Shown: positions 1 through 64,000 of the stretch, one piece after another
Layout of the letters: every line of letters begins with the position of its first letter
How positions within the stretch are numbered: position 1 is the first letter of the stretch
DNA from: an uncultured Methanobrevibacter sp.
Lineage (GTDB): Archaea; Methanobacteriota; Methanobacteria; Methanobacteriales; Methanobacteriaceae
Direction: 5' to 3'
Assembly: GCF_902801725.1 (NCBI RefSeq)
Contig: NZ_CADCJB010000001.1
Span: forward strand, 1-64,000
Length of the DNA stretch: 64,000 nt
Position numbers and translations under genes: made by a program
The notes under the pieces: generated by a model
The model's input: the letters and a program-made list of their open reading frames with translations, nothing else
Told to the model about the DNA's origin: nothing
The model's database searches: none

Positions 1-3000
1 ACTGTCCAAATTTTATTCAAGAATTTTCCTTTTGTTCCTTTTGCGGATAATAATTTCAATCCTCCAGGCAAGATATCTTCTACAGCAACGTTTTCAGCTG
101 CATCAGGACCTAAATTGATAACTGTGATAGTCCATGTAATTACATCTCCAGTTTTAGGTGTCGGATTGGACACTGTTTTAATTACTTTGACATCAGCTTC
201 AGGATTAACGTTAGCTGTGTCATTGTCTTTATTGTTGTCAGGATTGTCATCCGGAGTTGTAGAAGTTACTACTGCAACGTTTGTAATGGCAGCATTGGTA
301 ATGTTTACTTTAGTGGTAATGACTAATGAAACGCTTTTAGAGGATAATAAGGTTCCAATTTGCCAAATACCTAAAGTTGAATCATATACCAAACCGGCAG
401 GATTTGATTTGTGTTTTAAATAAATTAATCCTGCCGGTAAAAGGTCATTAACGACCACATTTCTTGCAGTATCCGGACCGTTATTGGTAACGACAATGGT
501 CCAGTCTATCAAGTCACCGAATTTAGGATTCTTGTTGGATACGGTTTTTGTAACCTGCAAGTCTGCAAGAGCAGGCACCATGATAGATTCATTATCATAA
601 TTGTTTTCCAAATCAACATCATAGGTTGAAGTGGTAATGTTTACTTCGTTAGTAATCAATTCTGTATCGACAACTCTAGTGGAGATTTTTAAAGAGTGTC
701 TCACACCAACTTCCAAATTGCCAACATCCCATTTGTTTAATTCTTTATGATACATTCCAATATCAGGAATTTCGTTAGAAACAAATTCCAATCCTTCAGG
801 AAGCACATCAGTTACAACCACATGTTCTGCAACTTCAGGACCTGCATTGAAAATGGTAATTGTCCATTCAACGATGTCGTATTTGTTTGGAGTGGAGTTG
901 CTTACCCTTTTGATAACTTCAACATCACATTCCGGAGGAACGTATGTACCGTTTTCAGCACGGTTGTTGGAAGGATTCGGATCTTCTGTATCTGAAGTAA
1001 CAGTAACTACATTGATAATGTCCTTATTGATTTTGAGAACCTTGGTGTAAATTTCAATGTATTGAGTTTCGCCTACTGCCATATTACCGATATCCCATCT
1101 TCCGGTAATGCCTTGGTGGGAAATTTGACCTTTGGACACATATGGTTGTCTTGTTTGAACCAAATCATCAATAGGCAAGTAATCGATTAATACAACATTT
1201 TCAGCCATACTAGGACCGTAATTGGTTACACGGACAGTCCATGTAATTTCATCGCCGTAGTGGGAAATCTGATCAGATACCAATTTAACTACACCAACAT
1301 CGGCTTTGGTTATTACTTCAGTGAAGTCTTCATCATAGTTGTTTGAAGGGTCGCCGTCATTTGGCGCATATACTGTAGCATTATTGGAAATATAACCTTC
1401 ATATGCAGTAACTTCAGTATTAATGGTTAATGTTACGGTTCTGCCTTCTGACAAATCACCGATTGTCCATCTTCCACTGCCAGGATTATAGGTTCCAACA
1501 GCAGCTACTGAACTAATGTATTTTAATCCTGCAGGCAGATTGTCAATTACATAAACGCCTGTTGCGTCGTGAGGACCGTTATTGGTTACCTTGATAGTCC
1601 ATGAAACGACAGCTCCGTGAGAAGTTATTCTCTTTGATACTGTTTTTACAACACTCATGTCGGGATAGAATTCAACGCTTTCATTGTCTTCATTGTTTGA
1701 CAAATCAGGGTCTGGAGTTGTTGAAGTTACATTAGCATAATTGGTAATGCTTCTTGCTGAAATTGTCACTCTGGTAGGAATGATTAATTTTATAGGTTTT
1801 TCAACTTCCAAAGTACCGATAGTCCAGGTACCGGTATCCCTATCAAATCTGGTTGGATAATCTGGAATTGCAACACCGTAAATTTCCAATCCTTCAGGCA
1901 ATAAATCCTTAACGACCACATCAGATGCGACACTTGGACCGTGGTTAATTACAACAATGGTCCAGTTGATGATATCGCCTTTACTTACTTTAGGAACGGA
2001 TACTGATTTGATAATTTGTAAATCAGCATTGTGAGTTACTTCAACGGTTTCTTTTACAGGAGGTAAATCCCATACGTTCATAGTGTTCTCCCAAACACCA
2101 TCCTCTAAAGCCTGACATTTTACTGTAATTCTTGCGTTAGTTCCTGCACGAATATTGGTGATATACCAGATTTGCTGATCGCCATAATTTACGTATCTTA
2201 CAAGGTCTGCACCTTCCAATTCATATTTTCCGAGATATTTTATTCCCTGAGGAAGAGTATCCCTAATTTGGATTTCTTCAGTATAGTCTGTATTTCCTTT
2301 ATTGAATACGGTCAAATAGTATTCGAGGTTTTCACCGGCAGAAACATCGGTTGCATTAGCCTCTTTTGTGTAGTACAAATCTACATGGATAGTCTTATTG
2401 TCAACATTGTTGGACAAATCCCAATCCCTTTCATCACAGGTTACATTAACGATATTGTTAAAGGTGCCTATTTGAGTAGTCTTGACTATTAATTTTAATG
2501 TTTCTGATGCACCATGTGGCATGAGGCCTATGTTCCATACATTATTTACAGGGTCATAAGTACCTTTAGTAGCTGAATCTGAAACATATTTTAAAGATTT
2601 CGGAAGAATGTCCTCTACTTTAACATTATTGGCATTACTTCCTATATTATTAACCTTAATGGTAAATGTGGCATCTTCCCCTCTGATATAGACATCCTTA
2701 TCACTGGTTTTAGTAACACTTACATCAACCTGCGGAAGGATTTCAAAGAATGTAGTGTTGGTAATTTCAGTATAGTTTGCACTGTCGTGATGAGTTGCAA
2801 CAACTTTATAAACGCCCGGAAGATATCCAGTCAGATTATGTGAAATAGCACCCATCAAGTTTGTTGTTTTGACTATTCTTAAAGTTTCCTCACCGGTTTT
2901 ATAATTTGATACAACAAGTTCAATGGATTGTAAATCTTCACGGTCATCCTGGTATATTAATTTTCCACCTTCACTTTTTTCGACACCAGGAACCGGATGA

Positions 3001-4934
3001 ATCTGACTACCGGAATTTTTTGGACCAGTTGAGTGAAGGTATGTTACATTATGGAAGGAAATATCAGTTACCAAACCGGCATTGTGGATTGCATTAATAA
3101 TATTGTCTCCACCGACATGAGTTGCCTCTACTTCAACAGACTCTGATTCATTATAATAGGAAAGTTTTGGTTGAGCTGTAGTAAATAATAAATAACTCCA
3201 AGCCTGATTATTAAAAAACTCATCATCATTTAAATGTAACCTTTTTCCTTTATTATAAATTGCAGAACCGTTACGGGCAGTATTTCCTTCGAAATCACAT
3301 AAAGAAATCTCATTATCATCCCCTCTAATGTAAATTGCACCACCTAATCCTTGATCTTTATTATGAATATTAGGAATAGCATTATTTTTTTGGAAAAGGG
3401 AATTGTGAATAAGCGCATGGTTTCCTTCACTGTGTATAGCACCACCGTGGATGGTAGCGTTATTGTTAGCAAAAATGTTATCGTCTAATACTGAATAATT
3501 TCCAAGCACATATACACCTGCACCACCCATAGATGCGGTGTTATTTTCAAATTTTGAAGAAGTAACATTGGCATGGTCTCCTTCAATATATACTGTTCCT
3601 TTTTGACAGTCGTGATGATAAAATTCGGAATTGTAAACTTTTGCATTTAATCCTTTTACATAAATAGCAGCACCATTTCCATTATGTGCATAATTATCAT
3701 CAAAATGACAGCCGATAGCGGAATTATTATTACCTGTAATGTGGACAGCACCACCTTCTTCGGTACCTGTATTGTTGTGGAAATAACAGTTTTTCATAGT
3801 ATTGTAGTGACCTTGAGTATTGTCACCATCTAAAGCATACTTATCAATACCTCCAACCATGAAAGCAGCACCTTGTTTAGCAGTATTATTGATAAATCTA
3901 CAATTTTCAACATTCAAATAATTTTGACTGGAACCAATTGCCCCACCTCTATGAGAGGCTACACAATTTGTAAAGGTACAGTTAATAACATTACTATGAC
4001 GGGTTTCGCTAAGACCTGTTCCGTGCAAATAAATTGCTCCACCTATACCCGAAGTACAATTATCAAAAACACAGTTTGTAATATTAGCAGTGTTACCTAC
4101 CTCTCCAGCTACACAAATTGCACCTGAATGTCTATTTGAAGAACAATTTACAAAATAACAGTTATTATACCTAGAGTTATAAGTAACAATCATTACTGCA
4201 TGTTCATAATCTTTCTTATCCGGATCTTCAGGTCTTAAACACTTACAGTTAGTAAAATTAACTTTTTCTAAAGTAGAACTCCTAACCGCAAATGTACAGG
4301 AAGTATCTGATGTACAATTATCAAAAACAACATTGTTTAATTTAGCGTTAATTATTCCAGTTCCTCCACCAGTATAAAAATTCTTTACTGTTAAATTTTC
4401 TAATTTACAATTAGTAAAAGAGTACGTGGACTTATAGGAATTACCATTTAAAACCCCATTTGCAATAGTAATATTTTTATTAGGTTCTAATTTGCCACCG
4501 TATCCGTAGATAATTCCACCCTGTAAATCAATTACCTCACCAATAGGAGTATCACGAATAGCATCACGTAAATCTGCAAATGTATTCCCTTTAGGAGGCA
4601 CTCCTAAAACATCCACATTATTAGATGCTTTTAATAAAGGAGTTCCCATTTTGACTTTTCTTAAAGATTCTTTATTGGAATCAGTACTTTTTAGATTGTC
4701 TGAGCCTAATGTGATTTCATTGGTTTGAGCCTTTTCATTACTGCCAGACGTCTCTAAATCTATTGTTTCAACTTCCTGAACTGTTGAATCAGGAACTGAA
4801 ACAACTTGTTCATGTGGAACTTGAGTTAAGTCGCTTGAAGATGCAGTACCATTTTCAACTGCTGAAACAGATCCAACAGCAAAAATCATTGCAAATATAA
4901 AAGCAACGACTAAAAGTTTCGCATTAAATTTCAT
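1..4934 (-). CDS. Adhesin-like protein, N-terminal part (gene runs off the window)
   Basis: The reading frame opens at the ATG at 4934 and is still open at base 1, giving at least 1,643 residues. It starts with a signal peptide (MKFNAKLLVVAFIFAMIFA) and a Ser/Thr-rich linker. About 4560-3180 encodes short repeats (GGAIY/NCTF type) typical of right-handed parallel beta-helix adhesins. From about 2750 to the edge come seven to eight DUF11-like repeats of about 122 residues, each with a WTI.V.N.GP core and DNNEDN-like spacers; the cores lie near 127, 495, 859, 1232, 1590, 1956 and 2311. The frame was checked by translating 2340 down to 1: no stop. GAGGT sits just before the ATG, and a TATA-like TTTATATATG lies near 5090-5102 on the minus strand. 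Role inferred: cell-surface adhesion. The C-terminal anchor is outside the window. Confidence 0.9.
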   Translation of the reverse strand, partial: MKFNAKLLVVAFIFAMIFAVGSVSAVENGTASSSDLTQVPHEQVVSVPDSTVQEVETIDLETSGSNEKAQTNEITLGSDNLKSTDSNKESLRKVKMGTPLLKASNNVDVLGVPPKGNTFADLRDAIRDTPIGEVIDLQGGIIYGYGGKLEPNKNITIANGVLNGNSYKSTYSFTNCKLENLTVKNFYTGGGTGIINAKLNNVVFDNCTSDTSCTFAVRSSTLEKVNFTNCKCLRPEDPDKKDYEHAVMIVTYNSRYNNCYFVNCSSNRHSGAICVAGEVGNTANITNCVFDNCTSGIGGAIYLHGTGLSETRHSNVINCTFTNCVASHRGGAIGSSQNYLNVENCRFINNTAKQGAAFMVGGIDKYALDGDNTQGHYNTMKNCYFHNNTGTEEGGAVHITGNNNSAIGCHFDDNYAHNGNGAAIYVKGLNAKVYNSEFYHHDCQKGTVYIEGDHANVTSSKFENNTASMGGAGVYVLGNYSVLDDNIFANNNATIHGGAIHSEGNHALIHNSLFQKNNAIPNIHNKDQGLGGAIYIRGDDNEISLCDFEGNTARNGSAIYNKGKRLHLNDDEFFNNQAWSYLLFTTAQPKLSYYNESESVEVEATHVGGDNIINAIHNAGLVTDISFHNVTYLHSTGPKNSGSQIHPVPGVEKSEGGKLIYQDDREDLQSIELVVSNYKTGEETLRIVKTTNLMGAISHNLTGYLPGVYKVVATHHDSANYTEITNTTFFEILPQVDVSVTKTSDKDVYIRGEDATFTIKVNNIGSNANNVKVEDILPKSLKYVSDSATKGTYDPVNNVWNIGLMPHGASETLKLIVKTTQIGTFNNIVNVTCDERDWDLSNNVDNKTIHVDLYYTKEANATDVSAGENLEYYLTVFNKGNTDYTEEIQIRDTLPQGIKYLGKYELEGADLVRYVNYGDQQIWYITNIRAGTNARITVKCQALEDGVWENTMNVWDLPPVKETVEVTHNADLQIIKSVSVPKVSKGDIINWTIVVINHGPSVASDVVVKDLLPEGLEIYGVAIPDYPTRFDRDTGTWTIGTLEVEKPIKLIIPTRVTISARSITNYANVTSTTPDPDLSNNEDNESVEFYPDMSVVKTVSKRITSHGAVVSWTIKVTNNGPHDATGVYVIDNLPAGLKYISSVAAVGTYNPGSGRWTIGDLSEGRTVTLTINTEVTAYEGYISNNATVYAPNDGDPSNNYDEDFTEVITKADVGVVKLVSDQISHYGDEITWTVRVTNYGPSMAENVVLIDYLPIDDLVQTRQPYVSKGQISHQGITGRWDIGNMAVGETQYIEIYTKVLKINKDIINVVTVTSDTEDPNPSNNRAENGTYVPPECDVEVIKRVSNSTPNKYDIVEWTITIFNAGPEVAEHVVVTDVLPEGLEFVSNEIPDIGMYHKELNKWDVGNLEVGVRHSLKISTRVVDTELITNEVNITTSTYDVDLENNYDNESIMVPALADLQVTKTVSNKNPKFGDLIDWTIVVTNNGPDTARNVVVNDLLPAGLIYLKHKSNPAGLVYDSTLGIWQIGTLLSSKSVSLVITTKVNITNAAITNVAVVTSTTPDDNPDNNKDNDTANVNPEADVKVIKTVSNPTPKTGDVITWTITVINLGPDAAENVAVEDILPGGLKLLSAKGTKGKFLNKIWT

Positions 4935-5532
4935 GTTTTTACCTCATTAGTTTAAAAGAGTTAATCGAATATTTTCCAATTAAACCTATATCTGAAGAAA
5001 AACTTGCATACGAATAAATATTAATAAATAAAATAAGAATTGAATTATGAAAGAGGTACATTTCTGTACTAAAAAATATTATCTTTTTAATCATATATAA
5101 AGATTTCTAAAATTTACACAAAAATAGGAAAAAATTAAGTTTTATTAAAAAATATTTTTTGACACGATACTATTGTGGGTAAATATTTTCTAATAGATTA
5201 TATTGAATTAAAATAACTAATTCAATTAGCCATATAAAAACCGTTTCAGATTTAAAATGACTAATCTGACAAGATATACCATCAACAAACCTACATCCAA
5301 CCACAATGAATCATTATTCAATGATTTAAAACGATTGAATTGGTTATAGCTATTTAATTACATATAACTTTTGACCAGATAAACCCCTGATTCAGGTTAA
5401 ATTTTTATTTACAAAACATTCTATTAAAACTAATAGATTGTATTCACATTTACATGATAATATCTAATTGCATGAAAAAATTATCAAAAATATATTATTG
5501 AAAATTTCCATCACAAAAAAGATCAGCGGCAA
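4935..5532. other. Intergenic region between two secreted-protein genes
   Basis: About 600 bp, very A+T-rich, with no convincing gene. It holds the upstream region of the large adhesin-like gene (minus strand), including a TATA-like element near 5090-5102 that implies a leader of roughly 130 nt. It also holds the 3' flank of the short secreted gene. No tRNA, terminator hairpin or insertion sequence was recognised. Confidence 0.6.
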
Positions 5533-6399
5533 TCACAAAAAATCACCACAAAAATATTCAACATCTAAAAATTTACAACAGAAAAAAGCATTAAAACAAG
5601 TATTAAAGTTTAAACAAAAAGAGATATTTTCAAAAATGATTAATCCTTCATCGCCAACAACAGAGTTATCGATACTGAAAACAAAATCATTTGCAGTTTT
5701 ATCTGTGCTGACAATTACATCGCCATCAACGTCAGATGAAAAATTATCTACAAAGACAAATTGAATATCCTGATTGATTAAAAGATTATTTTTTAATTCT
5801 AAAACCTTAAATAAACTACGTTTAAAACCGCCTGTAGTTTCAAAACTTGTAGTTTCAGTAAATAAATCATTTTTTAAAATGAAATTTACATTACTATAAT
5901 CATGTTTAGAAATAAAAATAGAATCTTGATTAATGACCTGATTGATTTCTATTGTCAATTCCTTAGTTTCCAACTCACTCATGTCTTCATAATTTATATT
6001 ATTGAAATCTACAACATCATTAATATTTTCACAATATAAATTTGGAATATCCTCTTTTTCTTCGACAATATCATGAGCTTCAACAACAGAACAATCCTGC
6101 TCTGAAATAGAGATATCACTATTAAATTCTTCAATTTCTTCGCCAGATTCCATATGAGCAAAATTTTTCTCATATTTTTCCTCAACAGCAGGAACTTCAG
6201 AACTAACGGATACATCTTCCTGAGCATATTCAACTTCTTCAATTGAATAAGACTCTTCGACAACGACTTCTTCATCAATTTGATCAGCGTACTCGATGAA
6301 GAAAGATTCACTTGAATCTTCTGCAGCAACTACTGGAATCAATACTAAAACTAACATTATAATAATAGATAATTTTAATATTCTAGATTTGAAGTTCAT
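5533..6399 (-). CDS. Short secreted acidic protein, possibly a truncated adhesin-like protein
   Basis: 288 residues. The ATG at 6399 (MNFKSRILKLS) is preferred over a GTG at 6408 because an AAAGGTG ribosome site lies directly upstream and overlaps the GTG. A clear signal peptide (hydrophobic residues about 10-26, ending VVAA) is followed by a Glu/Asp-rich stretch to about residue 130. A region resembling the start of adhesin-like beta-helix domains (FILKNDLF, GLIIFENISF) comes next. The protein ends abruptly in a Cys/Phe-rich tail (CFNAFFCCKFL), which looks like out-of-frame sequence after a frameshift. I infer a remnant of, or short member of, the adhesin-like family; no function can be assigned. 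Confidence 0.55.
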   Translation of the reverse strand: MNFKSRILKLSIIIMLVLVLIPVVAAEDSSESFFIEYADQIDEEVVVEESYSIEEVEYAQEDVSVSSEVPAVEEKYEKNFAHMESGEEIEEFNSDISISEQDCSVVEAHDIVEEKEDIPNLYCENINDVVDFNNINYEDMSELETKELTIEINQVINQDSIFISKHDYSNVNFILKNDLFTETTSFETTGGFKRSLFKVLELKNNLLINQDIQFVFVDNFSSDVDGDVIVSTDKTANDFVFSIDNSVVGDEGLIIFENISFCLNFNTCFNAFFCCKFLDVEYFCGDFL

Positions 6400-6408
6400 T
6401 ATCGACAC

Positions 6409-6804
6409 CTTTCATATTCATTCATTTTTCAATTATAATATTACTATTGTATAACAATATTTTTCCAATAGTTATTATTGACAATAATTTTCACAACTAC
6501 CTCAAATAATAACTTATCTTATATAATTTAGTCATCATATATATACTTTACAAATAATTACTAAATTTTATAAGAACTATACAGTTTAATATCTATTTGA
6601 TATATTTTATCACTAAATTCAATATTTTTGCAAAAAATAGATTATTTCTAACAATCCAGTAATTTCAATGGACATGTTTCATGTAAAAAAAATATTTCAA
6701 TAAAAAATCTGGAATATGTATAAAATAGCTAAACACCAAAATGTCGACAAGAAAATCTACTGTAAAACCAATTCCTATATAATATAAAAGATAATAGTAA
6801 TATT
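6409..6804. other. Divergent intergenic region
   Basis: About 400 bp of A+T-rich sequence between divergently transcribed genes. A TATA-like tract (TATATAATATAAAAG) near 6775-6790 probably serves the plus-strand radical SAM gene. Nothing else was recognised. Confidence 0.5.
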
Positions 6805-7917
6805 ATGAGCACTTTAGAAAAGATGAAAATTTTAACAGATTCCGCTCAATATGACCTTTGCGACTATGTCAGTCACAATAAGAGCTCACAGGTTAACCTT
6901 CCAGGAATTTATGAAGCAATTGGTCATAATGGATGCAAAATTCCTCTTTTCAAAACTCTTTTAACAAACAAATGCAAAAACGATTGCAAATATTGCATAA
7001 ACCAATCCAAAAGAAACTTTACCCGACTTGAACTATCACCAGAAGAACTTGCAAAAGCCTTTTTGGGTTATTATAACAGAGGAATGGTTAATGGACTGTT
7101 CCTAAGTTCAGGTATTTCAGGCGATGTAGATTCTACTATGGAAAAACAAATAGAAACTGTCAGCATTTTGAGAAAAAAATATGGCTATGATGACTATATC
7201 CATCTGAAAGTCGTGCCCGGAGCAAGCAAAGATTCCATTAAAAGGGCAATGGCATTGGCAAATAGGGTAAGTATCAATATCGAAGCCGCAACACCGTCAG
7301 GTCTTGCCGAATTGTCATCAACCAAAGATTATAATAAAGACATTCTCAAAAGATTGTCATGGATTAACAGTCTACAAAACAAAAGCACAACATATCCAAA
7401 TTCTACTCACACTACTCAGTTGATAGTTGGGGCAAATGACGAAAGTGACAGGGAAATACTTGAGAGAATGGAAAAAATATACAAAAAATCAGACTTGAAA
7501 AGAACATATTTTTCTGCATTCACTCCTATTGAAGAAACGGAATTTTCAAAAAAAGAAGCCTGTTCAACCGATAGAACCGCAAAACTATATAATGCAGATA
7601 GTCTGCTTAATGATTACCATTATAAAGTTAAAGAACTTGTATTTGATGAAAATGACAAGCTTTCACTTACTCAAGATCCGAAGATTTTGGCTGCAGAAAA
7701 AATGGATATATTCCCTGTAGAAATCAACAAAGCACCACTGGTAGATTTAATAAGAGTGCCGGGAATTGGTGTGAAATCAGCACGTGAAATAATATCTATT
7801 CGAAAAAAAATGCCGTTTACATCAGAACATCAACTCAAAAAATTAGGTGTTGTAATAGAAAGGGCTAAACCTTATATTAAAATTGACGGTGAATATCAAA
7901 CTGTTTTTGATTTTTAA
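6805..7917 (+). CDS. Radical SAM protein, putative DNA modification/repair type
   Basis: 370 residues. A CX3CX2C cluster (Cys57, Cys61, Cys64 in NKCKNDCKYC) marks a radical S-adenosylmethionine [4Fe-4S] enzyme. The C-terminal 60 residues contain a helix-hairpin-helix (RVPGIGVKSAREIISIRKK), a non-specific DNA-binding element. This pairing is typical of the family annotated as 'putative DNA modification/repair radical SAM protein', whose reaction is, as far as I recall, unknown. In bacteria the family often sits beside a second DNA-metabolism protein; none is seen here. The gene is monocistronic, with an A+T-rich promoter upstream. Confidence 0.85.
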   Translation: MSTLEKMKILTDSAQYDLCDYVSHNKSSQVNLPGIYEAIGHNGCKIPLFKTLLTNKCKNDCKYCINQSKRNFTRLELSPEELAKAFLGYYNRGMVNGLFLSSGISGDVDSTMEKQIETVSILRKKYGYDDYIHLKVVPGASKDSIKRAMALANRVSINIEAATPSGLAELSSTKDYNKDILKRLSWINSLQNKSTTYPNSTHTTQLIVGANDESDREILERMEKIYKKSDLKRTYFSAFTPIEETEFSKKEACSTDRTAKLYNADSLLNDYHYKVKELVFDENDKLSLTQDPKILAAEKMDIFPVEINKAPLVDLIRVPGIGVKSAREIISIRKKMPFTSEHQLKKLGVVIERAKPYIKIDGEYQTVFDF

Positions 7918-8113
7918 ACTATCCTTTTGTTTATTTTAATGAACTGATTATAGGTATCCAAAATAATTGAAAAAGAAACTAATTATAATATATGGTAAAT
8001 TTTTTAAATAGTAGATTTATCGAAAATATACAGTATAGAATTTCAAGTGAAAAAATTTATATTATAAAATATATTGAACAGCAAAAAATAGATAGGATAT
8101 AAAAATAGAAAAA

Positions 8114-8686
8114 TTAGAAATCTTCAAACAAAGCCCAAATTTCAGGGTATTTTTTAGAAACTGCCTCTTCAATTAATATTGATGCTTCTTTTGAAATACT
8201 GAATTCAGGTTCTGTTTTTCTTAAATATCTAAAAACAGCTGAAGACCTTGAAGACCAAAGTGTTATTCTTGGATTTTTATCAACAATTTCTTTAACTTCA
8301 GCTATATGTTCTTTCTGTATTTGGACTTCTTGTGGTGTTTGTAAGCTTTCTTCAGTAGATATATCGCTAGATATGTCTTCGGATGCTTCATCAACTTCCT
8401 TATCTTCATTTTGAGAAACCTCCTCTTCAACTATTTCTTCTTCATTATCTTTTTCATCTTCTTCTAAAGAGTCTTCTTTTTGAGATTCGATTTCCTTTTC
8501 AATCTGATCAAAAATGTTTTCTTTTTCATTATCCTCTTCATTTTTAGATACATCCACTTCTTCACCTGAATCTCCTTCATCATTTAACATATCTTCAAGT
8601 GACTGAGTTGAATTACTGTCAAAATCTTCATTATAGAAATCAGGAATTAATGAGTCTAAACCTTTTCCAAGCCCTTTTCTAGCCAT
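8114..8686 (-). CDS. Acidic ParA-partner protein with ParB-like N-terminus
   Basis: 190 residues. Its ATG directly follows the TAA of parA, so the two are translationally linked; the GGAG site lies inside the end of parA. The N-terminus MARKGLGKGLDSLIPDF matches the 'GLGRGLDALI' motif at the start of bacterial ParB/Spo0J, the segment that contacts ParA. Residues about 20-125 are overwhelmingly Glu/Asp/Ser and look disordered. A compact C-terminal region of about 55 residues (RITLWSSRSSAVFRYLRK through KKYPEIWALFEDF) is predicted to be one strand and two helices. The ParB nuclease-like fold and its HTH are absent. I infer an adaptor or site-binding partner for ParA; the C-terminal fold (ribbon-helix-helix or histone-like) is unresolved. 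Confidence 0.7.
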   Translation of the reverse strand: MARKGLGKGLDSLIPDFYNEDFDSNSTQSLEDMLNDEGDSGEEVDVSKNEEDNEKENIFDQIEKEIESQKEDSLEEDEKDNEEEIVEEEVSQNEDKEVDEASEDISSDISTEESLQTPQEVQIQKEHIAEVKEIVDKNPRITLWSSRSSAVFRYLRKTEPEFSISKEASILIEEAVSKKYPEIWALFEDF

Positions 8687-9466
8687 TTATAACTCCTCTC
8701 CATCTCTTTTAAGAATTTCTTTAGCTAATTTTAAATAAGCTTTAGTACCTGTACTTTCAGGATCGTAAATTAAACAAGGTTTGCCAAAACTAGGCGCTTC
8801 GGCCAATCTGATGTTTCTTGGAATTATTGTCTTAAACAACAAATCTGTGTCGCCGAAGTAATTTTTGAGTTCTTTATGTACATCTTTACTAAGTCTGGTT
8901 CTTTTATCAAATAGAGTTAGGAGAATTCCTTTAATAGGTGTAGGACTTCTAAGCCTTTTTTCAACTAATTTTATTGTATTAATTAAATCAGCAACTCCTT
9001 CTAAAGCATAATACTCAGCTTGGATAGGAATTAAAACACTATCGGAAGCTACTAATGCATTGACAGTAATTACACCTAATGAAGGAGGTAAGTCAATAAA
9101 GATATAATCAAATAACGGAACTACATCTTTTAGGGTTTCTTTCAGTACAATATGGTAATTTTCACGTTTTGAAAGTTCCATTCCTGCACCACTTAGGGAT
9201 ATATTACTTGGGATAATAAACAAATTTTTTATAAACGTAGGAATTGTCGCTTTTTTAATACTAATATCCCCCATGATAGCATCATAAATTGTATTTTCTA
9301 CTTTAGTCTTATCAATCCCAAAGCTAGTTGTAGCATTAGCCTGAGGATCCATATCAACAACTAAAACAGATTTACCCATCACCGCTAGAGATGTTGCAGT
9401 ATTAACAACTGTAGTTGTCTTTCCGCAACCCCCTTTTTGATTCATCACTGCAATTACTTCACTCAT
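8687..9466 (-). CDS. parA: ParA/Soj-family chromosome partitioning ATPase
   Basis: 259 residues, normal length for the family. It has a deviant Walker A (KGGCGKTTT, residues 11-19), the ParA signature DMDPQANAT, and a Walker B-like segment YIFIDLPPSLG. The C-terminal IPRNIRLAEAPSFGKP motif is diagnostic of ParA/Soj rather than MinD. It is a cytoplasmic ATPase acting on the nucleoid in chromosome segregation. An AGGAG-type site precedes ATG 9466. It is followed without a gap by the ParB-N-like gene and preceded by a palindrome-rich spacer that may be its operator or segregation site. Confidence 0.92.
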   Translation of the reverse strand: MSEVIAVMNQKGGCGKTTTVVNTATSLAVMGKSVLVVDMDPQANATTSFGIDKTKVENTIYDAIMGDISIKKATIPTFIKNLFIIPSNISLSGAGMELSKRENYHIVLKETLKDVVPLFDYIFIDLPPSLGVITVNALVASDSVLIPIQAEYYALEGVADLINTIKLVEKRLRSPTPIKGILLTLFDKRTRLSKDVHKELKNYFGDTDLLFKTIIPRNIRLAEAPSFGKPCLIYDPESTGTKAYLKLAKEILKRDGEEL

Positions 9467-9861
9467 TAAAGAATTCTCCTTTATCTGATAAGTTTTAAGT
9501 TATCAGTTATGATTTATAACTTAAAAATTCAAAGTTTTAAAGAATAACGTTGAAGTTATTCAGTATTAGTTAAAAGAAAAAAGTTATCTCTTCTAAAGTA
9601 AAACTTAAAGGAAATAAATTATTAGTTTTAACTTCTAAGGGATAGGAATTAAGTTTTAAGTTAAAACTTCTAAATTATAAAAAATAAGTTTTAAGAAATA
9701 ACTTATCATAACTAACTTTTAACAAATAAGTTATATTTTATAACTTCTAATAAGTTTTCAGTTATTAGTTAACACTTGGAAGTTATTAGAGATAAGTAAT
9801 AAGTTATAAGTTATAACTTATAACTTATAACAAAAAAAATTTAAAAAAAAATAAAGAAGGA
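9467..9861. repeat. Palindrome-rich A+T spacer upstream of parA
   Basis: 395 bp without a gene, filled with variants of AAGTTAT/ATAACTT (about a dozen in both orientations). Three dyads stand out. At 9485-9506, CTGATAA and TTATCAG arms flank 8 nt, 19 bp before the parA start codon. At 9651-9669, AAGTTTTAA and TTAAAACTT surround one base. At 9799-9828 there is a perfect 30-bp palindrome whose left half is ATAAGTTATAAGTTA. It also separates parA from trpB2 transcribed in the same direction, so part could act in termination. A centromere-like (parS) or operator role is inference. Confidence 0.65.
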
Positions 9862-11163
9862 TTATTTAGCATTGAGCATATTTCCTTCAAAATAGCTAGC
9901 ATATCCTTTTAAGTCTAACATTCCATGACCTGAGAAGTTCATAACAATAGTTTTCTCTTCTCCAGTTTGTTTACATTTAAGAGCTTCATCAATAGTAACT
10001 TTAATTGCATGAGTAGTCTCAGGAGCCGGTACTATACCCTGGTTACGAGCAAAAGTAATACCTGCATTGAAACAATCCTTTTGGTGAGCAGATCTAGGTT
10101 CAATGTAACCTTCCTTAGTTAAAAGAGAAACAATTGGAGACATTCCATGGTATCTTAATCCTCCAGCGTGAACAGAAGGAGCGACAAAGTTATGGCCTAA
10201 AGTAAACATTTTAAGCATTGGAGTAAATCCGTTGGAATCTCCGAAATCATAATCATAAGTTCCTTCAGTAAGTGTAGGACAAGCACTAGGTTCCACTGCA
10301 ATAAATTGGGTATCTGAATTTCCATCAATCTTGTCTTTAATGAATGGGAATAAAGAACCAGCCAAATTACTTCCGCCTCCTGCACATGCTATCATGATGT
10401 CAGGCTCTTCTTCGGCAATTTCCAATTGTGTTTTCAATTCCTGACCAATGACAGTCTGGTGAAGCATTACATGGTTTAAAACACTTCCTAAAGAATATTT
10501 AACCTCTTCATTTTCCAGAGCTTCTTCCATAGCTTCTGAAATAGCGACACCCAGTGAACCAGGATGGTCTGGATTGTCGGCTAAAACCTGACGTCCTACT
10601 TTGGTATTTTCACTTGGAGAAGCAAAAATATCACTGTCATAAATATGCATGATATTTTTTCTGTCTGGCTTTTGGTTGAATGAAACCTTAACCATATAGA
10701 CAGTACAGTCAATATCAAGCAAATTGCAAGCAAGGGACAAAGCAGTACCCCATTGGCCTGCACCGGTTTCAGTAGTTAATCTTTCAACACCTTCTTTTTT
10801 AGCAAAATAAGCTTGTGGAATAGCTGAATTTAGCTTATGTGAACCGGTGGGGGATGAATCTTCCCTTTTAAAGTAAATCTTTGCCGGAGTATTTAAGTAT
10901 TCTTCAAGTTTATTAGCCCTTACCAATGGAGAAGGCCTTCCCATCTCCATGTACAATTCCCTAACAGTTTTTGGTATAGTAATATAACGATCAGTAGCAA
11001 ATTCCTGTTCCAAACCAGCCTTGGTGAAAGCCAATTGCAAAGCGGCAATCTGGTCCTTGCCTTCACTATTTTTTGGTGCCGGAAGAGGAACTGGTAAATC
11101 AGCAAGCATATTATACCATTGTTTAGGCACTTCATCTGATGATAATTCTATTTTATATGTCAT
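9862..11163 (-). CDS. trpB2: Tryptophan synthase beta chain-like protein TrpB2
   Basis: 433 residues. It is a PLP enzyme of fold type II; the Schiff-base lysine is Lys110 in SPTGSHKLNSA, and the phosphate loop is ACAGGGSNLAG. The extended N-terminus (LPVPLPAP) and overall length identify the TrpB2 branch rather than canonical TrpB1. It condenses indole with serine (or an alternative indole donor) to tryptophan. No trpA or other trp gene is nearby, as is usual for trpB2. The promoter region contains TRP boxes, so repression by a TrpY-type regulator is likely. Confidence 0.9.
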   Translation of the reverse strand: MTYKIELSSDEVPKQWYNMLADLPVPLPAPKNSEGKDQIAALQLAFTKAGLEQEFATDRYITIPKTVRELYMEMGRPSPLVRANKLEEYLNTPAKIYFKREDSSPTGSHKLNSAIPQAYFAKKEGVERLTTETGAGQWGTALSLACNLLDIDCTVYMVKVSFNQKPDRKNIMHIYDSDIFASPSENTKVGRQVLADNPDHPGSLGVAISEAMEEALENEEVKYSLGSVLNHVMLHQTVIGQELKTQLEIAEEEPDIMIACAGGGSNLAGSLFPFIKDKIDGNSDTQFIAVEPSACPTLTEGTYDYDFGDSNGFTPMLKMFTLGHNFVAPSVHAGGLRYHGMSPIVSLLTKEGYIEPRSAHQKDCFNAGITFARNQGIVPAPETTHAIKVTIDEALKCKQTGEEKTIVMNFSGHGMLDLKGYASYFEGNMLNAK

Positions 11164-11182
11164 GAATATTATTATATTGTAA

Positions 11183-11218
11183 TGTACTATTTAAAACTTT
11201 GTTGTACAAAAATGTACA
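11183..11218. promoter_or_regulatory. TRP boxes (TrpY operator) at the trpB2 promoter
   Basis: Two exact TGTACA hexamers lie at 11203-11208 and 11213-11218, exactly 10 bp apart. A near-match TGTACT lies 20 bp further at 11183-11188. All are in the divergent spacer upstream of trpB2, next to a minus-strand TATA-like TTTAAATAG (about 11186-11196). TGTACA is the published TRP-box consensus bound by TrpY of Methanothermobacter thermautotrophicus, which also controls trpB2 there. The helical phasing suggests cooperative binding over the promoter. Confidence 0.75.
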
Positions 11219-11255
11219 CTTTAATTATTAATATAATAAAAAACAATTAAAAAAC

Positions 11256-12284
11256 ATGAGAATTTTAGCTATCGATGTTGGAACCGGAACACAGGACATT
11301 ATGATTTATGATACACAAAAAGAGCTGGAAAATTCAATAAAGCTAGTTTTACCATCACCGCACCTTTATATTTCCCAGCAAATAAGAGAAATTGAAAACG
11401 ACATATATTTCAAAGGAGAAATAATGGGCGGAGGTAAAATCAAAAAAAGCATCATAGAACATATGGAAAAAGGTTATAAGGTTGTTATGGAACCAACATG
11501 TGCTAAAACAATTCGTGATGATTTAAATCAAGTAAAATCCATTGGAATTGAAATAGCGGATAAAGAAAAAGATTACAAAGACTATACAAAAATAACCATG
11601 GGAGACATAAACATAACAAAACTTGCTGAATTCTTGCTGGGTTACGATTTGGAATTCGACTTTGACAAAATAGCAATTGCAGTTCAAGACCACGGATACA
11701 ATGAAAACATGGGAGACAGAGACTTCAGATTTGAAAAAATCAGAGAAAAAATATCTCAACCAATATCTCCTCTGGAATTTGGATTTACAAACGATCTTCC
11801 CCAATATTATACAAGAATGCAGGCCGTAAGAAGAATAATTGAAAATGAAGGAATTGAAGAAGTTCCTCTTCTAATGGATACTAAATTCGCTTCAATAGCC
11901 GGAATGTGCTATGATGAAGTAGCTAAAAAATTAAACAGCTTTATTGTAATAGATATAGGAAATGGACATACTACAGCAGCTTCAATAGAAGAGGGCAAAA
12001 TTCAGGGAATATTTGAACATCATACTTCAAGCCTGACTGGAGAATCTCTGGAAAGATACATTAAAAGATTGGCTTCAGGCGAGATAACAAACAAGGAAGT
12101 CTATGATGACCATGGGCATGGGGCGCATGTCTTAAATCCAATATCAGAAATTGAAAGGGTAATTGTCAGCGGCCCTAAAAGAGAATTGATTGAAAAAACA
12201 AATCTTGATTGGCATCATGCAGCTCCCGGAGGGGATGTGATGATGACAGGAACAATCGGATTAATAAAAACTATATTGGGATAG
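11256..12284 (+). CDS. DUF1786 family protein (ASKHA-type ATPase fold)
   Basis: 342 residues. The N-terminal MRILAIDVGTGTQDIMIYD is a phosphate-1 loop of the actin/hexokinase (ASKHA) superfamily. A second such loop, FIVIDIGNGHTTAASI, lies near residue 230, and an adenosine-type motif (VIVSGPKRE) near residue 305. This layout and length fit DUF1786 proteins, often mislabelled as pyruvate formate-lyase activating enzymes. The substrate is unknown. It is divergent from trpB2 across a 92-bp spacer, and a PHP-domain gene starts 5 bp after its stop, so the two are probably co-transcribed. Confidence 0.75.
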   Translation: MRILAIDVGTGTQDIMIYDTQKELENSIKLVLPSPHLYISQQIREIENDIYFKGEIMGGGKIKKSIIEHMEKGYKVVMEPTCAKTIRDDLNQVKSIGIEIADKEKDYKDYTKITMGDINITKLAEFLLGYDLEFDFDKIAIAVQDHGYNENMGDRDFRFEKIREKISQPISPLEFGFTNDLPQYYTRMQAVRRIIENEGIEEVPLLMDTKFASIAGMCYDEVAKKLNSFIVIDIGNGHTTAASIEEGKIQGIFEHHTSSLTGESLERYIKRLASGEITNKEVYDDHGHGAHVLNPISEIERVIVSGPKRELIEKTNLDWHHAAPGGDVMMTGTIGLIKTILG

Positions 12285-12289
12285 ATAAA

Positions 12290-12949
12290 ATGCTTAAGAT
12301 GGATTCCCACATTCACAGTGAATATTCACCGGACTCAAATTCTAAAATCGATGATATTTTAAATGTTGCGAAAAAGAAAAACATTGACATAATAGCAATC
12401 AGCGATCACAATACCGTAGATGGAACAAGCGAAGTTGTGCAAAAAACCAGAAACACAGATATATTAGCAATTCCATCTATAGAAATTTCTTCAACAGATG
12501 GCCATATTCTTGGATTTGGGTGTGAGGAAAATATACCTAAAGACTTAAGTCCTCAAGAAACAATAGACAAAATTCATGATTTGGGTGGCCTTGCAATAAT
12601 ACCACATCCTTACTGTTTTTACAGACATGGACTGTTGCATAAAACTGACTATAATGACTTGAAAATAGATGCAATTGAAACAAAAAATGCAAGATTTATT
12701 GTAGGATATTGCAACGGAAAAGCAAAAAAATTATCAATTAAAGAAAACATCCCGTCACTAGGTGCAAGCGATGCCCACTACTATAAATTCGTCGGTGACT
12801 GTTATAGTCTAATAGATTGTGAAAAAGATATTGACAGTGTATTGAAAGCAATCAAAAAAAATAAGACGGAAGCTCATGGAAAAGGCACTTCTAATATACT
12901 ACTTTCAAAATATCTGTTTGAAAAAAATGTTTTAAAGAAATTTGATTAA
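12290..12949 (+). CDS. PHP-domain metal-dependent phosphoesterase
   Basis: 219 residues from ATG 12290. A longer in-frame opening from 12209 lies inside the upstream gene and is rejected. Motif I DSHIHSEYSPDS, motif II SDHNTVDG, PHPYCFYRHG and SDAHYY supply the His/Asp metal ligands of a PHP hydrolase, the family of histidinol phosphatase and small-molecule or nucleic-acid phosphoesterases. Substrate unknown. It lies 5 bp after the DUF1786 gene and is convergent with alba. Confidence 0.85.
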   Translation: MLKMDSHIHSEYSPDSNSKIDDILNVAKKKNIDIIAISDHNTVDGTSEVVQKTRNTDILAIPSIEISSTDGHILGFGCEENIPKDLSPQETIDKIHDLGGLAIIPHPYCFYRHGLLHKTDYNDLKIDAIETKNARFIVGYCNGKAKKLSIKENIPSLGASDAHYYKFVGDCYSLIDCEKDIDSVLKAIKKNKTEAHGKGTSNILLSKYLFEKNVLKKFD

Positions 12950-12958
12950 AAAGAGGAA

Positions 12959-13234
12959 TTATTCGCTCTTTTCAATTAAAATTTCTATAATAGAAACATT
13001 TGTTTTTTCATTGTTGTAATTTTCGATTTCTTCTGTAGAAATACGAATATCTGCAATAACGGAATCTGGTACAAAACGATTCCTAACAATTTCAGCAGCA
13101 TCAACAGCTCGGCTAATAGCTTTACCTCTAGCTCTAAGTAAAACACTGTCAGAACCTTCATTGAATTGTGTTACTACTGCTAAAACATAATTCATTACAG
13201 GTTTACTACCTACAAAAATTGTATTATTTTCCAT
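12959..13234 (-). CDS. albA: DNA/RNA-binding protein Alba
   Basis: 91 residues, the normal Alba length. The N-terminus [21 protein letters not shown] matches the Alba motif (VGKKPVMNYV...), including the Lys that contacts nucleic acid. The central [21 protein letters not shown] helix is also characteristic. Alba is an abundant chromatin protein, so this genome uses it alongside histone (gene at 31749). GGTGAG lies directly upstream of ATG 13234. A 190-bp A-rich spacer with no gene separates it from leuA. Confidence 0.95.
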
Positions 13235-13425
13235 CTTAACTCACCAGTTTAAATTTAAGTTGATTAATGTATATAAAATTTTACATTAAAAGAGATAAAA
13301 AGAGATAAACAAAAAATAAGCATTTAGGGAAAAAAAGAGATAAAAAATAAAAAAAAGAAAATAAAATAAACAAAAATAACAGAAAAATAATTTTCGATAT
13401 ATAAAATAAAAAAATTAAAAAAATT

Positions 13426-14961
13426 TTAACTGTCAACCCTTTGGATTAATAATAATTTATTGATGGAATCCAAAACAGCCAAAATACTTGCCATCACAAT
13501 GTCCTGATTGGTTGATCTACCAGTTGACCTGTTCCCTTTAGAGTCCGAACTGATAACAAACACCTCAGCCAAAGCATCTGTACCCCCTGTAATAGCTTCA
13601 AGATTATATTCCTCTAGTTCAACATCAATAGAATCCTGAATTAAATTTCTAATAGCATTCAAGGCCGCATCTATAGGTCCTACACCAGTGTTTGCAGTTT
13701 CTTTTTCAACACCGTCAATTTCCAATTTTACAGTGGCAGTAGGAGAAACATTAGCTCCTGAAGATATACTCAATCCCTTAATAACGATAGGAGTTTCACG
13801 AGCTGAACCCAACTCAATGGTAGCAATAGCAACCAAATCATCATCAGTAACGCATTTTCCACTGTCCCCCAACGATTTAATTTCATCAAAAACCTTACAA
13901 AATTGATCATCATTTAAATCAATATGATACTCTTTTAATTTTGATTTTAAAGCATTGGCGCCAGTATGCTTTCCTAAAACAATACGTCTTGAATGACCGA
14001 CAAGTTCAGGTGACATTGGCTCATAGGTATTGGAGTTATTTAAAATTCCATGAACGTGAATACCGGATTCATGAGCAAAAGCATTTTCACCAACAATCGG
14101 CTTGTTGACAGGCATTTTAACCCCTGTAAAACGGCCTACCAAATGAGATAAACTGTATAGTCTTGTAGTATCCAAACCTAAATCAATTCCGTAAGCAACT
14201 TTAAGGGTGATGACCAGCTCCTCAAGTGAACAGTTCCCCGTCCTTTCACCCAATCCGTTAACGGTAACATGAACCTGATTGGCTCCACATTCAAGTGCAG
14301 TTAAAGAGTTTGCAGTAGCAAGACCAAAATCATTGTGGAAATGCACGCTTATTGGAGTGGAAAAATTACTTTTAATATCGGAAATTAACTCATGGGCAAC
14401 AATTGGAGTTAAAACACCGACAGTATCGGGAACATCCAAAAAGTCAGCTCCTGCATTTACAACTTCACCGAATACATCGAATAAAAAATCCCTTTCAGTT
14501 CGGGTAGCATCCTCTGCTGAAAATTCAACAGTTAAACCATGGTCTTTGGCATATTCCACAGCATCTACTGCAGTTTCAATGATTTTTTCCTTAGGCATTT
14601 TAAGCTTATAATCACGATGCAATGGGGAAGTACCTATAAAAGAATGAACATAACCCAAATCTGAATCAATTACTGCATCAATATCACTTTTAAGAGAACG
14701 TGCCAAACCAACAAGAGTAGAATCCAAACCTAAAGAAGCTATTTTTTTAGATGATTCAATTTCACCTTTAGATGAAGCCGGAAAACCAACTTCAATCTTA
14801 TCGACCCCCAAATTATTAAGTTTTCGGGCAATTTGAATTTTCTCATCAACTGTAAGCGCAACACCTGGTGTCTGTTCACCATCCCTTAAAGTCGTGTCTA
14901 ATATATAAATTTTATCGGCCAAATTCATATTTTCATTTTTTAGGGTTTCTATATTTTTCAT
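13426..14961 (-). CDS. leuA: 2-isopropylmalate synthase
   Basis: 511 residues: a TIM-barrel HMGL-like catalytic domain (IYILDTTLRDGEQTPGV near residue 20; VHFHNDFGLATAN with metal-binding His residues; HESGIHVHG) followed by the LeuA dimer/regulatory domain (SGANVSPTATVKLEIDG ... GVGPIDAALNAI). It condenses acetyl-CoA with 2-oxoisovalerate, the first step to leucine. The GTSPLHRDYKLKM segment and the regulatory domain favour LeuA over citramalate synthase (CimA) or homocitrate synthase (AksA), though CimA cannot be excluded. leuC, leuD and leuB lie 45 kb away. A GGGAAG site precedes ATG 14961. Confidence 0.8.
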   Translation of the reverse strand: MKNIETLKNENMNLADKIYILDTTLRDGEQTPGVALTVDEKIQIARKLNNLGVDKIEVGFPASSKGEIESSKKIASLGLDSTLVGLARSLKSDIDAVIDSDLGYVHSFIGTSPLHRDYKLKMPKEKIIETAVDAVEYAKDHGLTVEFSAEDATRTERDFLFDVFGEVVNAGADFLDVPDTVGVLTPIVAHELISDIKSNFSTPISVHFHNDFGLATANSLTALECGANQVHVTVNGLGERTGNCSLEELVITLKVAYGIDLGLDTTRLYSLSHLVGRFTGVKMPVNKPIVGENAFAHESGIHVHGILNNSNTYEPMSPELVGHSRRIVLGKHTGANALKSKLKEYHIDLNDDQFCKVFDEIKSLGDSGKCVTDDDLVAIATIELGSARETPIVIKGLSISSGANVSPTATVKLEIDGVEKETANTGVGPIDAALNAIRNLIQDSIDVELEEYNLEAITGGTDALAEVFVISSDSKGNRSTGRSTNQDIVMASILAVLDSINKLLLIQRVDS

Positions 14962-15048
14962 TTAATTACTTCCCTTATTGTTAAACATAGTATTGAACTG
15001 GACATTAATAAGATTAATTGAAAAAGAAAAAAATAAGAAATAAATGAA

Positions 15049-16248
15049 TTATTTCTTAACTTTTTTAACAACAACAATTGCCACAAGAATTATGATTATC
15101 AAAACGGCAATTGAGTAATACAACTGCATTGAGCCTGGAACTTCATATTTTTCAATGTTTAAAGAATATAAATATCCTCCATCATCACCAAAGAATAAAC
15201 TGTTTCCATTAATAACCGGTGAAGAGGTGATTTTTGAATTGAACAATAAAGTACCTGGATTGTATTTAAACTCTTCAAGACCAGTATACTTATTCAAGAC
15301 ATAAAAATTACCGTTGTTGCTTCCAAATGAAACCAATTTGTCTTTCAGGGCAGGTGTAGACTGAACCTTATCGCCGGTCGGATGACTCCATTTGACTGTA
15401 CCGTCACGAACGTCCAAACATGTCAGGTTACCTTCATCGGAACCTACGAATACACTGTTGTCATGCTCGTCTACGGTTGGTGAGGAGAGTATTTTATTGT
15501 TCAAATCAACTTTCCATTTTAAAGCTCCATCTGATTCATTGAGACAATATAAGCTGCCGTCAGTGGATCCGACAATAACAGTTTCATTTACATAGGTAGG
15601 TGATGATAAAATTTCATCTCCTGTTGTGAAATCCCAATTTAAATCCTTATCAGTTCCAACAGAGTAGATTTTACCGTTGGTTGAACCGATATAAATGGAA
15701 TCATTGACAACGATTGGAGAGGATTTGAGTTCACCGTCCAGCTTTTTGTTGAAGTTAACATGCCCATTTGATTTGTTCAATCCGTACAAATGACCGTCAT
15801 TGCTTCCGAAGTAAACCTCATCATCTATGAAAAATGGAGTGGATTCAACATTGCTGCAGTCATATTTCCATGATACCTCATGATTGTTAATGTTGACTGA
15901 TTTAAGTCCATCGTCACATCCTATAAACAGCCTATTTGAATTTATTATAGGAGATGAATTGGTTTTAGATTCCAAATCAAGCTTCCACTGCTCTTCGCCT
16001 GTTTCCATATCAATAGCTTTCAAAATTCCTTCACTGGAAACTACATAGATATTGTCCTTATAAATTGCAGGTGATGAATGAATAGGAGACTCCATGTTAA
16101 AAGTCCAAAGATTGGTTACAAAGCCAGAACCCCCTTGCCTATAGGCAGTATGATTAACATCTCCCGCAAATGAATTCCAATTTTCAGCGGCAATTGGAGA
16201 CAAACATAATATACCAATAATCAATACGATTAATAATTTTTTATACAC
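15049..16248 (-). CDS. Exported PQQ-like beta-propeller protein with C-terminal anchor
   Basis: 399 residues, starting at a GTG (16248) behind a strong GGAGG. A signal peptide (KKLLIVLIIGILCLSPIAA) is followed by about eight repeats of a PQQ/WD-like blade (SSPIV..DSIYIGSTDG.LYCLN). A C-terminal membrane helix (YYSIAVLIIIILVAIVVV) ends in KKVKK. It therefore sits outside the cell, anchored by its C-terminus. The repeats resemble BamB/PQQ propellers, but the Trp residues for quinone binding are not evident, so a structural or interaction role is likelier. It follows the ABC exporter genes by 11 bp and is probably in the same operon. Confidence 0.8.
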   Translation of the reverse strand: MYKKLLIVLIIGILCLSPIAAENWNSFAGDVNHTAYRQGGSGFVTNLWTFNMESPIHSSPAIYKDNIYVVSSEGILKAIDMETGEEQWKLDLESKTNSSPIINSNRLFIGCDDGLKSVNINNHEVSWKYDCSNVESTPFFIDDEVYFGSNDGHLYGLNKSNGHVNFNKKLDGELKSSPIVVNDSIYIGSTNGKIYSVGTDKDLNWDFTTGDEILSSPTYVNETVIVGSTDGSLYCLNESDGALKWKVDLNNKILSSPTVDEHDNSVFVGSDEGNLTCLDVRDGTVKWSHPTGDKVQSTPALKDKLVSFGSNNGNFYVLNKYTGLEEFKYNPGTLLFNSKITSSPVINGNSLFFGDDGGYLYSLNIEKYEVPGSMQLYYSIAVLIIIILVAIVVVKKVKK

Positions 16249-16259
16249 TTTAAAACCTC

Positions 16260-17420
16260 CTATACATCCCTATTAAATCGTTTTACACCAATTATAAAGA
16301 ATAAAATTGTAAATCCTAAAAGTACGACCAAATCCGCCCAGACATCGCCTAAGGATTGTCCCTTAAGCATTATACCTCTCATAGCATCATTGAGATATGT
16401 CAATGGGAAAATGTAGGCTATTTTTTGCAATATCCAAGGCATTGTTTCAATTGGATAAAAGACTCCGGAAACAAACATCATCGGCATTGAAAACGGAAGT
16501 GATATTTGGGCATAATCCTCTTGGGTTGAAGTCCTTGCGGAAAGCATTATACCAAATCCGACAAAACACAATGCTCCAATAACCAGGACCACAAATGTCT
16601 GCAAAAAGCCACCCTTAATACTTACACTGAACAATAATACCGCAAGGAAAATCAGAATTAAAGCTCTGACTAATTCAATTAAAAGTTTAGCAGCAATCTT
16701 ACCACCAATAACAGTTGAAACAGAAGTTGGAGTCATGAACAATCTGGCAAGTTCACCAGTTTCCCTTTCACCAGCAATGGTAGCGCCCATACCCATCATA
16801 CAACTCATCATAACAGTCATTCCTAAAATTGCAGGAACTAAAAAGTCAATATACTTAATATTTCCATAAATCTTGTTGATATGAAGACTGATATCGTCCT
16901 TGAAATTGTCTAAAGAGTGAGCGATTGACGGTGTAACACTTGCATTTTCAGTTGAAACGCTGGTTTGGGAAGCGACCATGTTTGACAATCTGTAAAATAT
17001 TCCCTGTGTTGAAGATTCAATAATTTGAGAAGCCATCTGGTCTGAAGAATCAAGATAGAGCGTTACTCCTTTTTGCGACGAGTCATCATCGTCATAGTCT
17101 GACGGCAGAATAATCGCTGCCTTTACATCACCCGATTCAACACGGCTTTTTCCTTCATCCAAATCGTCAATAACCTCTACAACATGGTAAGTTTCGGTAT
17201 TCTTTATAGTATCAAGAGTCAAATCAGTTAAATTTCCATCACTTTGAGAAACAACCACAATAGGTAAATCTGTCATTTCTCCACCCATTCCATAACCAAA
17301 AAGTAAAATCATGATTATTGGAAATGCCAAAATAGAAACTAATCTTGCAGGGTGTCTTTTAAGGGAAATCAATTCCTTTTTAATCATCCACCAAAACTTT
17401 TTAGGCTCTATCATCTTCAT
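16260..17420 (-). CDS. ABC-2 type transporter permease
   Basis: 386 residues: an N-terminal membrane segment (VSILAFPIIMILLFGYGM), a soluble extracellular domain (residues about 45-180), then five membrane segments in the C-terminal half. The ABC-2 signature regions (GERETGELARLFMTPTS; FPLTYLNDAMRGI) are present. It forms a drug- or lipid-type exporter with the ATPase encoded just upstream, whose end it overlaps by 20 nt, indicating translational coupling. Substrate unknown. Confidence 0.9.
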   Translation of the reverse strand: MKMIEPKKFWWMIKKELISLKRHPARLVSILAFPIIMILLFGYGMGGEMTDLPIVVVSQSDGNLTDLTLDTIKNTETYHVVEVIDDLDEGKSRVESGDVKAAIILPSDYDDDDSSQKGVTLYLDSSDQMASQIIESSTQGIFYRLSNMVASQTSVSTENASVTPSIAHSLDNFKDDISLHINKIYGNIKYIDFLVPAILGMTVMMSCMMGMGATIAGERETGELARLFMTPTSVSTVIGGKIAAKLLIELVRALILIFLAVLLFSVSIKGGFLQTFVVLVIGALCFVGFGIMLSARTSTQEDYAQISLPFSMPMMFVSGVFYPIETMPWILQKIAYIFPLTYLNDAMRGIMLKGQSLGDVWADLVVLLGFTILFFIIGVKRFNRDV

Positions 17421-18447
17421 TCACCTCTGATGTTGCTTTTATAAATACATCTTCAAGAGAGGGTTCTTCGGTTGAAATAGATTTTATAATTCCTCCTGCG
17501 GAATTAATATCATTGATGACATTCTGAACAGCCATATCATCAAAAATATCGATTCTCAAGTTTATACGGCCATTATGATCTATTTCAATACTTTCAACAT
17601 CGCTTGATTTTTTAATAGCATCAATAATTTCATCATTCTGATTTTTAAGAAGAAAAGACATCTTAATCAGACTAAGATTTTCAATATCTTCCTTGGTAGA
17701 AGTAGACACTTCATTCTCTTCTGAAATTTTATCCAAGGCTTCCTTCATTTCAATCTTGTTGCTTTCCAAAAGAGAATCCTTAAGACCCTGTGGAGTATCA
17801 TAAGCTACCAAATTACCAGTATTGATGATGCCCACATTGTCACATAGCATATCAACTTCATGCATGTCATGAGAACATAGGATTATTGTATGTCCGCTGT
17901 CATTCAGTTCGCGAATCAAATCCCATAATGTACGCTTGGTAGTAGGATCAAGACCAATAGTAGGTTCGTCCAAAAACAGTATTTCCGGTCTGTGAACCAA
18001 ACTGGCAACAAGTGATGCCTTCTGTTTTTGACCGCCTGAAAGTTGGCCTACTCTTTTATCCTTTGCATATTTGATATCGACAAGTTCCATCAGATCCTCA
18101 ATACGGGAATCCCGTTCATCTTGAGGAACTCCATAATAATCGGCACACAGCTGTGAATTTTCCATAACAGTCAAATCCTTATACAAGCTAACCTGCTGCG
18201 GTACCATGCCCAAAAGGTTTCTAACCTCATCAGGATTCTTCTGAACATCATATCCACCAACAATAGCCTGACCGAAAGTAGGTTGAATCAAACATGTCAA
18301 CATTTTAATTGTTGTTGTTTTGCCTGCACCGTTTGGGCCCAGCATGCCAAAAATTGAATGATTAGGTATATCCAAGTTTAAGGAATTAACCGCTGTAAAA
18401 TTATTGTATTTTTTCGTTAGATTTTTTGTTTCAATTGCATTTTTCAT
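17401..18447 (-). CDS. ABC transporter ATP-binding protein
   Basis: 348 residues. Walker A GPNGAGKTT (about residues 39-47), signature LSGGQKQ, Walker B ILFLDEPTIGLD and switch His in CSHDMHEVD are all intact. A C-terminal extension of about 120 residues is as seen in ABC-2/DrrA-type exporters. It pairs with the permease downstream (20-nt overlap) and is preceded by a PadR regulator gene (17-nt overlap). Confidence 0.93.
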   Translation of the reverse strand: MKNAIETKNLTKKYNNFTAVNSLNLDIPNHSIFGMLGPNGAGKTTTIKMLTCLIQPTFGQAIVGGYDVQKNPDEVRNLLGMVPQQVSLYKDLTVMENSQLCADYYGVPQDERDSRIEDLMELVDIKYAKDKRVGQLSGGQKQKASLVASLVHRPEILFLDEPTIGLDPTTKRTLWDLIRELNDSGHTIILCSHDMHEVDMLCDNVGIINTGNLVAYDTPQGLKDSLLESNKIEMKEALDKISEENEVSTSTKEDIENLSLIKMSFLLKNQNDEIIDAIKKSSDVESIEIDHNGRINLRIDIFDDMAVQNVINDINSAGGIIKSISTEEPSLEDVFIKATSEVNEDDRA

Positions 18448-18844
18448 GATTAAGCTCCTTTCCAGTCATATCTTCAAAAAAAGCTTGCCAAGAAGGATTT
18501 TCTAAAATTTCATTCATGTGAATTTGAATGCCATTTAAAAAGTCCTTTCCGTCATCGGTTATTGAATAAAACTTAACACTTTTATTATTTTCATTTACTT
18601 TCCAATCACCGACAATCAAACCATTTTCCTCCATTTTAGATAAAATAGGATATACTTTGCTTGAATTAACGTTAATCTCACATTTTGAATTTTCAAAACT
18701 AAAAAATTCATTTAGTCTTTTCATGATTCCATAACCATGAATCGACTCTTTAGAAATAATCCATAAGATTAAATTATGAATGATTCCATTAGAGAAGTTT
18801 TTAAAAACTTTTTTATGAGATTCACTAAATCTTTTCTCAGTCAT
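18431..18844 (-). CDS. PadR-family transcriptional regulator
   Basis: 137 residues with a PadR winged helix: ILWIISKESIHGYGIMKRLNEF, then VNSSKVYPILSKMEENGLIVGDW and a wing leading to YSITDDGK. It is first in an operon with the ABC exporter genes, which it overlaps, the typical arrangement for a self-regulating efflux regulator. A near-perfect dyad just upstream (18853-18873) is a good candidate operator. Confidence 0.88.
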   Translation of the reverse strand: MTEKRFSESHKKVFKNFSNGIIHNLILWIISKESIHGYGIMKRLNEFFSFENSKCEINVNSSKVYPILSKMEENGLIVGDWKVNENNKSVKFYSITDDGKDFLNGIQIHMNEILENPSWQAFFEDMTGKELNHEKCN

Positions 18845-18852
18845 AATTCACC

Positions 18853-18873
18853 ATATGTCAAAATTTGATATAT
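18853..18873. promoter_or_regulatory. Candidate PadR operator
   Basis: A 21-bp dyad centred at 18863 has arms pairing at all but one position (core CAAA-A-TTTG, outer ATAT/ATAT). It lies 9-29 bp upstream of the padR start codon, in the divergent spacer to the isomerase gene at 18912, so it could control both directions. Assignment is by position and symmetry only. Confidence 0.5.
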
Positions 18874-18911
18874 ATTAATATTTATTATATTATCATTACA
18901 AATATATAAAT

Positions 18912-19625
18912 ATGAAACTTGGATTTACAACACTGGCACTATTTATGGAACCCAATAACGACATCATCAATCTGGCAAAAAAACATGGATTTGAAATGAT
19001 AGAAATCCTTGGGGAAGGTCCTTTCTACGAAAAGGACAACGGTGAATTTAAGGACTGCGGTCTGGATATTAGAATCCATGCGGCAACAGTTGACATTAAC
19101 ATCGCCAGCTTGAACAAGGGAATAAGAGACGAAAGCGTTAAACAGATGATTCACTGTGGCCAGTATGCAGAAAGCATTAACGCGAAAACCATTACTGTAC
19201 ATCCTGGAATCATTGGCAGAAATGAACCGCACCTTAGAAAATGGGCTTTGGAAATTGCAGTTGAAAGCATCGGTGAGATAATAGACAATACCAATGTTGA
19301 AGTTTCAGTCGAAAACATGCCTGTTCGAGGAAAATTTTTGGCAAATACGGTTGAAGAAATTGAGATGATTCAGGCCGAAACCGGGTGCAGCCTGACAATA
19401 GATACAGGTCATGGAAATACTTGCGGAAACCTTGAAGAAATGTTATCATTAAAAAATATTAGCTATTGTCATTTAAATGATAATGATGGTGTAAAAGATC
19501 AGCATATCACGCTAGGTGAAGGAACACTGGATTTAAATTTACTGAAAAAGATTGATACAGCCATTATCGAGCTAAACAACTTCGATAATATTTTAAAAAG
19601 TAAAAAAGTTATTGAAAACTTATAA
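18912..19625 (+). CDS. Sugar phosphate isomerase/epimerase (TIM barrel, AP endonuclease family 2 fold)
   Basis: 237 residues. Recognisable barrel elements are MKLGFTTLALFMEP, IRIHAATVDINIAS, TITVHPGI, VSVENMP, LTIDTGHGNT and CHLNDNDG...HITLGEGTLD. These supply the metal-binding Glu/Asp/His set of xylose isomerase-like enzymes. The exact substrate is unknown. It is divergent from the padR operon, and its stop codon lies within a TTATAAGTT inverted-repeat element. Confidence 0.75.
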   Translation: MKLGFTTLALFMEPNNDIINLAKKHGFEMIEILGEGPFYEKDNGEFKDCGLDIRIHAATVDINIASLNKGIRDESVKQMIHCGQYAESINAKTITVHPGIIGRNEPHLRKWALEIAVESIGEIIDNTNVEVSVENMPVRGKFLANTVEEIEMIQAETGCSLTIDTGHGNTCGNLEEMLSLKNISYCHLNDNDGVKDQHITLGEGTLDLNLLKKIDTAIIELNNFDNILKSKKVIENL

Positions 19626-19703
19626 CTTATAATTTTTTTTAATTGTTATTAGTTATAACTTATAAGTGATAATTAGTTTTAAGTTATAAGTTATAAGTAA
19701 AAT
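19617..19703. repeat. TTATAAGTT inverted-repeat element between convergent genes
   Basis: The left arm AACTTATAACTTATAA overlaps the stop codon of the isomerase gene. The right arm (AAGTTATAAGTTATAAGT, within 19680-19700) is its reverse complement at 15 of 16 positions. A further palindromic ATAACTTATAA lies between them. The unit is the same as in the palindrome upstream of parA at 9799-9828. It could be a bidirectional terminator or a dispersed protein-binding site. Confidence 0.6.
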
Positions 19704-19718
19704 TATCGAAAAAAATAA

Positions 19719-20513
19719 TTAAAATTCAATTTGAGTAACCTCAAAAATATCCTTTATTACATAATCTGTCTTGTCCATCATTTTAGGAGATACTTCTTCC
19801 TGTTGCTCAATAGTTAATACACTTACATCAGCTTTATTAAATGCAAGCAAGTCATTAAGACCATCACCTACCATCATGACTTTATAGCCACCTTCCTTTA
19901 AAATGGAAACTACTTCACCTTTACCTCTGGTAGAAACGGTTCCATAAGCATTATCTTCGGGAACATCAAGCATATTAGCCAACCTGTTGATGGCTCCCTT
20001 CCTGTCTCCGGATGCAATGTATATTTCTATTCCCCTAGACTTCAAAGTTTCAATAGTTTCAAAGACTCTTGGGAAAAACTTGCCGGCTGAAGTAATGGTA
20101 TATGCAACCTGACCTAAGTCAATGTCAACAATAAGGGCAGAGCCGTTGCACAGTTCCATATGAGGGATCTTTTCGCCCAAAATTTCAAAACCGTCTGTGA
20201 TGTCGGAAATTGTGGTATCCGATTCCTTGTCTAAAATCTCCTTAATTTCTGCCTTAGAAACCTGTTTTGTTGAAAAGCTAACATCGAAATCAATATCGTA
20301 TTCCTTGATAACATCAGAAATTAAGGTGTTTGGATTCAAATTCAAAAGTTTATTGGTATTGAACTGAAGAACAACCAAAGCCAACGAATCGGCTGAATCT
20401 ATTAAATCCAAGGAGTTGATATTTGTAAAAATATCTCCACTGAAAACATCCTTAATGACCCTATACCTTTCAATCAAAGTTCCGGAATTATCAAATACAA
20501 CAGCCCTTTTCAT
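19719..20513 (-). CDS. HAD-family phosphatase related to P-type ATPase cores
   Basis: 264 residues. Motif I is FDNSGT (nucleophile Asp8), the DxxGT form of P-type ATPases rather than the usual DxDxT. Motif II is YIASGDRKGA (Ser/Thr then Asp) and motif III/IV is VMMVGDGLNDLLAFNKADVSV, close to the GDGxND of ATPases. No membrane segments are present, so it is a free-standing soluble HAD hydrolase like the small archaeal P-type ATPase homologues with phosphatase activity. Substrate unknown. It is convergent with the isomerase gene. Confidence 0.8.
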   Translation of the reverse strand: MKRAVVFDNSGTLIERYRVIKDVFSGDIFTNINSLDLIDSADSLALVVLQFNTNKLLNLNPNTLISDVIKEYDIDFDVSFSTKQVSKAEIKEILDKESDTTISDITDGFEILGEKIPHMELCNGSALIVDIDLGQVAYTITSAGKFFPRVFETIETLKSRGIEIYIASGDRKGAINRLANMLDVPEDNAYGTVSTRGKGEVVSILKEGGYKVMMVGDGLNDLLAFNKADVSVLTIEQQEEVSPKMMDKTDYVIKDIFEVTQIEF

Positions 20514-20621
20514 GATTAATAATAGTTAAAAAAAATATTTAAAAGTATTCAAAAAAAACAACTATATAAACCTTGAAAAATAAACTAATATTATTATAAA
20601 TTACGATTATTAGGTGTTTTA

Positions 20622-21992
20622 ATGAGCGTTATTGAAAAATTAAACTCCATTAAAAATGGAGAAATAACAGCTAAAGAAAATGTTGAAGGCTTCATTAAAG
20701 TTATCGATGAAAATAACGAAAGTATTAATGCATTTATTGAATTAAACTATGAAAATGCATTAAAACAAGCAGAAGCTATTGACGAAAAAATAGCTAACGG
20801 TGAAGATGTTGGCGCTTTAGCTGGATTAGTATTTGGTATTAAAGCAAACATTAATGTTGAAGATTTAATCATTTCCGCAGCTTCCAAAACCCTTGAAGAA
20901 TACATCGGAAGCTACAACGCAACTGTCGTTGAAGAAATCCTTGCTGAAGACGGAATAATCATCGGTATTTTGAATATGGATGAATTTGCAGCAGGAAGCT
21001 CAACAGAAACTTCCTATTACGGACCTACCCAGAATCCTAAAGCTATGGGAAGAATTCCTGGAGGTTCATCAGGAGGATGTGCGGCAGCAGTTGCAGCTGA
21101 AATGTGTGATATCTCAATCGGTTCAGATACTGGAGGATCCATCAGAAATCCTGCTTCTCACTGTGGTGTTGTCGGATTCAAACCAACCTACGGTGCAGTT
21201 TCAAGACAAGGTTTGCTTGACTTGTCAATGAGTTTAGACCAAATTGGACCATTGGCAAACGACGTAAGTGGAATAGCTTTAGCATTGAACACTATTGCAA
21301 AATACGATGAAACCGAATGTACAACCTTGGATTGGGACAAACCTGACTTTACCGAAGTATTGGAAGAAACTTCCCTTGAAGGCATGAAAATTGCAGTATG
21401 TAAAGAATTCATCGACGTTACAGATGAAGAAATCAACAAAACCGTCAACAAGGCCATTAACAAATTGGTTGATGCCGGAGCGGAACTTGTTGAAGTAAGC
21501 TTTGACTACATTGACCTTTGTTTACCGACATACTACCTAATCAACTATGTGGAATTCTTCTCAGCAACAAGAAAATATGACGGAAGGGATTACGGTTATA
21601 GAATAGAAGAGGTATGTGGAGACGAAGTATTGAGAAGAATTAAAATCGGTTCACATATTGCGGAAGCTGAGTTCAGTGGTAAATACTACAAACAGGCACT
21701 AAAAGCAAGATCAGTAATCAGGGGAGAAATCACCAAAATGCTTGAAAATGTTGACTTGATTGTAGGACCGACCGTGCCTAAACTTCCTCACGAAATCGGA
21801 GCTGAATTAGAGCCTATGGAAATGTATGCTTACGACATCCTAACAGTAATAGCTAACCTCGCCGGAATTCCTGCAGCAAGCATTCCTGCCGGTGAAGTGG
21901 ATGGCATCCCTGTCGGATTACAAATTCAGGCTAAACCATTAGACGATGAAAAAATCATTAAAGCTATGAGTGTATTTGAAAACACTCAATAA
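20622..21992 (+). CDS. gatA: Glutamyl-tRNA(Gln) amidotransferase subunit A
   Basis: 456 residues with the amidase signature. The catalytic Lys is at residue 74 (VFGIKANI), the cis-Ser in GRIPGGSSGG (residues 144-152), and the nucleophile Ser173 in SDTGGSIRNPAS. GatA frees ammonia from glutamine, and the GatCAB complex uses it to convert misacylated Glu-tRNA(Gln)/Asp-tRNA(Asn). gatB and gatC are not in the window. Upstream is a TATA-like tract followed by TTAGGTG as ribosome site. Confidence 0.93.
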   Translation: MSVIEKLNSIKNGEITAKENVEGFIKVIDENNESINAFIELNYENALKQAEAIDEKIANGEDVGALAGLVFGIKANINVEDLIISAASKTLEEYIGSYNATVVEEILAEDGIIIGILNMDEFAAGSSTETSYYGPTQNPKAMGRIPGGSSGGCAAAVAAEMCDISIGSDTGGSIRNPASHCGVVGFKPTYGAVSRQGLLDLSMSLDQIGPLANDVSGIALALNTIAKYDETECTTLDWDKPDFTEVLEETSLEGMKIAVCKEFIDVTDEEINKTVNKAINKLVDAGAELVEVSFDYIDLCLPTYYLINYVEFFSATRKYDGRDYGYRIEEVCGDEVLRRIKIGSHIAEAEFSGKYYKQALKARSVIRGEITKMLENVDLIVGPTVPKLPHEIGAELEPMEMYAYDILTVIANLAGIPAASIPAGEVDGIPVGLQIQAKPLDDEKIIKAMSVFENTQ

Positions 21993-22015
21993 TTCCTTTT
22001 TTTTTATTGACTTTT

Positions 22016-22037
22016 TTTACACTTGAAATCCACCTCT
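22016..22037 (+). promoter_or_regulatory. Isolated origin recognition box (ORB)
   Basis: An exact copy of the 13-bp Methanothermobacter mini-ORB TTTACACTTGAAA (22016-22028) runs into TCCACCTCT. The 20-mer 22018-22037 matches the outermost origin ORB at 35763-35782 at 18 of 20 positions. It lies 50-70 bp upstream of the CobQ-like gene and far from the origin, so Orc1/Cdc6 may bind here as well. Confidence 0.7.
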
Positions 22038-22086
22038 AAAATTTTATAAATTATCAGGTATAACTAATAAGTAAGAGGTTATTCTT

Positions 22087-23580
22087 ATGACAAAAATCGG
22101 ACTTGCTTATGTTAGTGGAGCTGTTCCAGGATTTGAAGATTTTGGAAACCTTCCAACAGACATTGTTAAAGAAAATGGTCTAGTCAATGGTAATAAAGCT
22201 TCAAAAGAATTAGATGCATTAATAATTCCAGGCGGAACATTAATAGAGTCAAATGACATTAATATGGATTTAAATAGTGAAATTAAAAAAATGGCTCGTG
22301 ACGGAAAACCGATAATCGGAATTTGTGCAGGTTTTCAACTGCTTTCAAACCAAATAGACATCGGCAGAAAATCTCCAGTGCCTATTGTAAAGGAAGGCCT
22401 TGGAATAATAGACGTTAACTTCTCACCACTGATAACAAGCGACAGAGTAAAGGCAAAAGTATTCAACAACTCTTTTTTGGTCAGAAACCAGACAGAAGAT
22501 GTTGACGGATTCCACACCCACACTTACGGTAAAGTGGAAGGGGATGCAAAGCCCCTATTCTATTCACAAGTTCAAAGAATGAATTATGGAGATACCAACG
22601 AAAAAGGGGACTATAACATATTTTCCGGAGCATGCAATGATGATGGAAACGTTATCGGAACAATGATTCATGGCATTCTGGATGAAAATCCGATTCTTGT
22701 AGAAAACCTAAAGGAAGAAATAGGCATACAAAACCTCGAAGACATCTACAGCAGAAATAAGGAAGTGAAAAAATTTCTCCAAAGCGAAGTCGGTATCGGT
22801 ATCGGCATTGAAGTACCTTCCATCAAAGCAAACAGGAAGCCAAAATACCTGATGATTGGAAGCAACGGATCCGACTCTGGAAAAACTTTCATATTGACCG
22901 GTTTGGCGGGTGCCATAAGAAAAAGAGGATATAAAGTGGCTCTTCTTAAAGTCGGCCCTGATGTTCGTGACATCATCCCAGGATTATACCTCACAAAGGG
23001 AAAAATGGAGGATTTCGCTTCAGTAAAGATTGGACATCTCGGATGGCAGGACATTGAGACAACAATAAATCAGCTGAACAATTCCGATTATGATATTGTC
23101 CTTATTGAAGGCGTAATGAGCGTGTTTACAGGACTTCTAAACGAAAAAGTTCCATTTTCTGCAGCTGAAATTGCAATGTCTTCAAAAATACCAATGATAT
23201 TGGCTACAGGCGTTAATAAAGGAGGAATAGAATCTGCAGCAGTCGACATTGTAGCCCATGCAAATATGCTGAACAATCTCGGCGTGGATGTTAAGGCCGT
23301 ACTGCTGAACAAGGTATATAATGAAAGCATATTCGACACCGTTGTTCCATACATAAAAGATAACACCAATGTTGAAAATGTTTTAAAACTTCCAAAATTA
23401 AAATCAGCAGATATGAGAGGATTTATTCCAGAAGTAGAAATAAGATACGAACTGTTTACAGAGCATGCCCTTGATTTGATTGAGGAAAACCTGAATGTCG
23501 ATGAAATTATTAACATGGCATGCGAAGTTGAATTTGAAAAAATCTATTCATTCGATGAAATAAAAAGCAAGGTGATATAA
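22087..23580 (+). CDS. CobQ/CobB-like glutamine amidotransferase with permuted domain order
   Basis: 497 residues in two domains. The class I glutaminase domain comes first (residues about 1-230): nucleophile Cys in PIIGICAGFQLLS and catalytic His in GTMIHGILDE. A dethiobiotin-synthetase/CobQ-like ATPase follows (about 255-480): P-loop GSNGSDSGKTFILTG and Walker B-like VLIEGVMSVFTG. In standard CobB, CobQ and CfbB the ATPase is N-terminal and the glutaminase C-terminal, so this order is reversed. It should amidate a carboxylate using glutamine and ATP; the substrate (corrinoid, F430 precursor or other) is unknown. The next gene overlaps its stop codon. Confidence 0.75.
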   Translation: MTKIGLAYVSGAVPGFEDFGNLPTDIVKENGLVNGNKASKELDALIIPGGTLIESNDINMDLNSEIKKMARDGKPIIGICAGFQLLSNQIDIGRKSPVPIVKEGLGIIDVNFSPLITSDRVKAKVFNNSFLVRNQTEDVDGFHTHTYGKVEGDAKPLFYSQVQRMNYGDTNEKGDYNIFSGACNDDGNVIGTMIHGILDENPILVENLKEEIGIQNLEDIYSRNKEVKKFLQSEVGIGIGIEVPSIKANRKPKYLMIGSNGSDSGKTFILTGLAGAIRKRGYKVALLKVGPDVRDIIPGLYLTKGKMEDFASVKIGHLGWQDIETTINQLNNSDYDIVLIEGVMSVFTGLLNEKVPFSAAEIAMSSKIPMILATGVNKGGIESAAVDIVAHANMLNNLGVDVKAVLLNKVYNESIFDTVVPYIKDNTNVENVLKLPKLKSADMRGFIPEVEIRYELFTEHALDLIEENLNVDEIINMACEVEFEKIYSFDEIKSKVI

Positions 23581-23984
23581 TGGCTCTTAACTTAAGTCCA
23601 GAAACAGGCGTTAAACTTACAAAAAAAGATAGGGCTCATGTTTTAAAAAAGATTAAACAAGGCTGGAAAGCAACTTGTCTGATTCCCGATTATGTATTCG
23701 ATGAAAACGGAAATATACAAATAGCTTCAGATAAAAATCGCAGAATTGTCAGAATCGTCAAGATTCTTGATGACGGAATTCATATAGAAAAAGCATTGAA
23801 AAGCAAAACACTAAGAATTCAATGGAATAAAGTGCTTGCAATAAATAAATCAACAGAAATGAAAAACGGTTTAGAAATTAAAATGAGAGACGGAAAATAC
23901 GTCTCCTTCAGCATTTATAATTCCTACAAATATCAGCAAATAATGGAATTTATTGCAAATTACATAGCTGATAAAGCAAATTAG
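23580..23984 (+). CDS. Conserved hypothetical protein coupled to the CobQ-like gene
   Basis: 134 residues. Its ATG shares a base with the upstream TAA (TAATG), so translation is coupled. It is basic, with no signal peptide or membrane segment. A helical N-terminus (KKDRAHVLKKIKQGWKATCLIP) precedes a beta-rich region of short strands (RIVRIVKILDDGIHIEKAL; GLEIKMRDGKYVSFSIYN) and a final helix, a pattern reminiscent of PH-like or GRAM folds. I do not recognise the family. The coupling suggests it works with the amidotransferase. Confidence 0.65.
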   Translation: MALNLSPETGVKLTKKDRAHVLKKIKQGWKATCLIPDYVFDENGNIQIASDKNRRIVRIVKILDDGIHIEKALKSKTLRIQWNKVLAINKSTEMKNGLEIKMRDGKYVSFSIYNSYKYQQIMEFIANYIADKAN

Positions 23985-24668
23985 CTATTCTTCTAAATAT
24001 TTATTGATAATGTCTTCGCCTCTAAGCAAGACCAAATTATTTTCTTCTGCGTATTTACGAGCGTCAGCAATTGAAGTAGCCTGTCCTGTTTCACCATCCA
24101 TCATCTCACAAACAACACAAACAGGAGTAACACCTGCAAGCTCACATAATGCAAGACCAATTTCAGTGTGTCCTTGCCTATTTTTAACCAATCCATCGGC
24201 TCCCCTCAAGAGACATACATGACCAGGAGATCTAAAAGTAGCTCCAAATTCATCAAATCTTTCATCTTTCATCATTAAAGCCATTTCACTAATTGTCATT
24301 GCTCTGTCATGGTCTGTGATACCAGTGAAAGATTTTCTGTGGTTTGTCCAAATTGAAAATGAGGATCTTTCGTCGTATGGAATATCATTAGGTGCAAGCT
24401 CAGCAAGTTCCGGATAGGTTTCAGTTGCCGCTTTCATAATATCAACCATGAAAGGCAAGTGAATAGCATCACAAAAATCATTGTGTAAACAGTTGCAGAT
24501 TAATCCGCCTGCATCATTTCTCATTGTTGCAATTGATTTAGGGGTTACAAACTCAGAAGCGATAATCATATCAACTTCGCCTTCCCTATCATCATCGTCA
24601 AAAACAAGTACGAATTCACCATTTCTAATAGCTTCTAAAGCTTTATCTAAATTTGTTTCTTGATTCAT
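23985..24668 (-). CDS. ribB: 3,4-dihydroxy-2-butanone 4-phosphate synthase
   Basis: 227 residues, standard length for a monofunctional enzyme. The acidic active-site loop FDDDDREGEVDM (residues about 22-33) and GHTEIGLALCELAG near residue 165 are diagnostic. It converts ribulose 5-phosphate into the four-carbon unit of riboflavin. The leader carries an FMN riboswitch (24725-24849), so expression should fall when FMN is plentiful. An AGGAG site lies a few bases before ATG 24668. ribK (28157) and ribH (58127) lie elsewhere in the window. Confidence 0.95.
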   Translation of the reverse strand: MNQETNLDKALEAIRNGEFVLVFDDDDREGEVDMIIASEFVTPKSIATMRNDAGGLICNCLHNDFCDAIHLPFMVDIMKAATETYPELAELAPNDIPYDERSSFSIWTNHRKSFTGITDHDRAMTISEMALMMKDERFDEFGATFRSPGHVCLLRGADGLVKNRQGHTEIGLALCELAGVTPVCVVCEMMDGETGQATSIADARKYAEENNLVLLRGEDIINKYLEE

Positions 24669-24724
24669 AGTAACACTCCTTATTTACTAGAACCAGGGCT
24701 AAAAATAACTAAATAACTATTTCT

Positions 24725-24849
24725 TCTCTTCCATCCGGACTATCACCGTCGGTTTTGGAATCACACCAAATCAACACTTCCTCGTGCTCGTGGACTTATT
24801 TATCAAAAATCACCACCGGTGGAGAATTTCACTCCGCCCTGAGAACGTA
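24725..24849 (-). promoter_or_regulatory. FMN riboswitch (RFN element) in the ribB leader
   Basis: Read on the minus strand, conserved RFN blocks occur in order: TTCTCAGGGCGGAGTGAAAT, CTCCACCGGTGGTGAT, a variable arm with GAGCACGAGG, GATTTGGTGTGATTCCAA, AACCGACGGTGATAGTCCGG, then ATGGAAGAGAAG. GTTCTC and GAGAAG close the P1 stem. It ends about 55 nt before the ribB start. Between it and the AGGAG site there is no obvious U-tailed terminator, so control of translation is likelier. FMN riboswitches are mainly bacterial, which makes this occurrence notable. Confidence 0.95.
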
Positions 24850-25284
24850 TTAACATAATATATTAATCATATATAAAATACTTTTTGGTGTATTTTTTTA
24901 AGAAAAATTGCATTCGAGAGTATTGGCAGAAATTATTTGATTTAGAACATTGTTCATTTTTCTCCTTTTAATTATTTTCCACAGCATTTTATTAAGTTAG
25001 TGAAATGAATTTTATTTCACTAATAAAGATATGTAAAAAATAACAATCACTTAAAAAAAATCTCAATTCCCCTTATTCTATTGAAGTTAAGAAATATATT
25101 TTTGTTCTATAATGAAAAAATGATTATAAATTTTATATATTAATATCCATATATTTTTATTATATCAGCCTTATTGGTTGATTGTGGAAAAATGTCTTTT
25201 ACGAATGAAAATTTAGCACATGTTGTAAGTGCAACTTTGATTTTAACTGGTAAAGTCTTAGTAAAATAAAAATAGGGTGTAAAT
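24850..25284. other. Divergent intergenic region upstream of the riboswitch and the broken adhesin gene
   Basis: 435 bp of A+T-rich sequence. It should contain the minus-strand ribB promoter just beyond the riboswitch (TATA-like tract near 24860-24885) and the plus-strand promoter of the degraded adhesin-like gene (TATATT tracts near 25130-25165). A 25-codon open frame at 25192-25269 shows no family features. Nothing else was recognised. Confidence 0.5.
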
Positions 25285-28133
25285 TTGAAGAAAAAATTTT
25301 TAATACTCATTAGCTATTTTGCTAGTATTAAGCATAAATGTTGCAAGTGCTGGGGATAATACAACAAAAGAAGTAATTTCTTTAAGTGAAGAGAATACAT
25401 TAGGGGATCCGGCAACGATTGGAACATTTGATGAGCTTCAAAAATATATCGACAAATCAACTACTGGCCAAATTAGTTTAAATAGAAGTTATGCTTATGA
25501 TAGTACAGATAGTGCATATATAACAGGTATAAATATCACTAAAGCCATAGAAATTGAGGGTAATGGATATACCATTGATGGTAATCATACTGCAAGGATT
25601 TTCAATGTCACTGCCGGCGATGTCGTTTTAAAAAATATTAATTTTGTCAATGCTAATGCAACTCTAAACTCTGGTGGTGCCATTTACAACAGCGCGAATA
25701 ATTTGAAGATAATTAATTGTACTTTCAATTCAAATCATGCAAAAGATGGTGGTGCAATATACACTTTAGGCAATATAACAATAGAAGATTCTACTTTTAA
25801 GTCAAATGATGCTTATAATGAGACTAAAGGTAGTAATCATCATGCTGGAGCAATTTATATTAAAGGCAAACAATCCTCTATAAAAAATTCTATTTTTGAT
25901 TCTAATTATGCGAACGTTCATGGAGCAATTTATTTTGAAGGAATCAATCTGACCTTGAATAATTGTTCGTTTAAGTTAAACCGAGCCGGAGGTAGTGGTG
26001 CATTAGGAACAAAAGGAAAATATTTACAGGTAAATAACTGTACATTTGAATCCAACAACGGCACAACTGGTTTTGGTGGAGCTATAAATTCTGAAAGAAC
26101 AAAACTCAACATATCCAACAGTACTTTTAGAGAAAATTCTATTGGAAGTCTATCTGGGGGTGCATTATTTTTCGATGAAAGTGATGTGGTTATTTTTAAT
26201 TCCACTTTCGAACTTAATGATGGAGGACATGGTGGCGGAGCCATTTTTGCCCAAAATTATAATAATATAAAAATTATTGGTTCCAGATTTAAATCAAATT
26301 GTGGTGCTTGGTTTGGTGGTGCAATTAATTTAAACTATGAACAACAACAAGAACCCTTTGAGGGTATATTAAATATCTCTGATTCCATTTTCGAATCCAA
26401 TTATATGGATTTAGATTTAGGCGTGAATGGTGGAGCAATCGCTGCTGGTGGAACTAATGCACATTTATTCATATATAACACTACATTCAAGTCTAACCAG
26501 GCTAAATCGTTGGGTGGAGCTATAGATTCTACCATACCTACAAATATTTCCAATTGTAGATTTGAAAATAATACTGCTAATTGGGGTGGAGCAATAAGTT
26601 ACGATTATAATGATATAAATATCTATGCTTCTAATTTCACATCAAATCAGGCTATTACCATGGATTTACAAGGATTCACATCTGTAGGTAATGGTGGTGC
26701 AATTTATGTAGTTGGAACATCTGCCACTATTTCAAATTGTACTTTTAAATCCAATAATGCTACTTCAAGCGGTGGTGCAATTTTTTCAAGAGGAAATAAT
26801 GCAGTTATTTTCAATACCACTTATGAATTAAATTCTGCAGGTGAAGAAGGTGGAGCAATTTATTCAGTAGGAAATAATGCAGTTATTTTCAATACCACTT
26901 ATGAATTAAATTCTGCCGTTGCAAAAGGTGGTGCAATATATTCCGAGGGAAAAAATGCAACCATCGATTTAGCTTATTTCAATGCCAATAATGCAACCCA
27001 AGGTTCTGCTATAGTAACTCTCGGAATAATCAATGTAAATGAAAACATCACAGGACTTGAATTGGCAACAGGTGTTTATACAGTTAATTTAATTACAATT
27101 GTAGATGCTAACCATACTACTGCTATAAATAGAATGTCCACCATAACTGTTAAAAAGGCAGATTCTTCTGTTAGTGTTGATTCTGTTAAAGCTGTTTATG
27201 GTGAAGAGATTGTTATTCCTATTTCTTGTGAAAATGCAACAGACATTGATTACATTATCATTAATGGTGATGGCATTGTAGTTGCTGAAGGTACTGTTGA
27301 GCCTGGAAAAGACATTAATGTTTATGAGTTGCCTGTTGGTGATTATAGTTAAGGTTACTACTGTCACTGATAATAATCATTCCTCAGTTTCCGCTGAAGC
27401 TAATTTAACAATCAATAAAGCCATTCCAATCATCACAATTCAAGTTGTCGATATTATGTATGGTGAAGTTGAAGTGTTAAATATTACATCCACTGCTCCG
27501 GGAACTGTCAATGTCACAGTGAATGGCATGACTAACACTTTAGAGTTAAACAGTGTATCCAATGGCTTATTGTCTTACTCAATATTGTATCTTTTAAAAG
27601 AAGATCAAAAAGCAACTTGGAACATATATAACTTACCTGTTGGTGAATACCCAGCATTTGCCATATACAATGCTAATGAAAACTATGAAAATGTAAACAC
27701 ATCAGACGTCTTTAATGTAAATCCAATCAAGCCGTCAATAAATATCAAAGTAAATGATATTAATGTAGGAGATACACTTGAAATAGAAGTATCTCTTCCA
27801 GATGATGCAACAGGCATTATTACTGTTGAAATCGACGGTAAAAATTATACTGCTCCAGTTAAATATGGAAAAGCAATTATTCATATTCCGGGTTTAACTG
27901 CAGGAAATAAGGTTGCAAAGATATATTACTCTGGTGACGACCAATACTCACCAATTGAAGATTCAGTTAAATTTAAAGTAAATAAAATTTTACCAACTTT
28001 AAATATTGATTCTAAAGATATAGCTGTAGGTAAAGACGGTAAAATTGTAATAACTCTTCCTACAGATGCAACTGGAACTGTAACTATTGAAGTTGATGGT
28101 AAAACCTATACTCTCTTTTTATTTTTTAATTGA
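25285..28133 (+). pseudogene. Adhesin-like protein gene with two frameshifts and a lost C-terminus
   Basis: A TTG at 25285 behind GGGTG starts the signal peptide (LKKKFLI), but the hydrophobic core (SLAILLVLSINVASAG) is in another frame. One extra base lies between 25304 and about 25318; the C at 25306 would explain it. The main frame then codes about 670 residues of beta-helix repeats (GGAIY, NCTFKSNN) and the first Ig-like domain. It stops at 27350-27352 after VGDYS, where loss of one GT from a presumed GTGT gives a second shift. The sequence resumes as VKVTTVTDNNHSS, with further Ig-like domains (EVSLPDDATGIITVEIDGKNYT) to 28133. There it ends mid-domain (GKTYT then LFLFFN), without any cell-wall anchor. 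Probably non-functional. Confidence 0.8.
26792..26916 (+). repeat. 47-bp perfect direct repeat within the beta-helix region
   Basis: Bases 26792-26838 recur exactly at 26870-26916, a period of 78 bp or 26 codons. The unit encodes GNNAVIFNTTYELNSA. In-frame duplication or deletion by recombination is possible and would change the number of beta-helix rungs. Confidence 0.85.
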
Positions 28134-28156
28134 ATTTATTGTTAAAATTTCAATAT

Positions 28157-28531
28157 TTAAAATTCCAAAGATACACTATCCCCATCTTTGAGATCAAGTT
28201 CATCTCTAAGTTTACTTTCTGCAATAAATTCCAAATAATTTTCATCATGAGTTGTCTTAGCAGGAAATACAATCGCTCCATGAATTTTATCATTCAATAA
28301 AGCTTCAATATATTTAACAGCACCAAAACCCTCATCAGGCTTTATCAGATTTTGACAATTGTTTTTAGTTTCGCTGATTTCATCCAAATATTCATCACCG
28401 ACAATAACGTTTAAGGTTCCAGGATAGGGAACAAATCCCAAATTTTTTTTAAATTCCATTTTGTAAAAATCCTGTGATAAAAAATAAGCCGCCTTTCCCA
28501 AACCGGTTGTAACTTCACCATCAATTTTCAT
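28157..28531 (-). CDS. ribK: CTP-dependent riboflavin kinase
   Basis: 124 residues from ATG 28531 (MKIDGEVTTGLGKAAYF), chosen over an upstream hydrophobic opening because AGAGGTT precedes it. The GEVTTGLGKAAYFLSQ motif, GFVPYPGTLNVIV and the C-terminal LRDELDLKDGDSVSLEF barrel segment match the archaeal RibK family. This family makes FMN from riboflavin using CTP rather than ATP. It is convergent with the broken adhesin-like gene, which separates it from ribB. Confidence 0.92.
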   Translation of the reverse strand: MKIDGEVTTGLGKAAYFLSQDFYKMEFKKNLGFVPYPGTLNVIVGDEYLDEISETKNNCQNLIKPDEGFGAVKYIEALLNDKIHGAIVFPAKTTHDENYLEFIAESKLRDELDLKDGDSVSLEF

Positions 28532-28752
28532 GAAATAACCTCTAATAAAATTAAATACAAATAACATTAATGTAAAAATTTTAAACATGATTTTAATTTA
28601 ATCACATTGTCAAATATTATCTTAAAACTTTATTTTAGAAATATACATCAATACTATAAATTAATTAATTTTTTATTAATAAAGATTTTTAAGAAATTTA
28701 TATAATAATAAAAAAATAAAAGTAATACCATAGAATTTACAGGGTAATAGAA

Positions 28753-30396
28753 ATGGAAATAAAAACTATCTCAACAGATGTGCTAATAATTGGATCTGGT
28801 GGGGCTGGTTCTAGAGCAGCAATAGAAGTTGATAATGCTGGTTTAAAACCCCTCATAGTTTCAAAAGGTCTTTCATTCAGATCTGGTTGTACTGGAATGG
28901 CAGAAGGTGGATACAATGCTGTTTTTAAAACAGTTGACAAAGAGGATTCAATAGAAGCCCATAGGATGGATACATTAAAAGGTGGAAGTTACCTCAACGA
29001 TGAGAAACTTGTTGAAATATTAGTCAATGAATCCCCAAAAAGATTAATAGACTTAGAAAATTATGGAGCTCTATTTGACCGCCAGGAATCTGGTGAAATT
29101 GACCAAAGACCATTTGGAGGACAATCTTTTAGAAGAACATGTTATCAAGGTGATAGAACAGGTGCAGAATTATTAAATGCACTTAAAGAAGAAATCATTA
29201 AACGAGATATAGAATGTATTGAGGAAGTAATGATAACATCTCTTGTATGTGAAGGCACCCAGGTAATAGGTGCCTGTGGATTGAATCTGAAAGATTCAAG
29301 TTTAATATATTTCCAGGCAAAATCAACAATATTGGCCAGCGGAGGAGCTGGTCAATTATACCCTGTAACCTCAAACACATTCCAAAAAAATGGAGACGGC
29401 TATGCAATAGCTTACAGAGCCGGTGCCAACTTAGTAGATATGGAACAAGTTCAGTTCCACCCAACCGGAATGGTAAAACCGGAATCCAAAAAAGGAGTTC
29501 TTGTAACAGAAGCCGTTAGGGCTGAAGGAGGAAAACTTCTCAATAAGGATGGAGAAAGATTCATGTCCAAATATTCTCCCGAAAAGATGGAATTGGCTAC
29601 CCGTGATGTTGTTGCCCGTTCAATATATCAGGAAATCATAGAAGGACGAGGAACAGAAAATGGAGGAGTATACTTGGATATTTCACACCTGCCTGATGAG
29701 GTCATTGATGAAAAACTCGAAACAATGGTACTTCAATTTGAAAATGTAGGTGTAGACATTAAACACGAACCGATAGAAGTAGCTCCTACAGCACATCACT
29801 TTATGGGTGGTTTAAAAATTGATACAGATGGGTCAACTTCCCTTAAAAACCTATTCGGTGCCGGTGAGGTTTGCGGAGGGGTTCATGGAGCAAACCGTTT
29901 AGGCGGTAATGCCCTTGCAGATACACAAGTGTTTGGAAAAATAGCTGGTGAAAACGCATCTAAAGCCGCTAAGGAAATCGAACTCAAAACAAACGAAGAA
30001 ATGGCTGAAGATGAAGCTTCAAGAATTGAAGGACTTATTAAAAAAGGTTCAGTCAAACCACTGGAATTCAAAAATAGAATCAAAAATTTAATGTGGGAAA
30101 AGGTAGCTATCGTAAGAGACGAAAAAACTTTAAACGATGCTCTAAAAGAACTTCAGGAAATGCAAACTGAGTTAAAAGATTTGGATGTGCCCGACAAAAA
30201 GCAATACAACAATGAACTTGTAACCGCTCTTGAAGTGATAAACATGGTTGAAATCTGTATATTAACAGTAAAATCAGCAATATTACGTAGAGAAAGCAGA
30301 GGAGCTCACTTCAGATCAGACTTCCCCGAAACTCAAGATTCATGGAAAAAGAGTATTGTAATAAATAAAAATAAAATAGAATTTGAAGCTAGATAG
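28753..30396 (+). CDS. tfrA: Thiol:fumarate reductase / succinate dehydrogenase flavoprotein subunit
   Basis: 547 residues. The FAD-binding Rossmann motif VLIIGSGGAGSRAAIEV is at residues about 9-25, and a flavin-attachment-like region (GCTGMAEGGYNAVF) follows. Substrate-binding segments QFHPTG and HHFMGGLKID and the FAD region ANRLGGNALADTQVFG are present, with a helical C-terminus. In methanogens TfrA with TfrB reduces fumarate using CoM-SH and CoB-SH as donors, yielding succinate and the heterodisulfide. tfrB is not in the window. Its 3' end overlaps the convergent deaminase gene by 8 bp. Confidence 0.88.
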   Translation: MEIKTISTDVLIIGSGGAGSRAAIEVDNAGLKPLIVSKGLSFRSGCTGMAEGGYNAVFKTVDKEDSIEAHRMDTLKGGSYLNDEKLVEILVNESPKRLIDLENYGALFDRQESGEIDQRPFGGQSFRRTCYQGDRTGAELLNALKEEIIKRDIECIEEVMITSLVCEGTQVIGACGLNLKDSSLIYFQAKSTILASGGAGQLYPVTSNTFQKNGDGYAIAYRAGANLVDMEQVQFHPTGMVKPESKKGVLVTEAVRAEGGKLLNKDGERFMSKYSPEKMELATRDVVARSIYQEIIEGRGTENGGVYLDISHLPDEVIDEKLETMVLQFENVGVDIKHEPIEVAPTAHHFMGGLKIDTDGSTSLKNLFGAGEVCGGVHGANRLGGNALADTQVFGKIAGENASKAAKEIELKTNEEMAEDEASRIEGLIKKGSVKPLEFKNRIKNLMWEKVAIVRDEKTLNDALKELQEMQTELKDLDVPDKKQYNNELVTALEVINMVEICILTVKSAILRRESRGAHFRSDFPETQDSWKKSIVINKNKIEFEAR

Positions 30397-31708
30397 AAGC
30401 TTCTTTTAATTCTTTTAATTCTTCAATAGCTTTTCTAGCTTTGTCATAAATTTCCTGTTCATCCAAAACAACTAATTTTTTATTTTCCATTAGTATTTTA
30501 CCGTCGCAGATAGTGGTGTCAACATTTGAACCGTTTGCTGAGTAAATAATATTGGAACTTAAATTTGAACTGTTCGGAACCATATTTGCAGAATTGGTAT
30601 CAATTAAAATAATATCAGCTTTTTTACCAACTTCAATAGAACCTATTTCATCATCAAGACCTAAAGCTTCAGCACCTTTAACGGTACCCATTGCAATAGC
30701 TTCATCGGATGATAAAACCTTAGGATCAAGAGTTGAAACTTTTTGAAGTAAACTTGCTGTCTTAAGCTCTTCAATTAAATCTAAATTATTATTTGAAGAA
30801 GCACCGTCAGTTCCAATGCTTACACAGATATCACTTTCAATCAATTTGGATACTGGAGAAACACCTGAAGCCAATTTCATGTTACTGCATGGATTATGTG
30901 AAACTTTAACATTGTTTTTCTTAATAATTTCAATTTCTTCATCACTTAACCATACACAGTGTGCAGCAACGACATCAGGACCTAAAAATCCAATTTTGTC
31001 CAAGTATTCGAAAGGCCTTAGTCCCTTTTCATCCAATGAATCATTGATTTCCTTTTCGGTTTCAGAAACGTGAATGTGAATACCCATATTATATTTATCA
31101 GCCAATTCACGAACTTTGATTAGCAATTCCTCAGATGCAGTATAAGGGGAATGAGGTCCGAAAAATACTTTAATTCTTCCATTTGCCATCCCATTGCAAT
31201 TTTCAAACAATGAAAGGTTTTCCTTAAATTCATTTTCCCTTTTTTCAGCATCACCAAAATCAATCATCCCATATGATAAGACTGCTCTGATTCCAGCTTC
31301 ATCAACTGCACGGGCAACATCTTCCATGTAGAAATACATGTCACTGAAAGTTGTTGTACCTGATTTAATCAATTCGACAGCACCCAATAATGCTCCGATA
31401 TAACAGTATTCTCCATTGAGATTAGCTTCCATCGGCCATATGTGATCATTCAACCAACTGTCTAAACTCAAATCATCAGCCAATCCTCTGAATAAAGCCA
31501 TTGATAAGTGAGTATGAGTATTAATAAATCCAGGGAGCAATATTTTTCCGCTAGCATCGATTACTTTATCTACATTGGCTTCATCAATTTCATCTGAAAT
31601 TTCTGAAATAATATCATTTTTTATTAAAAGAGATTGTTCTTTGTTTTCAAAATTATCATTCGGATTTAAAATTAATGCATTTTTAATTAAAATAGTATTA
31701 TCTTCCAT
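30389..31708 (-). CDS. dadD: 5'-deoxyadenosine / S-adenosylhomocysteine deaminase (amidohydrolase)
   Basis: 439 residues from ATG 31708, with GGGTG correctly spaced upstream; a TTG four codons earlier is rejected. The metal-binding motif is GFINTHTHLSMALFRG. HIHVSETEKE, VAAHCVWLSDEE and SIGTDGASSNNN follow, the full amidohydrolase set of the MTA/SAH deaminase family. In methanogens the enzyme deaminates 5'-deoxyadenosine and S-adenosylhomocysteine, products of radical SAM and methyltransferase reactions, of which this window encodes several. Substrate preference is inferred from archaeal homologues. Confidence 0.87.
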   Translation of the reverse strand: MEDNTILIKNALILNPNDNFENKEQSLLIKNDIISEISDEIDEANVDKVIDASGKILLPGFINTHTHLSMALFRGLADDLSLDSWLNDHIWPMEANLNGEYCYIGALLGAVELIKSGTTTFSDMYFYMEDVARAVDEAGIRAVLSYGMIDFGDAEKRENEFKENLSLFENCNGMANGRIKVFFGPHSPYTASEELLIKVRELADKYNMGIHIHVSETEKEINDSLDEKGLRPFEYLDKIGFLGPDVVAAHCVWLSDEEIEIIKKNNVKVSHNPCSNMKLASGVSPVSKLIESDICVSIGTDGASSNNNLDLIEELKTASLLQKVSTLDPKVLSSDEAIAMGTVKGAEALGLDDEIGSIEVGKKADIILIDTNSANMVPNSSNLSSNIIYSANGSNVDTTICDGKILMENKKLVVLDEQEIYDKARKAIEELKELKEASI

Positions 31709-31748
31709 AATAACACCCAAAAAAATAAAAAAAGTGATAAAAACTTAT

Positions 31749-31955
31749 TTATAAGTTTTTAATAGCTAATTTAATATCATCAGCTTTAATAGTTTTACGT
31801 TTTGCGATTTTAGCAACTTGAGCAGCTTCTTTAGCAACATCACGAGCAACTTCTTCTACGTAAGCAGCTAATTCAGCTTTTGCATCTTCGCTTACTCTTT
31901 CAGCACCAGCTTCTTTGATGATTCTAGCGATAGGAGCTTTTGGTATTTCAGACAT
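31749..31955 (-). CDS. Archaeal histone
   Basis: 68 residues from ATG 31955, with GAGGTGA just upstream; the GTG three codons earlier lies in that site. It is a complete histone fold: IPKAPIARIIKEAGAERVS (helix 1 and loop), EDAKAELAAYVEEVARDVAKEAAQVAKIA (helix 2), KRKTIKADDIKLAIKN (loop 2, helix 3). The loop residues that contact DNA (RKT) are conserved. It wraps DNA as HMf-type dimers and multimers. An inverted repeat lies in its promoter/leader (31982-32013). Confidence 0.96.
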   Translation of the reverse strand: MSEIPKAPIARIIKEAGAERVSEDAKAELAAYVEEVARDVAKEAAQVAKIAKRKTIKADDIKLAIKNL

Positions 31956-31981
31956 AATTTTCACCTCGTAAAATTTATTAA

Positions 31982-32013
31982 AACTTAAGACTAAAGAGAT
32001 TTAATCTTAAGTT
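31982..32013. promoter_or_regulatory. Inverted repeat in the histone promoter/leader
   Basis: Perfect 9-bp arms AACTTAAGA (31982-31990) and TCTTAAGTT (32005-32013) are separated by 14 nt. They lie 27-58 nt upstream of the histone start, just downstream of a minus-strand TATA-like TATATTTAA (about 32014-32022). The position would straddle the transcription start, suiting an operator or a 5' mRNA hairpin. Confidence 0.5.
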
Positions 32014-32197
32014 AAATATACATTATAATACGACTTAATATTTAAATATTTTGCTTAAATTAGTGATTATTATTAAAAATAAGAACAAATATTTAATATA
32101 AATAAGATTTATAATGATTAATAATACTAATTGATAAAAAAAAGTATTAAATAAAAGGATTAAAAAATATAATCATAAAAAAACTGGAAAGATTGAA

Positions 32198-33058
32198 ATG
32201 AAAATAAAAATTGCTGTTCCATCAAAAGGAAGAATAAGTGAACCTTCAATTAATATCTTAGAAAAAGCAGGATTAGGATTAAAAGATAAAGAAAGCAGAA
32301 AATTAATCTCTAAAACTTATAACAAAGATATTGATGTTTTATTCGCAAGAGCATCAGACATTCCTGAATTTGTTCAAGATGGAATAGCAGATATCGGAAT
32401 TACAGGTATAGATTTAATAAAAGAGAGCGAATCGGATGTCACCGAACTGCTTGATTTAAAATTTGGAAAAACAAGTTTGGTCCTGGCTGCTCCTGAAGAC
32501 TCAAACATTAAATCCATAAATGACATTACACCTGAAATGACATTAGCTACCGAATTTCCAACATTAACAAGAAAATACTTAGAAAAAAATAATTTAAATT
32601 TAAAAATTGTTAAATTAAGCGGATCTACAGAAGCAGCTCCATTTATAGGCGTCGCTGATTTGATAACTGATTTGACAAGCACAGGAACAACCTTGAAAAT
32701 GAATCATTTGAAAATAGTTGATACACTACTTAAAAGTTCAATCGTTCTTATAGCAAACAAGCAAAGCGCTGAAAACAAAAAAGATCTGATTGATTCAGTA
32801 AGCACAAGCATCAAGGGAGTACTAGACGCTTCTCGTAAAAAATTGTTAATGATGAACGTGAAAACAAAGGATTTGAACTGTGTAAAGGAAGTTATGCCAT
32901 CAATGGGCGGTCTTACAATATCAGATGTATTGTCTGAAGAGGAAACCGTAGCAGCACAGGCAGTTATTGATGAAGATGAAGTTTTCGATTTAGTAAACAA
33001 GTTAAGAAATGCCGGAGCAAAGGATATACTCGTTGTACCTATTGAAAGAATAATTTAA
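32198..33058 (+). CDS. hisG: ATP phosphoribosyltransferase, long form
   Basis: 286 residues, the length of the long form with a C-terminal regulatory domain ([20 protein letters not shown] through [15 protein letters not shown]). The N-terminal domain has [20 protein letters not shown] and the PRPP loop [18 protein letters not shown]. It catalyses the first step of histidine synthesis. Being long-form, it should act without HisZ and be inhibited by histidine. GAAAGATTGA precedes the ATG. pyrB follows after 4 bp. Confidence 0.94.
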
Positions 33059-33062
33059 AGGG

Positions 33063-33998
33063 TTGATTAAAATTTTCAAACTAAAAAATATTATTTCCAT
33101 AAAAGATTTTGAAAGGAAAGACATTGACTACCTTCTTGATGAAGCTGAAAAGTTAGAAGATGTTGCCAAGTCAAAAGAGATTTCAGAAGAACTTAAAGGA
33201 AAACTTTTAGGTTTAATGTTTTTTGAACCATCCACAAGAACAAGACTATCTTTTGAAACAGCAATGAAACGTTTAGGTGGAAAATGTATTGGTTTTGATA
33301 GTAGCGGATCCAGTTCAGTGTCAAAAGGTGAAAGCATTGCAGATACAGCAAAAATGTTTGAGGGTTACACTGATGCAATGGTAATCAGGCACGAACTTGA
33401 AGGGGTTTCAAAATTCATTTCAGACATTGTTGACGTTCCTGTTATTAATGCAGGAGACGGTGCCGGACAACACCCAACACAAACATTGCTGGATTTATAT
33501 ACAATAAGAAAGGAAATAGGTGAAATCGACAATTTAAAAATAGCCTTAATAGGGGATTTGAAGTTTGGCCGTACAGTACATTCCCTGGCAAATGCATTAT
33601 GCCTGTACAATAACGTTAAAATTTATCTTGTATCACCAAATAAACTCAAAATGCCTCAAGAAGTTCTTCATGACCTGCATAAGACCGACATTGTATATGA
33701 AGAAGTTGAAAACATTGAAAGCATAATTGATGATGTTGATGTTTTGTATGTAACAAGAATTCAAAAAGAGCGCTTCGGAGATATTAACGACTATATGAAA
33801 ATAAAAGGAGCTTATATAATAAACAAAAAAATGTTGGAAGGTAAAGATGTCATCGTAATGCATCCCCTACCAAGAATTGATGAAATCAACGGTGATGTTG
33901 ACGATACAAAATACAATAAATACTTCATTCAAGCTTTCAATGCCGTTCCAGTAAGAATGGCAATATTGAAAACATTAATAGAAAACAACCCTAAATAG
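33063..33998 (+). CDS. pyrB: Aspartate carbamoyltransferase catalytic subunit
   Basis: 311 residues. The carbamoyl-phosphate loop [13 protein letters not shown], the [12 protein letters not shown] motif and [11 protein letters not shown] are all present. It catalyses the committed step of pyrimidine synthesis and in archaea usually pairs with PyrI, not seen here. The annotated start is a TTG at 33063, 4 bp after hisG. The usual GGTGAT site appears as GGTTGAT and overlaps it, so the real start may be the near-cognate ATT at 33072. The 3' end overlaps the convergent orc1/cdc6 gene by 8 bp. Confidence 0.93.
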
Positions 33999-35154
33999 AG
34001 AAGAGGGTTGTTTCAAGTAAATCTTCATCGCATTGCAACTTGATAATGTTGGTTCTTCCTTTTCCACGACCTCTTGAAATTGTATTTGTAGAAATAATAC
34101 CCAACAATTCAAGTTCATTAATGAAATCGAAAATTCTTCTATAGGTAACTGCATCCTTCTTGGACAGTTCCTTATATTCATCATATAACTTTCCGGAACT
34201 GATTTCCTCACCATTCTTGGTCAAGTTTAAGATTGCTTCCAAAAGCCTTTGTTGCTGTAAAGGCAAAGTTTGAATAATTTCAGTAACCTTATTATGTTCA
34301 ATTCTATCTTTTGCCATCTTGACATGTTCGCTTGTAACCTTAACTGAATCTTCATCAAATGCCAATTCACCAGCATTCTTAAGCAGGTCCAAAGCGTATC
34401 TTGCATCACCTTCTTCCTTGGCTGCCATAGCTGAACATAAAGGAATTACATCATCTTCCAAAACATCATCGTTAAATGCCAATAGAGCCCTTTCTGTTAG
34501 TATATCACTCAATTGATCTGCTCCATAAGGAGGAAATACAATTTCCTTATCATTCAGACTACTTGTAACCCTGGATTTAATTAAGTTTTTGAAATCCAAA
34601 TAATTACTGATTGACAAAACGGAAACATTGTCTGTTCTTGTTAATGTATAAAGAATCCCATCTCCATCTTTGTCAAGCAAAATGTCTATTTCATCCAGAA
34701 TAACAATCAAAATCAATTTTTTTCCAAAAGCATTTGTTTTGAAGATATCTCTAAATGTATTTACAATTTCTCCTTTTGTCCAACCTCTGTTAGGAACATC
34801 CCTTCCTAATTTCTGACATAATTGGGCTATAACTTGATATTCTGTTGTATAATCAGTACATCTTATGTATTCCACTTTAACAAAAACATTTTTATTGTTG
34901 GCTGCATCAATCAATTGTTCACGAGCAAATTTAGATGCTGCTGTTTTTCCTGTTCCTGTCTTACCGTATAATGTTACATTAGATGGGGTTACTTCGTTTA
35001 ATGCATCAACCCAATATTTCGCGATTTGTCTAATTTGTTCTTCCCTGTGAACTAACTTATCAGGTAAAAATCTATGATCCAAAGGTTTTTTATCTTTAAA
35101 GATGATTTTGCTTGATGAGTCAGTATGTTCTATTTCATCGAAAATGTTTGACAT
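33991..35154 (-). CDS. cdc6: Orc1/Cdc6 replication initiator
   Basis: 387 residues. The AAA+ domain has Walker [14 protein letters not shown], Walker [14 protein letters not shown], sensor 1 [12 protein letters not shown] and the arginine-rich sensor 2 region ([19 protein letters not shown]). A C-terminal winged helix (residues about 290-387) binds DNA. It recognises ORB elements at the origin and loads MCM. It is transcribed away from the adjacent origin-like region at 35155-35788, the usual archaeal arrangement. Its end overlaps pyrB by 8 bp. Confidence 0.95.
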
Positions 35155-35445
35155 GTTAACACCAGTAAATTGATAATATAAATTAAAGTAAAAATTAGAA
35201 AAAAACTGTAAGTATAATTTCTAGTGATAATATATTGCAAGTCTAATAAATAAAGTTTTTTATTACAATAGTGATAAAAAAATTATAATCGGATAAATAT
35301 ATTTTCTTTAAATCAAATATATTAATCTTAAAACTTATGATTTTACAATTAAAAAAATAAATCAATTTAATTTCATAAAATAATGATTTATATCCAATTA
35401 AAATTAAAACATGAAATAGTAAAATTTCAATTATAAAAATAACTA

Positions 35446-35458
35446 TTTCAAGTGTAAA
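35446..35458 (-). promoter_or_regulatory. Mini-ORB
   Basis: Exact reverse complement of TTTACACTTGAAA. The extended CTCT-side half is not conserved here. It is the origin element nearest to orc1/cdc6. Confidence 0.8.
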
Positions 35459-35542
35459 AATTCACTCATCTGATAAAAATCCATAACCATATTTAACTTT
35501 AAGGAAAATTTTTCAAAGAAAAATTAGTAGTGTCAGAGTGAG

Positions 35543-35562
35543 AGAGATGTGTTTCAAGTGTA
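35543..35562 (-). promoter_or_regulatory. Origin recognition box, full form
   Basis: On the minus strand it reads TACACTTGAAACACATCTCT. It shares its 20-bp form with 35591-35610 except at two positions. The spacing of 48 bp between the two suggests similar faces of the helix. Confidence 0.85.
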
Positions 35563-35590
35563 TGACTTTTCATCCAAAAATCAATTTTCA

Positions 35591-35610
35591 AGAGATGTAT
35601 TTCAAGTGTA
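35591..35610 (-). promoter_or_regulatory. Origin recognition box, full form
   Basis: On the minus strand it reads TACACTTGAAATACATCTCT. Same orientation as the box at 35543. Confidence 0.85.
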
Positions 35611-35704
35611 TCGAAAATGAAAAAATGATAAGAAATCAGAAATCTCAAATAATAATGTTAAAATCAGCTAAAATTTAAAATAAAGAAAAAATTTGAAAGA
35701 TAAA

Positions 35705-35735
35705 TTTCAAGTGTTTACAGTTGAAATATACCTCT
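35705..35735. promoter_or_regulatory. Overlapping inverted pair of ORB-like elements
   Basis: A minus-orientation core (TTTCAAGTGTTTA, 35705-35717) abuts a plus-orientation element with TTGAAATATACCTCT (35721-35735). The TTTCAA/TTGAAA arms form a dyad. Orientation switches from minus to plus here. Confidence 0.65.
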
Positions 35736-35762
35736 TCAGTCTTAATATATCCACAAAATGGT

Positions 35763-35782
35763 TATACTTGAAATGCACCTCT
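35763..35782 (+). promoter_or_regulatory. Origin recognition box, full form
   Basis: TATACTTGAAATGCACCTCT in plus orientation, opposite to the boxes at 35543 and 35591. It lies 7 bp beyond the stop codon of the neighbouring minus-strand gene (35789). Confidence 0.82.
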
Positions 35783-35788
35783 CCCTCT

Positions 35789-36271
35789 CTAAATGAACAT
35801 ATCGTTTTCATTGGAGGAGGGGTTTTTAACAGAAATGCTACCAAAAGATTTGTCTATTAAAAAAATACAATGTAACTTAGCTTTAAAAACACGTTTAATG
35901 GTTTTCATTAGTTCATTTTTGCTCAATCCATCTTCATATATTGTATCAGTTACTACAAACTGTTGCAATAAATCCTGATTAATACTAAGCTCAAAATCTA
36001 CCAGATAACTGTTAAGTCCAAATTGCAAATCCAAAATGAAATTCTTTCTAACATCAGGACTGGAAGCAACCATTAAATTGACATGTTCCTGAGCAACTTG
36101 TGTCGCACATGCAATAATGATGCAATCCTTTCCAACAGGTTTGACAACATCCATTATATTTTCTTTTGGAAATTCAATAATATAGTGAAAGTCTGCATTT
36201 TCATCGAATTTTTTTTCAATTAAACATTCTTCGTCCATTAACCAGTTTCTAATGTTATCTTCAAAATCCAT
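35789..36271 (-). CDS. Uncharacterised archaeal protein next to the origin
   Basis: 160 residues, no signal peptide or membrane segment. The alternating alpha/beta pattern (DFEDNIRNWLMDEECLIEKKFDEN; FHYIIEFP; DCIIIACATQV; a final amphipathic helix) resembles the fold of small secretion-chaperone-like or DUF2299-type proteins. I am not certain of the family. It is transcribed toward the origin and ends 6 bp from the outermost ORB. Its upstream spacer is shared with cbiB on the other strand. Confidence 0.65.
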   Translation of the reverse strand: MDFEDNIRNWLMDEECLIEKKFDENADFHYIIEFPKENIMDVVKPVGKDCIIIACATQVAQEHVNLMVASSPDVRKNFILDLQFGLNSYLVDFELSINQDLLQQFVVTDTIYEDGLSKNELMKTIKRVFKAKLHCIFLIDKSFGSISVKNPSSNENDMFI

Positions 36272-36334
36272 ATTATCATCATCTGAAAATTTAATAATAA
36301 ATTATATATTTTTTTATTATATATATTATAAAGT

Positions 36335-37372
36335 ATGATTGAATATAATAATCTAATTAATGATATTATTTTTACCCAAACAGGAAATATTAATTCATTA
36401 AACTTATTCTTATTCATTATATTCTCATTATTGTTTTCACTTGCAATTGATGTCATCTTTGGAGAACTTCCAGGAAAGATTCATCCTGTTGTCATAATAG
36501 GATCAATAATAAATTTCTTCAGAGGTCTGTTTATAGGATTTAGAAACAGGATATCAGGAATATTGTTGGTATTGTGTACCTGCTTTGTTTCAAGCCTGAT
36601 ATTATATATAATTTATTTTATATGTAAATTTAATATAATATTGTTATTTATCATGTTTATCATATTATTATCATCTTCATTTTCTGTTAAAATGTTATTG
36701 GAAACAGCAATAAGTGTTGAAAATGACCTGAATGATAGTTTGGAAAAAGCAAGAAAATCAGTATCATATCTTGTTAGCAGAAGTACTGATGAATTGACAG
36801 AAAGCTTCATCGTTTCGGCAACAATAGAAAGCATGACTGAAAACATTACCGATTCATATGTCGCTCCGATTTTTTACTACTTCATATTTTCAATAATAAT
36901 AATTTTAAATCCAATTGATAATTGTCTGTACCTACTCCTTTTAGTTCCTATTCTCTACAGGATGTTCAACACACTTGATGCAATGGTTGGATACACAACA
37001 GATGAATTGAAGTTTATTGGCTATGTTCCAGCTAAAATCGATGACATTTTGAATTTCATCCCTTCAAGAATTGCAGGTCTGTATGTTGTTATTTCCGCAT
37101 ATCTTCTTAAACTTGATGGTAAAAACAGCTTTAAGATAATGATGAGAGATGCTCGAAATTGTCCAAGTCCAAATTCAGGTTATACCATGGCATCAGCAGC
37201 TGGAGCCCTGAATATAAGGCTGGTTAAAAAAGATACATATATTTTAGGAGATGAAAACAAGCCTATTGAAGTCAATGACATTGAAAAGGCAGTCAATCTA
37301 TCAAAATTGACAATTATTTTATTTACTATAACTATAATATTATTATTGATATTGGTTAATGTGATATTATGA
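36335..37372 (+). CDS. cbiB: Adenosylcobinamide-phosphate synthase CbiB/CobD
   Basis: 345 residues, an integral membrane protein. The signature FGELPGKIHPVVIIG is near residue 45 and RDARNCPSPNSGYTMASAAGAL near residue 265. Hydrophobic segments lie at both ends and in the middle. It attaches the aminopropanol-type linker to adenosylcobyric acid in cobalamin synthesis. cbiG overlaps its stop by 4 bp, so the two form an operon. Confidence 0.92.
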   Translation: MIEYNNLINDIIFTQTGNINSLNLFLFIIFSLLFSLAIDVIFGELPGKIHPVVIIGSIINFFRGLFIGFRNRISGILLVLCTCFVSSLILYIIYFICKFNIILLFIMFIILLSSSFSVKMLLETAISVENDLNDSLEKARKSVSYLVSRSTDELTESFIVSATIESMTENITDSYVAPIFYYFIFSIIIILNPIDNCLYLLLLVPILYRMFNTLDAMVGYTTDELKFIGYVPAKIDDILNFIPSRIAGLYVVISAYLLKLDGKNSFKIMMRDARNCPSPNSGYTMASAAGALNIRLVKKDTYILGDENKPIEVNDIEKAVNLSKLTIILFTITIILLLILVNVIL

Positions 37373-38385
37373 AAATTGCAATCATTTCTGTTTCAAAAAA
37401 AGGTCAGGATTTAGCAGTTTCATTAAAAGAGAAACTGAATAATGATTCTACAATAATAAGAACTGATCTTTTTCACAAGGATGTCAAAAATAAGTTTCCA
37501 ATTTTATTTTATGAATATGATGCAATAATTGCAATAATGGCATCTGGAATATTGATAAGATCCATCGCTCCATTGATAGAATCAAAAACTTCAGATCCTG
37601 CAGTATTGAATATTGATGATAATGGTAATTTTGTAATATCTGTTCTATCAGGTCATTTGGGAGGCGCAAACAGACTAACAGAAAAAGTTGCTAGTATGAT
37701 TGATGCTATACCCGTTATAACCACTTCCACTGATGTTAATAAAAAATTGGGAATTGATGTAATTGCCAAAGACCTATATCTGTCAATTGATGATACAAGT
37801 GAAATTCTATTTTTCAACAAGTCAATTTTAGAAGGAAAAGAAATTTCATTTATTGTAAATTCCGATAAAAATTTTAAGTATTTTTTTGAGTATCTAAATA
37901 ATAATACACTTGAAATTAACCTTTCAGTTGAATTTTCTTCAGAAGTTAATACAGATGAAATTCATGTCATGCTTGATGACCATAAACTTATATTAAAAGA
38001 GCGGAAACTTGTTGTCGGACTAGGCTGCAGACGTGGGAAGGAATGCATAAGATTATATGACGGATTGAAAAAATCAATCAGAGATTTAAATATTCCTTTA
38101 TCAAGAATTAATCAATTGTCCTCAGCTGAAATCAAGAAAGATGAAAAGGGAATGTTGGAACTGTCAGATAAATTGAATATTCCTATTAATTTTGTAGAAT
38201 TAGATAAGTTAAGATTATTTGAATCGAATGATATACAAAAATCAGAGTTTGTAAAGTCAAAATTTGGAATTTATGGCGTTTGTGAACCATCAGCACTGAT
38301 AACAGCAGGATATGATTCAAAATTGATTTACAAAAAAACCTCTTATGATGGTGTTACAATAGCTATCGCTATTTCAAAATTTTAA
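37369..38385 (+). CDS. cbiG: Cobalt-precorrin 5A hydrolase
   Basis: 338 residues. The N-terminal domain contains IIAIMASGILIRSIAPLIESKTSDPAVLNID and SGHLGGANRLTEKVA. The C-terminal domain has LVVGLGCRRGKE and GVCEPSAL. Both are classic CbiG signatures. It opens the lactone ring of cobalt-precorrin 5A, releasing acetaldehyde, in the anaerobic corrinoid pathway. It is coupled to cbiB; cbiH lies 3.7 kb downstream on the same strand. Confidence 0.93.
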   Translation: MKIAIISVSKKGQDLAVSLKEKLNNDSTIIRTDLFHKDVKNKFPILFYEYDAIIAIMASGILIRSIAPLIESKTSDPAVLNIDDNGNFVISVLSGHLGGANRLTEKVASMIDAIPVITTSTDVNKKLGIDVIAKDLYLSIDDTSEILFFNKSILEGKEISFIVNSDKNFKYFFEYLNNNTLEINLSVEFSSEVNTDEIHVMLDDHKLILKERKLVVGLGCRRGKECIRLYDGLKKSIRDLNIPLSRINQLSSAEIKKDEKGMLELSDKLNIPINFVELDKLRLFESNDIQKSEFVKSKFGIYGVCEPSALITAGYDSKLIYKKTSYDGVTIAIAISKF

Positions 38386-38404
38386 AATAATAAAAAAAAG
38401 TAAA

Positions 38405-38653
38405 TTAGATTGATTCTAATTTTGATAAAACTTCCCAAATCAATGTTCTTGCATGAACAGGAATATTTGGATCGTTACTGATTTCGTCTAATTTTCCTAA
38501 GACGGTACTAATCCTAACAGATTGGTCTTGTTCTTCATCCTTTAAAAGTTCATTAGATTCACTTGCTGCTTCCCGAATGTTACGAGGCACAGTATTATTA
38601 TCCATGATGTATTCAAGAATTTCTGAAACTTCATCAATTGTTTGATTGCTCAT
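38405..38653 (-). CDS. UPF0147 family protein
   Basis: 82 residues from ATG 38653, with GGAGGGG upstream; the in-frame TTG five codons earlier overlaps this site and is rejected. The sequence (LEYIMDNNTVPRNIREAASESNELLKDE through SNDPNIPVHARTLIWEVLSKLESI) is a small all-helical protein typical of the archaeal UPF0147 family. Function unknown. It is convergent with cbiG. Confidence 0.85.
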   Translation of the reverse strand: MSNQTIDEVSEILEYIMDNNTVPRNIREAASESNELLKDEEQDQSVRISTVLGKLDEISNDPNIPVHARTLIWEVLSKLESI

Positions 38654-38803
38654 ATAAAACCCCTCCAAAAATATTAATTAAAAATAAGTCAAAGATATAT
38701 TAATTAATATATCTTTTATTATATATTTAAATATTTTTTGGTAATCAGGCAGAGATTGGAATTATAGTAAAATATATATTAAATTAAATATGAATTATTA
38801 TAC

Positions 38804-38971
38804 ATGTCAGATGTAAGCAAAACAACTATAAATCTTCCTAAAGATATGAAAAAAGAATTGAAAAAAATTGCAATCGATGAAGAAATTTCATTATCCGCTT
38901 TAATCATCAAAATGATTGAAGAAGGAATGGAAAAAAGAAATAAACCAAATGTTTTTTCAGATGAAGATTAA
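38804..38971 (+). CDS. Small ribbon-helix-helix protein
   Basis: 55 residues. TTINLPKDMKKELKKIAIDEEISLSALI (within residues 7-34) is a textbook Arc/CopG ribbon-helix-helix: strand, helix, turn, helix. Such proteins dimerise and bind DNA as repressors, often of toxin-antitoxin loci, but no toxin gene is adjacent. A TATA-like AAATATATATT lies about 30 bp upstream. The last 4 bp overlap the stop of the convergent aldolase gene. Confidence 0.75.
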   Translation: MSDVSKTTINLPKDMKKELKKIAIDEEISLSALIIKMIEEGMEKRNKPNVFSDED

Positions 38972-39555
38972 ATGTTATCTTCAACTGAATTTAACATATA
39001 TGTAACGAATTGAGTTTTAGCAGTCTCTTCGACAAAAACTGCCAGCAGTTCTGCTTCTTTTAAGTTTTTACCGACACAGATTACCCCATGTTTTTTTAAA
39101 ACAAGTACATCTTCTTCTCCAAGACCTTCACTAGCATTATTAGCTAATTCATCACTACCTGGTTTTTGATAATCAATTTCAGCTAAATATGGAACTTTAA
39201 TTTCGCCAAAACCTTCATATCTTTTGATTTTTTTAGATGAATGAGCAAATCCTGTTGCATAAGGAGAGTGTGTGTGAACTATGCCGTTAACGTCAGGTCT
39301 TTTCTTATAGATTTCCAGATGCATATTGACTTCAGAGGAAGGCTTTCCTTTTGTTAATATATTTCCGTCCAAATCCACCAATACAATATCCTCTTCATTC
39401 AGGTTTGATAGGGATTTCAAAGTGGGTGTAATCGCTACAACATCTCCAATTTCACTCTTAAATCTTGCGCTGATATTTCCAGCTTTTCCTGATACTAAAC
39501 CTTTGCCATAAATCTCATTTGAAATGTCAATAATCTCAGCAATATTTTTTTTCAT
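38968..39555 (-). CDS. fucA: Class II aldolase, L-fuculose-phosphate aldolase type
   Basis: 195 residues. The zinc-binding HTHSPYATGFA motif, SSEVNMHLEIY with the catalytic-type Glu, a third metal-site His in KKHGVICVGKNL, and GNISAR near the start are present. Methanogen homologues cleave fuculose 1-phosphate to lactaldehyde and dihydroxyacetone phosphate, and have been linked to lactate supply for coenzyme F420. It lies 12 bp downstream of the PolD small-subunit gene. Confidence 0.87.
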   Translation of the reverse strand: MKKNIAEIIDISNEIYGKGLVSGKAGNISARFKSEIGDVVAITPTLKSLSNLNEEDIVLVDLDGNILTKGKPSSEVNMHLEIYKKRPDVNGIVHTHSPYATGFAHSSKKIKRYEGFGEIKVPYLAEIDYQKPGSDELANNASEGLGEEDVLVLKKHGVICVGKNLKEAELLAVFVEETAKTQFVTYMLNSVEDNI

Positions 39556-39567
39556 TAGATAACCTCA

Positions 39568-41292
39568 TTATAAGAATTTTAAATGTTTATATTTACCTTT
39601 GTGAAGTACAGGAACTTCTGCAGGAGTCGGTTCAATGTTATAAATTTTCTGAAACTCAGTCTGTGTCTGAAAAGTACCTGAATTGATCATATGAACTCCT
39701 TTGAATCTTCTGTATGTATTAATATGAACGTGTCCTGTATGGAATACGTCAGGAACATCTTCAATCACAAGATAGTCTTCAAGCTCAGATGCTAAAGGTG
39801 TTCTTTCTCCATAAATTGGAGCTAAATGTCTTTTTTGAAGTAGTTCTTCCATTAATAGGTCATTTCTTTCATGTGTAAATTCCTTCACGGCCATTACCAA
39901 ATCATCAAAACTACGTCCATGGTATATCAAAACATTTATTCCATCCAATGACACCACACCCGGATTAGAAATGAATTCAACATTGTCTAGTTCATATAGT
40001 GCATTAGCGTATTCTTCAGGCACTGCAGGTTGAGGTTCTGCAACTCTTGAAGCGTCGTGGTTTCCAGGAGCGATAATTATCTTGATATCGCTTCTAATGT
40101 TTCCTAAAAATCTGGCAGCTTCATTGTATTGTTCTGTAATGTCCTTAATTGCAAGCTCTTTTTCCTGGTTTGGATAAACACCGATCCCATCCACGATATC
40201 TCCACCAATGACTAGATATTTAACGTCTTCAGCAATTTTTCTTTGTTCTTCGCTACCATAATCACAGTTAATCCAATCGATAAATCTTGTAAAAGCATCT
40301 TCCAGAAATGTTAAGCTGCCAATGTGAACATCAGATAGGAATACAATTCCGAAGTCCATTTCCTTTTCGGGGATTCTTAAAACTCCCGGATTGATTATTT
40401 GCTGACCGAATGCAAAGGAGTTGTCTTTACTCTTGTTTGCAATTACACCAATTACCTCATCCCTGACAAGTTTTTCAGCTTCTGCAAACAATTCATCATT
40501 GTTGTTTGAGAATAGGACTGAAATGCTTCCTGTATCATCTTCAAATTCAACGATTTTATGACCGTTTTTACTTGACCTGATTTCTTTAACCATTAAAATC
40601 ATGCTTAAGCTATCCTGTGAGTCGTCAATGTCAGCGACCTTAATAGGATTTCTTAACTCTGGTCTTTTGGATAGGATGTTATATAACTTTTCATATCTGC
40701 TTTGGAAATATGAGATTAGGTTTTCGAGCTCTCCGCTGGTGTATGATTTTTTACTGGTGTCTTGAATGATTTCAAAATCATATTCGACATTACTTTTTTC
40801 CAAATTCCTTTTAAATTTGATTTTTTCATCTTTTACAGTTTCTGAAGCTTCTAAAATGGCTTTATTGATATGTTTTTCTTTCACGTCACTGTCTTTTTTT
40901 AGATTTTCTATACTAATATCCTTTTTTTGTGGTGTTTGGTTTTGTATTGGTTTTTTTGTTTCTGTTGGTGTTGTTTGTGTTTGGTTTTGTATTGGTTTTT
41001 TTGTTTCTGTTGGTGTTGTTTGAGGTTTTTCTGTTTTAACCTCACCGGCATCTGTTAATGTTTTTTGATTATCCTTTTCAGGTATTTCTTTATTTCCTGT
41101 TATTTCATCAACTGTTTCACCACTAACTGATATCAAGTCTTTTGATGTGAATTTATCACTTTTTAATTTGACTATGAGTGAAGATGCAAAATCTATAGGA
41201 TTTTCTGCATTAATAACTTTATCATAAGCATCAGGTGATAGGTTGATTCCCTTTTTTGCAAATTTTAATAGAATTTTATTAGTAGTTGACAT
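39568..41292 (-). CDS. polB: DNA polymerase D small subunit (DP1)
   Basis: 574 residues. It has an N-terminal helical domain, a low-complexity linker (residues about 80-150) with a tandem [14 protein letters not shown] repeat, an OB fold (about 215-310), and a calcineurin-like phosphoesterase domain: [46 protein letters not shown]. The metal-binding motifs are intact, consistent with the 3'-5' exonuclease of archaeal DP1. It partners the large subunit DP2 (not in the window) as the main replicative polymerase. It lies 4-6 kb from the presumed origin. Confidence 0.95.
40934..41023. repeat. 45-bp tandem repeat, two copies, in the DP1 linker
   Basis: The two units (40934-40978, 40979-41023) are nearly identical and encode [15 protein letters not shown]-type repeats in the disordered linker of the PolD small subunit. 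In-frame copy number could vary between strains. Confidence 0.8.
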
Positions 41293-41453
41293 ATTGATTA
41301 AAATTTTTATTTTCTATAATTAATAAACTTTGAGAATTTTACTCAACATGATTTAGTCTTTTTCGTTATATTTATTATATATTAAAAAGAAAAGTTAAAT
41401 CATTATAATGTACTTGTTATTTAATTAATAAGTTTTCAATGATTGTGATAAAA

Positions 41454-42116
41454 ATGGCAAATAAGGTACTTAGAATTATTTTAATAGTTGTAATATTTTT
41501 TATATTCTTTGAAGTAGGGCTAGTCAGTTCATACACTATTGTGACTTCTGAAGCTCCTAACGTTCAGGGATTAATAGATATGCAAATTTCTAAAATAACT
41601 GGGATGTTTACCCCAGAAAAAGTAAATGACATGTTAATTAGAGATCCAAGTCCTGTTAATATTACCAATAAAAAAGATGTTGCCTTGAAGATGGAATCTA
41701 TATCGCAGGTTGATGGCGTTAATTATGACTCAATGAACGTTTCTACATATGATGACCCTAAAAAAAGCAATTTCACAGTCACCATTGAAGCGTTAGGATA
41801 TGACTCCCCTAATTCAACTTCCGGTCAAATTGTTATTAGTAAAGTTCCAAACTATAAAATTATAGCTAAAGGAAATGCTACTTATAAGGACAACGGACTT
41901 ACCGTTAATGAAAATAGTATAGTAATTACTTCAGTATTGAAATTATACAATACAGGCAATACTTCTCAAACTTCCTATACAGATTACAGTAGCAGCGGAA
42001 GCAGTGATAGTAGCTATAGCAGTTATAACAGCTACAGCAGTAGTAGCGGAAGCAGTGGTAGTAGCTATAGCAGTTATGACAGCAGTAGCAGTGGCAGTAG
42101 TAATAGCAGTTATTAA
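41454..42116 (+). CDS. Membrane-anchored protein with Ser/Tyr/Gly-rich tail
   Basis: 220 residues from ATG 41454 behind TGTGAT. An N-terminal membrane helix (VLRIILIVVIFFIFFEVGLVSSY) is followed by a soluble extracellular domain of about 140 residues. A tail of about 45 residues is almost entirely Ser, Tyr and Gly in SSYSSY/SGSS repeats. Probably a surface protein; no family recognised. It is close upstream of cbiH but shows no functional link. Confidence 0.6.
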   Translation: MANKVLRIILIVVIFFIFFEVGLVSSYTIVTSEAPNVQGLIDMQISKITGMFTPEKVNDMLIRDPSPVNITNKKDVALKMESISQVDGVNYDSMNVSTYDDPKKSNFTVTIEALGYDSPNSTSGQIVISKVPNYKIIAKGNATYKDNGLTVNENSIVITSVLKLYNTGNTSQTSYTDYSSSGSSDSSYSSYNSYSSSSGSSGSSYSSYDSSSSGSSNSSY

Positions 42117-42128
42117 TAATTTGATATT

Positions 42129-43202
42129 ATGATTAATGTAATTGGAATTGGTCAAAATAGAGAAAACATGACTTTAGGAGCTTTAAAAGCTATTGAAGAG
42201 TCTGATGTTATTATAGGCTATAAAAAATACATAGACCAGATTGAAGATCTGATTGAAGATAAGGAAATAATTAAGAAAGGAATGGGTGATGAAATATCCC
42301 GTGCTGAAATGGCAATTCAAAAAAGTCTTGAAGGCCAGACTGTTTCTTTAATTAGTTCCGGAGATCCCGGCGTATTTGGAATGGCCAATGTATTATATCA
42401 GATAGTCAGCAAATATGAAGGAATTGAAATTAAGGTTTATCCTGGCGTATCGGCGTTGAATTATGCATCAAGTCACCTTGGTGCTCCTTTGCATGATTTT
42501 GCTGCCATCAGTTTAAGCAATATTTTGACTCCGCTGTCTGAAATAGAAAAAAAATTAAGATACGCTCTTGAAGCCAATCTGATTGTAGCTATTTATAATC
42601 CATTAAGTAAAACACGAAGAGAACCTTTTAAAAGGTTTAAAGAATGTGTTTTAGATATTAAAGGAGAAGATGCTTTAATTGGCATTATTGATAGTACCTA
42701 TGAGCCACCAAAAGCCACTATTGTTAAAATTAAAGATTTAACAGAAGATATTGTAAACATGTCCTGTACATTGATTGTCGGAAATGATTTAACTTATGAA
42801 CAGGACGGTAAGCTGATTACCCCTAGAGGATATGTAATCAGGTCCAAAATCCATGAATTATCACAAAATCATTATGAAAAATTTTTAAATGGTGAAGTAG
42901 CTCACGGACCTAATCGTGAATGTGAGTTTTACCCTTGTCATTATGACGGTCAGTACTGTGATTTCTGTTATTGTCCGTTTTATCCATGTGGAGATTCTTC
43001 AACCGGAGGAGAATGGATTAAAGGAAAAGGTGTTTGGAACTGTACCAATTGTCATTGGTTGCACGATAAGCAGGCAGTTGAATGTCTACGCCCGCCTTTA
43101 GAAGATCTTTTGGAAGAAGTTGAAGATTTGAAAACAAAGAAAAAAACTTTACTAAAGCTTAGAAGAGCATGCTTATTACATGTAGATACAAAGGATTTAT
43201 GA
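42129..43202 (+). CDS. cbiH: Precorrin-3B/cobalt-factor III C17-methyltransferase with Cys-rich C-terminal domain
   Basis: 357 residues. The N-terminal 240 are a tetrapyrrole methylase: INVIGIGQNRENMTLGALKAI, SSGDPGVFGMA, VYPGVSALNYASSHLGAPLHDFAAISLSN and AIYNPLSKTRREP. It methylates C17 and contracts the ring in the anaerobic B12 route. Residues about 260-320 are a Cys-rich small domain (CEFYPCHYDGQYCDFCYCPF, then WNCTNCHWLHD) that probably binds metal or an Fe-S cluster, followed by a helical end. Confidence 0.92.
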   Translation: MINVIGIGQNRENMTLGALKAIEESDVIIGYKKYIDQIEDLIEDKEIIKKGMGDEISRAEMAIQKSLEGQTVSLISSGDPGVFGMANVLYQIVSKYEGIEIKVYPGVSALNYASSHLGAPLHDFAAISLSNILTPLSEIEKKLRYALEANLIVAIYNPLSKTRREPFKRFKECVLDIKGEDALIGIIDSTYEPPKATIVKIKDLTEDIVNMSCTLIVGNDLTYEQDGKLITPRGYVIRSKIHELSQNHYEKFLNGEVAHGPNRECEFYPCHYDGQYCDFCYCPFYPCGDSSTGGEWIKGKGVWNCTNCHWLHDKQAVECLRPPLEDLLEEVEDLKTKKKTLLKLRRACLLHVDTKDL

Positions 43203-43211
43203 GGTATTCAA

Positions 43212-43811
43212 TTGACAATAAAAACTCTTTTAATAGAAATGAAGAATATGTCGGAACTTATGGTAGATTTAGCTTATTCCGCCGTATTGTTCAACAGTAA
43301 AACAGCCGCTGAAGAAGTAATTACATTGGAAAATGAAGTAAACATGATGAATTTTGAAATTAAAAAGGAATCATTGGTTGCTGCTAGATCTTATGAAGAT
43401 GCGGAAAAATTGACTGCACTACTTGAAATTGCGGAAGCGGCTGAAAGTATAGCAAACGCTGCAAAAGATTTAGCTGATTTAGTAATTAAAGGTTTCAAAC
43501 CACATCCTGTATTTAAAGTAGTTATGGAAGAATCAGATAAAAGCATTGTTAGAGTTACAGTTGATGAGTCATCAGAAATTGCAAATAATACTTTAGGAGA
43601 TTTGCTTTTAGTTAATCGTACAGGAATGAAAGTAATTGCTATTAGAAGAGGTTCATCCTGGATTTACGGTCCGGATAAAAGAACTACAATTTTACCAGAT
43701 GATACATTAATTTTAAAAGGAACAGATGAAGGTGCCGATTTGCTTGAAAAATTAGCGGCAGGAACATGTTCCTTAGATGATATTCCAGATGAATTGGAAG
43801 ATGAAGATTAG
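43212..43811 (+). CDS. PhoU-like / TrkA-C domain protein paired with a Mg2+ transporter
   Basis: 199 residues starting at TTG 43212 behind GAGGT. The N-terminal half (residues about 1-90) is a PhoU-like helical bundle ([31 protein letters not shown]...). The C-terminal half (about 105-185) is a TrkA-C (RCK-C) ligand-binding domain ([37 protein letters not shown]). TrkA-C domains gate cation channels by binding nucleotides. The MgtE-type transporter gene follows after about 35 bp, so this is probably its cytoplasmic regulator. Confidence 0.82.
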
Positions 43812-43846
43812 AGAAGTGATTTAGATGATTAAAGGTAGTGATATGT

Positions 43847-45106
43847 GTGAAAAATCAACAGAAGATGACTCGCAGTTCACTATCTGCATCTGTTTCTAAA
43901 TTTTATGGGGATAATAAATCTAATTTAAAAGAAGGATTAATAGCTCTTTTAATCTGCGCTATAGGAGATTTAGTAGCAGGTATTATCCTTGGTAAAATGA
44001 CATTTTTCCTTGAAGCATTTCCCGGACTGTTGGTTGTTATTCCTGGAGCTATTGGAATGAGGGGAAATATTTTCGGTTCATTCGCTTCAAGACTTTCCAC
44101 TAACCTTCACATTGGTTTGATATCTCCTAAATTTGAATTCTCAGAGCATTTGAACCATAACATTTTTTCTTCATTTGTTTTGACATTGGTATTGTCAATA
44201 TTTTTAGGCATAGTTGGAAAGATATTCTGTATTCTGCTTCATTATAACTCAATGGAGCTGATTGATTTCATTTTGATTTGTACATTGGCAGGCATAATAT
44301 CAAATTTAATAATGCTTCCGATAACCATGTTCGTTTCATTTAAAAGCTTTGAGCATGGATGGGATCCGGACAATATTACCAGCCCTATAATTGCCGCTTT
44401 TGGAGATCTGTTTACCTTACCGGCTATTATAGCATCAATCTTTATTTTAAGTTTCATTGACATTAATATTATCATAAAGGATATTGTTTTGGGAATAATC
44501 TTAATAGGTGTTTTTATTGGATTTATTTATTGCTACAGATTGTCTGATGAGACAAAGACAATATTAAAGCAGTCTACTCCTATTTTACTCCTATGCTCAT
44601 TTTTAGGAGGTTCAGCAGGGGGAATTTTAAACAGTTCAGTTGAGACATTGCTTACCAATCCAAGCTTGCTTACCCTGCTTCCATTGTTTTCAGGCGAATG
44701 CGGAAGTTTGATTAGTATTTTAGGAGCAAGACTTTCATCAGGTCTTCACTCAGGTTTGGTAGAGCCGTTAAGAATTCCTAAAGGATATTCCATTCCTAAC
44801 TTTTTGATTTGCTTTATTTTAGCACTTATTATATTCCCATTTATAGGAATATTGGCCGAAGGGTCTTCATTAATTTTCGGAGTGGTCGGCGTTGGATTTG
44901 ATAAAATCATTGAAATCAGTACATTGTCCGGCCTTATTCTGGTTACTATAATGGTATTTATTGTCTATTACATTTCAACAATTTCATATAGTCATAATCT
45001 GGACCCGGACAATATTGTAATTCCAATTTCAACCAGTGTTACTGATTCAATTTCAAGTTTGGTTTTAATTTCTGTCTCCTTACTGTTGTTGGGTGTTTTA
45101 ATCTAA
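43847..45106 (+). CDS. MgtE/SLC41-type divalent cation transporter
   Basis: About 419 residues from GTG 43847, positioned behind GGTAGTGAT; a GTG three codons earlier is possible. It has two homologous halves of about five membrane helices, each with an MgtE/SLC41 motif: GAIGMRGNIFGSFASRLST...DNITSPIIAAFGDLFTLP and GECGSLISILGARLSSGLH...DNIVIPISTSVTDSISSL. The acidic residues of these motifs line the Mg2+ path. The cytoplasmic N and CBS domains of bacterial MgtE are missing; the upstream TrkA-C protein may replace them. Confidence 0.88.
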   Translation: MKNQQKMTRSSLSASVSKFYGDNKSNLKEGLIALLICAIGDLVAGIILGKMTFFLEAFPGLLVVIPGAIGMRGNIFGSFASRLSTNLHIGLISPKFEFSEHLNHNIFSSFVLTLVLSIFLGIVGKIFCILLHYNSMELIDFILICTLAGIISNLIMLPITMFVSFKSFEHGWDPDNITSPIIAAFGDLFTLPAIIASIFILSFIDINIIIKDIVLGIILIGVFIGFIYCYRLSDETKTILKQSTPILLLCSFLGGSAGGILNSSVETLLTNPSLLTLLPLFSGECGSLISILGARLSSGLHSGLVEPLRIPKGYSIPNFLICFILALIIFPFIGILAEGSSLIFGVVGVGFDKIIEISTLSGLILVTIMVFIVYYISTISYSHNLDPDNIVIPISTSVTDSISSLVLISVSLLLLGVLI

Positions 45107-45117
45107 TCGATTTGAAG

Positions 45118-45984
45118 CTAATTCCATGCCTTTAAAATCAGTTCACATTCATTCGTTCTGAAATAGTCGTATTTTAGATTATTTCTATCGAAATTTTTCG
45201 GAACGCTTACCAAAACAGCTTTGGCATCAGGCTTATCAAGATGAATGAAAACAATTGAACTGGAATCATCGTAAAAGTTGATTTCATCGTTCAAATAGAT
45301 TACATCATCGTATATGGGCTGCCAGCTTTTTGATTTGACAACTCTTGTTGAATCCATATAATATTTCAGTTCGTTTTGTTCCCTTTCATCAGTGAGCAGA
45401 TAGTAATCTGAAGCCCTCAAATTGCCTTTGAATACTTTAAAGTAGTTGCAGCTGTGTGAATCCTGGTCATGATTTCTGTTGCACTTGCCTTCAAGCTGAA
45501 AGTCTTTTAGTACATATTTTTTGAAAAAGTCGCATTTCACCAGTCTGTTGACCGAGTGGACATTTCCAGAGCCGGCATCACCACCTATTTTTACACTTGA
45601 AATTGTACTCTCATGCGGAATGAGTTCCATTGAGGTTTTAATTTTTGAGTTAAACAATATCTTGGTCACGTACTTTTCATAATTACTTCCAAGAGCTAGA
45701 AATTTTGAATATGCCACACTGTTTGGAATAATCTGTCCCTCCTCATTTACAATTGCAAGACCAGGGGTTCCTTTTTTGTGAACTTCCCAGTTGCTTGGAG
45801 TTCCTGGATTGTTTATTAGATTGACAATACTCTCTTCAATCAATGTCTGAATATGTTCATTTTCGCTCTGTTTTGCGATTTTGTGTGTACTTATTTCACT
45901 TAATGAAAGAACGATTCCCGCAATCATTATGAGAATTATCATGATGACTGCTATTTCAAGCGTTAGAGTTCCTCTACTGTCCAT
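45118..45984 (-). CDS. Type IV pilin-like secreted protein
   Basis: 288 residues. MDSRG then TLTLEIAVIMIILIMIAGIV is a class III (prepilin) signal: short charged leader, Gly before the cut, Glu at position +5, then a long hydrophobic helix. The rest is a soluble domain with a few Cys residues (CDFFKKYV, GKCNRN, DSHSCNYF) that may form disulfides. It starts inside the end of the upstream gene (11-bp overlap), so the two are translated together. Probably a minor pilin or pseudopilin of a surface filament; no assembly ATPase or peptidase gene is nearby. Confidence 0.65.
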   Translation of the reverse strand: MDSRGTLTLEIAVIMIILIMIAGIVLSLSEISTHKIAKQSENEHIQTLIEESIVNLINNPGTPSNWEVHKKGTPGLAIVNEEGQIIPNSVAYSKFLALGSNYEKYVTKILFNSKIKTSMELIPHESTISSVKIGGDAGSGNVHSVNRLVKCDFFKKYVLKDFQLEGKCNRNHDQDSHSCNYFKVFKGNLRASDYYLLTDEREQNELKYYMDSTRVVKSKSWQPIYDDVIYLNDEINFYDDSSSIVFIHLDKPDAKAVLVSVPKNFDRNNLKYDYFRTNECELILKAWN

Positions 45985-46918
45985 TTTCCTTCACCAATCC
46001 GTATTTCTTTCTATGGGATGAATCTAAAATTAGACTATCCCAGTCATTTGGGTCTATTTTTTCCCCATTGTAATGGTCTGCAAAGACTACATGGTCACTA
46101 CACGATAAAGACTCGTTTTTAATTGGAGTATGTGTTTGTATAAATACTTCAAAGCCATAATGTGGGCATTTTCCCTTTCCCTCGAGTCTGCAAAGATAAC
46201 AGCTTCCGTCGGCGCTTTCATGGAAATATCCTTTTTTCAGACAATCATCCAATACTCCCGGGTCTCCATGGTGAATGTATGGGTCATATGGACATTTGGT
46301 AATGTATAATGGTGCTGTTGCTTCAATGTAGGATTCAGGCGATTTGAAATGATGTATAACCATATACCCAGCTATTGCATTTTTATAATGGATTTTATTA
46401 TCATATGTCAGAATTCCTGATGCTATTGTTAGTTTGGCCAGTGGCAATGGATCTCTTAAACCTTCAATCGATGCATTTTTCTCAATGATGTTTGAATAGT
46501 TGATGTTATCTTTTTTAACTTTCAGTTTTACCTTAAACAGAATTTTCCAGGGACTGCCGCTGTTTTCAACTGACAGCACTTCAGATGAAATTCTTACGCC
46601 GTACTTGTTTTCAAATTCTTTGTTTTTTTCTTCCAATTTTTTGTTCAGGTTCTTTTTTATTTGGTTTTCGCTGTTGAAAACAGGCAGTCCGTTGTATACC
46701 TTTTGAGTTGCATCAGCTATTGCATCTCTTCCAAGAACTTCTAAATTTCTTGAGTAGTCATCAATGATATACTTAAAATTATTATTTGATTTTAATTCTA
46801 TGTTTTCATTTTCAAGGTAATTTATACTTGTAATTATAAAAATGGCTATTATCAACAAAGATATAATTAAAATAGCAACACTACCTACCAGTATATTTCC
46901 TTTGGAGTCGATTTTCAT
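45974..46918 (-). CDS. Pilin-like secreted Cys-rich protein
   Basis: 314 residues. MKIDSKG then NILVGSVAILIISLLIIAIF resembles a prepilin leader but lacks Glu at +5. Coiled-coil-like residues about 80-105 (QIKKNLNKKLEEKNKEFENKYG) follow. The C-terminal half has many Cys/His residues (TKCPYDPYIHHGDPG, DDCLKKGYF, CYLCRLEGKGKCPHYG, SLSCSDHV), suggesting disulfides or bound metal. The second pilin-like gene overlaps its 3' end. Family not recognised. Confidence 0.6.
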   Translation of the reverse strand: MKIDSKGNILVGSVAILIISLLIIAIFIITSINYLENENIELKSNNNFKYIIDDYSRNLEVLGRDAIADATQKVYNGLPVFNSENQIKKNLNKKLEEKNKEFENKYGVRISSEVLSVENSGSPWKILFKVKLKVKKDNINYSNIIEKNASIEGLRDPLPLAKLTIASGILTYDNKIHYKNAIAGYMVIHHFKSPESYIEATAPLYITKCPYDPYIHHGDPGVLDDCLKKGYFHESADGSCYLCRLEGKGKCPHYGFEVFIQTHTPIKNESLSCSDHVVFADHYNGEKIDPNDWDSLILDSSHRKKYGLVKENGQ

Positions 46919-47090
46919 AATATTGAAATAGACCTAATATTGATAAATTTATTTCCCAACTGCGAAAGCGTGATTTTGCACAAAAATGTATTACAATTTT
47001 GGAAATTCGGCAGAAATAGTAATAAAAAAAATACTTATTTATATTATTGATTAGAAACTATACTTATTAGAAAATATATGGAGGATTTGC

Positions 47091-47489
47091 ATGTCAGATA
47101 CTGTAAGAACATGGCGTCATATACAACAAAGATACAATCTTATAGGTTCTAAATGTACAACTTGTGGAGAATTATTCTTCCCATCTCGTGTAGTTTGTCC
47201 TAATTGTAGAAGAAAAGGAAATCTTGAACCTTTCCAATTTTCAGGAAAAGGTAAAATTTACACATTTTCAGTTATCAGATCAGCACCGGATAACTTTAAA
47301 AAATCAGCTCCTTATGCGGTAGCTGTAATTGAACTTGAAGAAGGTGCCAAATTAACTTCACAACTTGTAGATTGTGATGTTGAGGATATTGAAATCGGTG
47401 ACGATGTAGAAATGGTATTTAGAAGAATTAGAGAAGATGGAGAAGACGGAGTAATCTCTTATGGATACAAGTTCAAAGTTATCAAATAA
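47091..47489 (+). CDS. Zn-ribbon/OB-fold acyl-CoA-associated protein (DUF35)
   Basis: 132 residues. An N-terminal rubredoxin-like zinc ribbon (CTTCGELFFPSRVVCPNC) is followed by an OB fold (GKGKIYTFSVIRSAP ... DCDVEDIEIGDDVEMVFRRI). In archaea these proteins form a complex with acetoacetyl-CoA thiolase and HMG-CoA synthase, channelling the first mevalonate steps. Those genes are not here. GGAGG precedes the ATG. The CbiX-type gene starts within its last 29 bp. Confidence 0.88.
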   Translation: MSDTVRTWRHIQQRYNLIGSKCTTCGELFFPSRVVCPNCRRKGNLEPFQFSGKGKIYTFSVIRSAPDNFKKSAPYAVAVIELEEGAKLTSQLVDCDVEDIEIGDDVEMVFRRIREDGEDGVISYGYKFKVIK

Positions 47490-48372
47490 TACTGCAGTTA
47501 TTTTGGTAAGTCATGGAAGTACCTTGCCTTATGCTGAAGAAGTATTTGTTGAAATTAAAGAAAAATTTATCAAAAAAACAGGCCTTGCAACTGAAATAGG
47601 ATACATGAAAGTATCCGAACCTACTATTGCAGGTGCTGTGGAGATTTTAAAAGAGGAAGTGGACGATTTACAGAGAATTATTGCCCTTCCAGTATTTTTA
47701 GCTCCTGGTATTCATACTAACATTGATATTCCGCAATTGTTGGGTCTTGAACCTTTGGAAGTCGACCCAAGATGTCCTGATGGAAACTATCCACCTGAAC
47801 ATTACCTGTCAATTGCCGATGATGTGGACTTTGATGGCGATATTGAACTGTTGAGTTCTATAGGACCGAGAGATGAGCTTTTAGATATTATTGATAAGAG
47901 AATCAATGAAGCTTTAGCCGAATCCAAACTGGATGATAATGCAAAAACTGGAATTCTACTTGTAACCCACGGGTCTAGGTTAAATTATAATAAAGAGTTT
48001 GCAACCGCATTATACAATAAGTTTGAAAAGACTTGTGAATATCCATCAAGTTTTGGATTCATGGAATTGTGCGGCCCTAGCATTCCCGAATCTATTAACA
48101 AATTGGTTGATGAAAATGATTTGGAAAGATTGGTTGTAGTGCCGGTCTTTATTGCTCCTGGAATGCACACAACTCACGATATTCCACATATCTTAGGATT
48201 TTTGGATGATCACGAACATGAGCATTCACATTCACATGGCCATGGTGACCATGACCACGTTCATGATTTGACTCCTGTTGAATTTGACGGGGAAATACTT
48301 TATCCTGAGCCTATCAAGGCCGATGATATCCTGATTGATATTTTGGTTAGTATGGTTAATGAAAAATTATAA
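47461..48372 (+). CDS. Two-domain CbiX-type sirohydrochlorin chelatase
   Basis: 303 residues made of two CbiX modules. Each keeps both catalytic-type histidines: VSHGST and APGIHTNIDIP in the first, VTHGSRL and APGMHTTHDIP in the second. A His/Asp-rich loop (HEHEHSHSHGHGDHDHVHD) near residue 260 is a likely metal store. It inserts Co2+ or Ni2+ into sirohydrochlorin for B12 or F430. It begins within the end of the DUF35 gene and precedes a single-domain homologue, so three modules lie together. Confidence 0.88.
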   Translation: MDTSSKLSNNTAVILVSHGSTLPYAEEVFVEIKEKFIKKTGLATEIGYMKVSEPTIAGAVEILKEEVDDLQRIIALPVFLAPGIHTNIDIPQLLGLEPLEVDPRCPDGNYPPEHYLSIADDVDFDGDIELLSSIGPRDELLDIIDKRINEALAESKLDDNAKTGILLVTHGSRLNYNKEFATALYNKFEKTCEYPSSFGFMELCGPSIPESINKLVDENDLERLVVVPVFIAPGMHTTHDIPHILGFLDDHEHEHSHSHGHGDHDHVHDLTPVEFDGEILYPEPIKADDILIDILVSMVNEKL

Positions 48373-48454
48373 TTTTTCATATATTTTTTTGAAAAAATTT
48401 TTATTCAATATAACTTAAGAACTTTTAACTTAAAACTTAATTATGGTTGATATT

Positions 48455-48934
48455 ATGTCTGATAAAAAAACAGGAATTTTACTTTTAAGCCACGGTTCAA
48501 GATTGGACGATGGTGAAGAAGTAATTAAAGCTTATAAGGAAATGTATACTGAAGAATTTCCGGAAATGCCAGTAGAGTACGGTTTTATGGAAATTAGAGA
48601 ACCAGGAATACCGGCAACTATTAAAAAATTGACATCTGAAAATGATTTGGATAAAATCATTGTAGTGCCTGTATTTGTAGCTCATGGGCTTCATACAAAA
48701 AGGGACATACCTGCATTGCTTGGCATTGAAAGTGATTATGAAGATGAGGGTCATCATCACCACCATCATGACCACGGACATGACCATGGTCACCATCACG
48801 GACATCATCACCACCATCATGACCATGATGACGAACCGGTGGAGTTTGATGGCGAAATCGTTTTAACCGACCCTCTCGGCGTCGATAAAAGGATGTACGA
48901 AATCATTAAAGACAGAGTCTCAGAACACTTATAG
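48455..48934 (+). CDS. cfbA: Single-domain CbiX/CfbA-type sirohydrochlorin chelatase
   Basis: 159 residues from ATG 48455. LLSHGSRLDDG and VAHGLHTKRDIP carry the two metal-insertion histidines of the short archaeal CbiX. A remarkable His-rich insert (about 30 residues, mostly His with Asp/Gly) lies before EPVEFDGEIVLTDPLG. Short archaeal homologues insert Ni2+ (CfbA, F430 route) and Co2+. A leader with repeated AACTTAA lies upstream. Confidence 0.9.
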   Translation: MSDKKTGILLLSHGSRLDDGEEVIKAYKEMYTEEFPEMPVEYGFMEIREPGIPATIKKLTSENDLDKIIVVPVFVAHGLHTKRDIPALLGIESDYEDEGHHHHHHDHGHDHGHHHGHHHHHHDHDDEPVEFDGEIVLTDPLGVDKRMYEIIKDRVSEHL

Positions 48935-48992
48935 TTCTGGGCCCTACTTTTTTTCTAAAATTTTATTTATTTTGAAATTTATACTATTATTC

Positions 48993-49916
48993 ATGACTCT
49001 TAAGGTATCGGATATTGGTGAAAAAGAATTGGTTCGATATATTATTGCTAATTCCAAAGACATTACCCCTGATGATACAGCCATCACACCATTAAACAGT
49101 TCAAATCTGATTTCTACATGCGACATGCTCATTCAGTCAAAACACTTTCCAAAAAACATGTCCTATTTTGACATTGGCTTTAAGTCCGTGACAGTTAATG
49201 TAAGTGATTTGGCGGCTATGGGGGCTGAGCCTTTAGGTTTTTTACTGGCAATCGCAATGCCTAAAAACTTGAAATTGGATGATTTTAAGGAAATATTTAG
49301 AGGAGTCCTGAGCGCTTGTGACTATTACCGAATTCCTCTGATTGGAGGAGATACTAATGAAGCATCAGAAATTATCATAACAGGAACCGCATTGGGACTG
49401 ACAGAAAAACCCCTGATGAAAGATTCTTATAATAAAGGTGATTTGATAGCTATTACAGGTGATATTGGGCTTGCAGCTTTAGGTTTTGAATTGGACATGA
49501 TGGATAATGTTTATGTAAAACATGCATTAAAGCCGGAGGCCAGAATTAGGGAAGGTTTGATTTTAAGGGATTTTGCTACTTCAGCCACTGATATTACCGA
49601 TGGACTGGCCAGCGAGTTATATGAAATCAAGAAGAATAATTACGGTTTCATGATTTATGAAGAAATGTTAAACATCTCCGATGAGTATAAATCATTGGCT
49701 AGTGAACTAGATTTGGATTATTTGGATCTGATTTTCCATGTTGGAGAAGATTTTGAACTTCTTTTCACAATCAGTAAAGATGATTCGGAAAAATTGCCAA
49801 TCGAATTTAATGTGATTGGTGAGGTAACAGATTCAGATATTGTTGAACTCACGCTGGAAAACGGGCTTGTTGAGGAAATCAGAAATAAAGGATATGAGCA
49901 TTATGTTAGTGAGTAA
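48993..49916 (+). CDS. thiL: Thiamine-monophosphate kinase
   Basis: 307 residues from ATG 48993 (MTLKVSDIGEKELVRYI). The PurM-like ATP/Mg2+ motifs are DDTAITPL, SVTVNVSDLAAMGAEPLGFL, LIGGDTNEASE and SATDITDGLASEL, followed by HVGEDFELLF. It phosphorylates thiamine monophosphate to the diphosphate cofactor. No clear ribosome site precedes the start. The radical SAM gene overlaps its 3' end by 14 bp. Confidence 0.93.
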   Translation: MTLKVSDIGEKELVRYIIANSKDITPDDTAITPLNSSNLISTCDMLIQSKHFPKNMSYFDIGFKSVTVNVSDLAAMGAEPLGFLLAIAMPKNLKLDDFKEIFRGVLSACDYYRIPLIGGDTNEASEIIITGTALGLTEKPLMKDSYNKGDLIAITGDIGLAALGFELDMMDNVYVKHALKPEARIREGLILRDFATSATDITDGLASELYEIKKNNYGFMIYEEMLNISDEYKSLASELDLDYLDLIFHVGEDFELLFTISKDDSEKLPIEFNVIGEVTDSDIVELTLENGLVEEIRNKGYEHYVSE

Positions 49917-50775
49917 TGAGCTGTATAAAAAAAGTTCAAAGACACAGAAAATTCGTTGTGAGATTTGCGCTAATTACTGTAAGATTGCCGACGGCAAGTA
50001 TGGAATTTGCAGACAGCACAAAAATATTAACGGTGAGTTATTTGATGAATCATATGGTATTGTATCGTCTTTAAGTCCTGATCCGGTTGAAAAAAAGCCT
50101 TTGAATCAGTTCCTGCCGGGAACATTAACATACTCCATAGGAGGTTTTGGATGCAACATGACCTGTTTGCATTGCCAGAACTATATGATATCTCATGAAT
50201 ATGATAAGTATTCAAGAGGTATTAAAATAACACCAGAAGCGATTGTGGAAAATGCACTTAACTATAATTGTAAGTCAATTGCTTGGACATATAATGAACC
50301 TACGATACACTTACCCTTCAGCAAAAAAACTTCACTGCTTGCAAGGCAAAAGGGTTTGAAAGTAATCTATGTAAGCAACGGATATTATTCAGATAAATCT
50401 CTCGAAGAGGTTTTGACTTTTGTCGATGCTTTCAATATAGACTTGAAATCAATGTCTAAAGATTTCTATAGGAAAGTTTGTGGTGCAGACCTTGACATTG
50501 TATTGGATAATTTGAAAAGAGTTTATGATGAGGGCAAGCACTTGGAAATAACAAACTTAATAATCAATGATTATAATGACTCTTTAGATGAAATTAATGA
50601 ACTGTGTGATTTTGTAGTCAGTGAATTGGGTTCTGATGTTCCGCTGCATTTCTCAAGAGCATTTCCCTATTATAAATTAAATGATATTACACCAACAAGG
50701 CCTGAAATATTGTTTAAGGCAAAAGAAATTGCTCAAGAAAAAGGAATAGAGAATGTATATTTAGGTAATATTTAA
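49903..50775 (+). CDS. amrS: AmmeMemoRadiSam system radical SAM enzyme
   Basis: 290 residues from ATG 49903; an earlier ATG inside thiL is rejected. There is an N-terminal Cys motif (IRCEICANYCKIADGKYGICRQH) and a radical SAM cluster GFGCNMTCLHCQNY (CX3CX2C). The YNEPTIH and YVSNGYY barrel motifs are those of the family formerly called pyruvate formate-lyase activating enzyme-like, which co-occurs with AMMECR1 and MEMO proteins. Those partners are not in the window, and the reaction is not firmly established. It is co-transcribed with thiL. Confidence 0.88.
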   Translation: MLVSNELYKKSSKTQKIRCEICANYCKIADGKYGICRQHKNINGELFDESYGIVSSLSPDPVEKKPLNQFLPGTLTYSIGGFGCNMTCLHCQNYMISHEYDKYSRGIKITPEAIVENALNYNCKSIAWTYNEPTIHLPFSKKTSLLARQKGLKVIYVSNGYYSDKSLEEVLTFVDAFNIDLKSMSKDFYRKVCGADLDIVLDNLKRVYDEGKHLEITNLIINDYNDSLDEINELCDFVVSELGSDVPLHFSRAFPYYKLNDITPTRPEILFKAKEIAQEKGIENVYLGNI

Positions 50776-50810
50776 GTTTTTTTTAAAAAAAAGTAAAATT
50801 AAAAGTTAGT

Positions 50811-52067
50811 TTATTCTCCAAAACTAACTCTTTCGAATTTTTCCAATGTTTTAAGTGATTTAGTGGCATCAACACCAATTTTGGTAGTTGTTCCATCACT
50901 TTCAGCTACAGGATCTAAAGAGGAGCCTCGCACATTCGGAACAATCATAATGTCACGGTCACCTTTTACGCGTGTAGCTATTGCATATTCAACGTCTTCA
51001 GCATCAAACACATTAACGTCAGTGTCTACAACAGTACAGTGCTTGAGTGAAGGGTGTGCAGACAATGCCGCCATAATTGCATTTTTTCCATCTCCTTCGG
51101 TTTGCTTATTGATGGATATGACAGCATGCAACCAGCAGCAGCCGCCTTCAGTTAAAACAACATTTTCAACAGTAGGAACTGCATTTTTAACTGCCTTGTA
51201 TATTCTTGGCTCTTGTGGAAGGCCTTGAAGTAGTTTATGTTCAAATCCTGCCGGAACAATTGCATGATAACAAGGATTGTCTTTTTTAATGTGCATTTTA
51301 GACAAGTTAATGATTGGCTGGTCACGGATAATGTCGTAAGTGTCAGTCAAATCAACGAAAGGACCTTCAGCAACGGTTTCTGTTACTGAAATTTTTCCTT
51401 CCAGAATGATGTCAGCTTTAGGAACTTCCAAATCTCCACACTTAATCAATTCGAGTTCGCCGTCCTTAAATGCATTGGCAACTTCCATTTCATTGTAGTC
51501 AATAGGAATTGAGGTGGTACTTGCAAGTAAAATTGCAGGGTCCATTCCGATAGCTATTGCAATTTCCAAATCCTCACCCAATTCCTGAGCATTTTGGAAA
51601 TAGGTGTAGAGATTTCTTGGAACAATCCTTATGACGAGTCTTTTGTTGTCTAAAACCATCATTCTATGAATTGAAGCATTTTGAATTCCAGTTTTAGGGT
51701 CACGTGCAAAGACAACGCCTGCGGTAATATATGCTCCGCCATCTCTTTTGTAATGGGTTAAAATTGGAATTTTATCCAAATCCACATCTAAGTTGTCATA
51801 GTCTGAAAAATCAGTAAATTTATCCACTTTAATCGGTTTTTCCATAGCGTCAATAATTTTTTGGGTAATTTCAGAAACTTCACAATTAATGGATTTTGCT
51901 ATTTTGTCACGGGTATTGCAGATTCCGGTAACTACTGGCATGTCGTATCCTTTGATGTTTTTAACAATGACTGTATCCTTTGGATACTCTCTTAATACCT
52001 TTGAAACTTCAAATTCTGATGAAAGTTCATCTGTAATTTCAATAATGTTGTCGCCTTCGAGTTTCAT
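50811..52067 (-). CDS. UbiD-family decarboxylase (candidate anhydromevalonate phosphate decarboxylase)
   Basis: 418 residues. UbiD features include [41 protein letters not shown], and [13 protein letters not shown] carrying the active-site Glu region. It requires prenylated FMN. Archaeal UbiD homologues of this type act in the modified mevalonate pathway as trans-anhydromevalonate 5-phosphate decarboxylase, which is the likely role in a methanogen. The gene starts 7 bp after purE on the same strand. Confidence 0.87.
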
Positions 52068-52074
52068 ATTATCA

Positions 52075-53094
52075 CTATAAGTTAATTTTTTTGTCTTTTA
52101 ATTTTTCTAAAACTTCTGTAATATTAGGATCGTCAATAGAAAGGATTTCACCGGCTAAAACTGCAGCATTTTTACCGTTGTTAACTCCAACAGTTGCAAC
52201 AGGCACTCCTGGAGGCATACTCACTGTAGTGAGCATATAATCATTTCCCTGTTCATTAGTACAAGGGACTCCAATTACCGGTCTGTCAGTGAGTCCTATA
52301 ATCCCTCCAGTTACCTGTGAAGAGTTTGAACTGATTCCAATGAAAATTTTTGCATTTTTCATGCATTTAACGTAATTTGTGAATTTCTTGGTTGACCTTA
52401 TCGGACAGACGACTTTTAAGTCGTATGAAATTTTAAGCCTGTCTAGTATGATTCCAACTTTTTTGGCCGTTCCTACATCGGTTTGTCTTCCAACAATAAT
52501 CACAACTTCAGCATCCTTATTTTTGACACATACTGAATCATCAACTTCTATCTCATTTATTTCTAGGTTTTTAATTCTTAAAAAATCATTTTGGAGGTAT
52601 TTTCTCTCAATTTTTTGGACTATATCTTCATTGCTTTGTTTAACTTTTTCAGCATATTCTTTTCTTAGTTTTATAACCTTTTGGCGAACTTCATCGTTGT
52701 GAAGTCCAATGAACTGAGCGGCCAATATAGCTGCATTATCTCCCCTGTCTATTCCTACGGTCGCAATAGGGGATGGATAAGGCATTTGAACAATTGATTG
52801 CAATGCATCTATTCCACCAGTCTTTACATCAACCGGAACACCGATAACAGGTCTAGGTGTATATGCGGCAATTGTACCTGGCAGGTGCGCTGCAAGACCA
52901 GCAATTCCAATAAACACTTCAATTCCAGCATCAGTGCCCTGTTCGACAATTTCACGAATTAAATTAGGGGTTCTGTGTGCAGAAGCAATTTTCAAACTGT
53001 ATGGTATTTCGAGTTTATCTAAAATATCCATACTTTTTTCAGCAACAGCAATATCAGATCCACTTCCAAGAATAATCATTATTTTTGGTGTCAT
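52075..53094 (-). CDS. purE: Tandem PurE-like phosphoribosylaminoimidazole carboxylase/mutase
   Basis: 339 residues, twice the usual PurE length. The first half (about 1-160) has the complete active site: [25 protein letters not shown] and [23 protein letters not shown]. The second half (about 195-339) is a diverged copy: [23 protein letters not shown] in place of [20 protein letters not shown]. It carboxylates or rearranges AIR/CAIR in purine synthesis. Fused PurE duplications are known in methanogens; the second copy probably serves assembly or regulation. Confidence 0.92.
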
Positions 53095-53149
53095 AAAAAT
53101 CCCTTCTAAAAAAAATTTTTATTATTATATTATATTGATTTTTAAATAT

Positions 53150-55303
53150 TTAAATTATCATTGATAAGTTAATCCTTCTTCTTTTAATATCCACATCCAG
53201 AACTTTAACGTCAACAATATCTCCAACAGCAACAATGTCAAGAGGGTGTTTTACATATTTGTCCTCCACTAATTGTGATATATGGACTAATCCGTCTTGA
53301 TGAACTCCAATGTCAACAAATGCACCAAAATCAACAATGTTTCTGACAGTTCCCTGCATTATCATTCCAATTTCGAGATCTTCAAGATTTAAGACATTTT
53401 TTCTAAGAATCGGTTTCGGCATATCTTCACGAGGGTCACGACCAGGTTTTTTGAGTTCTTTCACTATGTCTTTTAGGGTTTCAACTCCAATATCCAGTTC
53501 TTTAGAGATTTCATCCATGTCAATGTCGTTTAGTTTAAGATGGGATTTTCCAATGTCATCAGTTGTGTAGTTAAGCTTTTTAAGTAACTTGAATGTGGCA
53601 TCGTAGGATTCCGGATGGATTGTGGTGTTGTCCAGAGGATATTCCGGGTTATCGATTTTTACAAAACCTGCACACTGTTCATAAGTTTTTTTACCAAGTT
53701 TTTTAACATTCAATAGTTCTTCCCTATTTTTAAAGCTTCCGTTTTCTTCCCTGTAGCTGATAATGTTTTTTGCTGTTGAATTTCCAATTCCGGATACATA
53801 GTTAAGCAGACTTACTGATGCGGTATTCAGGTCAACTCCAACTTCATTCACTACCTTTTCTACAACCCCTCCCAATGATTCCGTCAACTGCTTTTGGTTC
53901 ATGTCATGCTGATATTGTCCGACACCAATGGATTTTGGGTCTATTTTAACAAGTTCAGCAAGAGGATCCTGAAGTCTTCTTGCAATTGAAACCGCACTTC
54001 TTTCACCTTCTGAAAAATCAGGAAATTCCTCATCAGCCAATTTTGATGCGGAATAAACAGATGCTCCTGCTTCATTGACAATGATATATTCAACATCTGT
54101 TCCCCTAATGATGTCTGCTACAATCTGTTCAGATTCTCTTGAAGCGGTACCGTTTCCGATAGCTATTACGTTAATTCCATATCTGTCAATCAACTCTCGA
54201 ACAGTTTTAATTGATTCTGTAACTTTATTTTGAGGTTCTGTTGGATAGATCAATGCAGTATCAAGAACTTTCCCGGTTTCATCAATTATTGCTAGTTTAC
54301 ACCCGGTTCTAAAAGCAGGGTCCCAGCCAAGGATTGTCTTTCCTACAAGAGGACTTTCCATAAGTAACTGATTTAGGTTTTTTGCAAATACATTAATTGA
54401 TTTTTCCTCGGCCTTCTCAGTTAGGAAATTCCTGATTTCCCGCTCGATTGCAGGTGAAATCAGTCTTTTATATGAGTCCTCAACAGATTCCATAATGGTT
54501 GGTGTAGTAAATTTATTGTATTCTATTTTTTCCGGAATTCTTGATATGTTTTTCAGCATATGCCTGTTGAGATACTTTATGATTTCATCTGTTTGGCACA
54601 CGATTTTTCCTTTAATCACGCCCTCTTTTTCAGCCCTGTTTATAGCTAAAATCCTGTGGGGAGGTATTTTTCTTAAATCTTCGGTATAATCATAATATAT
54701 TTCATATTCGCTGGTAGAATCTTTGTCTTTAGCTTTTGTCTTTATTTGACCTGTAAAAAAAGTGTTATGTCTAATCTTTTTTCTGAACTCTGAATTGTCT
54801 GAAATTATTTCTGCAATTATGTCTTTTGCACCTTTTATAGCATCTTCAGCGGTATTTATCTCTTTTTCAGGATTAATATACTTCTTGGCTATTTTTTTGA
54901 CACTTTCATTAATGTCTTGAGCTAGAATTATTTCTGCCAATGGTTCAAGACCTCTTTCACGAGCGATTGTGGCTCTTGTTCTTTTTTTACTCTTATAAGG
55001 CCTGTATAAATCGTCAAGTTCGACGAGTGTGTCAGCATTTAAAATCTTATTTTTAAGCTCATCTGTTAGCTTTCCAAGTTCTTCAACTCTTTTTATAACT
55101 TTTTCTTTCTTATCTTCCAGGTTTCTTAGATATTTCAATCTTTCATCAAATTTTCGCAATGTTTCATCGTTCAATGAACCGGTAACATCCTTTCTGTATC
55201 TTGCAATGAATGGTATAGTATTTCCGTCATCTATCAATTTGATTACTTTTTCAACTTGCCAATTGGCTAAATTTAGTTCGTTTTGAAGTTTATCTACTAT
55301 CAT
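53150..55303 (-). CDS. tex: Tex-family RNA-binding protein
   Basis: 717 residues with the full bacterial Tex architecture: N-terminal helical domain (IPFIARYRKDVTGSLNDETLRKF), YqgF/RNase H-like domain (ILGWDPAFRTGCKLAIIDETGKV), helix-hairpin-helix pair (LLNYVSGIGNSTAKNIISYREENG) and a C-terminal S1 domain (GMIMQGTVRNIVDFGAFVDIGVHQDGLVHISQL). It binds nucleic acid and influences transcription in bacteria. Tex is rare in archaea, so acquisition from bacteria is likely. Confidence 0.93.
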   Translation of the reverse strand: MIVDKLQNELNLANWQVEKVIKLIDDGNTIPFIARYRKDVTGSLNDETLRKFDERLKYLRNLEDKKEKVIKRVEELGKLTDELKNKILNADTLVELDDLYRPYKSKKRTRATIARERGLEPLAEIILAQDINESVKKIAKKYINPEKEINTAEDAIKGAKDIIAEIISDNSEFRKKIRHNTFFTGQIKTKAKDKDSTSEYEIYYDYTEDLRKIPPHRILAINRAEKEGVIKGKIVCQTDEIIKYLNRHMLKNISRIPEKIEYNKFTTPTIMESVEDSYKRLISPAIEREIRNFLTEKAEEKSINVFAKNLNQLLMESPLVGKTILGWDPAFRTGCKLAIIDETGKVLDTALIYPTEPQNKVTESIKTVRELIDRYGINVIAIGNGTASRESEQIVADIIRGTDVEYIIVNEAGASVYSASKLADEEFPDFSEGERSAVSIARRLQDPLAELVKIDPKSIGVGQYQHDMNQKQLTESLGGVVEKVVNEVGVDLNTASVSLLNYVSGIGNSTAKNIISYREENGSFKNREELLNVKKLGKKTYEQCAGFVKIDNPEYPLDNTTIHPESYDATFKLLKKLNYTTDDIGKSHLKLNDIDMDEISKELDIGVETLKDIVKELKKPGRDPREDMPKPILRKNVLNLEDLEIGMIMQGTVRNIVDFGAFVDIGVHQDGLVHISQLVEDKYVKHPLDIVAVGDIVDVKVLDVDIKRRRINLSMII

Positions 55304-55447
55304 TAATTACTACCTTTGGAATGAGTTTAATAGATTAATTTTTGTTTTACGTGTTCTTTAAATTATTGTTTTAGTCTCTTAAAAACTGATATATTTATAG
55401 TACTTGAATGATATATTTATAAATAATTAAACTTTCAGGTGAATTTA

Positions 55448-57145
55448 TTGTATTGGTTTTTTGTAATTCTTGCATTTTTGCTTGCCAGTATTAGAACTGA
55501 AAAGCCTAAGAAAAAATATCAAAAGGTTTCAGTTATTATTCCCGCATACAATGAGGAGGATACCGTAGCTAAGGTTGTGGAAGTAGTTAACAATGTGTCG
55601 TTTGTAGATGAAATCATCGTTGTTAATGATGGTTCCTCTGACAACACAGAAGAGGAAGCTATTAAAGCAGGCGCTATCGTTATCAATCATGAATCAAATA
55701 AGGGTAAAGGGGAAGCATTATATACTGGATATAGTCAGGCGGAATGCGATATCATAGCTTTTATTGATGCTGACATTTACAATCTGACATCTAAAAAAGT
55801 TGAATCAATGATCAAGCCAATTTTACTTGGAGAAGCTGAAATCACTAAAACTAAATTTTCACGTGCCAGTGGACGTGTAACTGAACTTACAGCCAAACCA
55901 TTACTTAATTTCTTTTTCCCTGAAATTTCTTTTGAGCAACCGTTAAGCGGTCAGTTTGCGGCACGTAAAGACACATTGAAAAAAATCAATTTTGAAAAGG
56001 ACTACGGTGTTGATGTAGGAATCGTTATTGATGCTGATGTACTTGGAATTTCTATTCTTGAAGTTGACATTGGTGCTATAGAGCATGACATGTCCCCTCT
56101 TGCGGATTTAAACATGATGGCTAATGAAGTCGTTAGAACTATTATAAGCCGTGCAAATAAGTACGGTAGGGTCATAATGATTGATGAAATTGGTTATTTC
56201 ATTCGTATGTCTGTTGTTGGTTTATCTTTAATCATTCTTGGTCTGTTTACAGTATTTTTTGTAAAAATGGTTCCTCTTACAATAGGAGTTTTAATTTCTG
56301 TTCTGGGCATTATCATATCAATATTCTATATTGTCAAGGTTATTGTAAAGTCAATCGTAATGTTTAGAAAAACACCGCGTATCAGCTTGCTAAAATCATT
56401 TGTCAAAATTCATTTTCCGTTAATTATTTCCATAATTATCCTGCTGCTTATGATTTCAACATTCATCGGTGCGGCTCACTTTGAAAATGGAGTACTGTCA
56501 ATTGAGCCGAACTCAAGAAATCTAATTATCTATGCAGATTCCACCACTGACAATTCAATTTCAGTCAGGGGGCCATTCACAATCGATGTTGCAATCGAAA
56601 ATGAATCAGATCAAATTCGCATGCCCGATGAGGCAATGATGACGTTGGGCATAAAGGTTAATGACACAATTCAGATTGGAGATTCCATCTACATTGTCAA
56701 TGAGTCAAGAAATGGTGAAGATGACATTATTAGGTTACCTAGTCAGGCTAGAAAAACATTAAACCTTGAACCTGGTTATATTATTCAAAACAGTCGCATG
56801 AAAGAAATCTTTGAACAATCCCTTGTCACACAAAGCAGGGATAATCAAAATATTACCTCTGTCGAAAAATTTATAATCACTTCAAGAGACAGGAATTCTT
56901 CAAACTTTGAGATATTTGTCGATAATGTATCTGTATCCAATTCTTCTGGAGTATTCAGAGCTAATTCATCCTATTCCATAGCAATCGATGGTGAAAATGT
57001 TGCTACGTTAACCAATCCTGAAAATACTACTTTTAACTATGGAAGTTCAGAAATAGACATTGTCTTTAAAGATTCGGAACACACATCAACAAGACAGTTT
57101 GTAAGAGACAGTCAGGGCAGTTTCCTGAATTTAATATTTGATTAA
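55448..57145 (+). CDS. Membrane glycosyltransferase family 2 with an extracytoplasmic C-terminal domain
   Basis: About 565 residues from TTG 55448, placed by GGTGA; the GTG at 55439 overlaps that site. After a short N-terminal hydrophobic segment comes a GT2 domain (VSVIIPAYNEEDTVAKVVE, VVNDGSSDNTEE, FIDADIY as DXD). Four or so membrane helices lie at residues about 255-355. The last 200 residues are predicted outside the membrane. They contain two AbrB-like stretches (IRMPDEAMMTLGIKVNDTI; IRLPSQARKTLNLEPGYII) and a beta-rich end. Probably makes a surface glycolipid or glycan; substrate unknown. Confidence 0.82.
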   Translation: MYWFFVILAFLLASIRTEKPKKKYQKVSVIIPAYNEEDTVAKVVEVVNNVSFVDEIIVVNDGSSDNTEEEAIKAGAIVINHESNKGKGEALYTGYSQAECDIIAFIDADIYNLTSKKVESMIKPILLGEAEITKTKFSRASGRVTELTAKPLLNFFFPEISFEQPLSGQFAARKDTLKKINFEKDYGVDVGIVIDADVLGISILEVDIGAIEHDMSPLADLNMMANEVVRTIISRANKYGRVIMIDEIGYFIRMSVVGLSLIILGLFTVFFVKMVPLTIGVLISVLGIIISIFYIVKVIVKSIVMFRKTPRISLLKSFVKIHFPLIISIIILLLMISTFIGAAHFENGVLSIEPNSRNLIIYADSTTDNSISVRGPFTIDVAIENESDQIRMPDEAMMTLGIKVNDTIQIGDSIYIVNESRNGEDDIIRLPSQARKTLNLEPGYIIQNSRMKEIFEQSLVTQSRDNQNITSVEKFIITSRDRNSSNFEIFVDNVSVSNSSGVFRANSSYSIAIDGENVATLTNPENTTFNYGSSEIDIVFKDSEHTSTRQFVRDSQGSFLNLIFD

Positions 57146-57157
57146 AAAAATAGTTAA

Positions 57158-57181
57158 AATCTAAGAAAAAATTCTTAGATT
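57158..57181. terminator. Bidirectional hairpin terminator
   Basis: A perfect 10-bp stem AATCTAAGAA / TTCTTAGATT with an AAAA loop (57158-57181) is followed by a T run on the plus strand and preceded by an A run. It lies between the convergent glycosyltransferase and marker protein 11 genes and overlaps the latter's stop codon. Confidence 0.7.
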
Positions 57182-58118
57182 ATTTTTTATCATAAGCTTT
57201 TACTGCTTCTTCTACATCATTATAGAGTCCAAGTGCCGCTAAAGCACCAACTTTTCCTTGATTACCAGTTACTGCAATCAAAGGAATGTTTAATTCTTCG
57301 GCAGTTTCTTCTGCAGTTTCAATATCCATCATACCTGATTTTGTAGCTATTGAATATTCCCTTAATTTTTCAGGAATATCAAGACCTTCCAATATGGCTA
57401 TAGCTGTTTTATCAGATAATGTATCTCTTTTAAGAATTTCGATAACTCTGTTTATCAAATCTTCCTTTTTTGATTCTTCAACAGCAAATGTAAGAGCAAT
57501 TGATACGCAATTTTGAGTTTTATGAGGATTATGAGGATACAATTGAACAATAATATGATCTAAGTATTCATAGCCTTCGCTTGCAAGTTCAACACCTAAA
57601 TTATGAGCCATTGTCCAAGTAGCTCCCGCATCTTTAGTGTCTGTATCATCAACACCAATAACAACTTTTTTAAGTTTTGGGGTTACAACAGTAGCCTTTC
57701 CTACTTTTGAACCACCACCGGTTTCAATTAGTTCAATGTATTTGACACCTTCACCCATTCCTCTGCACATTCCTGCACCTACACCAGCACCTGCAAGTCC
57801 AGCATGAGTCACTTTTACTTCATTTCCGTCAACAACGATTTCATCAATCCCTGCAGCATTAAAGCTGGCTTTAAGGTCAAGGGGTGCACTGCCGACATGA
57901 CATGAATAAACATGCTTGTTTCCATCACGGTATGCAGAATCAATCAATTCAGAATTATTACGGTACTGGTTTAATAGCCAATGAGACCCTGAAATGCAAG
58001 GGTGGTATTCAACAATTTCGACTTTGTCTCCGTCCACCATTGTTAAAACTTTTTGATATGGTGCAATCCAGGGGTCTTTAAATTTTTCTTTAAGTTCATT
58101 AGGTTTTAGGATTTCCAT
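57180..58118 (-). CDS. Methanogenesis marker protein 11
   Basis: 312 residues. The N-terminal half is rich in conserved motifs (HPCISGSHWLLNQYR, SCHVGSAPLDLKASFNAAGIDE, HAGLAGAGVGAGMCRGMGEGVKYIE). The C-terminal half has a TiaS-like segment (KVVIGVDDTDTKDAGATWTMAHNLG) followed by QLYPHNPHKTQNCVSIALTFAV. This matches the methanogen-specific marker 11 family of unknown function, found in essentially all methanogens. It follows ribH by 8 bp on the same strand. Confidence 0.92.
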   Translation of the reverse strand: MEILKPNELKEKFKDPWIAPYQKVLTMVDGDKVEIVEYHPCISGSHWLLNQYRNNSELIDSAYRDGNKHVYSCHVGSAPLDLKASFNAAGIDEIVVDGNEVKVTHAGLAGAGVGAGMCRGMGEGVKYIELIETGGGSKVGKATVVTPKLKKVVIGVDDTDTKDAGATWTMAHNLGVELASEGYEYLDHIIVQLYPHNPHKTQNCVSIALTFAVEESKKEDLINRVIEILKRDTLSDKTAIAILEGLDIPEKLREYSIATKSGMMDIETAEETAEELNIPLIAVTGNQGKVGALAALGLYNDVEEAVKAYDKK

Positions 58119-58126
58119 GTAATCAT

Positions 58127-58543
58127 CTAAATTTCTTTTAATCTGTCACACATTTTAATGGCTGCTTCAACTGCACTTTTTGCGTTTTTGACACGTCTGT
58201 GTGCATCCATTCTAGTCATTCCAGGACCAGTAATTCCTAAAGCAACTGGTGTGTCATATTCTAGAGCTAAATCTGCAATCTTACGGGAAGAATGTTGAGC
58301 CACGATTTGATCATGGTCTGTAGCACCTTCAATAACGGCACCTAATGTGATAATTGCATCATACTCGCCTTTTTGCAATAATTTTTTTATTACAAGTGGC
58401 ATATCAAATACACCAGGCACAGCCACAACTTTTGTAATTTCACAGTCTCTGTTTCTAGCTTCTGCTTTAGCTAATTCTAGCATCATTTGTGTAATGTCAT
58501 AGTTAAATTCTGCTACTACTGCAGCAATTTCATATTTTACCAT
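58127..58543 (-). CDS. ribH: 6,7-dimethyl-8-ribityllumazine synthase
   Basis: 138 residues. AAVVAEFNYDITQMMLELA, VVAVPGVFDMPLVIKKLL and LGAVIEGATDHDQIVAQH (catalytic His) are lumazine synthase signatures. It joins the RibB product with the pyrimidine intermediate to make the riboflavin precursor. GGAG lies upstream of ATG 58543. No riboswitch is seen at this locus, in contrast to ribB. Confidence 0.94.
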   Translation of the reverse strand: MVKYEIAAVVAEFNYDITQMMLELAKAEARNRDCEITKVVAVPGVFDMPLVIKKLLQKGEYDAIITLGAVIEGATDHDQIVAQHSSRKIADLALEYDTPVALGITGPGMTRMDAHRRVKNAKSAVEAAIKMCDRLKEI

Positions 58544-58558
58544 TTTTTCATCTCCTTT

Positions 58559-58669
58559 TTAAGCTCCTTGGAATAATAAAAGCATAAATCCTGCAACCCC
58601 ACTTAATACCATAATGAATATAATAAAAAGTGCAGCTAATTGAATTTTACTTAATTTTTTAAAATCCAT
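58559..58669 (-). CDS. Small single-pass membrane protein (36 residues)
   Basis: MDFKKLSKIQ followed by one hydrophobic helix (LAALFIIFIMVLSGVAGFML) and LLFQGA. A clear GGAG lies about 10 nt upstream. It is placed tightly between leuB (23 bp) and ribH (15 bp) in the same direction, and the frame is compact with no slack. The short basic N-terminus predicts an N-in topology. I do not recognise the family; a translocon- or transferase-associated small subunit is one possibility. Confidence 0.7.
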   Translation of the reverse strand: MDFKKLSKIQLAALFIIFIMVLSGVAGFMLLLFQGA

Positions 58670-58692
58670 ATTTTTTTTCTCCTTATTTTAAT

Positions 58693-59700
58693 TTATAAAT
58701 AATTTTTAATAGCTTCGGCTACTTCCATAGTACTTGCTGAACCACCCAAATCTCTTGTTAAGGTTTTACCTTCATTAAGTACTTTTAATATAGCAGCATC
58801 AAATCTTTCCGCCTCTTCGTTTTCACCGATATATCTAAGCATCATAATTGCTGAAAGCATCATTGCTATTGGATTTGCTTTACCTTCACCTGCTATGTCC
58901 GGTGCAGAACCGTGAACCGGTTCAAATAAAGCTCCATTTTCACCAATGTTTGCGGATGGGATTACTCCAAGTCCTCCAACGAGTCCTGCGCCTTCATCGG
59001 ATAAGATATCACCGAATAGATTAGTGGTCACTATCACTTCAAAACTTTGCGGTTGAGTAATTAGATACATTGCGGTTGCATCCACGTAAAAGTCTTCGGT
59101 TTCAATTTCAGGGTATCTCTCAGCCACTTCATAGAAAACCTCTTTGAATAGTCCATCACTTTTCTTTAATACATTGGCTTTATGAACTGCTGTAACTTTG
59201 CTTTTATTGTTTTCTTTTGCATAGTTAAATGCATAATCAATAATGCGCTCTTCTGCTTTTCTTGTAATGATACGTTTAGCAATTGCACCATCTTCGGTTA
59301 ATTCCTCTTCACCTGCGATGTATAAACCTTCGGTATTCTCACGCACAATCATGAAATCAACGTCATCAAACAATGCATTTGTATTAGGATAAGTTTTAAC
59401 AGGCCTTAAATTAGCATACATTTTCATTTCTTGGCGTATTTTAACAATAACGTCTGCAGCGGTTTCTCCTGCAGCACCAAATAAACAAGCATCGGCCTTT
59501 CTAATGATATCTAAAGTCTCTTTAGGAAGCGGATTTCCGTTTTTTTCACCGCATTCATCTCCAGCTTCACCGTAAATATAGTCGAATCCGATGTCTAATT
59601 CATCAAGTACGGATATAGTTGCTTCCATTACTTCTTTGCCTATTCCATCTCCTGGAATAACGGCAATCTGATATTTATCTTTTGTTTTTGAGGTACTCAA
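58693..59700 (-). CDS. leuB: 3-isopropylmalate dehydrogenase (isocitrate/isopropylmalate dehydrogenase family)
   Basis: 335 residues from TTG 59700, supported by GGTGGATTAA just before it. IAVIPGDGIGKEVM, NLRPVKTYPN, RENTEGLYIAGEEE, KSKVTAVHKANVLK, TNLFGDILSDEGAGLVGGLGVIPSANIG and PVHGSAPDIAGEGKANPIA define the family. Lying directly after leuC and leuD, it should oxidise 3-isopropylmalate. The homologue AksF (coenzyme B pathway) is very similar and cannot be excluded. It overlaps leuD by 26 bp. Confidence 0.85.
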   Translation of the reverse strand: MSTSKTKDKYQIAVIPGDGIGKEVMEATISVLDELDIGFDYIYGEAGDECGEKNGNPLPKETLDIIRKADACLFGAAGETAADVIVKIRQEMKMYANLRPVKTYPNTNALFDDVDFMIVRENTEGLYIAGEEELTEDGAIAKRIITRKAEERIIDYAFNYAKENNKSKVTAVHKANVLKKSDGLFKEVFYEVAERYPEIETEDFYVDATAMYLITQPQSFEVIVTTNLFGDILSDEGAGLVGGLGVIPSANIGENGALFEPVHGSAPDIAGEGKANPIAMMLSAIMMLRYIGENEEAERFDAAILKVLNEGKTLTRDLGGSASTMEVAEAIKNYL

Positions 59701-60154
59701 TTAATCCACCTTGCTCTAATATTTCTAACATGAATGGAGGTAATTTTTTGAAAGTTATTGATTCTCCATTTGCAGATGTTATACATCCTTTTTCCATATC
59801 AACTTCTATTTCCTCTCCGTCCTCTACAATTTTTGTAATTCCCGGAGCTTCAAGAAGAGGAACTCCAACATTTGTGGCATTCCTATAAAAGATTCTTGCA
59901 AATGATTCTGCGATAACTGCAGATACTCCGATTCCTTTAAGTGAAATAGGAGCATGTTCTCTTGAAGATCCACAACCAAAATTGGTCCCTGCTACAATGA
60001 AATCTCCTTTTTTACATTTCTTGTTAAATTCAGCATCCAAACCTTCCATACAATGTTCGGATAATCTTTTTTCATCAGTGTAAATTAAATATCTTCCTGG
60101 AATAATGATGTCTGTATCAATGTCATTTCCAAATTTCCATGCAGTTCCTTTCAT
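59675..60154 (-). CDS. leuD: 3-isopropylmalate dehydratase small subunit
   Basis: 159 residues from ATG 60154 (MKGTAWKFGNDIDTDIIIPG), with AGTGAT upstream. The aconitase swivel domain has GTNFGCGSSREHAPISLKG. The specificity loop reads GRYLIYTD; isopropylmalate isomerases carry a hydrophobic residue where homoaconitases have Arg (YLRT), which favours LeuD over the coenzyme B enzyme HacB/AksE. It works with LeuC to isomerise 2- to 3-isopropylmalate. It starts 5 bp after the leuC stop. Confidence 0.87.
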   Translation of the reverse strand: MKGTAWKFGNDIDTDIIIPGRYLIYTDEKRLSEHCMEGLDAEFNKKCKKGDFIVAGTNFGCGSSREHAPISLKGIGVSAVIAESFARIFYRNATNVGVPLLEAPGITKIVEDGEEIEVDMEKGCITSANGESITFKKLPPFMLEILEQGGLIEYLKNKR

Positions 60155-60159
60155 AACAA

Positions 60160-61404
60160 TCACTCTGGCGCTACAATTTTTCCTTCAATCGCTGAAGCTG
60201 CGGCCACAGCGGCAGAAGATAGGTAAACTTTTCCTTCAGGGGAACCTTGTCTACCTTTGAAGTTTCTGTTTGAAGTGGAAAGACTTACTTCGTCAGGTCC
60301 GATTATTCCGGTGTGCCCTCCAAGACAAGGACCGCAACATGGGGCGGATACAAGCGCTCCAGCATCAACGAAGATTTTTATTAATCCTTCTTCAAGTGCT
60401 TTTGTGTATATTTCTTTGGATGCCGGTATCACTAACATTCTAACTCCTTTAGCAACTTTATTTCCTTTCAATATTTTTGCGGCATCCTGCAAATCATTTA
60501 ACCTGCCGTTTGTACAAGAGCCTAAAAAGACCTGATCAATCTCTTGGTCAACTTCACTTACAGGCTTTACATTATCGACATTGTGAGGGCAAGCGACTTG
60601 AGGCTCCAAATCGCTAACGTCAATATTTATAATATTAAGAGAGGATGAATCCAAATCGGTTTTATATACTTTATATGGTTTGTTGGAATGCTTTTCAACA
60701 TATCCTACGCTCTTTTTATCAGGTTCAACCAAACCGGTTTTTCCACCCATTTCAATTGCCATGTTACATAAGACCATTCTGTCTGAAACGCTCATGTCAG
60801 AGACGGTTTCACCTGCAAACTCACAGGCCTTATATGTTGAGCCGTCCACACCAACTTTGCCTATTATATTTAAAATAACATCTTTGGCATACACGTTTTC
60901 TTTTAATTTGCCAGTAATGTTGAATCTATTTGTTTCAGGCACTTTAAACCATAAATTGCCTTCTGCAAAAACCATGGCCATATCTGTAGAACCAATTCCT
61001 GTTGAAAATGCTCCTAAAGCTCCATGAGTACATGTATGTGAATCTGCACCTACAACAACCTCTCCTGGTACAATGTGACCTAATTCCGGGAGAATCTGAT
61101 GACATACTCCAGCATTTACATCATAAAAATGTTTGATTTTTTGTTCTTTTACGAATTTTCGCATAATGATATGATTGTTGGCTGAGTCAATTGAGTCTGC
61201 CGGAACCTGATGATCAAATGGAATAACAATTTTTGAGGGGTCCCATACTTTTTCAGCTCCAATCTTTTTAAAAGACTCTACTGAAAGAGGTCCAGTCAAA
61301 TCATGTGCCATTGCTACATCAATATTTGCTATAACAATATCTCCAGCCTCTACTTTGTCTTTACCTGATGCTTTAGCTAATATTTTTTCAGACATTGTTG
61401 GCAT
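60160..61404 (-). CDS. leuC: 3-isopropylmalate dehydratase large subunit
   Basis: 414 residues. The aconitase-type [4Fe-4S] ligands lie in [15 protein letters not shown] and [49 protein letters not shown] and [29 protein letters not shown] complete the family set. It is first in the leuC-leuD-leuB operon. GAGGTTGA lies before ATG 61404. A homoaconitase role is possible but less likely given the LeuD loop. Confidence 0.88.
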
Positions 61405-61494
61405 ATTTTCAACCTCTTAATAATGATAAATATTTTTGTATTTTGAAATATATAAACTCTCTTTTTATGTGGGTTTTTTGAAGATTTATATATA

Positions 61495-62724
61495 ATGTTT
61501 GACAAATTATATTTCATGAGCAACTCATTTTTTAAAAGATTCAGAAAAAAAGAAGAACCTGTTATTGAAGAGGAACCTTCAATTTGGGAAGATAGGATTT
61601 TTTGGGTTACTACATTACAAAAAATTGCTCTTCCTGTGTTAGGAAACCTGGCAAAAAGTTCTCTTAGGAAAAAGATGCCTAACGAGTCAATTAGTGTGGA
61701 TAATAAAAAATTCACATATCTTGAAGCTTTCGCACGGGTATTTAATGGAATTGCCCCATGGCTGGAATTAGGTCCTGACAGTTCAGAAGAGGGTGAAATG
61801 AGAGAAAAATATCTTCGTTTAACATTAAAAGCTATTATGAATGCTGTTAATCCGAATAATAATGATTATATCTTTTTTGTAGAACCTAAACAATCTTTAG
61901 TTGATGTTGCTTTATTTGCTCAAGGATTACTCAGGTCAAAGAATCAAGTTTGGCCTAATTTGCCAATGGATGTCCAAGCTAAAATTATTCATGAGCTTAA
62001 GAATACAAGAGTTATTGCTCCATATGAAAATCATTGGTTGTTGTATACCGCTATGATTGAAGCTACACTTTTGGAATTTACAGGAGAATGTGATAAGGAG
62101 CGTTTGACTTATGGAATTCATAAATTCAGAGATGAATATTATATGGGCGATGCAATTTATTCCGATGGCGAATCATTTGATTTAAGTTATTATAACAGTA
62201 TAATTATTCATCCTATGCTAAATGATATTTTGGCGGTCATGAGAAAATACGGCATTTCCGACGGTGAATTTTTGGATGTTCAATTGATGAGATCATCCAG
62301 ATTAGCTGCTCAACTTGAAAGGCTTATTTCACCTGAAGGTACCTATCCTTTACTCGGAAGTTCTTTGACATATCGTTGTGGTGTTTTCCATTTATTATCT
62401 CAGGCAGCTTTGCTTAAAATTCTACCTAAAAATTTAAATCCCGCTCAAGTGAGATCAGCACTGACAAAAGTTTTAGAAAGACAATTCGGAGGTACACAAA
62501 ACTTTTCTTCTGATGGCTGGTTATTAATGGGATTAAATGGAAATCAAGTGGATTTGGCTGAAAAAGATGTTAATGTTGGCAGCCTATATTTATGCTGTTC
62601 AGTATTCTTGGCCTTAGGTTTGGAATTAGAAGATGAATTCTGGACTGAACCTGCTTGTGACTGGACTACCGTCAAAGCGTGGAATGCACAAAGCACATCA
62701 AAAGACATATCTATTGATTTTTAA
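61495..62724 (+). CDS. DUF2264 family protein
   Basis: 409 residues from ATG 61495; ATG 61516 is an alternative, and neither has a clear ribosome site. The (alpha/alpha)-barrel-like sequence (FARVFNGIAPWLELG; NPNNNDYIFFVEPKQSLVDVALFAQGLL; LYTAMIEATLLEF; YHSDGESFDLSYYNS-like YSDGESFDLSYYNS; LLGSSLTYRCGVFHLLSQAALL) fits DUF2264, a mainly bacterial family with a glycoside-lyase-like fold. Function unproven. No signal peptide is evident. It overlaps the convergent nucleotide-sugar dehydrogenase by 4 bp. Confidence 0.8.
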   Translation: MFDKLYFMSNSFFKRFRKKEEPVIEEEPSIWEDRIFWVTTLQKIALPVLGNLAKSSLRKKMPNESISVDNKKFTYLEAFARVFNGIAPWLELGPDSSEEGEMREKYLRLTLKAIMNAVNPNNNDYIFFVEPKQSLVDVALFAQGLLRSKNQVWPNLPMDVQAKIIHELKNTRVIAPYENHWLLYTAMIEATLLEFTGECDKERLTYGIHKFRDEYYMGDAIYSDGESFDLSYYNSIIIHPMLNDILAVMRKYGISDGEFLDVQLMRSSRLAAQLERLISPEGTYPLLGSSLTYRCGVFHLLSQAALLKILPKNLNPAQVRSALTKVLERQFGGTQNFSSDGWLLMGLNGNQVDLAEKDVNVGSLYLCCSVFLALGLELEDEFWTEPACDWTTVKAWNAQSTSKDISIDF

Positions 62725-63962
62725 TTTAATTCGTATAAGTTCCCGTAATTATATAATTTAATTCCTTTTGGAACTTTACTAATTATATTTTTTGTATCGA
62801 ATATTACTGGATTTTTCATATTTTTTGAAATTAAATTATAGTTAGGGTTTTTGAATTCGTTATGGTCGCATAATATTAAAATCAAATTGGCATCTTTTGT
62901 AGCCTCATCAAAACTCACGAAATCATCATTGTTAATATGCGGATCATGTATTGCTATATCATATCCGTCCTGTTTTAGTCTGGCGATAATTTCATATGCT
63001 GGACTTTCCCTGTCGTCTCCAGTATTTCCTTTATATGACACGCCAAATACTGCAATTTTACCTTCAGGAATTATTTTTTCAGCGTTTTTACAAACGAATT
63101 CCGGCATTGAATTGTTGGTGTCCCTTGCTAATTTGATGATTTTTGCAGTTTCCGGAGCTTTTGCATAGATAAAATAAGGGTCAATCGCAAGGCAGTGGCC
63201 TCCAACACCAGGGCCTGGAGAGTGCAGGTTTACCCTTGGATGCTTATTTGCCATTTTTATCACGTCCAATGCGTTTACTCCTATTTCTGCACAGATTTTA
63301 GCAAGTTCATTAGCAAGTGCAATATTGACATCTCTGAATGTGTTTTCCATACATTTTGACAATTCTGCAGTTTTTGCTTCAGTTAACATCAGGTACCCTT
63401 CAACAAATTGACCATAAACTTCTCTGGCTTTTTTAGCACATTCTGGTGTAACTCCACCAATAATTCTGTCATTGTGAACCAATTCCTCTAATATTTTTCC
63501 CGGAAGAACTCTTTCAGGACAATGAGCAAGGTACAGATCTTTTCCGATTTCAAAACCTGCATTTTCAAAAATAGGCTTTATGGTTTCATCGGTTGACATT
63601 GGAGCTATTGTCGATTCGATAATGACTGTATTTCCATTCTCCAGAAATGGAAGTATTGATTCGCATGCGCTCACGACATAACTCAAGTCACAGCTATAGT
63701 TTTCAACAATGTATGGTGTTGGCACAGTTATTATAAATGCATCTGCTTTTTGAGGAGTTAATGAAGCCACATATACTTTATTTTTAATAGCATTTTTGAT
63801 AATGTCAGATATTCCGGGCTCTTCGATGTGTATGATTCCTTTGTTTAAGTTGTTCACTATCTCTTCATTAACATCCACTCCAACGACTTCACAGTGATGT
63901 CTTGTAAACAGTGCTGCTGTTGGAAGCCCGATATAACCTTGGCCGATAATACATACTTTCAT
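62721..63962 (-). CDS. wecC: UDP-N-acetyl-D-mannosamine dehydrogenase type nucleotide-sugar dehydrogenase
   Basis: 413 residues. The NAD-binding VCIIGQGYIGLPTAALF is at the N-terminus. The catalytic Cys is in GPGVGGHCLAIDPYF, with HCPERVLPGKILEEL and FGVSYKGNTGDDRESPA further on. It oxidises a UDP-sugar (probably UDP-ManNAc) to the uronate for surface glycans. GAGGAGTTGA precedes ATG 63962. The partner epimerase is not in the window. Confidence 0.88.
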   Translation of the reverse strand: MKVCIIGQGYIGLPTAALFTRHHCEVVGVDVNEEIVNNLNKGIIHIEEPGISDIIKNAIKNKVYVASLTPQKADAFIITVPTPYIVENYSCDLSYVVSACESILPFLENGNTVIIESTIAPMSTDETIKPIFENAGFEIGKDLYLAHCPERVLPGKILEELVHNDRIIGGVTPECAKKAREVYGQFVEGYLMLTEAKTAELSKCMENTFRDVNIALANELAKICAEIGVNALDVIKMANKHPRVNLHSPGPGVGGHCLAIDPYFIYAKAPETAKIIKLARDTNNSMPEFVCKNAEKIIPEGKIAVFGVSYKGNTGDDRESPAYEIIARLKQDGYDIAIHDPHINNDDFVSFDEATKDANLILILCDHNEFKNPNYNLISKNMKNPVIFDTKNIISKVPKGIKLYNYGNLYELN

Positions 63963-64000
63963 TGTTTCAACTCCTCTCTTTTAAATATTAAGTTAATATA

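Follow-up and report, generated by a model that had tools for sequence, protein, structure and literature searches.

The closest described relatives of the locus studied here are the archaeal SegAB systems, in which SegB, a site-specific ribbon-helix-helix (RHH) DNA-binding protein, is encoded downstream of segA; they occur in Thermoproteota and Euryarchaeota (PMC5120986, PMC12284271), and Methanothermobacter thermautotrophicus has already been named among the euryarchaeal carriers (PMC5120986, PMC12284271). Archaeal chromosome segregation is poorly understood. The look of archaeal centromeres and the euryarchaeal variation on the SegAB theme were described as open in a review (PMC5120986), and in a 2025 study no clear SegB sites could be located close to the segAB genes of a euryarchaeon (PMC12284271). 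Two further systems bear on the comparison. The structure of Myxococcus xanthus ParA (8ray) is available (PMC12462528), and the residues of this protein that bind the ParB1-20 peptide are L150, G151, L152, E176, L181, T184, and L192 (PMC12462528). The delta/omega system of pSM19035 combines an RHH centromere binder that has an unstructured, ParA-activating N-terminus with arrays of 7-bp repeats (PMC9499535), of which at least four contiguous copies are needed for full ParA activation (PMC9499535).

The window analyzed in this work, that is, the whole stretch of 64 kb, contains at 8114 to 9466 a gene pair that is assigned by sequence comparison to the known SegAB system, here of a methane-producing, Methanobrevibacter-like gut archaeon, for which Methanobrevibacter MAGs provided the nearest named loci. 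It probably represents an origin-proximal SegAB partition system that has a heptad-array centromere and a bacterial type of ParA activation.

Gene pair and its distribution

8687 to 9466, minus strand: segA, ParA/Soj-type deviant-Walker ATPase of 259 aa (Pfam AAA_31, 7.9e-63)
8114 to 8686, minus strand: segB, predicted centromere-binding partner of 190 aa, abutting segA (open reading frame and SegB profile match)

The TAA stop codon of segA is directly followed by the ATG of segB (gap 0). In every locus with enough flanking sequence segA is located immediately 5' of segB, and the junctions at the other loci are mostly of -1 to +3 or consist of a short overlap. A sequence-only reading of this DNA had treated the ParA gene and its abutting partner as one unit, which agrees with the order and tight junction kept in relatives. 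Orthologues of segB were found in 136 of the 152 genomes of the phylum, covering all 20 of 20 genera; neither segB nor segA was seen in the nearly complete genomes G005, G023, G107, and G143, reflecting either loss or assembly gaps. Among solved structures, SegA matched bacterial chromosomal ParAs best, namely, 8ray (4.5e-72), Helicobacter pylori Soj (3.4e-63), and Thermus thermophilus Soj (1e-55), and reached only 2.6e-17 with Sulfolobus SegA (7dut). A plasmid origin of segAB was considered and rejected, since orc1, hisG, pyrB, gatA, and trpB-like genes are present in the same window.

A number of related genes differ in their makeup. One genome carries a second, divergent segAB-like pair (L100, G159:C1:477679-478738), the SegB of which is devoid of GLGKGL. 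At approximately 46.9 to 47.4 kb, G672:C10 (L121/L127) encodes a SegB-like protein in which the SegB-type domain occurs twice in tandem and which also has long sequence repeats. The record of the Methanohalobium evestigatum plasmid NC_014254.1 (L097/L118, G259:C2) ends with a SegB-like gene, preceded by an open reading frame with an AAA-type P-loop (GMGKSS) that is not ParA. Elsewhere in the window, an acidic open reading frame of 291 aa (5533 to 6408, minus strand) has a hydrophobic, secreted-like N-terminus and matched no Pfam family above the cut-off.

The C-terminal domain of SegB and its acidic linker

8123 to 8308, minus strand: SegB domain, predicted RHH DNA-binding domain, approximately residues 127 to 188 (profile against PDB: 7dv2, 7duv)
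8327 to 8581, minus strand: acidic, probably disordered linker, approximately residues 36 to 120 (low pLDDT at 38 to 54 and 72 to 113)

The segB product matched no Pfam or NCBIfam family and single-sequence searches were empty, so that, as had been proposed, the partner has neither a ParB clamp nor a ParB helix-turn-helix (HTH) domain. Its homology to SegB is visible by family profile only. The protein ends in a conserved domain of approximately 62 residues, and a profile built from 12 homologous C-termini retrieved Saccharolobus solfataricus SegB from the PDB (7dv2, 1.6e-10; 7duv, 3.3e-10), the next matches being not significant. SegB-like proteins encoded beside ParA in two Sulfolobales-type genomes align with the window domain, and P13, W18, T32, P34, S39, and P55 are common to a ten-sequence alignment that includes Sulfolobales-like SegB. 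The domain is thus classified, on profile evidence, as the known SegB RHH domain rather than a novel one, and consequently the pair as SegAB. The sequence-only reading had described a novel 55-residue domain and a system distinct from SegAB. Neither description can be kept: the profile search that it had suggested for this domain ended in the SegB family, the outcome it had itself named as contrary, and euryarchaeal SegAB has been described before (PMC5120986, PMC12284271). Structure prediction, also suggested there, gave a divided answer. The helices of the AlphaFold models follow the expected order; the models are of low confidence (pLDDT of 56 and 67), and with them Foldseek, searching 350,542 chains, placed SegB 7duv first at a nonsignificant E of 0.36. 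A histone fold for the C-terminus was dropped, since matches to H2B had E values of at least 0.1.

The linker is rich in E and D, its length varies, and other orders have almost none of it; Methanothermobacter-type SegBs, of approximately 94 to 108 aa, consist of the N-terminal motif, a short linker, and the SegB domain. The long acidic linker is therefore best read from these alignments as a lineage-specific expansion in the family of the window that is not essential to the type. The long acidic region that had been put forward as a hallmark of the partner is present in the window protein but does not define the system, because orthologues in related orders have short linkers. That a ParA-positioning system for another cargo, comparable to McdAB or PomXYZ, is encoded here, with a novel C-terminal domain, is very improbable: ParA ATPases do position many cargos, and so long an acidic region is unusual, but the C-terminal domain is that of SegB and is conserved with segA across the phylum, and the locus is origin-proximal and adjoins an iterated DNA array.

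The N-terminal peptide of SegB and the SegA pocket

8639 to 8686, minus strand: SegB residues 1 to 16, MARKGLGKGLDSLIPD, predicted ParB-like ParA-activating peptide (invariant positions and Spo0J profile match)

The N-terminus of the segB product reads MARKGLGKGLDSLIP. Within a diverse set of the family, L6, G7, G9, L10, and L13 are invariant, and other euryarchaeal SegBs (family f10) begin with LGKGLDA; Sulfolobales SegB begins with SELDFLLNRKK and not with GLGKGL. A profile of 12 rows covering the first approximately 22 residues matched residues 1 to 17 of T. thermophilus Spo0J (1vz0) with an E value of 0.0026, which is weak by itself and was the only match below E = 0.1; a single 24-aa N-terminal query found nothing. 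The counterpart of this peptide in ParA was followed by hand on the 8ray alignment. The M. xanthus ParB-binding residues L150, G151, L152, E176, L181, T184, and L192 correspond to L130, G131, V132, E156, L161, T164, and L172 of the window SegA, so that the ParB-peptide pocket, as judged from this mapping, is kept. Sulfolobales SegA is devoid of the QxEYYALEG stretch. No ParB_N protein (PF02195) was found in the 7 genomes searched, and positive controls were found in 10 of 14 known genomes.

The N-terminus might be a convergent or generic short hydrophobic-glycine motif that does not contact SegA, as only approximately 12 residues are common and the E value of 0.0026 is modest. This explanation appears quite unlikely given that the peptide, like that of ParB, forms the very N-terminus of the protein, that two archaeal groups agree in five invariant positions, and that the ParA pocket accompanies the motif and is lost in the Sulfolobales, which do not have the motif. 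A ParB-like peptide that would activate SegA is therefore preferred. The ParB-like tail, the pocket kept in SegA, and the SegB domain together suggest a ParA-activation module that is bacterial-like and a DNA reader that is archaeal. Two claims of the sequence-only reading are thereby sustained by the match to Spo0J residues 1 to 17 and by the pocket, namely, that the partner keeps the ParA-contacting segment of ParB, and that the locus is a ParA-type partition unit whose partner has only this N-terminal part of ParB. The literature searched, mostly without subscription papers, contained no earlier report of a ParB-type activation module with an archaeal DNA reader, and the predicted module is new for this SegAB branch.

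A heptad array upstream of segA

9467 to 9861, minus strand: intergenic region upstream of segA with a degenerate heptad array (TAWAAST), predicted centromere and/or operator (7-bp periodicity)
9791 to 9832, plus strand: longest run, 6 contiguous heptads, containing the palindrome ATAAGTTATAACTTAT at 9806 to 9821 (heptad run scan)
9652 to 9679, minus strand: 4 contiguous heptads (heptad run scan)
9491 to 9525, minus strand: 5 contiguous heptads (heptad run scan)

The 395 bp upstream of segA consist of roughly 50 degenerate 7-bp repeats arranged in phase, with the consensus TAWAAST. The self-identity of this array at lags of 7, 14, 21, and so on up to 70 was 0.50 to 0.56 (z of 6 to 9), the other lags tested being at background, and in a scan of the whole window for 7-bp periodicity only 9421 to 9911 exceeded five standard deviations. 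AAGTTA/TAACTT half-sites occur 15 times in 9467 to 9861, compared to 2.4 expected and a maximum of 8 in 1000 shuffles. A 28-bp four-heptad match without mismatches is located at 9802 to 9829. Runs of at least 4 contiguous heptads, allowing at most 1 mismatch to TAWAAST, were found within the window only upstream of segA, and block shuffles produced none; these in-window counts are descriptive only, because the consensus was derived from this same array. The array is tested independently by the lags and by the data from other genomes. Among 16 other family loci of approximately 8 to 10 kb each, 14 exceeded the periodicity threshold of 0.15, all 14 only directly upstream of segA. The periodicity scan detected no array directly upstream of segA in Methanothermus (L062) or in the distant G055 (L063), and the threshold of 0.15 was not reached by three additional short loci, each with a distal site at its center. 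For the Sulfolobus motif TCTAGASTCTAGA, the window showed no enrichment, with 3 matches versus 11 expected.

The array adjoining segA thus looks like a previously unreported, predicted centromere, the heptads of which SegB would bind.

Distal sites around segAB

19606 to 19702, no strand assigned: second half-site cluster, predicted secondary SegB site (half-site and four-heptad scans)

The palindrome ATAAGTTATAACTTAT, a 16-mer for which at most 1 mismatch was allowed, was mapped in 16 genomes, and distances to segB were obtained for 12. All seven sites were within 45 kb of segB in G046 and G047, and all six of G049 were within 100 kb. The same 100-kb distance included 3 of 3 sites in G043, 5 of 6 in G079, 4 of 5 in G033, 3 of 4 in each of G013 and G073, 1 of 3 in G028, 1 of 5 in G147, and none of 5 in G138; G010 has a single site, near segAB. 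All sites were within 100 kb in 4 of the 12 genomes, with binomial p values from 1.6e-3 to 2.5e-7. The palindrome sites of the Methanosphaera-like G138 and G147 are not clustered at segAB.

Matches to TTATAAGTTATAACTTATAA with at most 3 mismatches numbered 10 to 13 in each of seven Methanothermobacter-type or related genomes, nearly all within 45 kb; the reversed pattern, used as a control, had no match in five of them, 1 match in G038, and 3 matches in G049. Around segAB, the Methanothermobacter-type genomes have almost identical distances between sites; they are close relatives, so that the shared spacing does not represent independent events. Nearly all matches to the four-heptad pattern were near segAB or orc1 in 9 genomes, the exceptions being G138, which is Methanosphaera-like, and G000:C13, an unplaced contig; G028, G073, and G147 had no match. 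In G138:C1, four-heptad sites are located away from segAB, at 1310 to 1340 kb and 2303 to 2314 kb, and a second orc1/cdc6 gene, at 1290 kb, is 20 to 50 kb away from one of the groups.

These positions bear on the function of the array. It could serve solely as the segAB operator, through which SegB represses its own operon, with a centromere elsewhere or nonexistent: the main array and the promoter region of segA overlap, RHH proteins are often repressors, and the parS arrays of pSM19035 overlap promoters too (PMC9499535). We consider this fairly unlikely, as an array of approximately 50 heptads far exceeds an ordinary operator and four-heptad sites occur up to approximately 45 kb from segAB. 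Some of these, at 19626 to 19718 of the window and in L129, are between convergent genes, where a role in a promoter is unlikely; others are upstream of genes (L131). The cluster at 19606 to 19702 is mostly within the convergent interval (19626 to 19718) and is therefore unlikely to be a promoter. A centromere is hence the favored function of the array, and operator and centromere roles may coexist.

Replication origin context

33991 to 35154, minus strand: orc1/cdc6 replication initiator (TIGR02928, 3.0e-120 at 34036 to 35103)
35155 to 35788, no strand assigned: intergenic candidate oriC upstream of orc1, with mini-ORB-like repeats (TTACANTTGAAA-like matches)

In the window, segAB is approximately 25 kb from orc1/cdc6. 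With at most 1 mismatch, 22 TTACANTTGAAA-like matches were found in the window, compared to 7.2 expected, 7 of them in 35155 to 35788, which is likely, from these repeats, to be the replication origin. The distance of segB to the main orc1/cdc6 gene was 9 to 42 kb in 10 of 12 genomes, and 85 kb and 203 kb in G079 and G049, respectively.

In G049 (L105, L141, L142, L143), five of the six four-heptad sites are inside a repeated block in which TTTCAAGTGTAA, the mini-ORB reverse complement, is found approximately 50 bp from the four-heptad site; a coupling of origin-binding and SegB sites in this block is possible. In the distant archaeon G055, a match to an Orc1/Cdc6 paralogue with one in-frame TGA (G055:C37:37160-38149) is located beside segB (38421 to 38624).

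Proposed mechanism and significance

In its full form, the model proposed here is favored with some reserve. It envisages a Methanobacteria-type chromosomal centromere composed of a large phased heptad array and four-heptad satellites in an origin-proximal domain of up to approximately 100 kb, read by an RHH SegB whose ParB-derived peptide at the N-terminus would drive a ParA of bacterial type. SegB dimers would bind side by side to the array upstream of segA via their C-terminal RHH domains, and also to the smaller four-heptad sites, which are dispersed through tens of kilobases of origin-proximal DNA. Through the flexible linkers, the dimers would hold out many N-terminal GLGKGLDSLI peptides, which would dock in the interface pocket of nucleoid-bound, ATP-loaded SegA dimers. 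Peptide and DNA together would trigger ATP hydrolysis by SegA and its release, and the origin region would trail the retreating SegA gradient, as in bacterial ParABS. Gene identity, SegB homology, the ParB-like peptide and its pocket, the array, the clustering of sites near segAB, and the proximity of orc1 are the elements supported by sequence, whereas heptad binding by SegB, activation of SegA by the peptide, and a resulting movement of chromosomes are inferred.

The SegAB core is known. The novelty lies in the predicted heptad centromere and in the occurrence, in this branch, of an activation module of the ParB type. If this is true, the lock-and-key of bacterial ParABS is joined to an archaeal DNA reader. 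The ParB peptide and the ParA pocket common to both suggest that the module for ParA activation can be separated from the one for DNA recognition, and that the two were recombined across the domains of life. With the array and its satellite sites, coordinates that are exact and open to testing are available for methanogens that can be cultured, among them Methanobrevibacter of the gut. In G047, SegB would be expected to bind at approximately 1,286,880; 1,294,880; 1,317,950 to 1,318,010; 1,337,250; and 1,362,095.

Comparison with known systems

As in S. solfataricus (formerly Sulfolobus), segA is located directly upstream of segB, SegB has an RHH domain by profile match, and sites, here candidate ones, are clustered near segAB (PMC12284271). 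However, two Sulfolobales-like SegA proteins are only 33 to 35% identical to the window SegA and approximately 40 aa shorter, Sulfolobales SegAB is devoid of both the ParB-like SegB tail and the matching SegA pocket, and the Sulfolobus motif TCTAGASTCTAGA contrasts with the 7-bp TAWAAST of the window array.

With bacterial ParABS (Soj/Spo0J) the window system shares the ParA class, the N-terminal ParB peptide, the peptide pocket, and origin-proximal palindromic sites near the operon, whereas its partner is devoid of the ParB_N CTPase clamp and the HTH domain, and parS is absent. Since DNA is predicted to be bound by the RHH domain of SegB, no CTP-driven spreading is expected.

The likeness to pSM19035, an RHH partner with contiguous 7-bp repeats, is one of architecture only, and no homology is claimed. 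That system is plasmid-borne and uses WATCACW in 7 to 10 repeats per site, whereas the window system is chromosomal and uses TAWAAST in roughly 50 degenerate repeats together with distal four-heptad sites. By analogy, the 28-bp four-heptad units at the distal sites of G049 would fit the four-heptad requirement of pSM19035.

Follow-up and report, generated by a model that had tools for sequence, protein, structure and literature searches.

A predicted replication origin of Methanobrevibacter and the conserved initiator boxes that lie outside it

The nearest described counterpart of the locus presented here is the oriC of Methanothermobacter thermautotrophicus, an archaeon of the same order as Methanobrevibacter, which is said to carry Cdc6-1 repeats in work of Capaldi and Berger from 2004 and of Majernik and Chong from 2008. 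The core TTTACACTTGAAA beside Methanothermobacter cdc6-1 is, we presume, the same as the core found here. A single chromosomal origin has been reported for M. thermautotrophicus (review PMC4010727). Sulfolobus oriC1 is organized as ORB2, unwinding region and ORB3, with inverted boxes flanking an A+T-rich region (PMC12141716). Extra ORBs beyond an origin core are known from Haloarcula hispanica, where oriC2D, a single intergenic group of 11 ORBs lying immediately downstream of cdc6E, restrains oriC2 according to genetics, likely by titrating Cdc6E (PMC3936714). The same source cites datA of Escherichia coli as a distant initiator-binding locus that limits initiation.

The window analyzed in the present study is a 64-kb stretch of contig C1 from a Methanobrevibacter-type draft genome of 2.16 Mb in 83 contigs. 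Its initiator gene, orc1-1 (Table 1), encodes a product scoring 400.7 bits against TIGR02928 (cut-off 181.3), and the closest solved structures over the whole length of this protein are Sso Cdc6-1 (2qby) and Aeropyrum Cdc6 (2v1u). The adjacent 634-bp gap holds six strong ORBs with the core TTTCAAGTGTA (complement TACACTTGAAA), four pointing one way and two the other. It also has a weak copy, the counterpart of which many loci keep ~20 bp from the neighboring box. At one mismatch or fewer the core occurs at 15 sites in the 64 kb, where 3.1 would be expected, with six of them inside a 330-bp part of the origin gap, and an extended 20-mer at three mismatches or fewer gives 9 matches in the window against 0.07 expected. 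Across the 2.16-Mb draft this 20-mer has 15 matches, all on contigs C1 and C10, compared with a single match for the reversed-pattern control. Four clear ORBs and an overlapping inverted pair, as described by an earlier sequence-only reading, are thus clustered far above chance. The lineage-specific extended box that it suggested is likewise borne out, the AGAGGT/AGACAT flanks carrying information in a position matrix built on the orc1-1 upstream gaps of 60 loci.

Table 1. Features of the predicted origin, of the outlying boxes in the window and of the second array (window coordinates unless a contig is named; cores are TTTCAAGTGTA or its complement)
Feature	Position	Strand	Core at	Remarks
Outlying ORB, perfect 20-mer	22012..22038	-		gap between amidase gene and CobB/CobQ-like (CfbB-like) gene; 13.1 kb from orc1-1
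orc1/cdc6 initiator gene (orc1-1)	33991..35154	-		TIGR02928, AAA+, Cdc6_lid, Cdc6_C winged-helix domains
Intergenic origin gap, 634 bp	35155..35788			between orc1-1 (-) and 3' end of DUF2299 gene (-)
A+T-rich tract, 88-90% AT	about 35245..35425			candidate unwinding region
Weak ORB-like match, score 15.9	35415..35441	+		seventh match in origin gap, position matrix
ORB 1	35436..35462	+	35446	
ORB 2	35542..35568	+	35552	
ORB 3	35590..35616	+	35600	48 bp from ORB 2
Second A+T-rich tract, 80-85% AT	35611..35695			ORB 3 to head-to-head pair; candidate unwinding region
ORB 4	35695..35721	+	35705	left half, head-to-head pair
ORB 5	35710..35736	-	35716	right half, head-to-head pair
ORB 6	35757..35783	-	35763	47 bp from ORB 5; end adjoins DUF2299 stop codon
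Outlying ORB in cbiG (37369-38385 +)	37899..37925	-		+2.7 to 2.8 kb; frozen synonymous codons
Weaker ORB-like match in cbiG	37944..37970	-		45 bp from first cbiG box; codon support weak
Outlying ORB in uncharacterised CDS (45118-45984 -)	45586..45612	-		+10.4 kb; frozen synonymous codons
Second ORB array	contig C10, locus L001 8744-9034	one orientation		five strong and one weak ORB, ~53-bp spacing
Facing single ORB	contig C10, L001 14762-14788	opposed to array		about 6 kb from second array

Like Sulfolobus oriC1, the locus has Orc1-1 boxes of fixed polarity in an inverted arrangement beside orc1 (PMC12141716). It differs from oriC1 in box sequence and in that its innermost opposed boxes overlap head-to-head, with the A+T-rich tracts placed elsewhere. 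The sequence-only reading had pictured two opposed groups of boxes around A+T-rich tracts, of which the flip in orientation stands, being the abutting or overlapping head-to-head pair of ORBs 4 and 5; A+T-rich tracts are indeed present in the gap, yet none separates the innermost opposed boxes. Because these boxes overlap, we infer that unwinding would more probably take place in the tract at 35245-35425 or in that at 35611-35695.

About 50 Methanobrevibacter loci share this arrangement of boxes, which is nearly fixed in its spacing, with a box at d ~305, a 48-bp pair, a head-to-head pair whose starts are ~15 bp apart (48 of 57 loci) and a last box 47 bp further on. The commonest box orders in orc1 orientation are ------++ and -----++. 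GC skew was sampled as 20-kb stretches in two complete Methanobrevibacter genomes, G017 and G020, the genome of the window itself being a draft. At the homologous orc1-1 site both genomes have the cumulative-skew minimum, one clean negative-to-positive switch in GC skew and a switch in coding strand, so that the skew extremum looked for by the sequence-only reading is found in two complete relatives. The other skew switch of G017 (2,273,296 bp) lies almost opposite the origin, and the second sign change of G020 (1,853,160 bp) is off-opposite, its right arm switching at ~570-620 kb of 1853 kb. Since GC skew and gene strand both switch there in these relatives, and given the clustering of the boxes and their layout in the genus, the region 35155-35788 is almost certainly the main chromosomal replication origin of a Methanobrevibacter, in keeping with the origin proposed by the sequence-only reading. 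Short of experiment, and judged by sequence, it has what an archaeal ORB-type oriC requires, including an adjacent orc1/cdc6, opposed ORBs beyond chance and, at the homologous site in two complete relatives, a switch in strand composition. The origin itself is a further example of this known archaeal type, as expected, and the comparison supplies an exact oriC map for the main methanogen genus of gut and rumen. A sister genus (loci L214-L231, orc1-1 ~63% identical) has a different origin layout, in which 4-6 ORBs ~50-55 bp apart occupy one side and a lone ORB of opposed orientation lies ~370 bp away.

ORBs also occur well outside the gap; these, like the second array, had escaped the sequence-only reading. 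In 1.08 Mb of orc1-flanking loci the position matrix found 108 matches outside the origin gap, as against one for the reversed matrix, and 740 kb sampled from other parts of two complete genomes yielded only one match with a score of at least 18. These outlying ORBs recur at homologous places across relatives. The intergenic box upstream of the CobB/CobQ-like gene is found in the same gap in ~20 species, 9.8-13 kb from orc1-1, and stands out against diverged flanks. The cbiG box is mostly missing in the sister genus, in which two near-identical loci have one at a shifted codon. Relatives have a further ORB inside an OGG/HhH-GPD DNA-glycosylase gene, located by gene position at +118 kb in G020 and G008, +135 kb in G007 and +73 kb in G006, and in two genomes another lies at +34 to +37 kb, in the gap on the downstream side of a dTDP-glucose-dehydratase-like gene. 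Past the window, the stretch 64001-80557 of the contig contains no match with a score of at least 15. A lone, unconserved match at 27767 was rejected as an outlying ORB, as were exact 11-mers on contigs C2, C60, C66 and C68, which score too low for the matrix threshold and probably arose by chance.

Several outlying boxes lie within coding sequences, and here the codons are informative. In cbiG, Thr180 is encoded by ACA in 35 of 35 species keeping the residue and Leu181 by CTT in 33 of 33, against pooled codon identities of 0.46 and 0.28, respectively, and the overlapping ORB windows 177-179 rank first to third of 329 in synonymous-codon conservation. The uncharacterized CDS at 45118 has four consecutive codons of this kind (ATT 26/26, TCA 28/28, AGT 29/29, GTA 30/30), its ORB-overlapping window being first of 280 by the same measure. 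In the DNA-glycosylase gene ACA (23/23) and GAA (29/29) are likewise fixed, and of 301 windows the highest-ranking one overlaps the box. Pooled over these genes, 7 of 10 degenerate codons in box cores are invariant compared with 1 of 414 elsewhere in the same genes (p = 2e-12, a somewhat optimistic value because the core limits were drawn after a first look at the codon data). Eleven control genes of the region have 20 near-invariant columns in 2085, none of them in an ORB-like block. Frozen synonymous codons that set these genes apart from the controls indicate selection acting on the DNA, and by this comparative measure the outlying boxes at the three coding sites are kept by such selection. 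Initiator boxes under selection beyond the origin comprise three frozen coding sites plus one conserved intergenic site.

Two look-alikes, at 36430 in cobD and at 50438 in a radical-SAM gene, failed the codon-constraint test and were set aside as coincidences of protein sequence; that the same test rejected them indicates that it discriminates. Across 30 genomes the most codon-conserved part of the radical-SAM gene (49903-50775) is codons ~118-128 (50254-50300), where there is no ORB.

Contig C10 of the draft encodes a second, diverged orc1 of the NCBIfam PRK00411 subfamily (orc1-2, 25% identity). The second ORB array lies 2.7 kb from this gene; it is interleaved with A+T-rich repeats and has an aminotransferase V gene on one side and a YtfJ/GerW-like gene on the other. 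Comparable arrays occur 2.9-4 kb from orc1-2 in several relatives, G001, G006, G017 and G035 among them; none adjacent to orc1-2 was seen in G007 or G020. At the homologous array of G017 (272 kb) the skew does not switch, with values of +0.08, +0.07 and +0.07 across the region, so that this array is not a long-standing main origin, and we rejected the C10 array as a second main origin. The array may serve to titrate initiator, or it may be a dormant origin.

We consider it very probable that the window contains a main bidirectional origin accompanied by outlying ORBs that are recognized by the same initiator and kept by selection. Orc1-1, supplied by the adjacent gene, would bind the opposed ORB groups, after which an A+T-rich tract nearby would open and the MCM helicase would be loaded by origin-bound Orc1-1, by extension from other archaea. 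The position of the cluster directly upstream of orc1-1, together with a weak ORB-like match near the orc1 start in relatives, could instead mean that it is a mere autoregulatory element of orc1-1 and that the origin lies elsewhere, but with both skew and gene strand switching at the site in two complete genomes this is highly improbable. For the second array, activity as an origin, whether current or dormant, in place of titration is rather unlikely. The spacing of its five or six ORBs (53 bp), the interleaved repeats, the distance of less than 3 kb to orc1-2 and the facing ORB ~6 kb away would suit an origin, and at the main orc1 of the sister genus the layout is similar, with 5-6 ORBs ~50-55 bp apart and a facing box; against this stand the lack of a skew switch at the G017 array and the two genomes in which an orc1-2-adjacent array was not seen.

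The motif shared with the origin suggests that Orc1-1 would also recognize the outlying single ORBs and the second array. Bound there, away from the origin, it would be subject to competition between sites that could limit re-firing, and the outlying boxes would soak up initiator because most of them are copied soon after initiation. Of the roles considered, titration of Orc1-1 is the likeliest for the outlying boxes, by analogy with described systems, and we assign it tentatively. We would put it at somewhat less than an even prospect that boxes dispersed on the scale of the chromosome, several in synonymous positions 2.7 to >100 kb away, time or limit initiation by titrating Orc1-1 together with the orc1-2 array. 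Titration predicts only occupancy and delay, and other uses of outlying Orc1 sites thus fit equally. One such use, which we regard as unlikely, is that the outlying ORBs are operators through which Orc1-1 regulates transcription of nearby genes. The conserved intergenic ORB lies ~50 bp upstream of the CobB/CobQ-like gene, near the expected promoter position, and relatives have several scattered intergenic ORBs; archaeal Orc1 paralogues can regulate, Orc1-2 being a DNA-damage regulator (PMC9738581). However, the best-constrained boxes sit mid-coding in unrelated genes (cbiG, the uncharacterized CDS and the DNA glycosylase) and not at promoters. Less probable still is that the boxes would organize or segregate the origin region in a parS-like manner, with Orc1 as a landmark. 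Most outlying ORBs are near the origin, those checked share the orc1-1 orientation, and a ParA-like ATPase sits next to a ParB-like partner whose distance from the origin in the complete relatives is 24-26 kb, but the boxes are non-palindromic and no link of ParA/ParB-like proteins to ORBs is known.

If the outlying boxes titrate Orc1-1, their closest parallel is oriC2D of H. hispanica, which also consists of ORBs beyond the origin core (PMC3936714). Unlike this single cluster, the boxes described here include isolated ones, several of them in coding sequences, and extend up to ~100 kb from the origin. E. coli datA resembles the outlying ORBs in that these too are distant predicted initiator-binding sites; it differs in being one clustered locus for an unrelated initiator, DnaA. 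We found no description of single initiator boxes in synonymous positions of unrelated genes in the open-access literature covered, and an earlier description of scattered repeats in the two primary Methanothermobacter papers is possible. How archaea limit initiation is little described in the open-access literature covered, apart from the haloarchaeal oriC2D. The outlying boxes, which suggest a second layer of replication control, matter more than the origin. The effect is visible from sequence alone, and codons 180-181 of cbiG and 128-132 of the 45118-45984 CDS are concrete sites for protein-neutral recoding.

The ParA-like ATPase gene (8687-9466) is followed by that of its small ParB-like partner (8114-8686), the pair occupying 8114-9466 on the minus strand. 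The partner has MARKGLGKGLDSLIP at its N-terminus as well as an acidic linker, is conserved at its C-terminus (NPRITLWS..FRYLRKTEPEFSISKEAS..KKYPEIW), matches no Pfam or NCBIfam family, and has a homologue in 11 of 11 genomes from four genera, the distance of 24-26 kb from the origin applying to complete Methanobrevibacter genomes. An in-frame repeat occurs at 40766-41292, in the N-terminal region of the DNA polymerase D small-subunit gene, where a stretch of 13 protein letters (not shown) is present in two copies.
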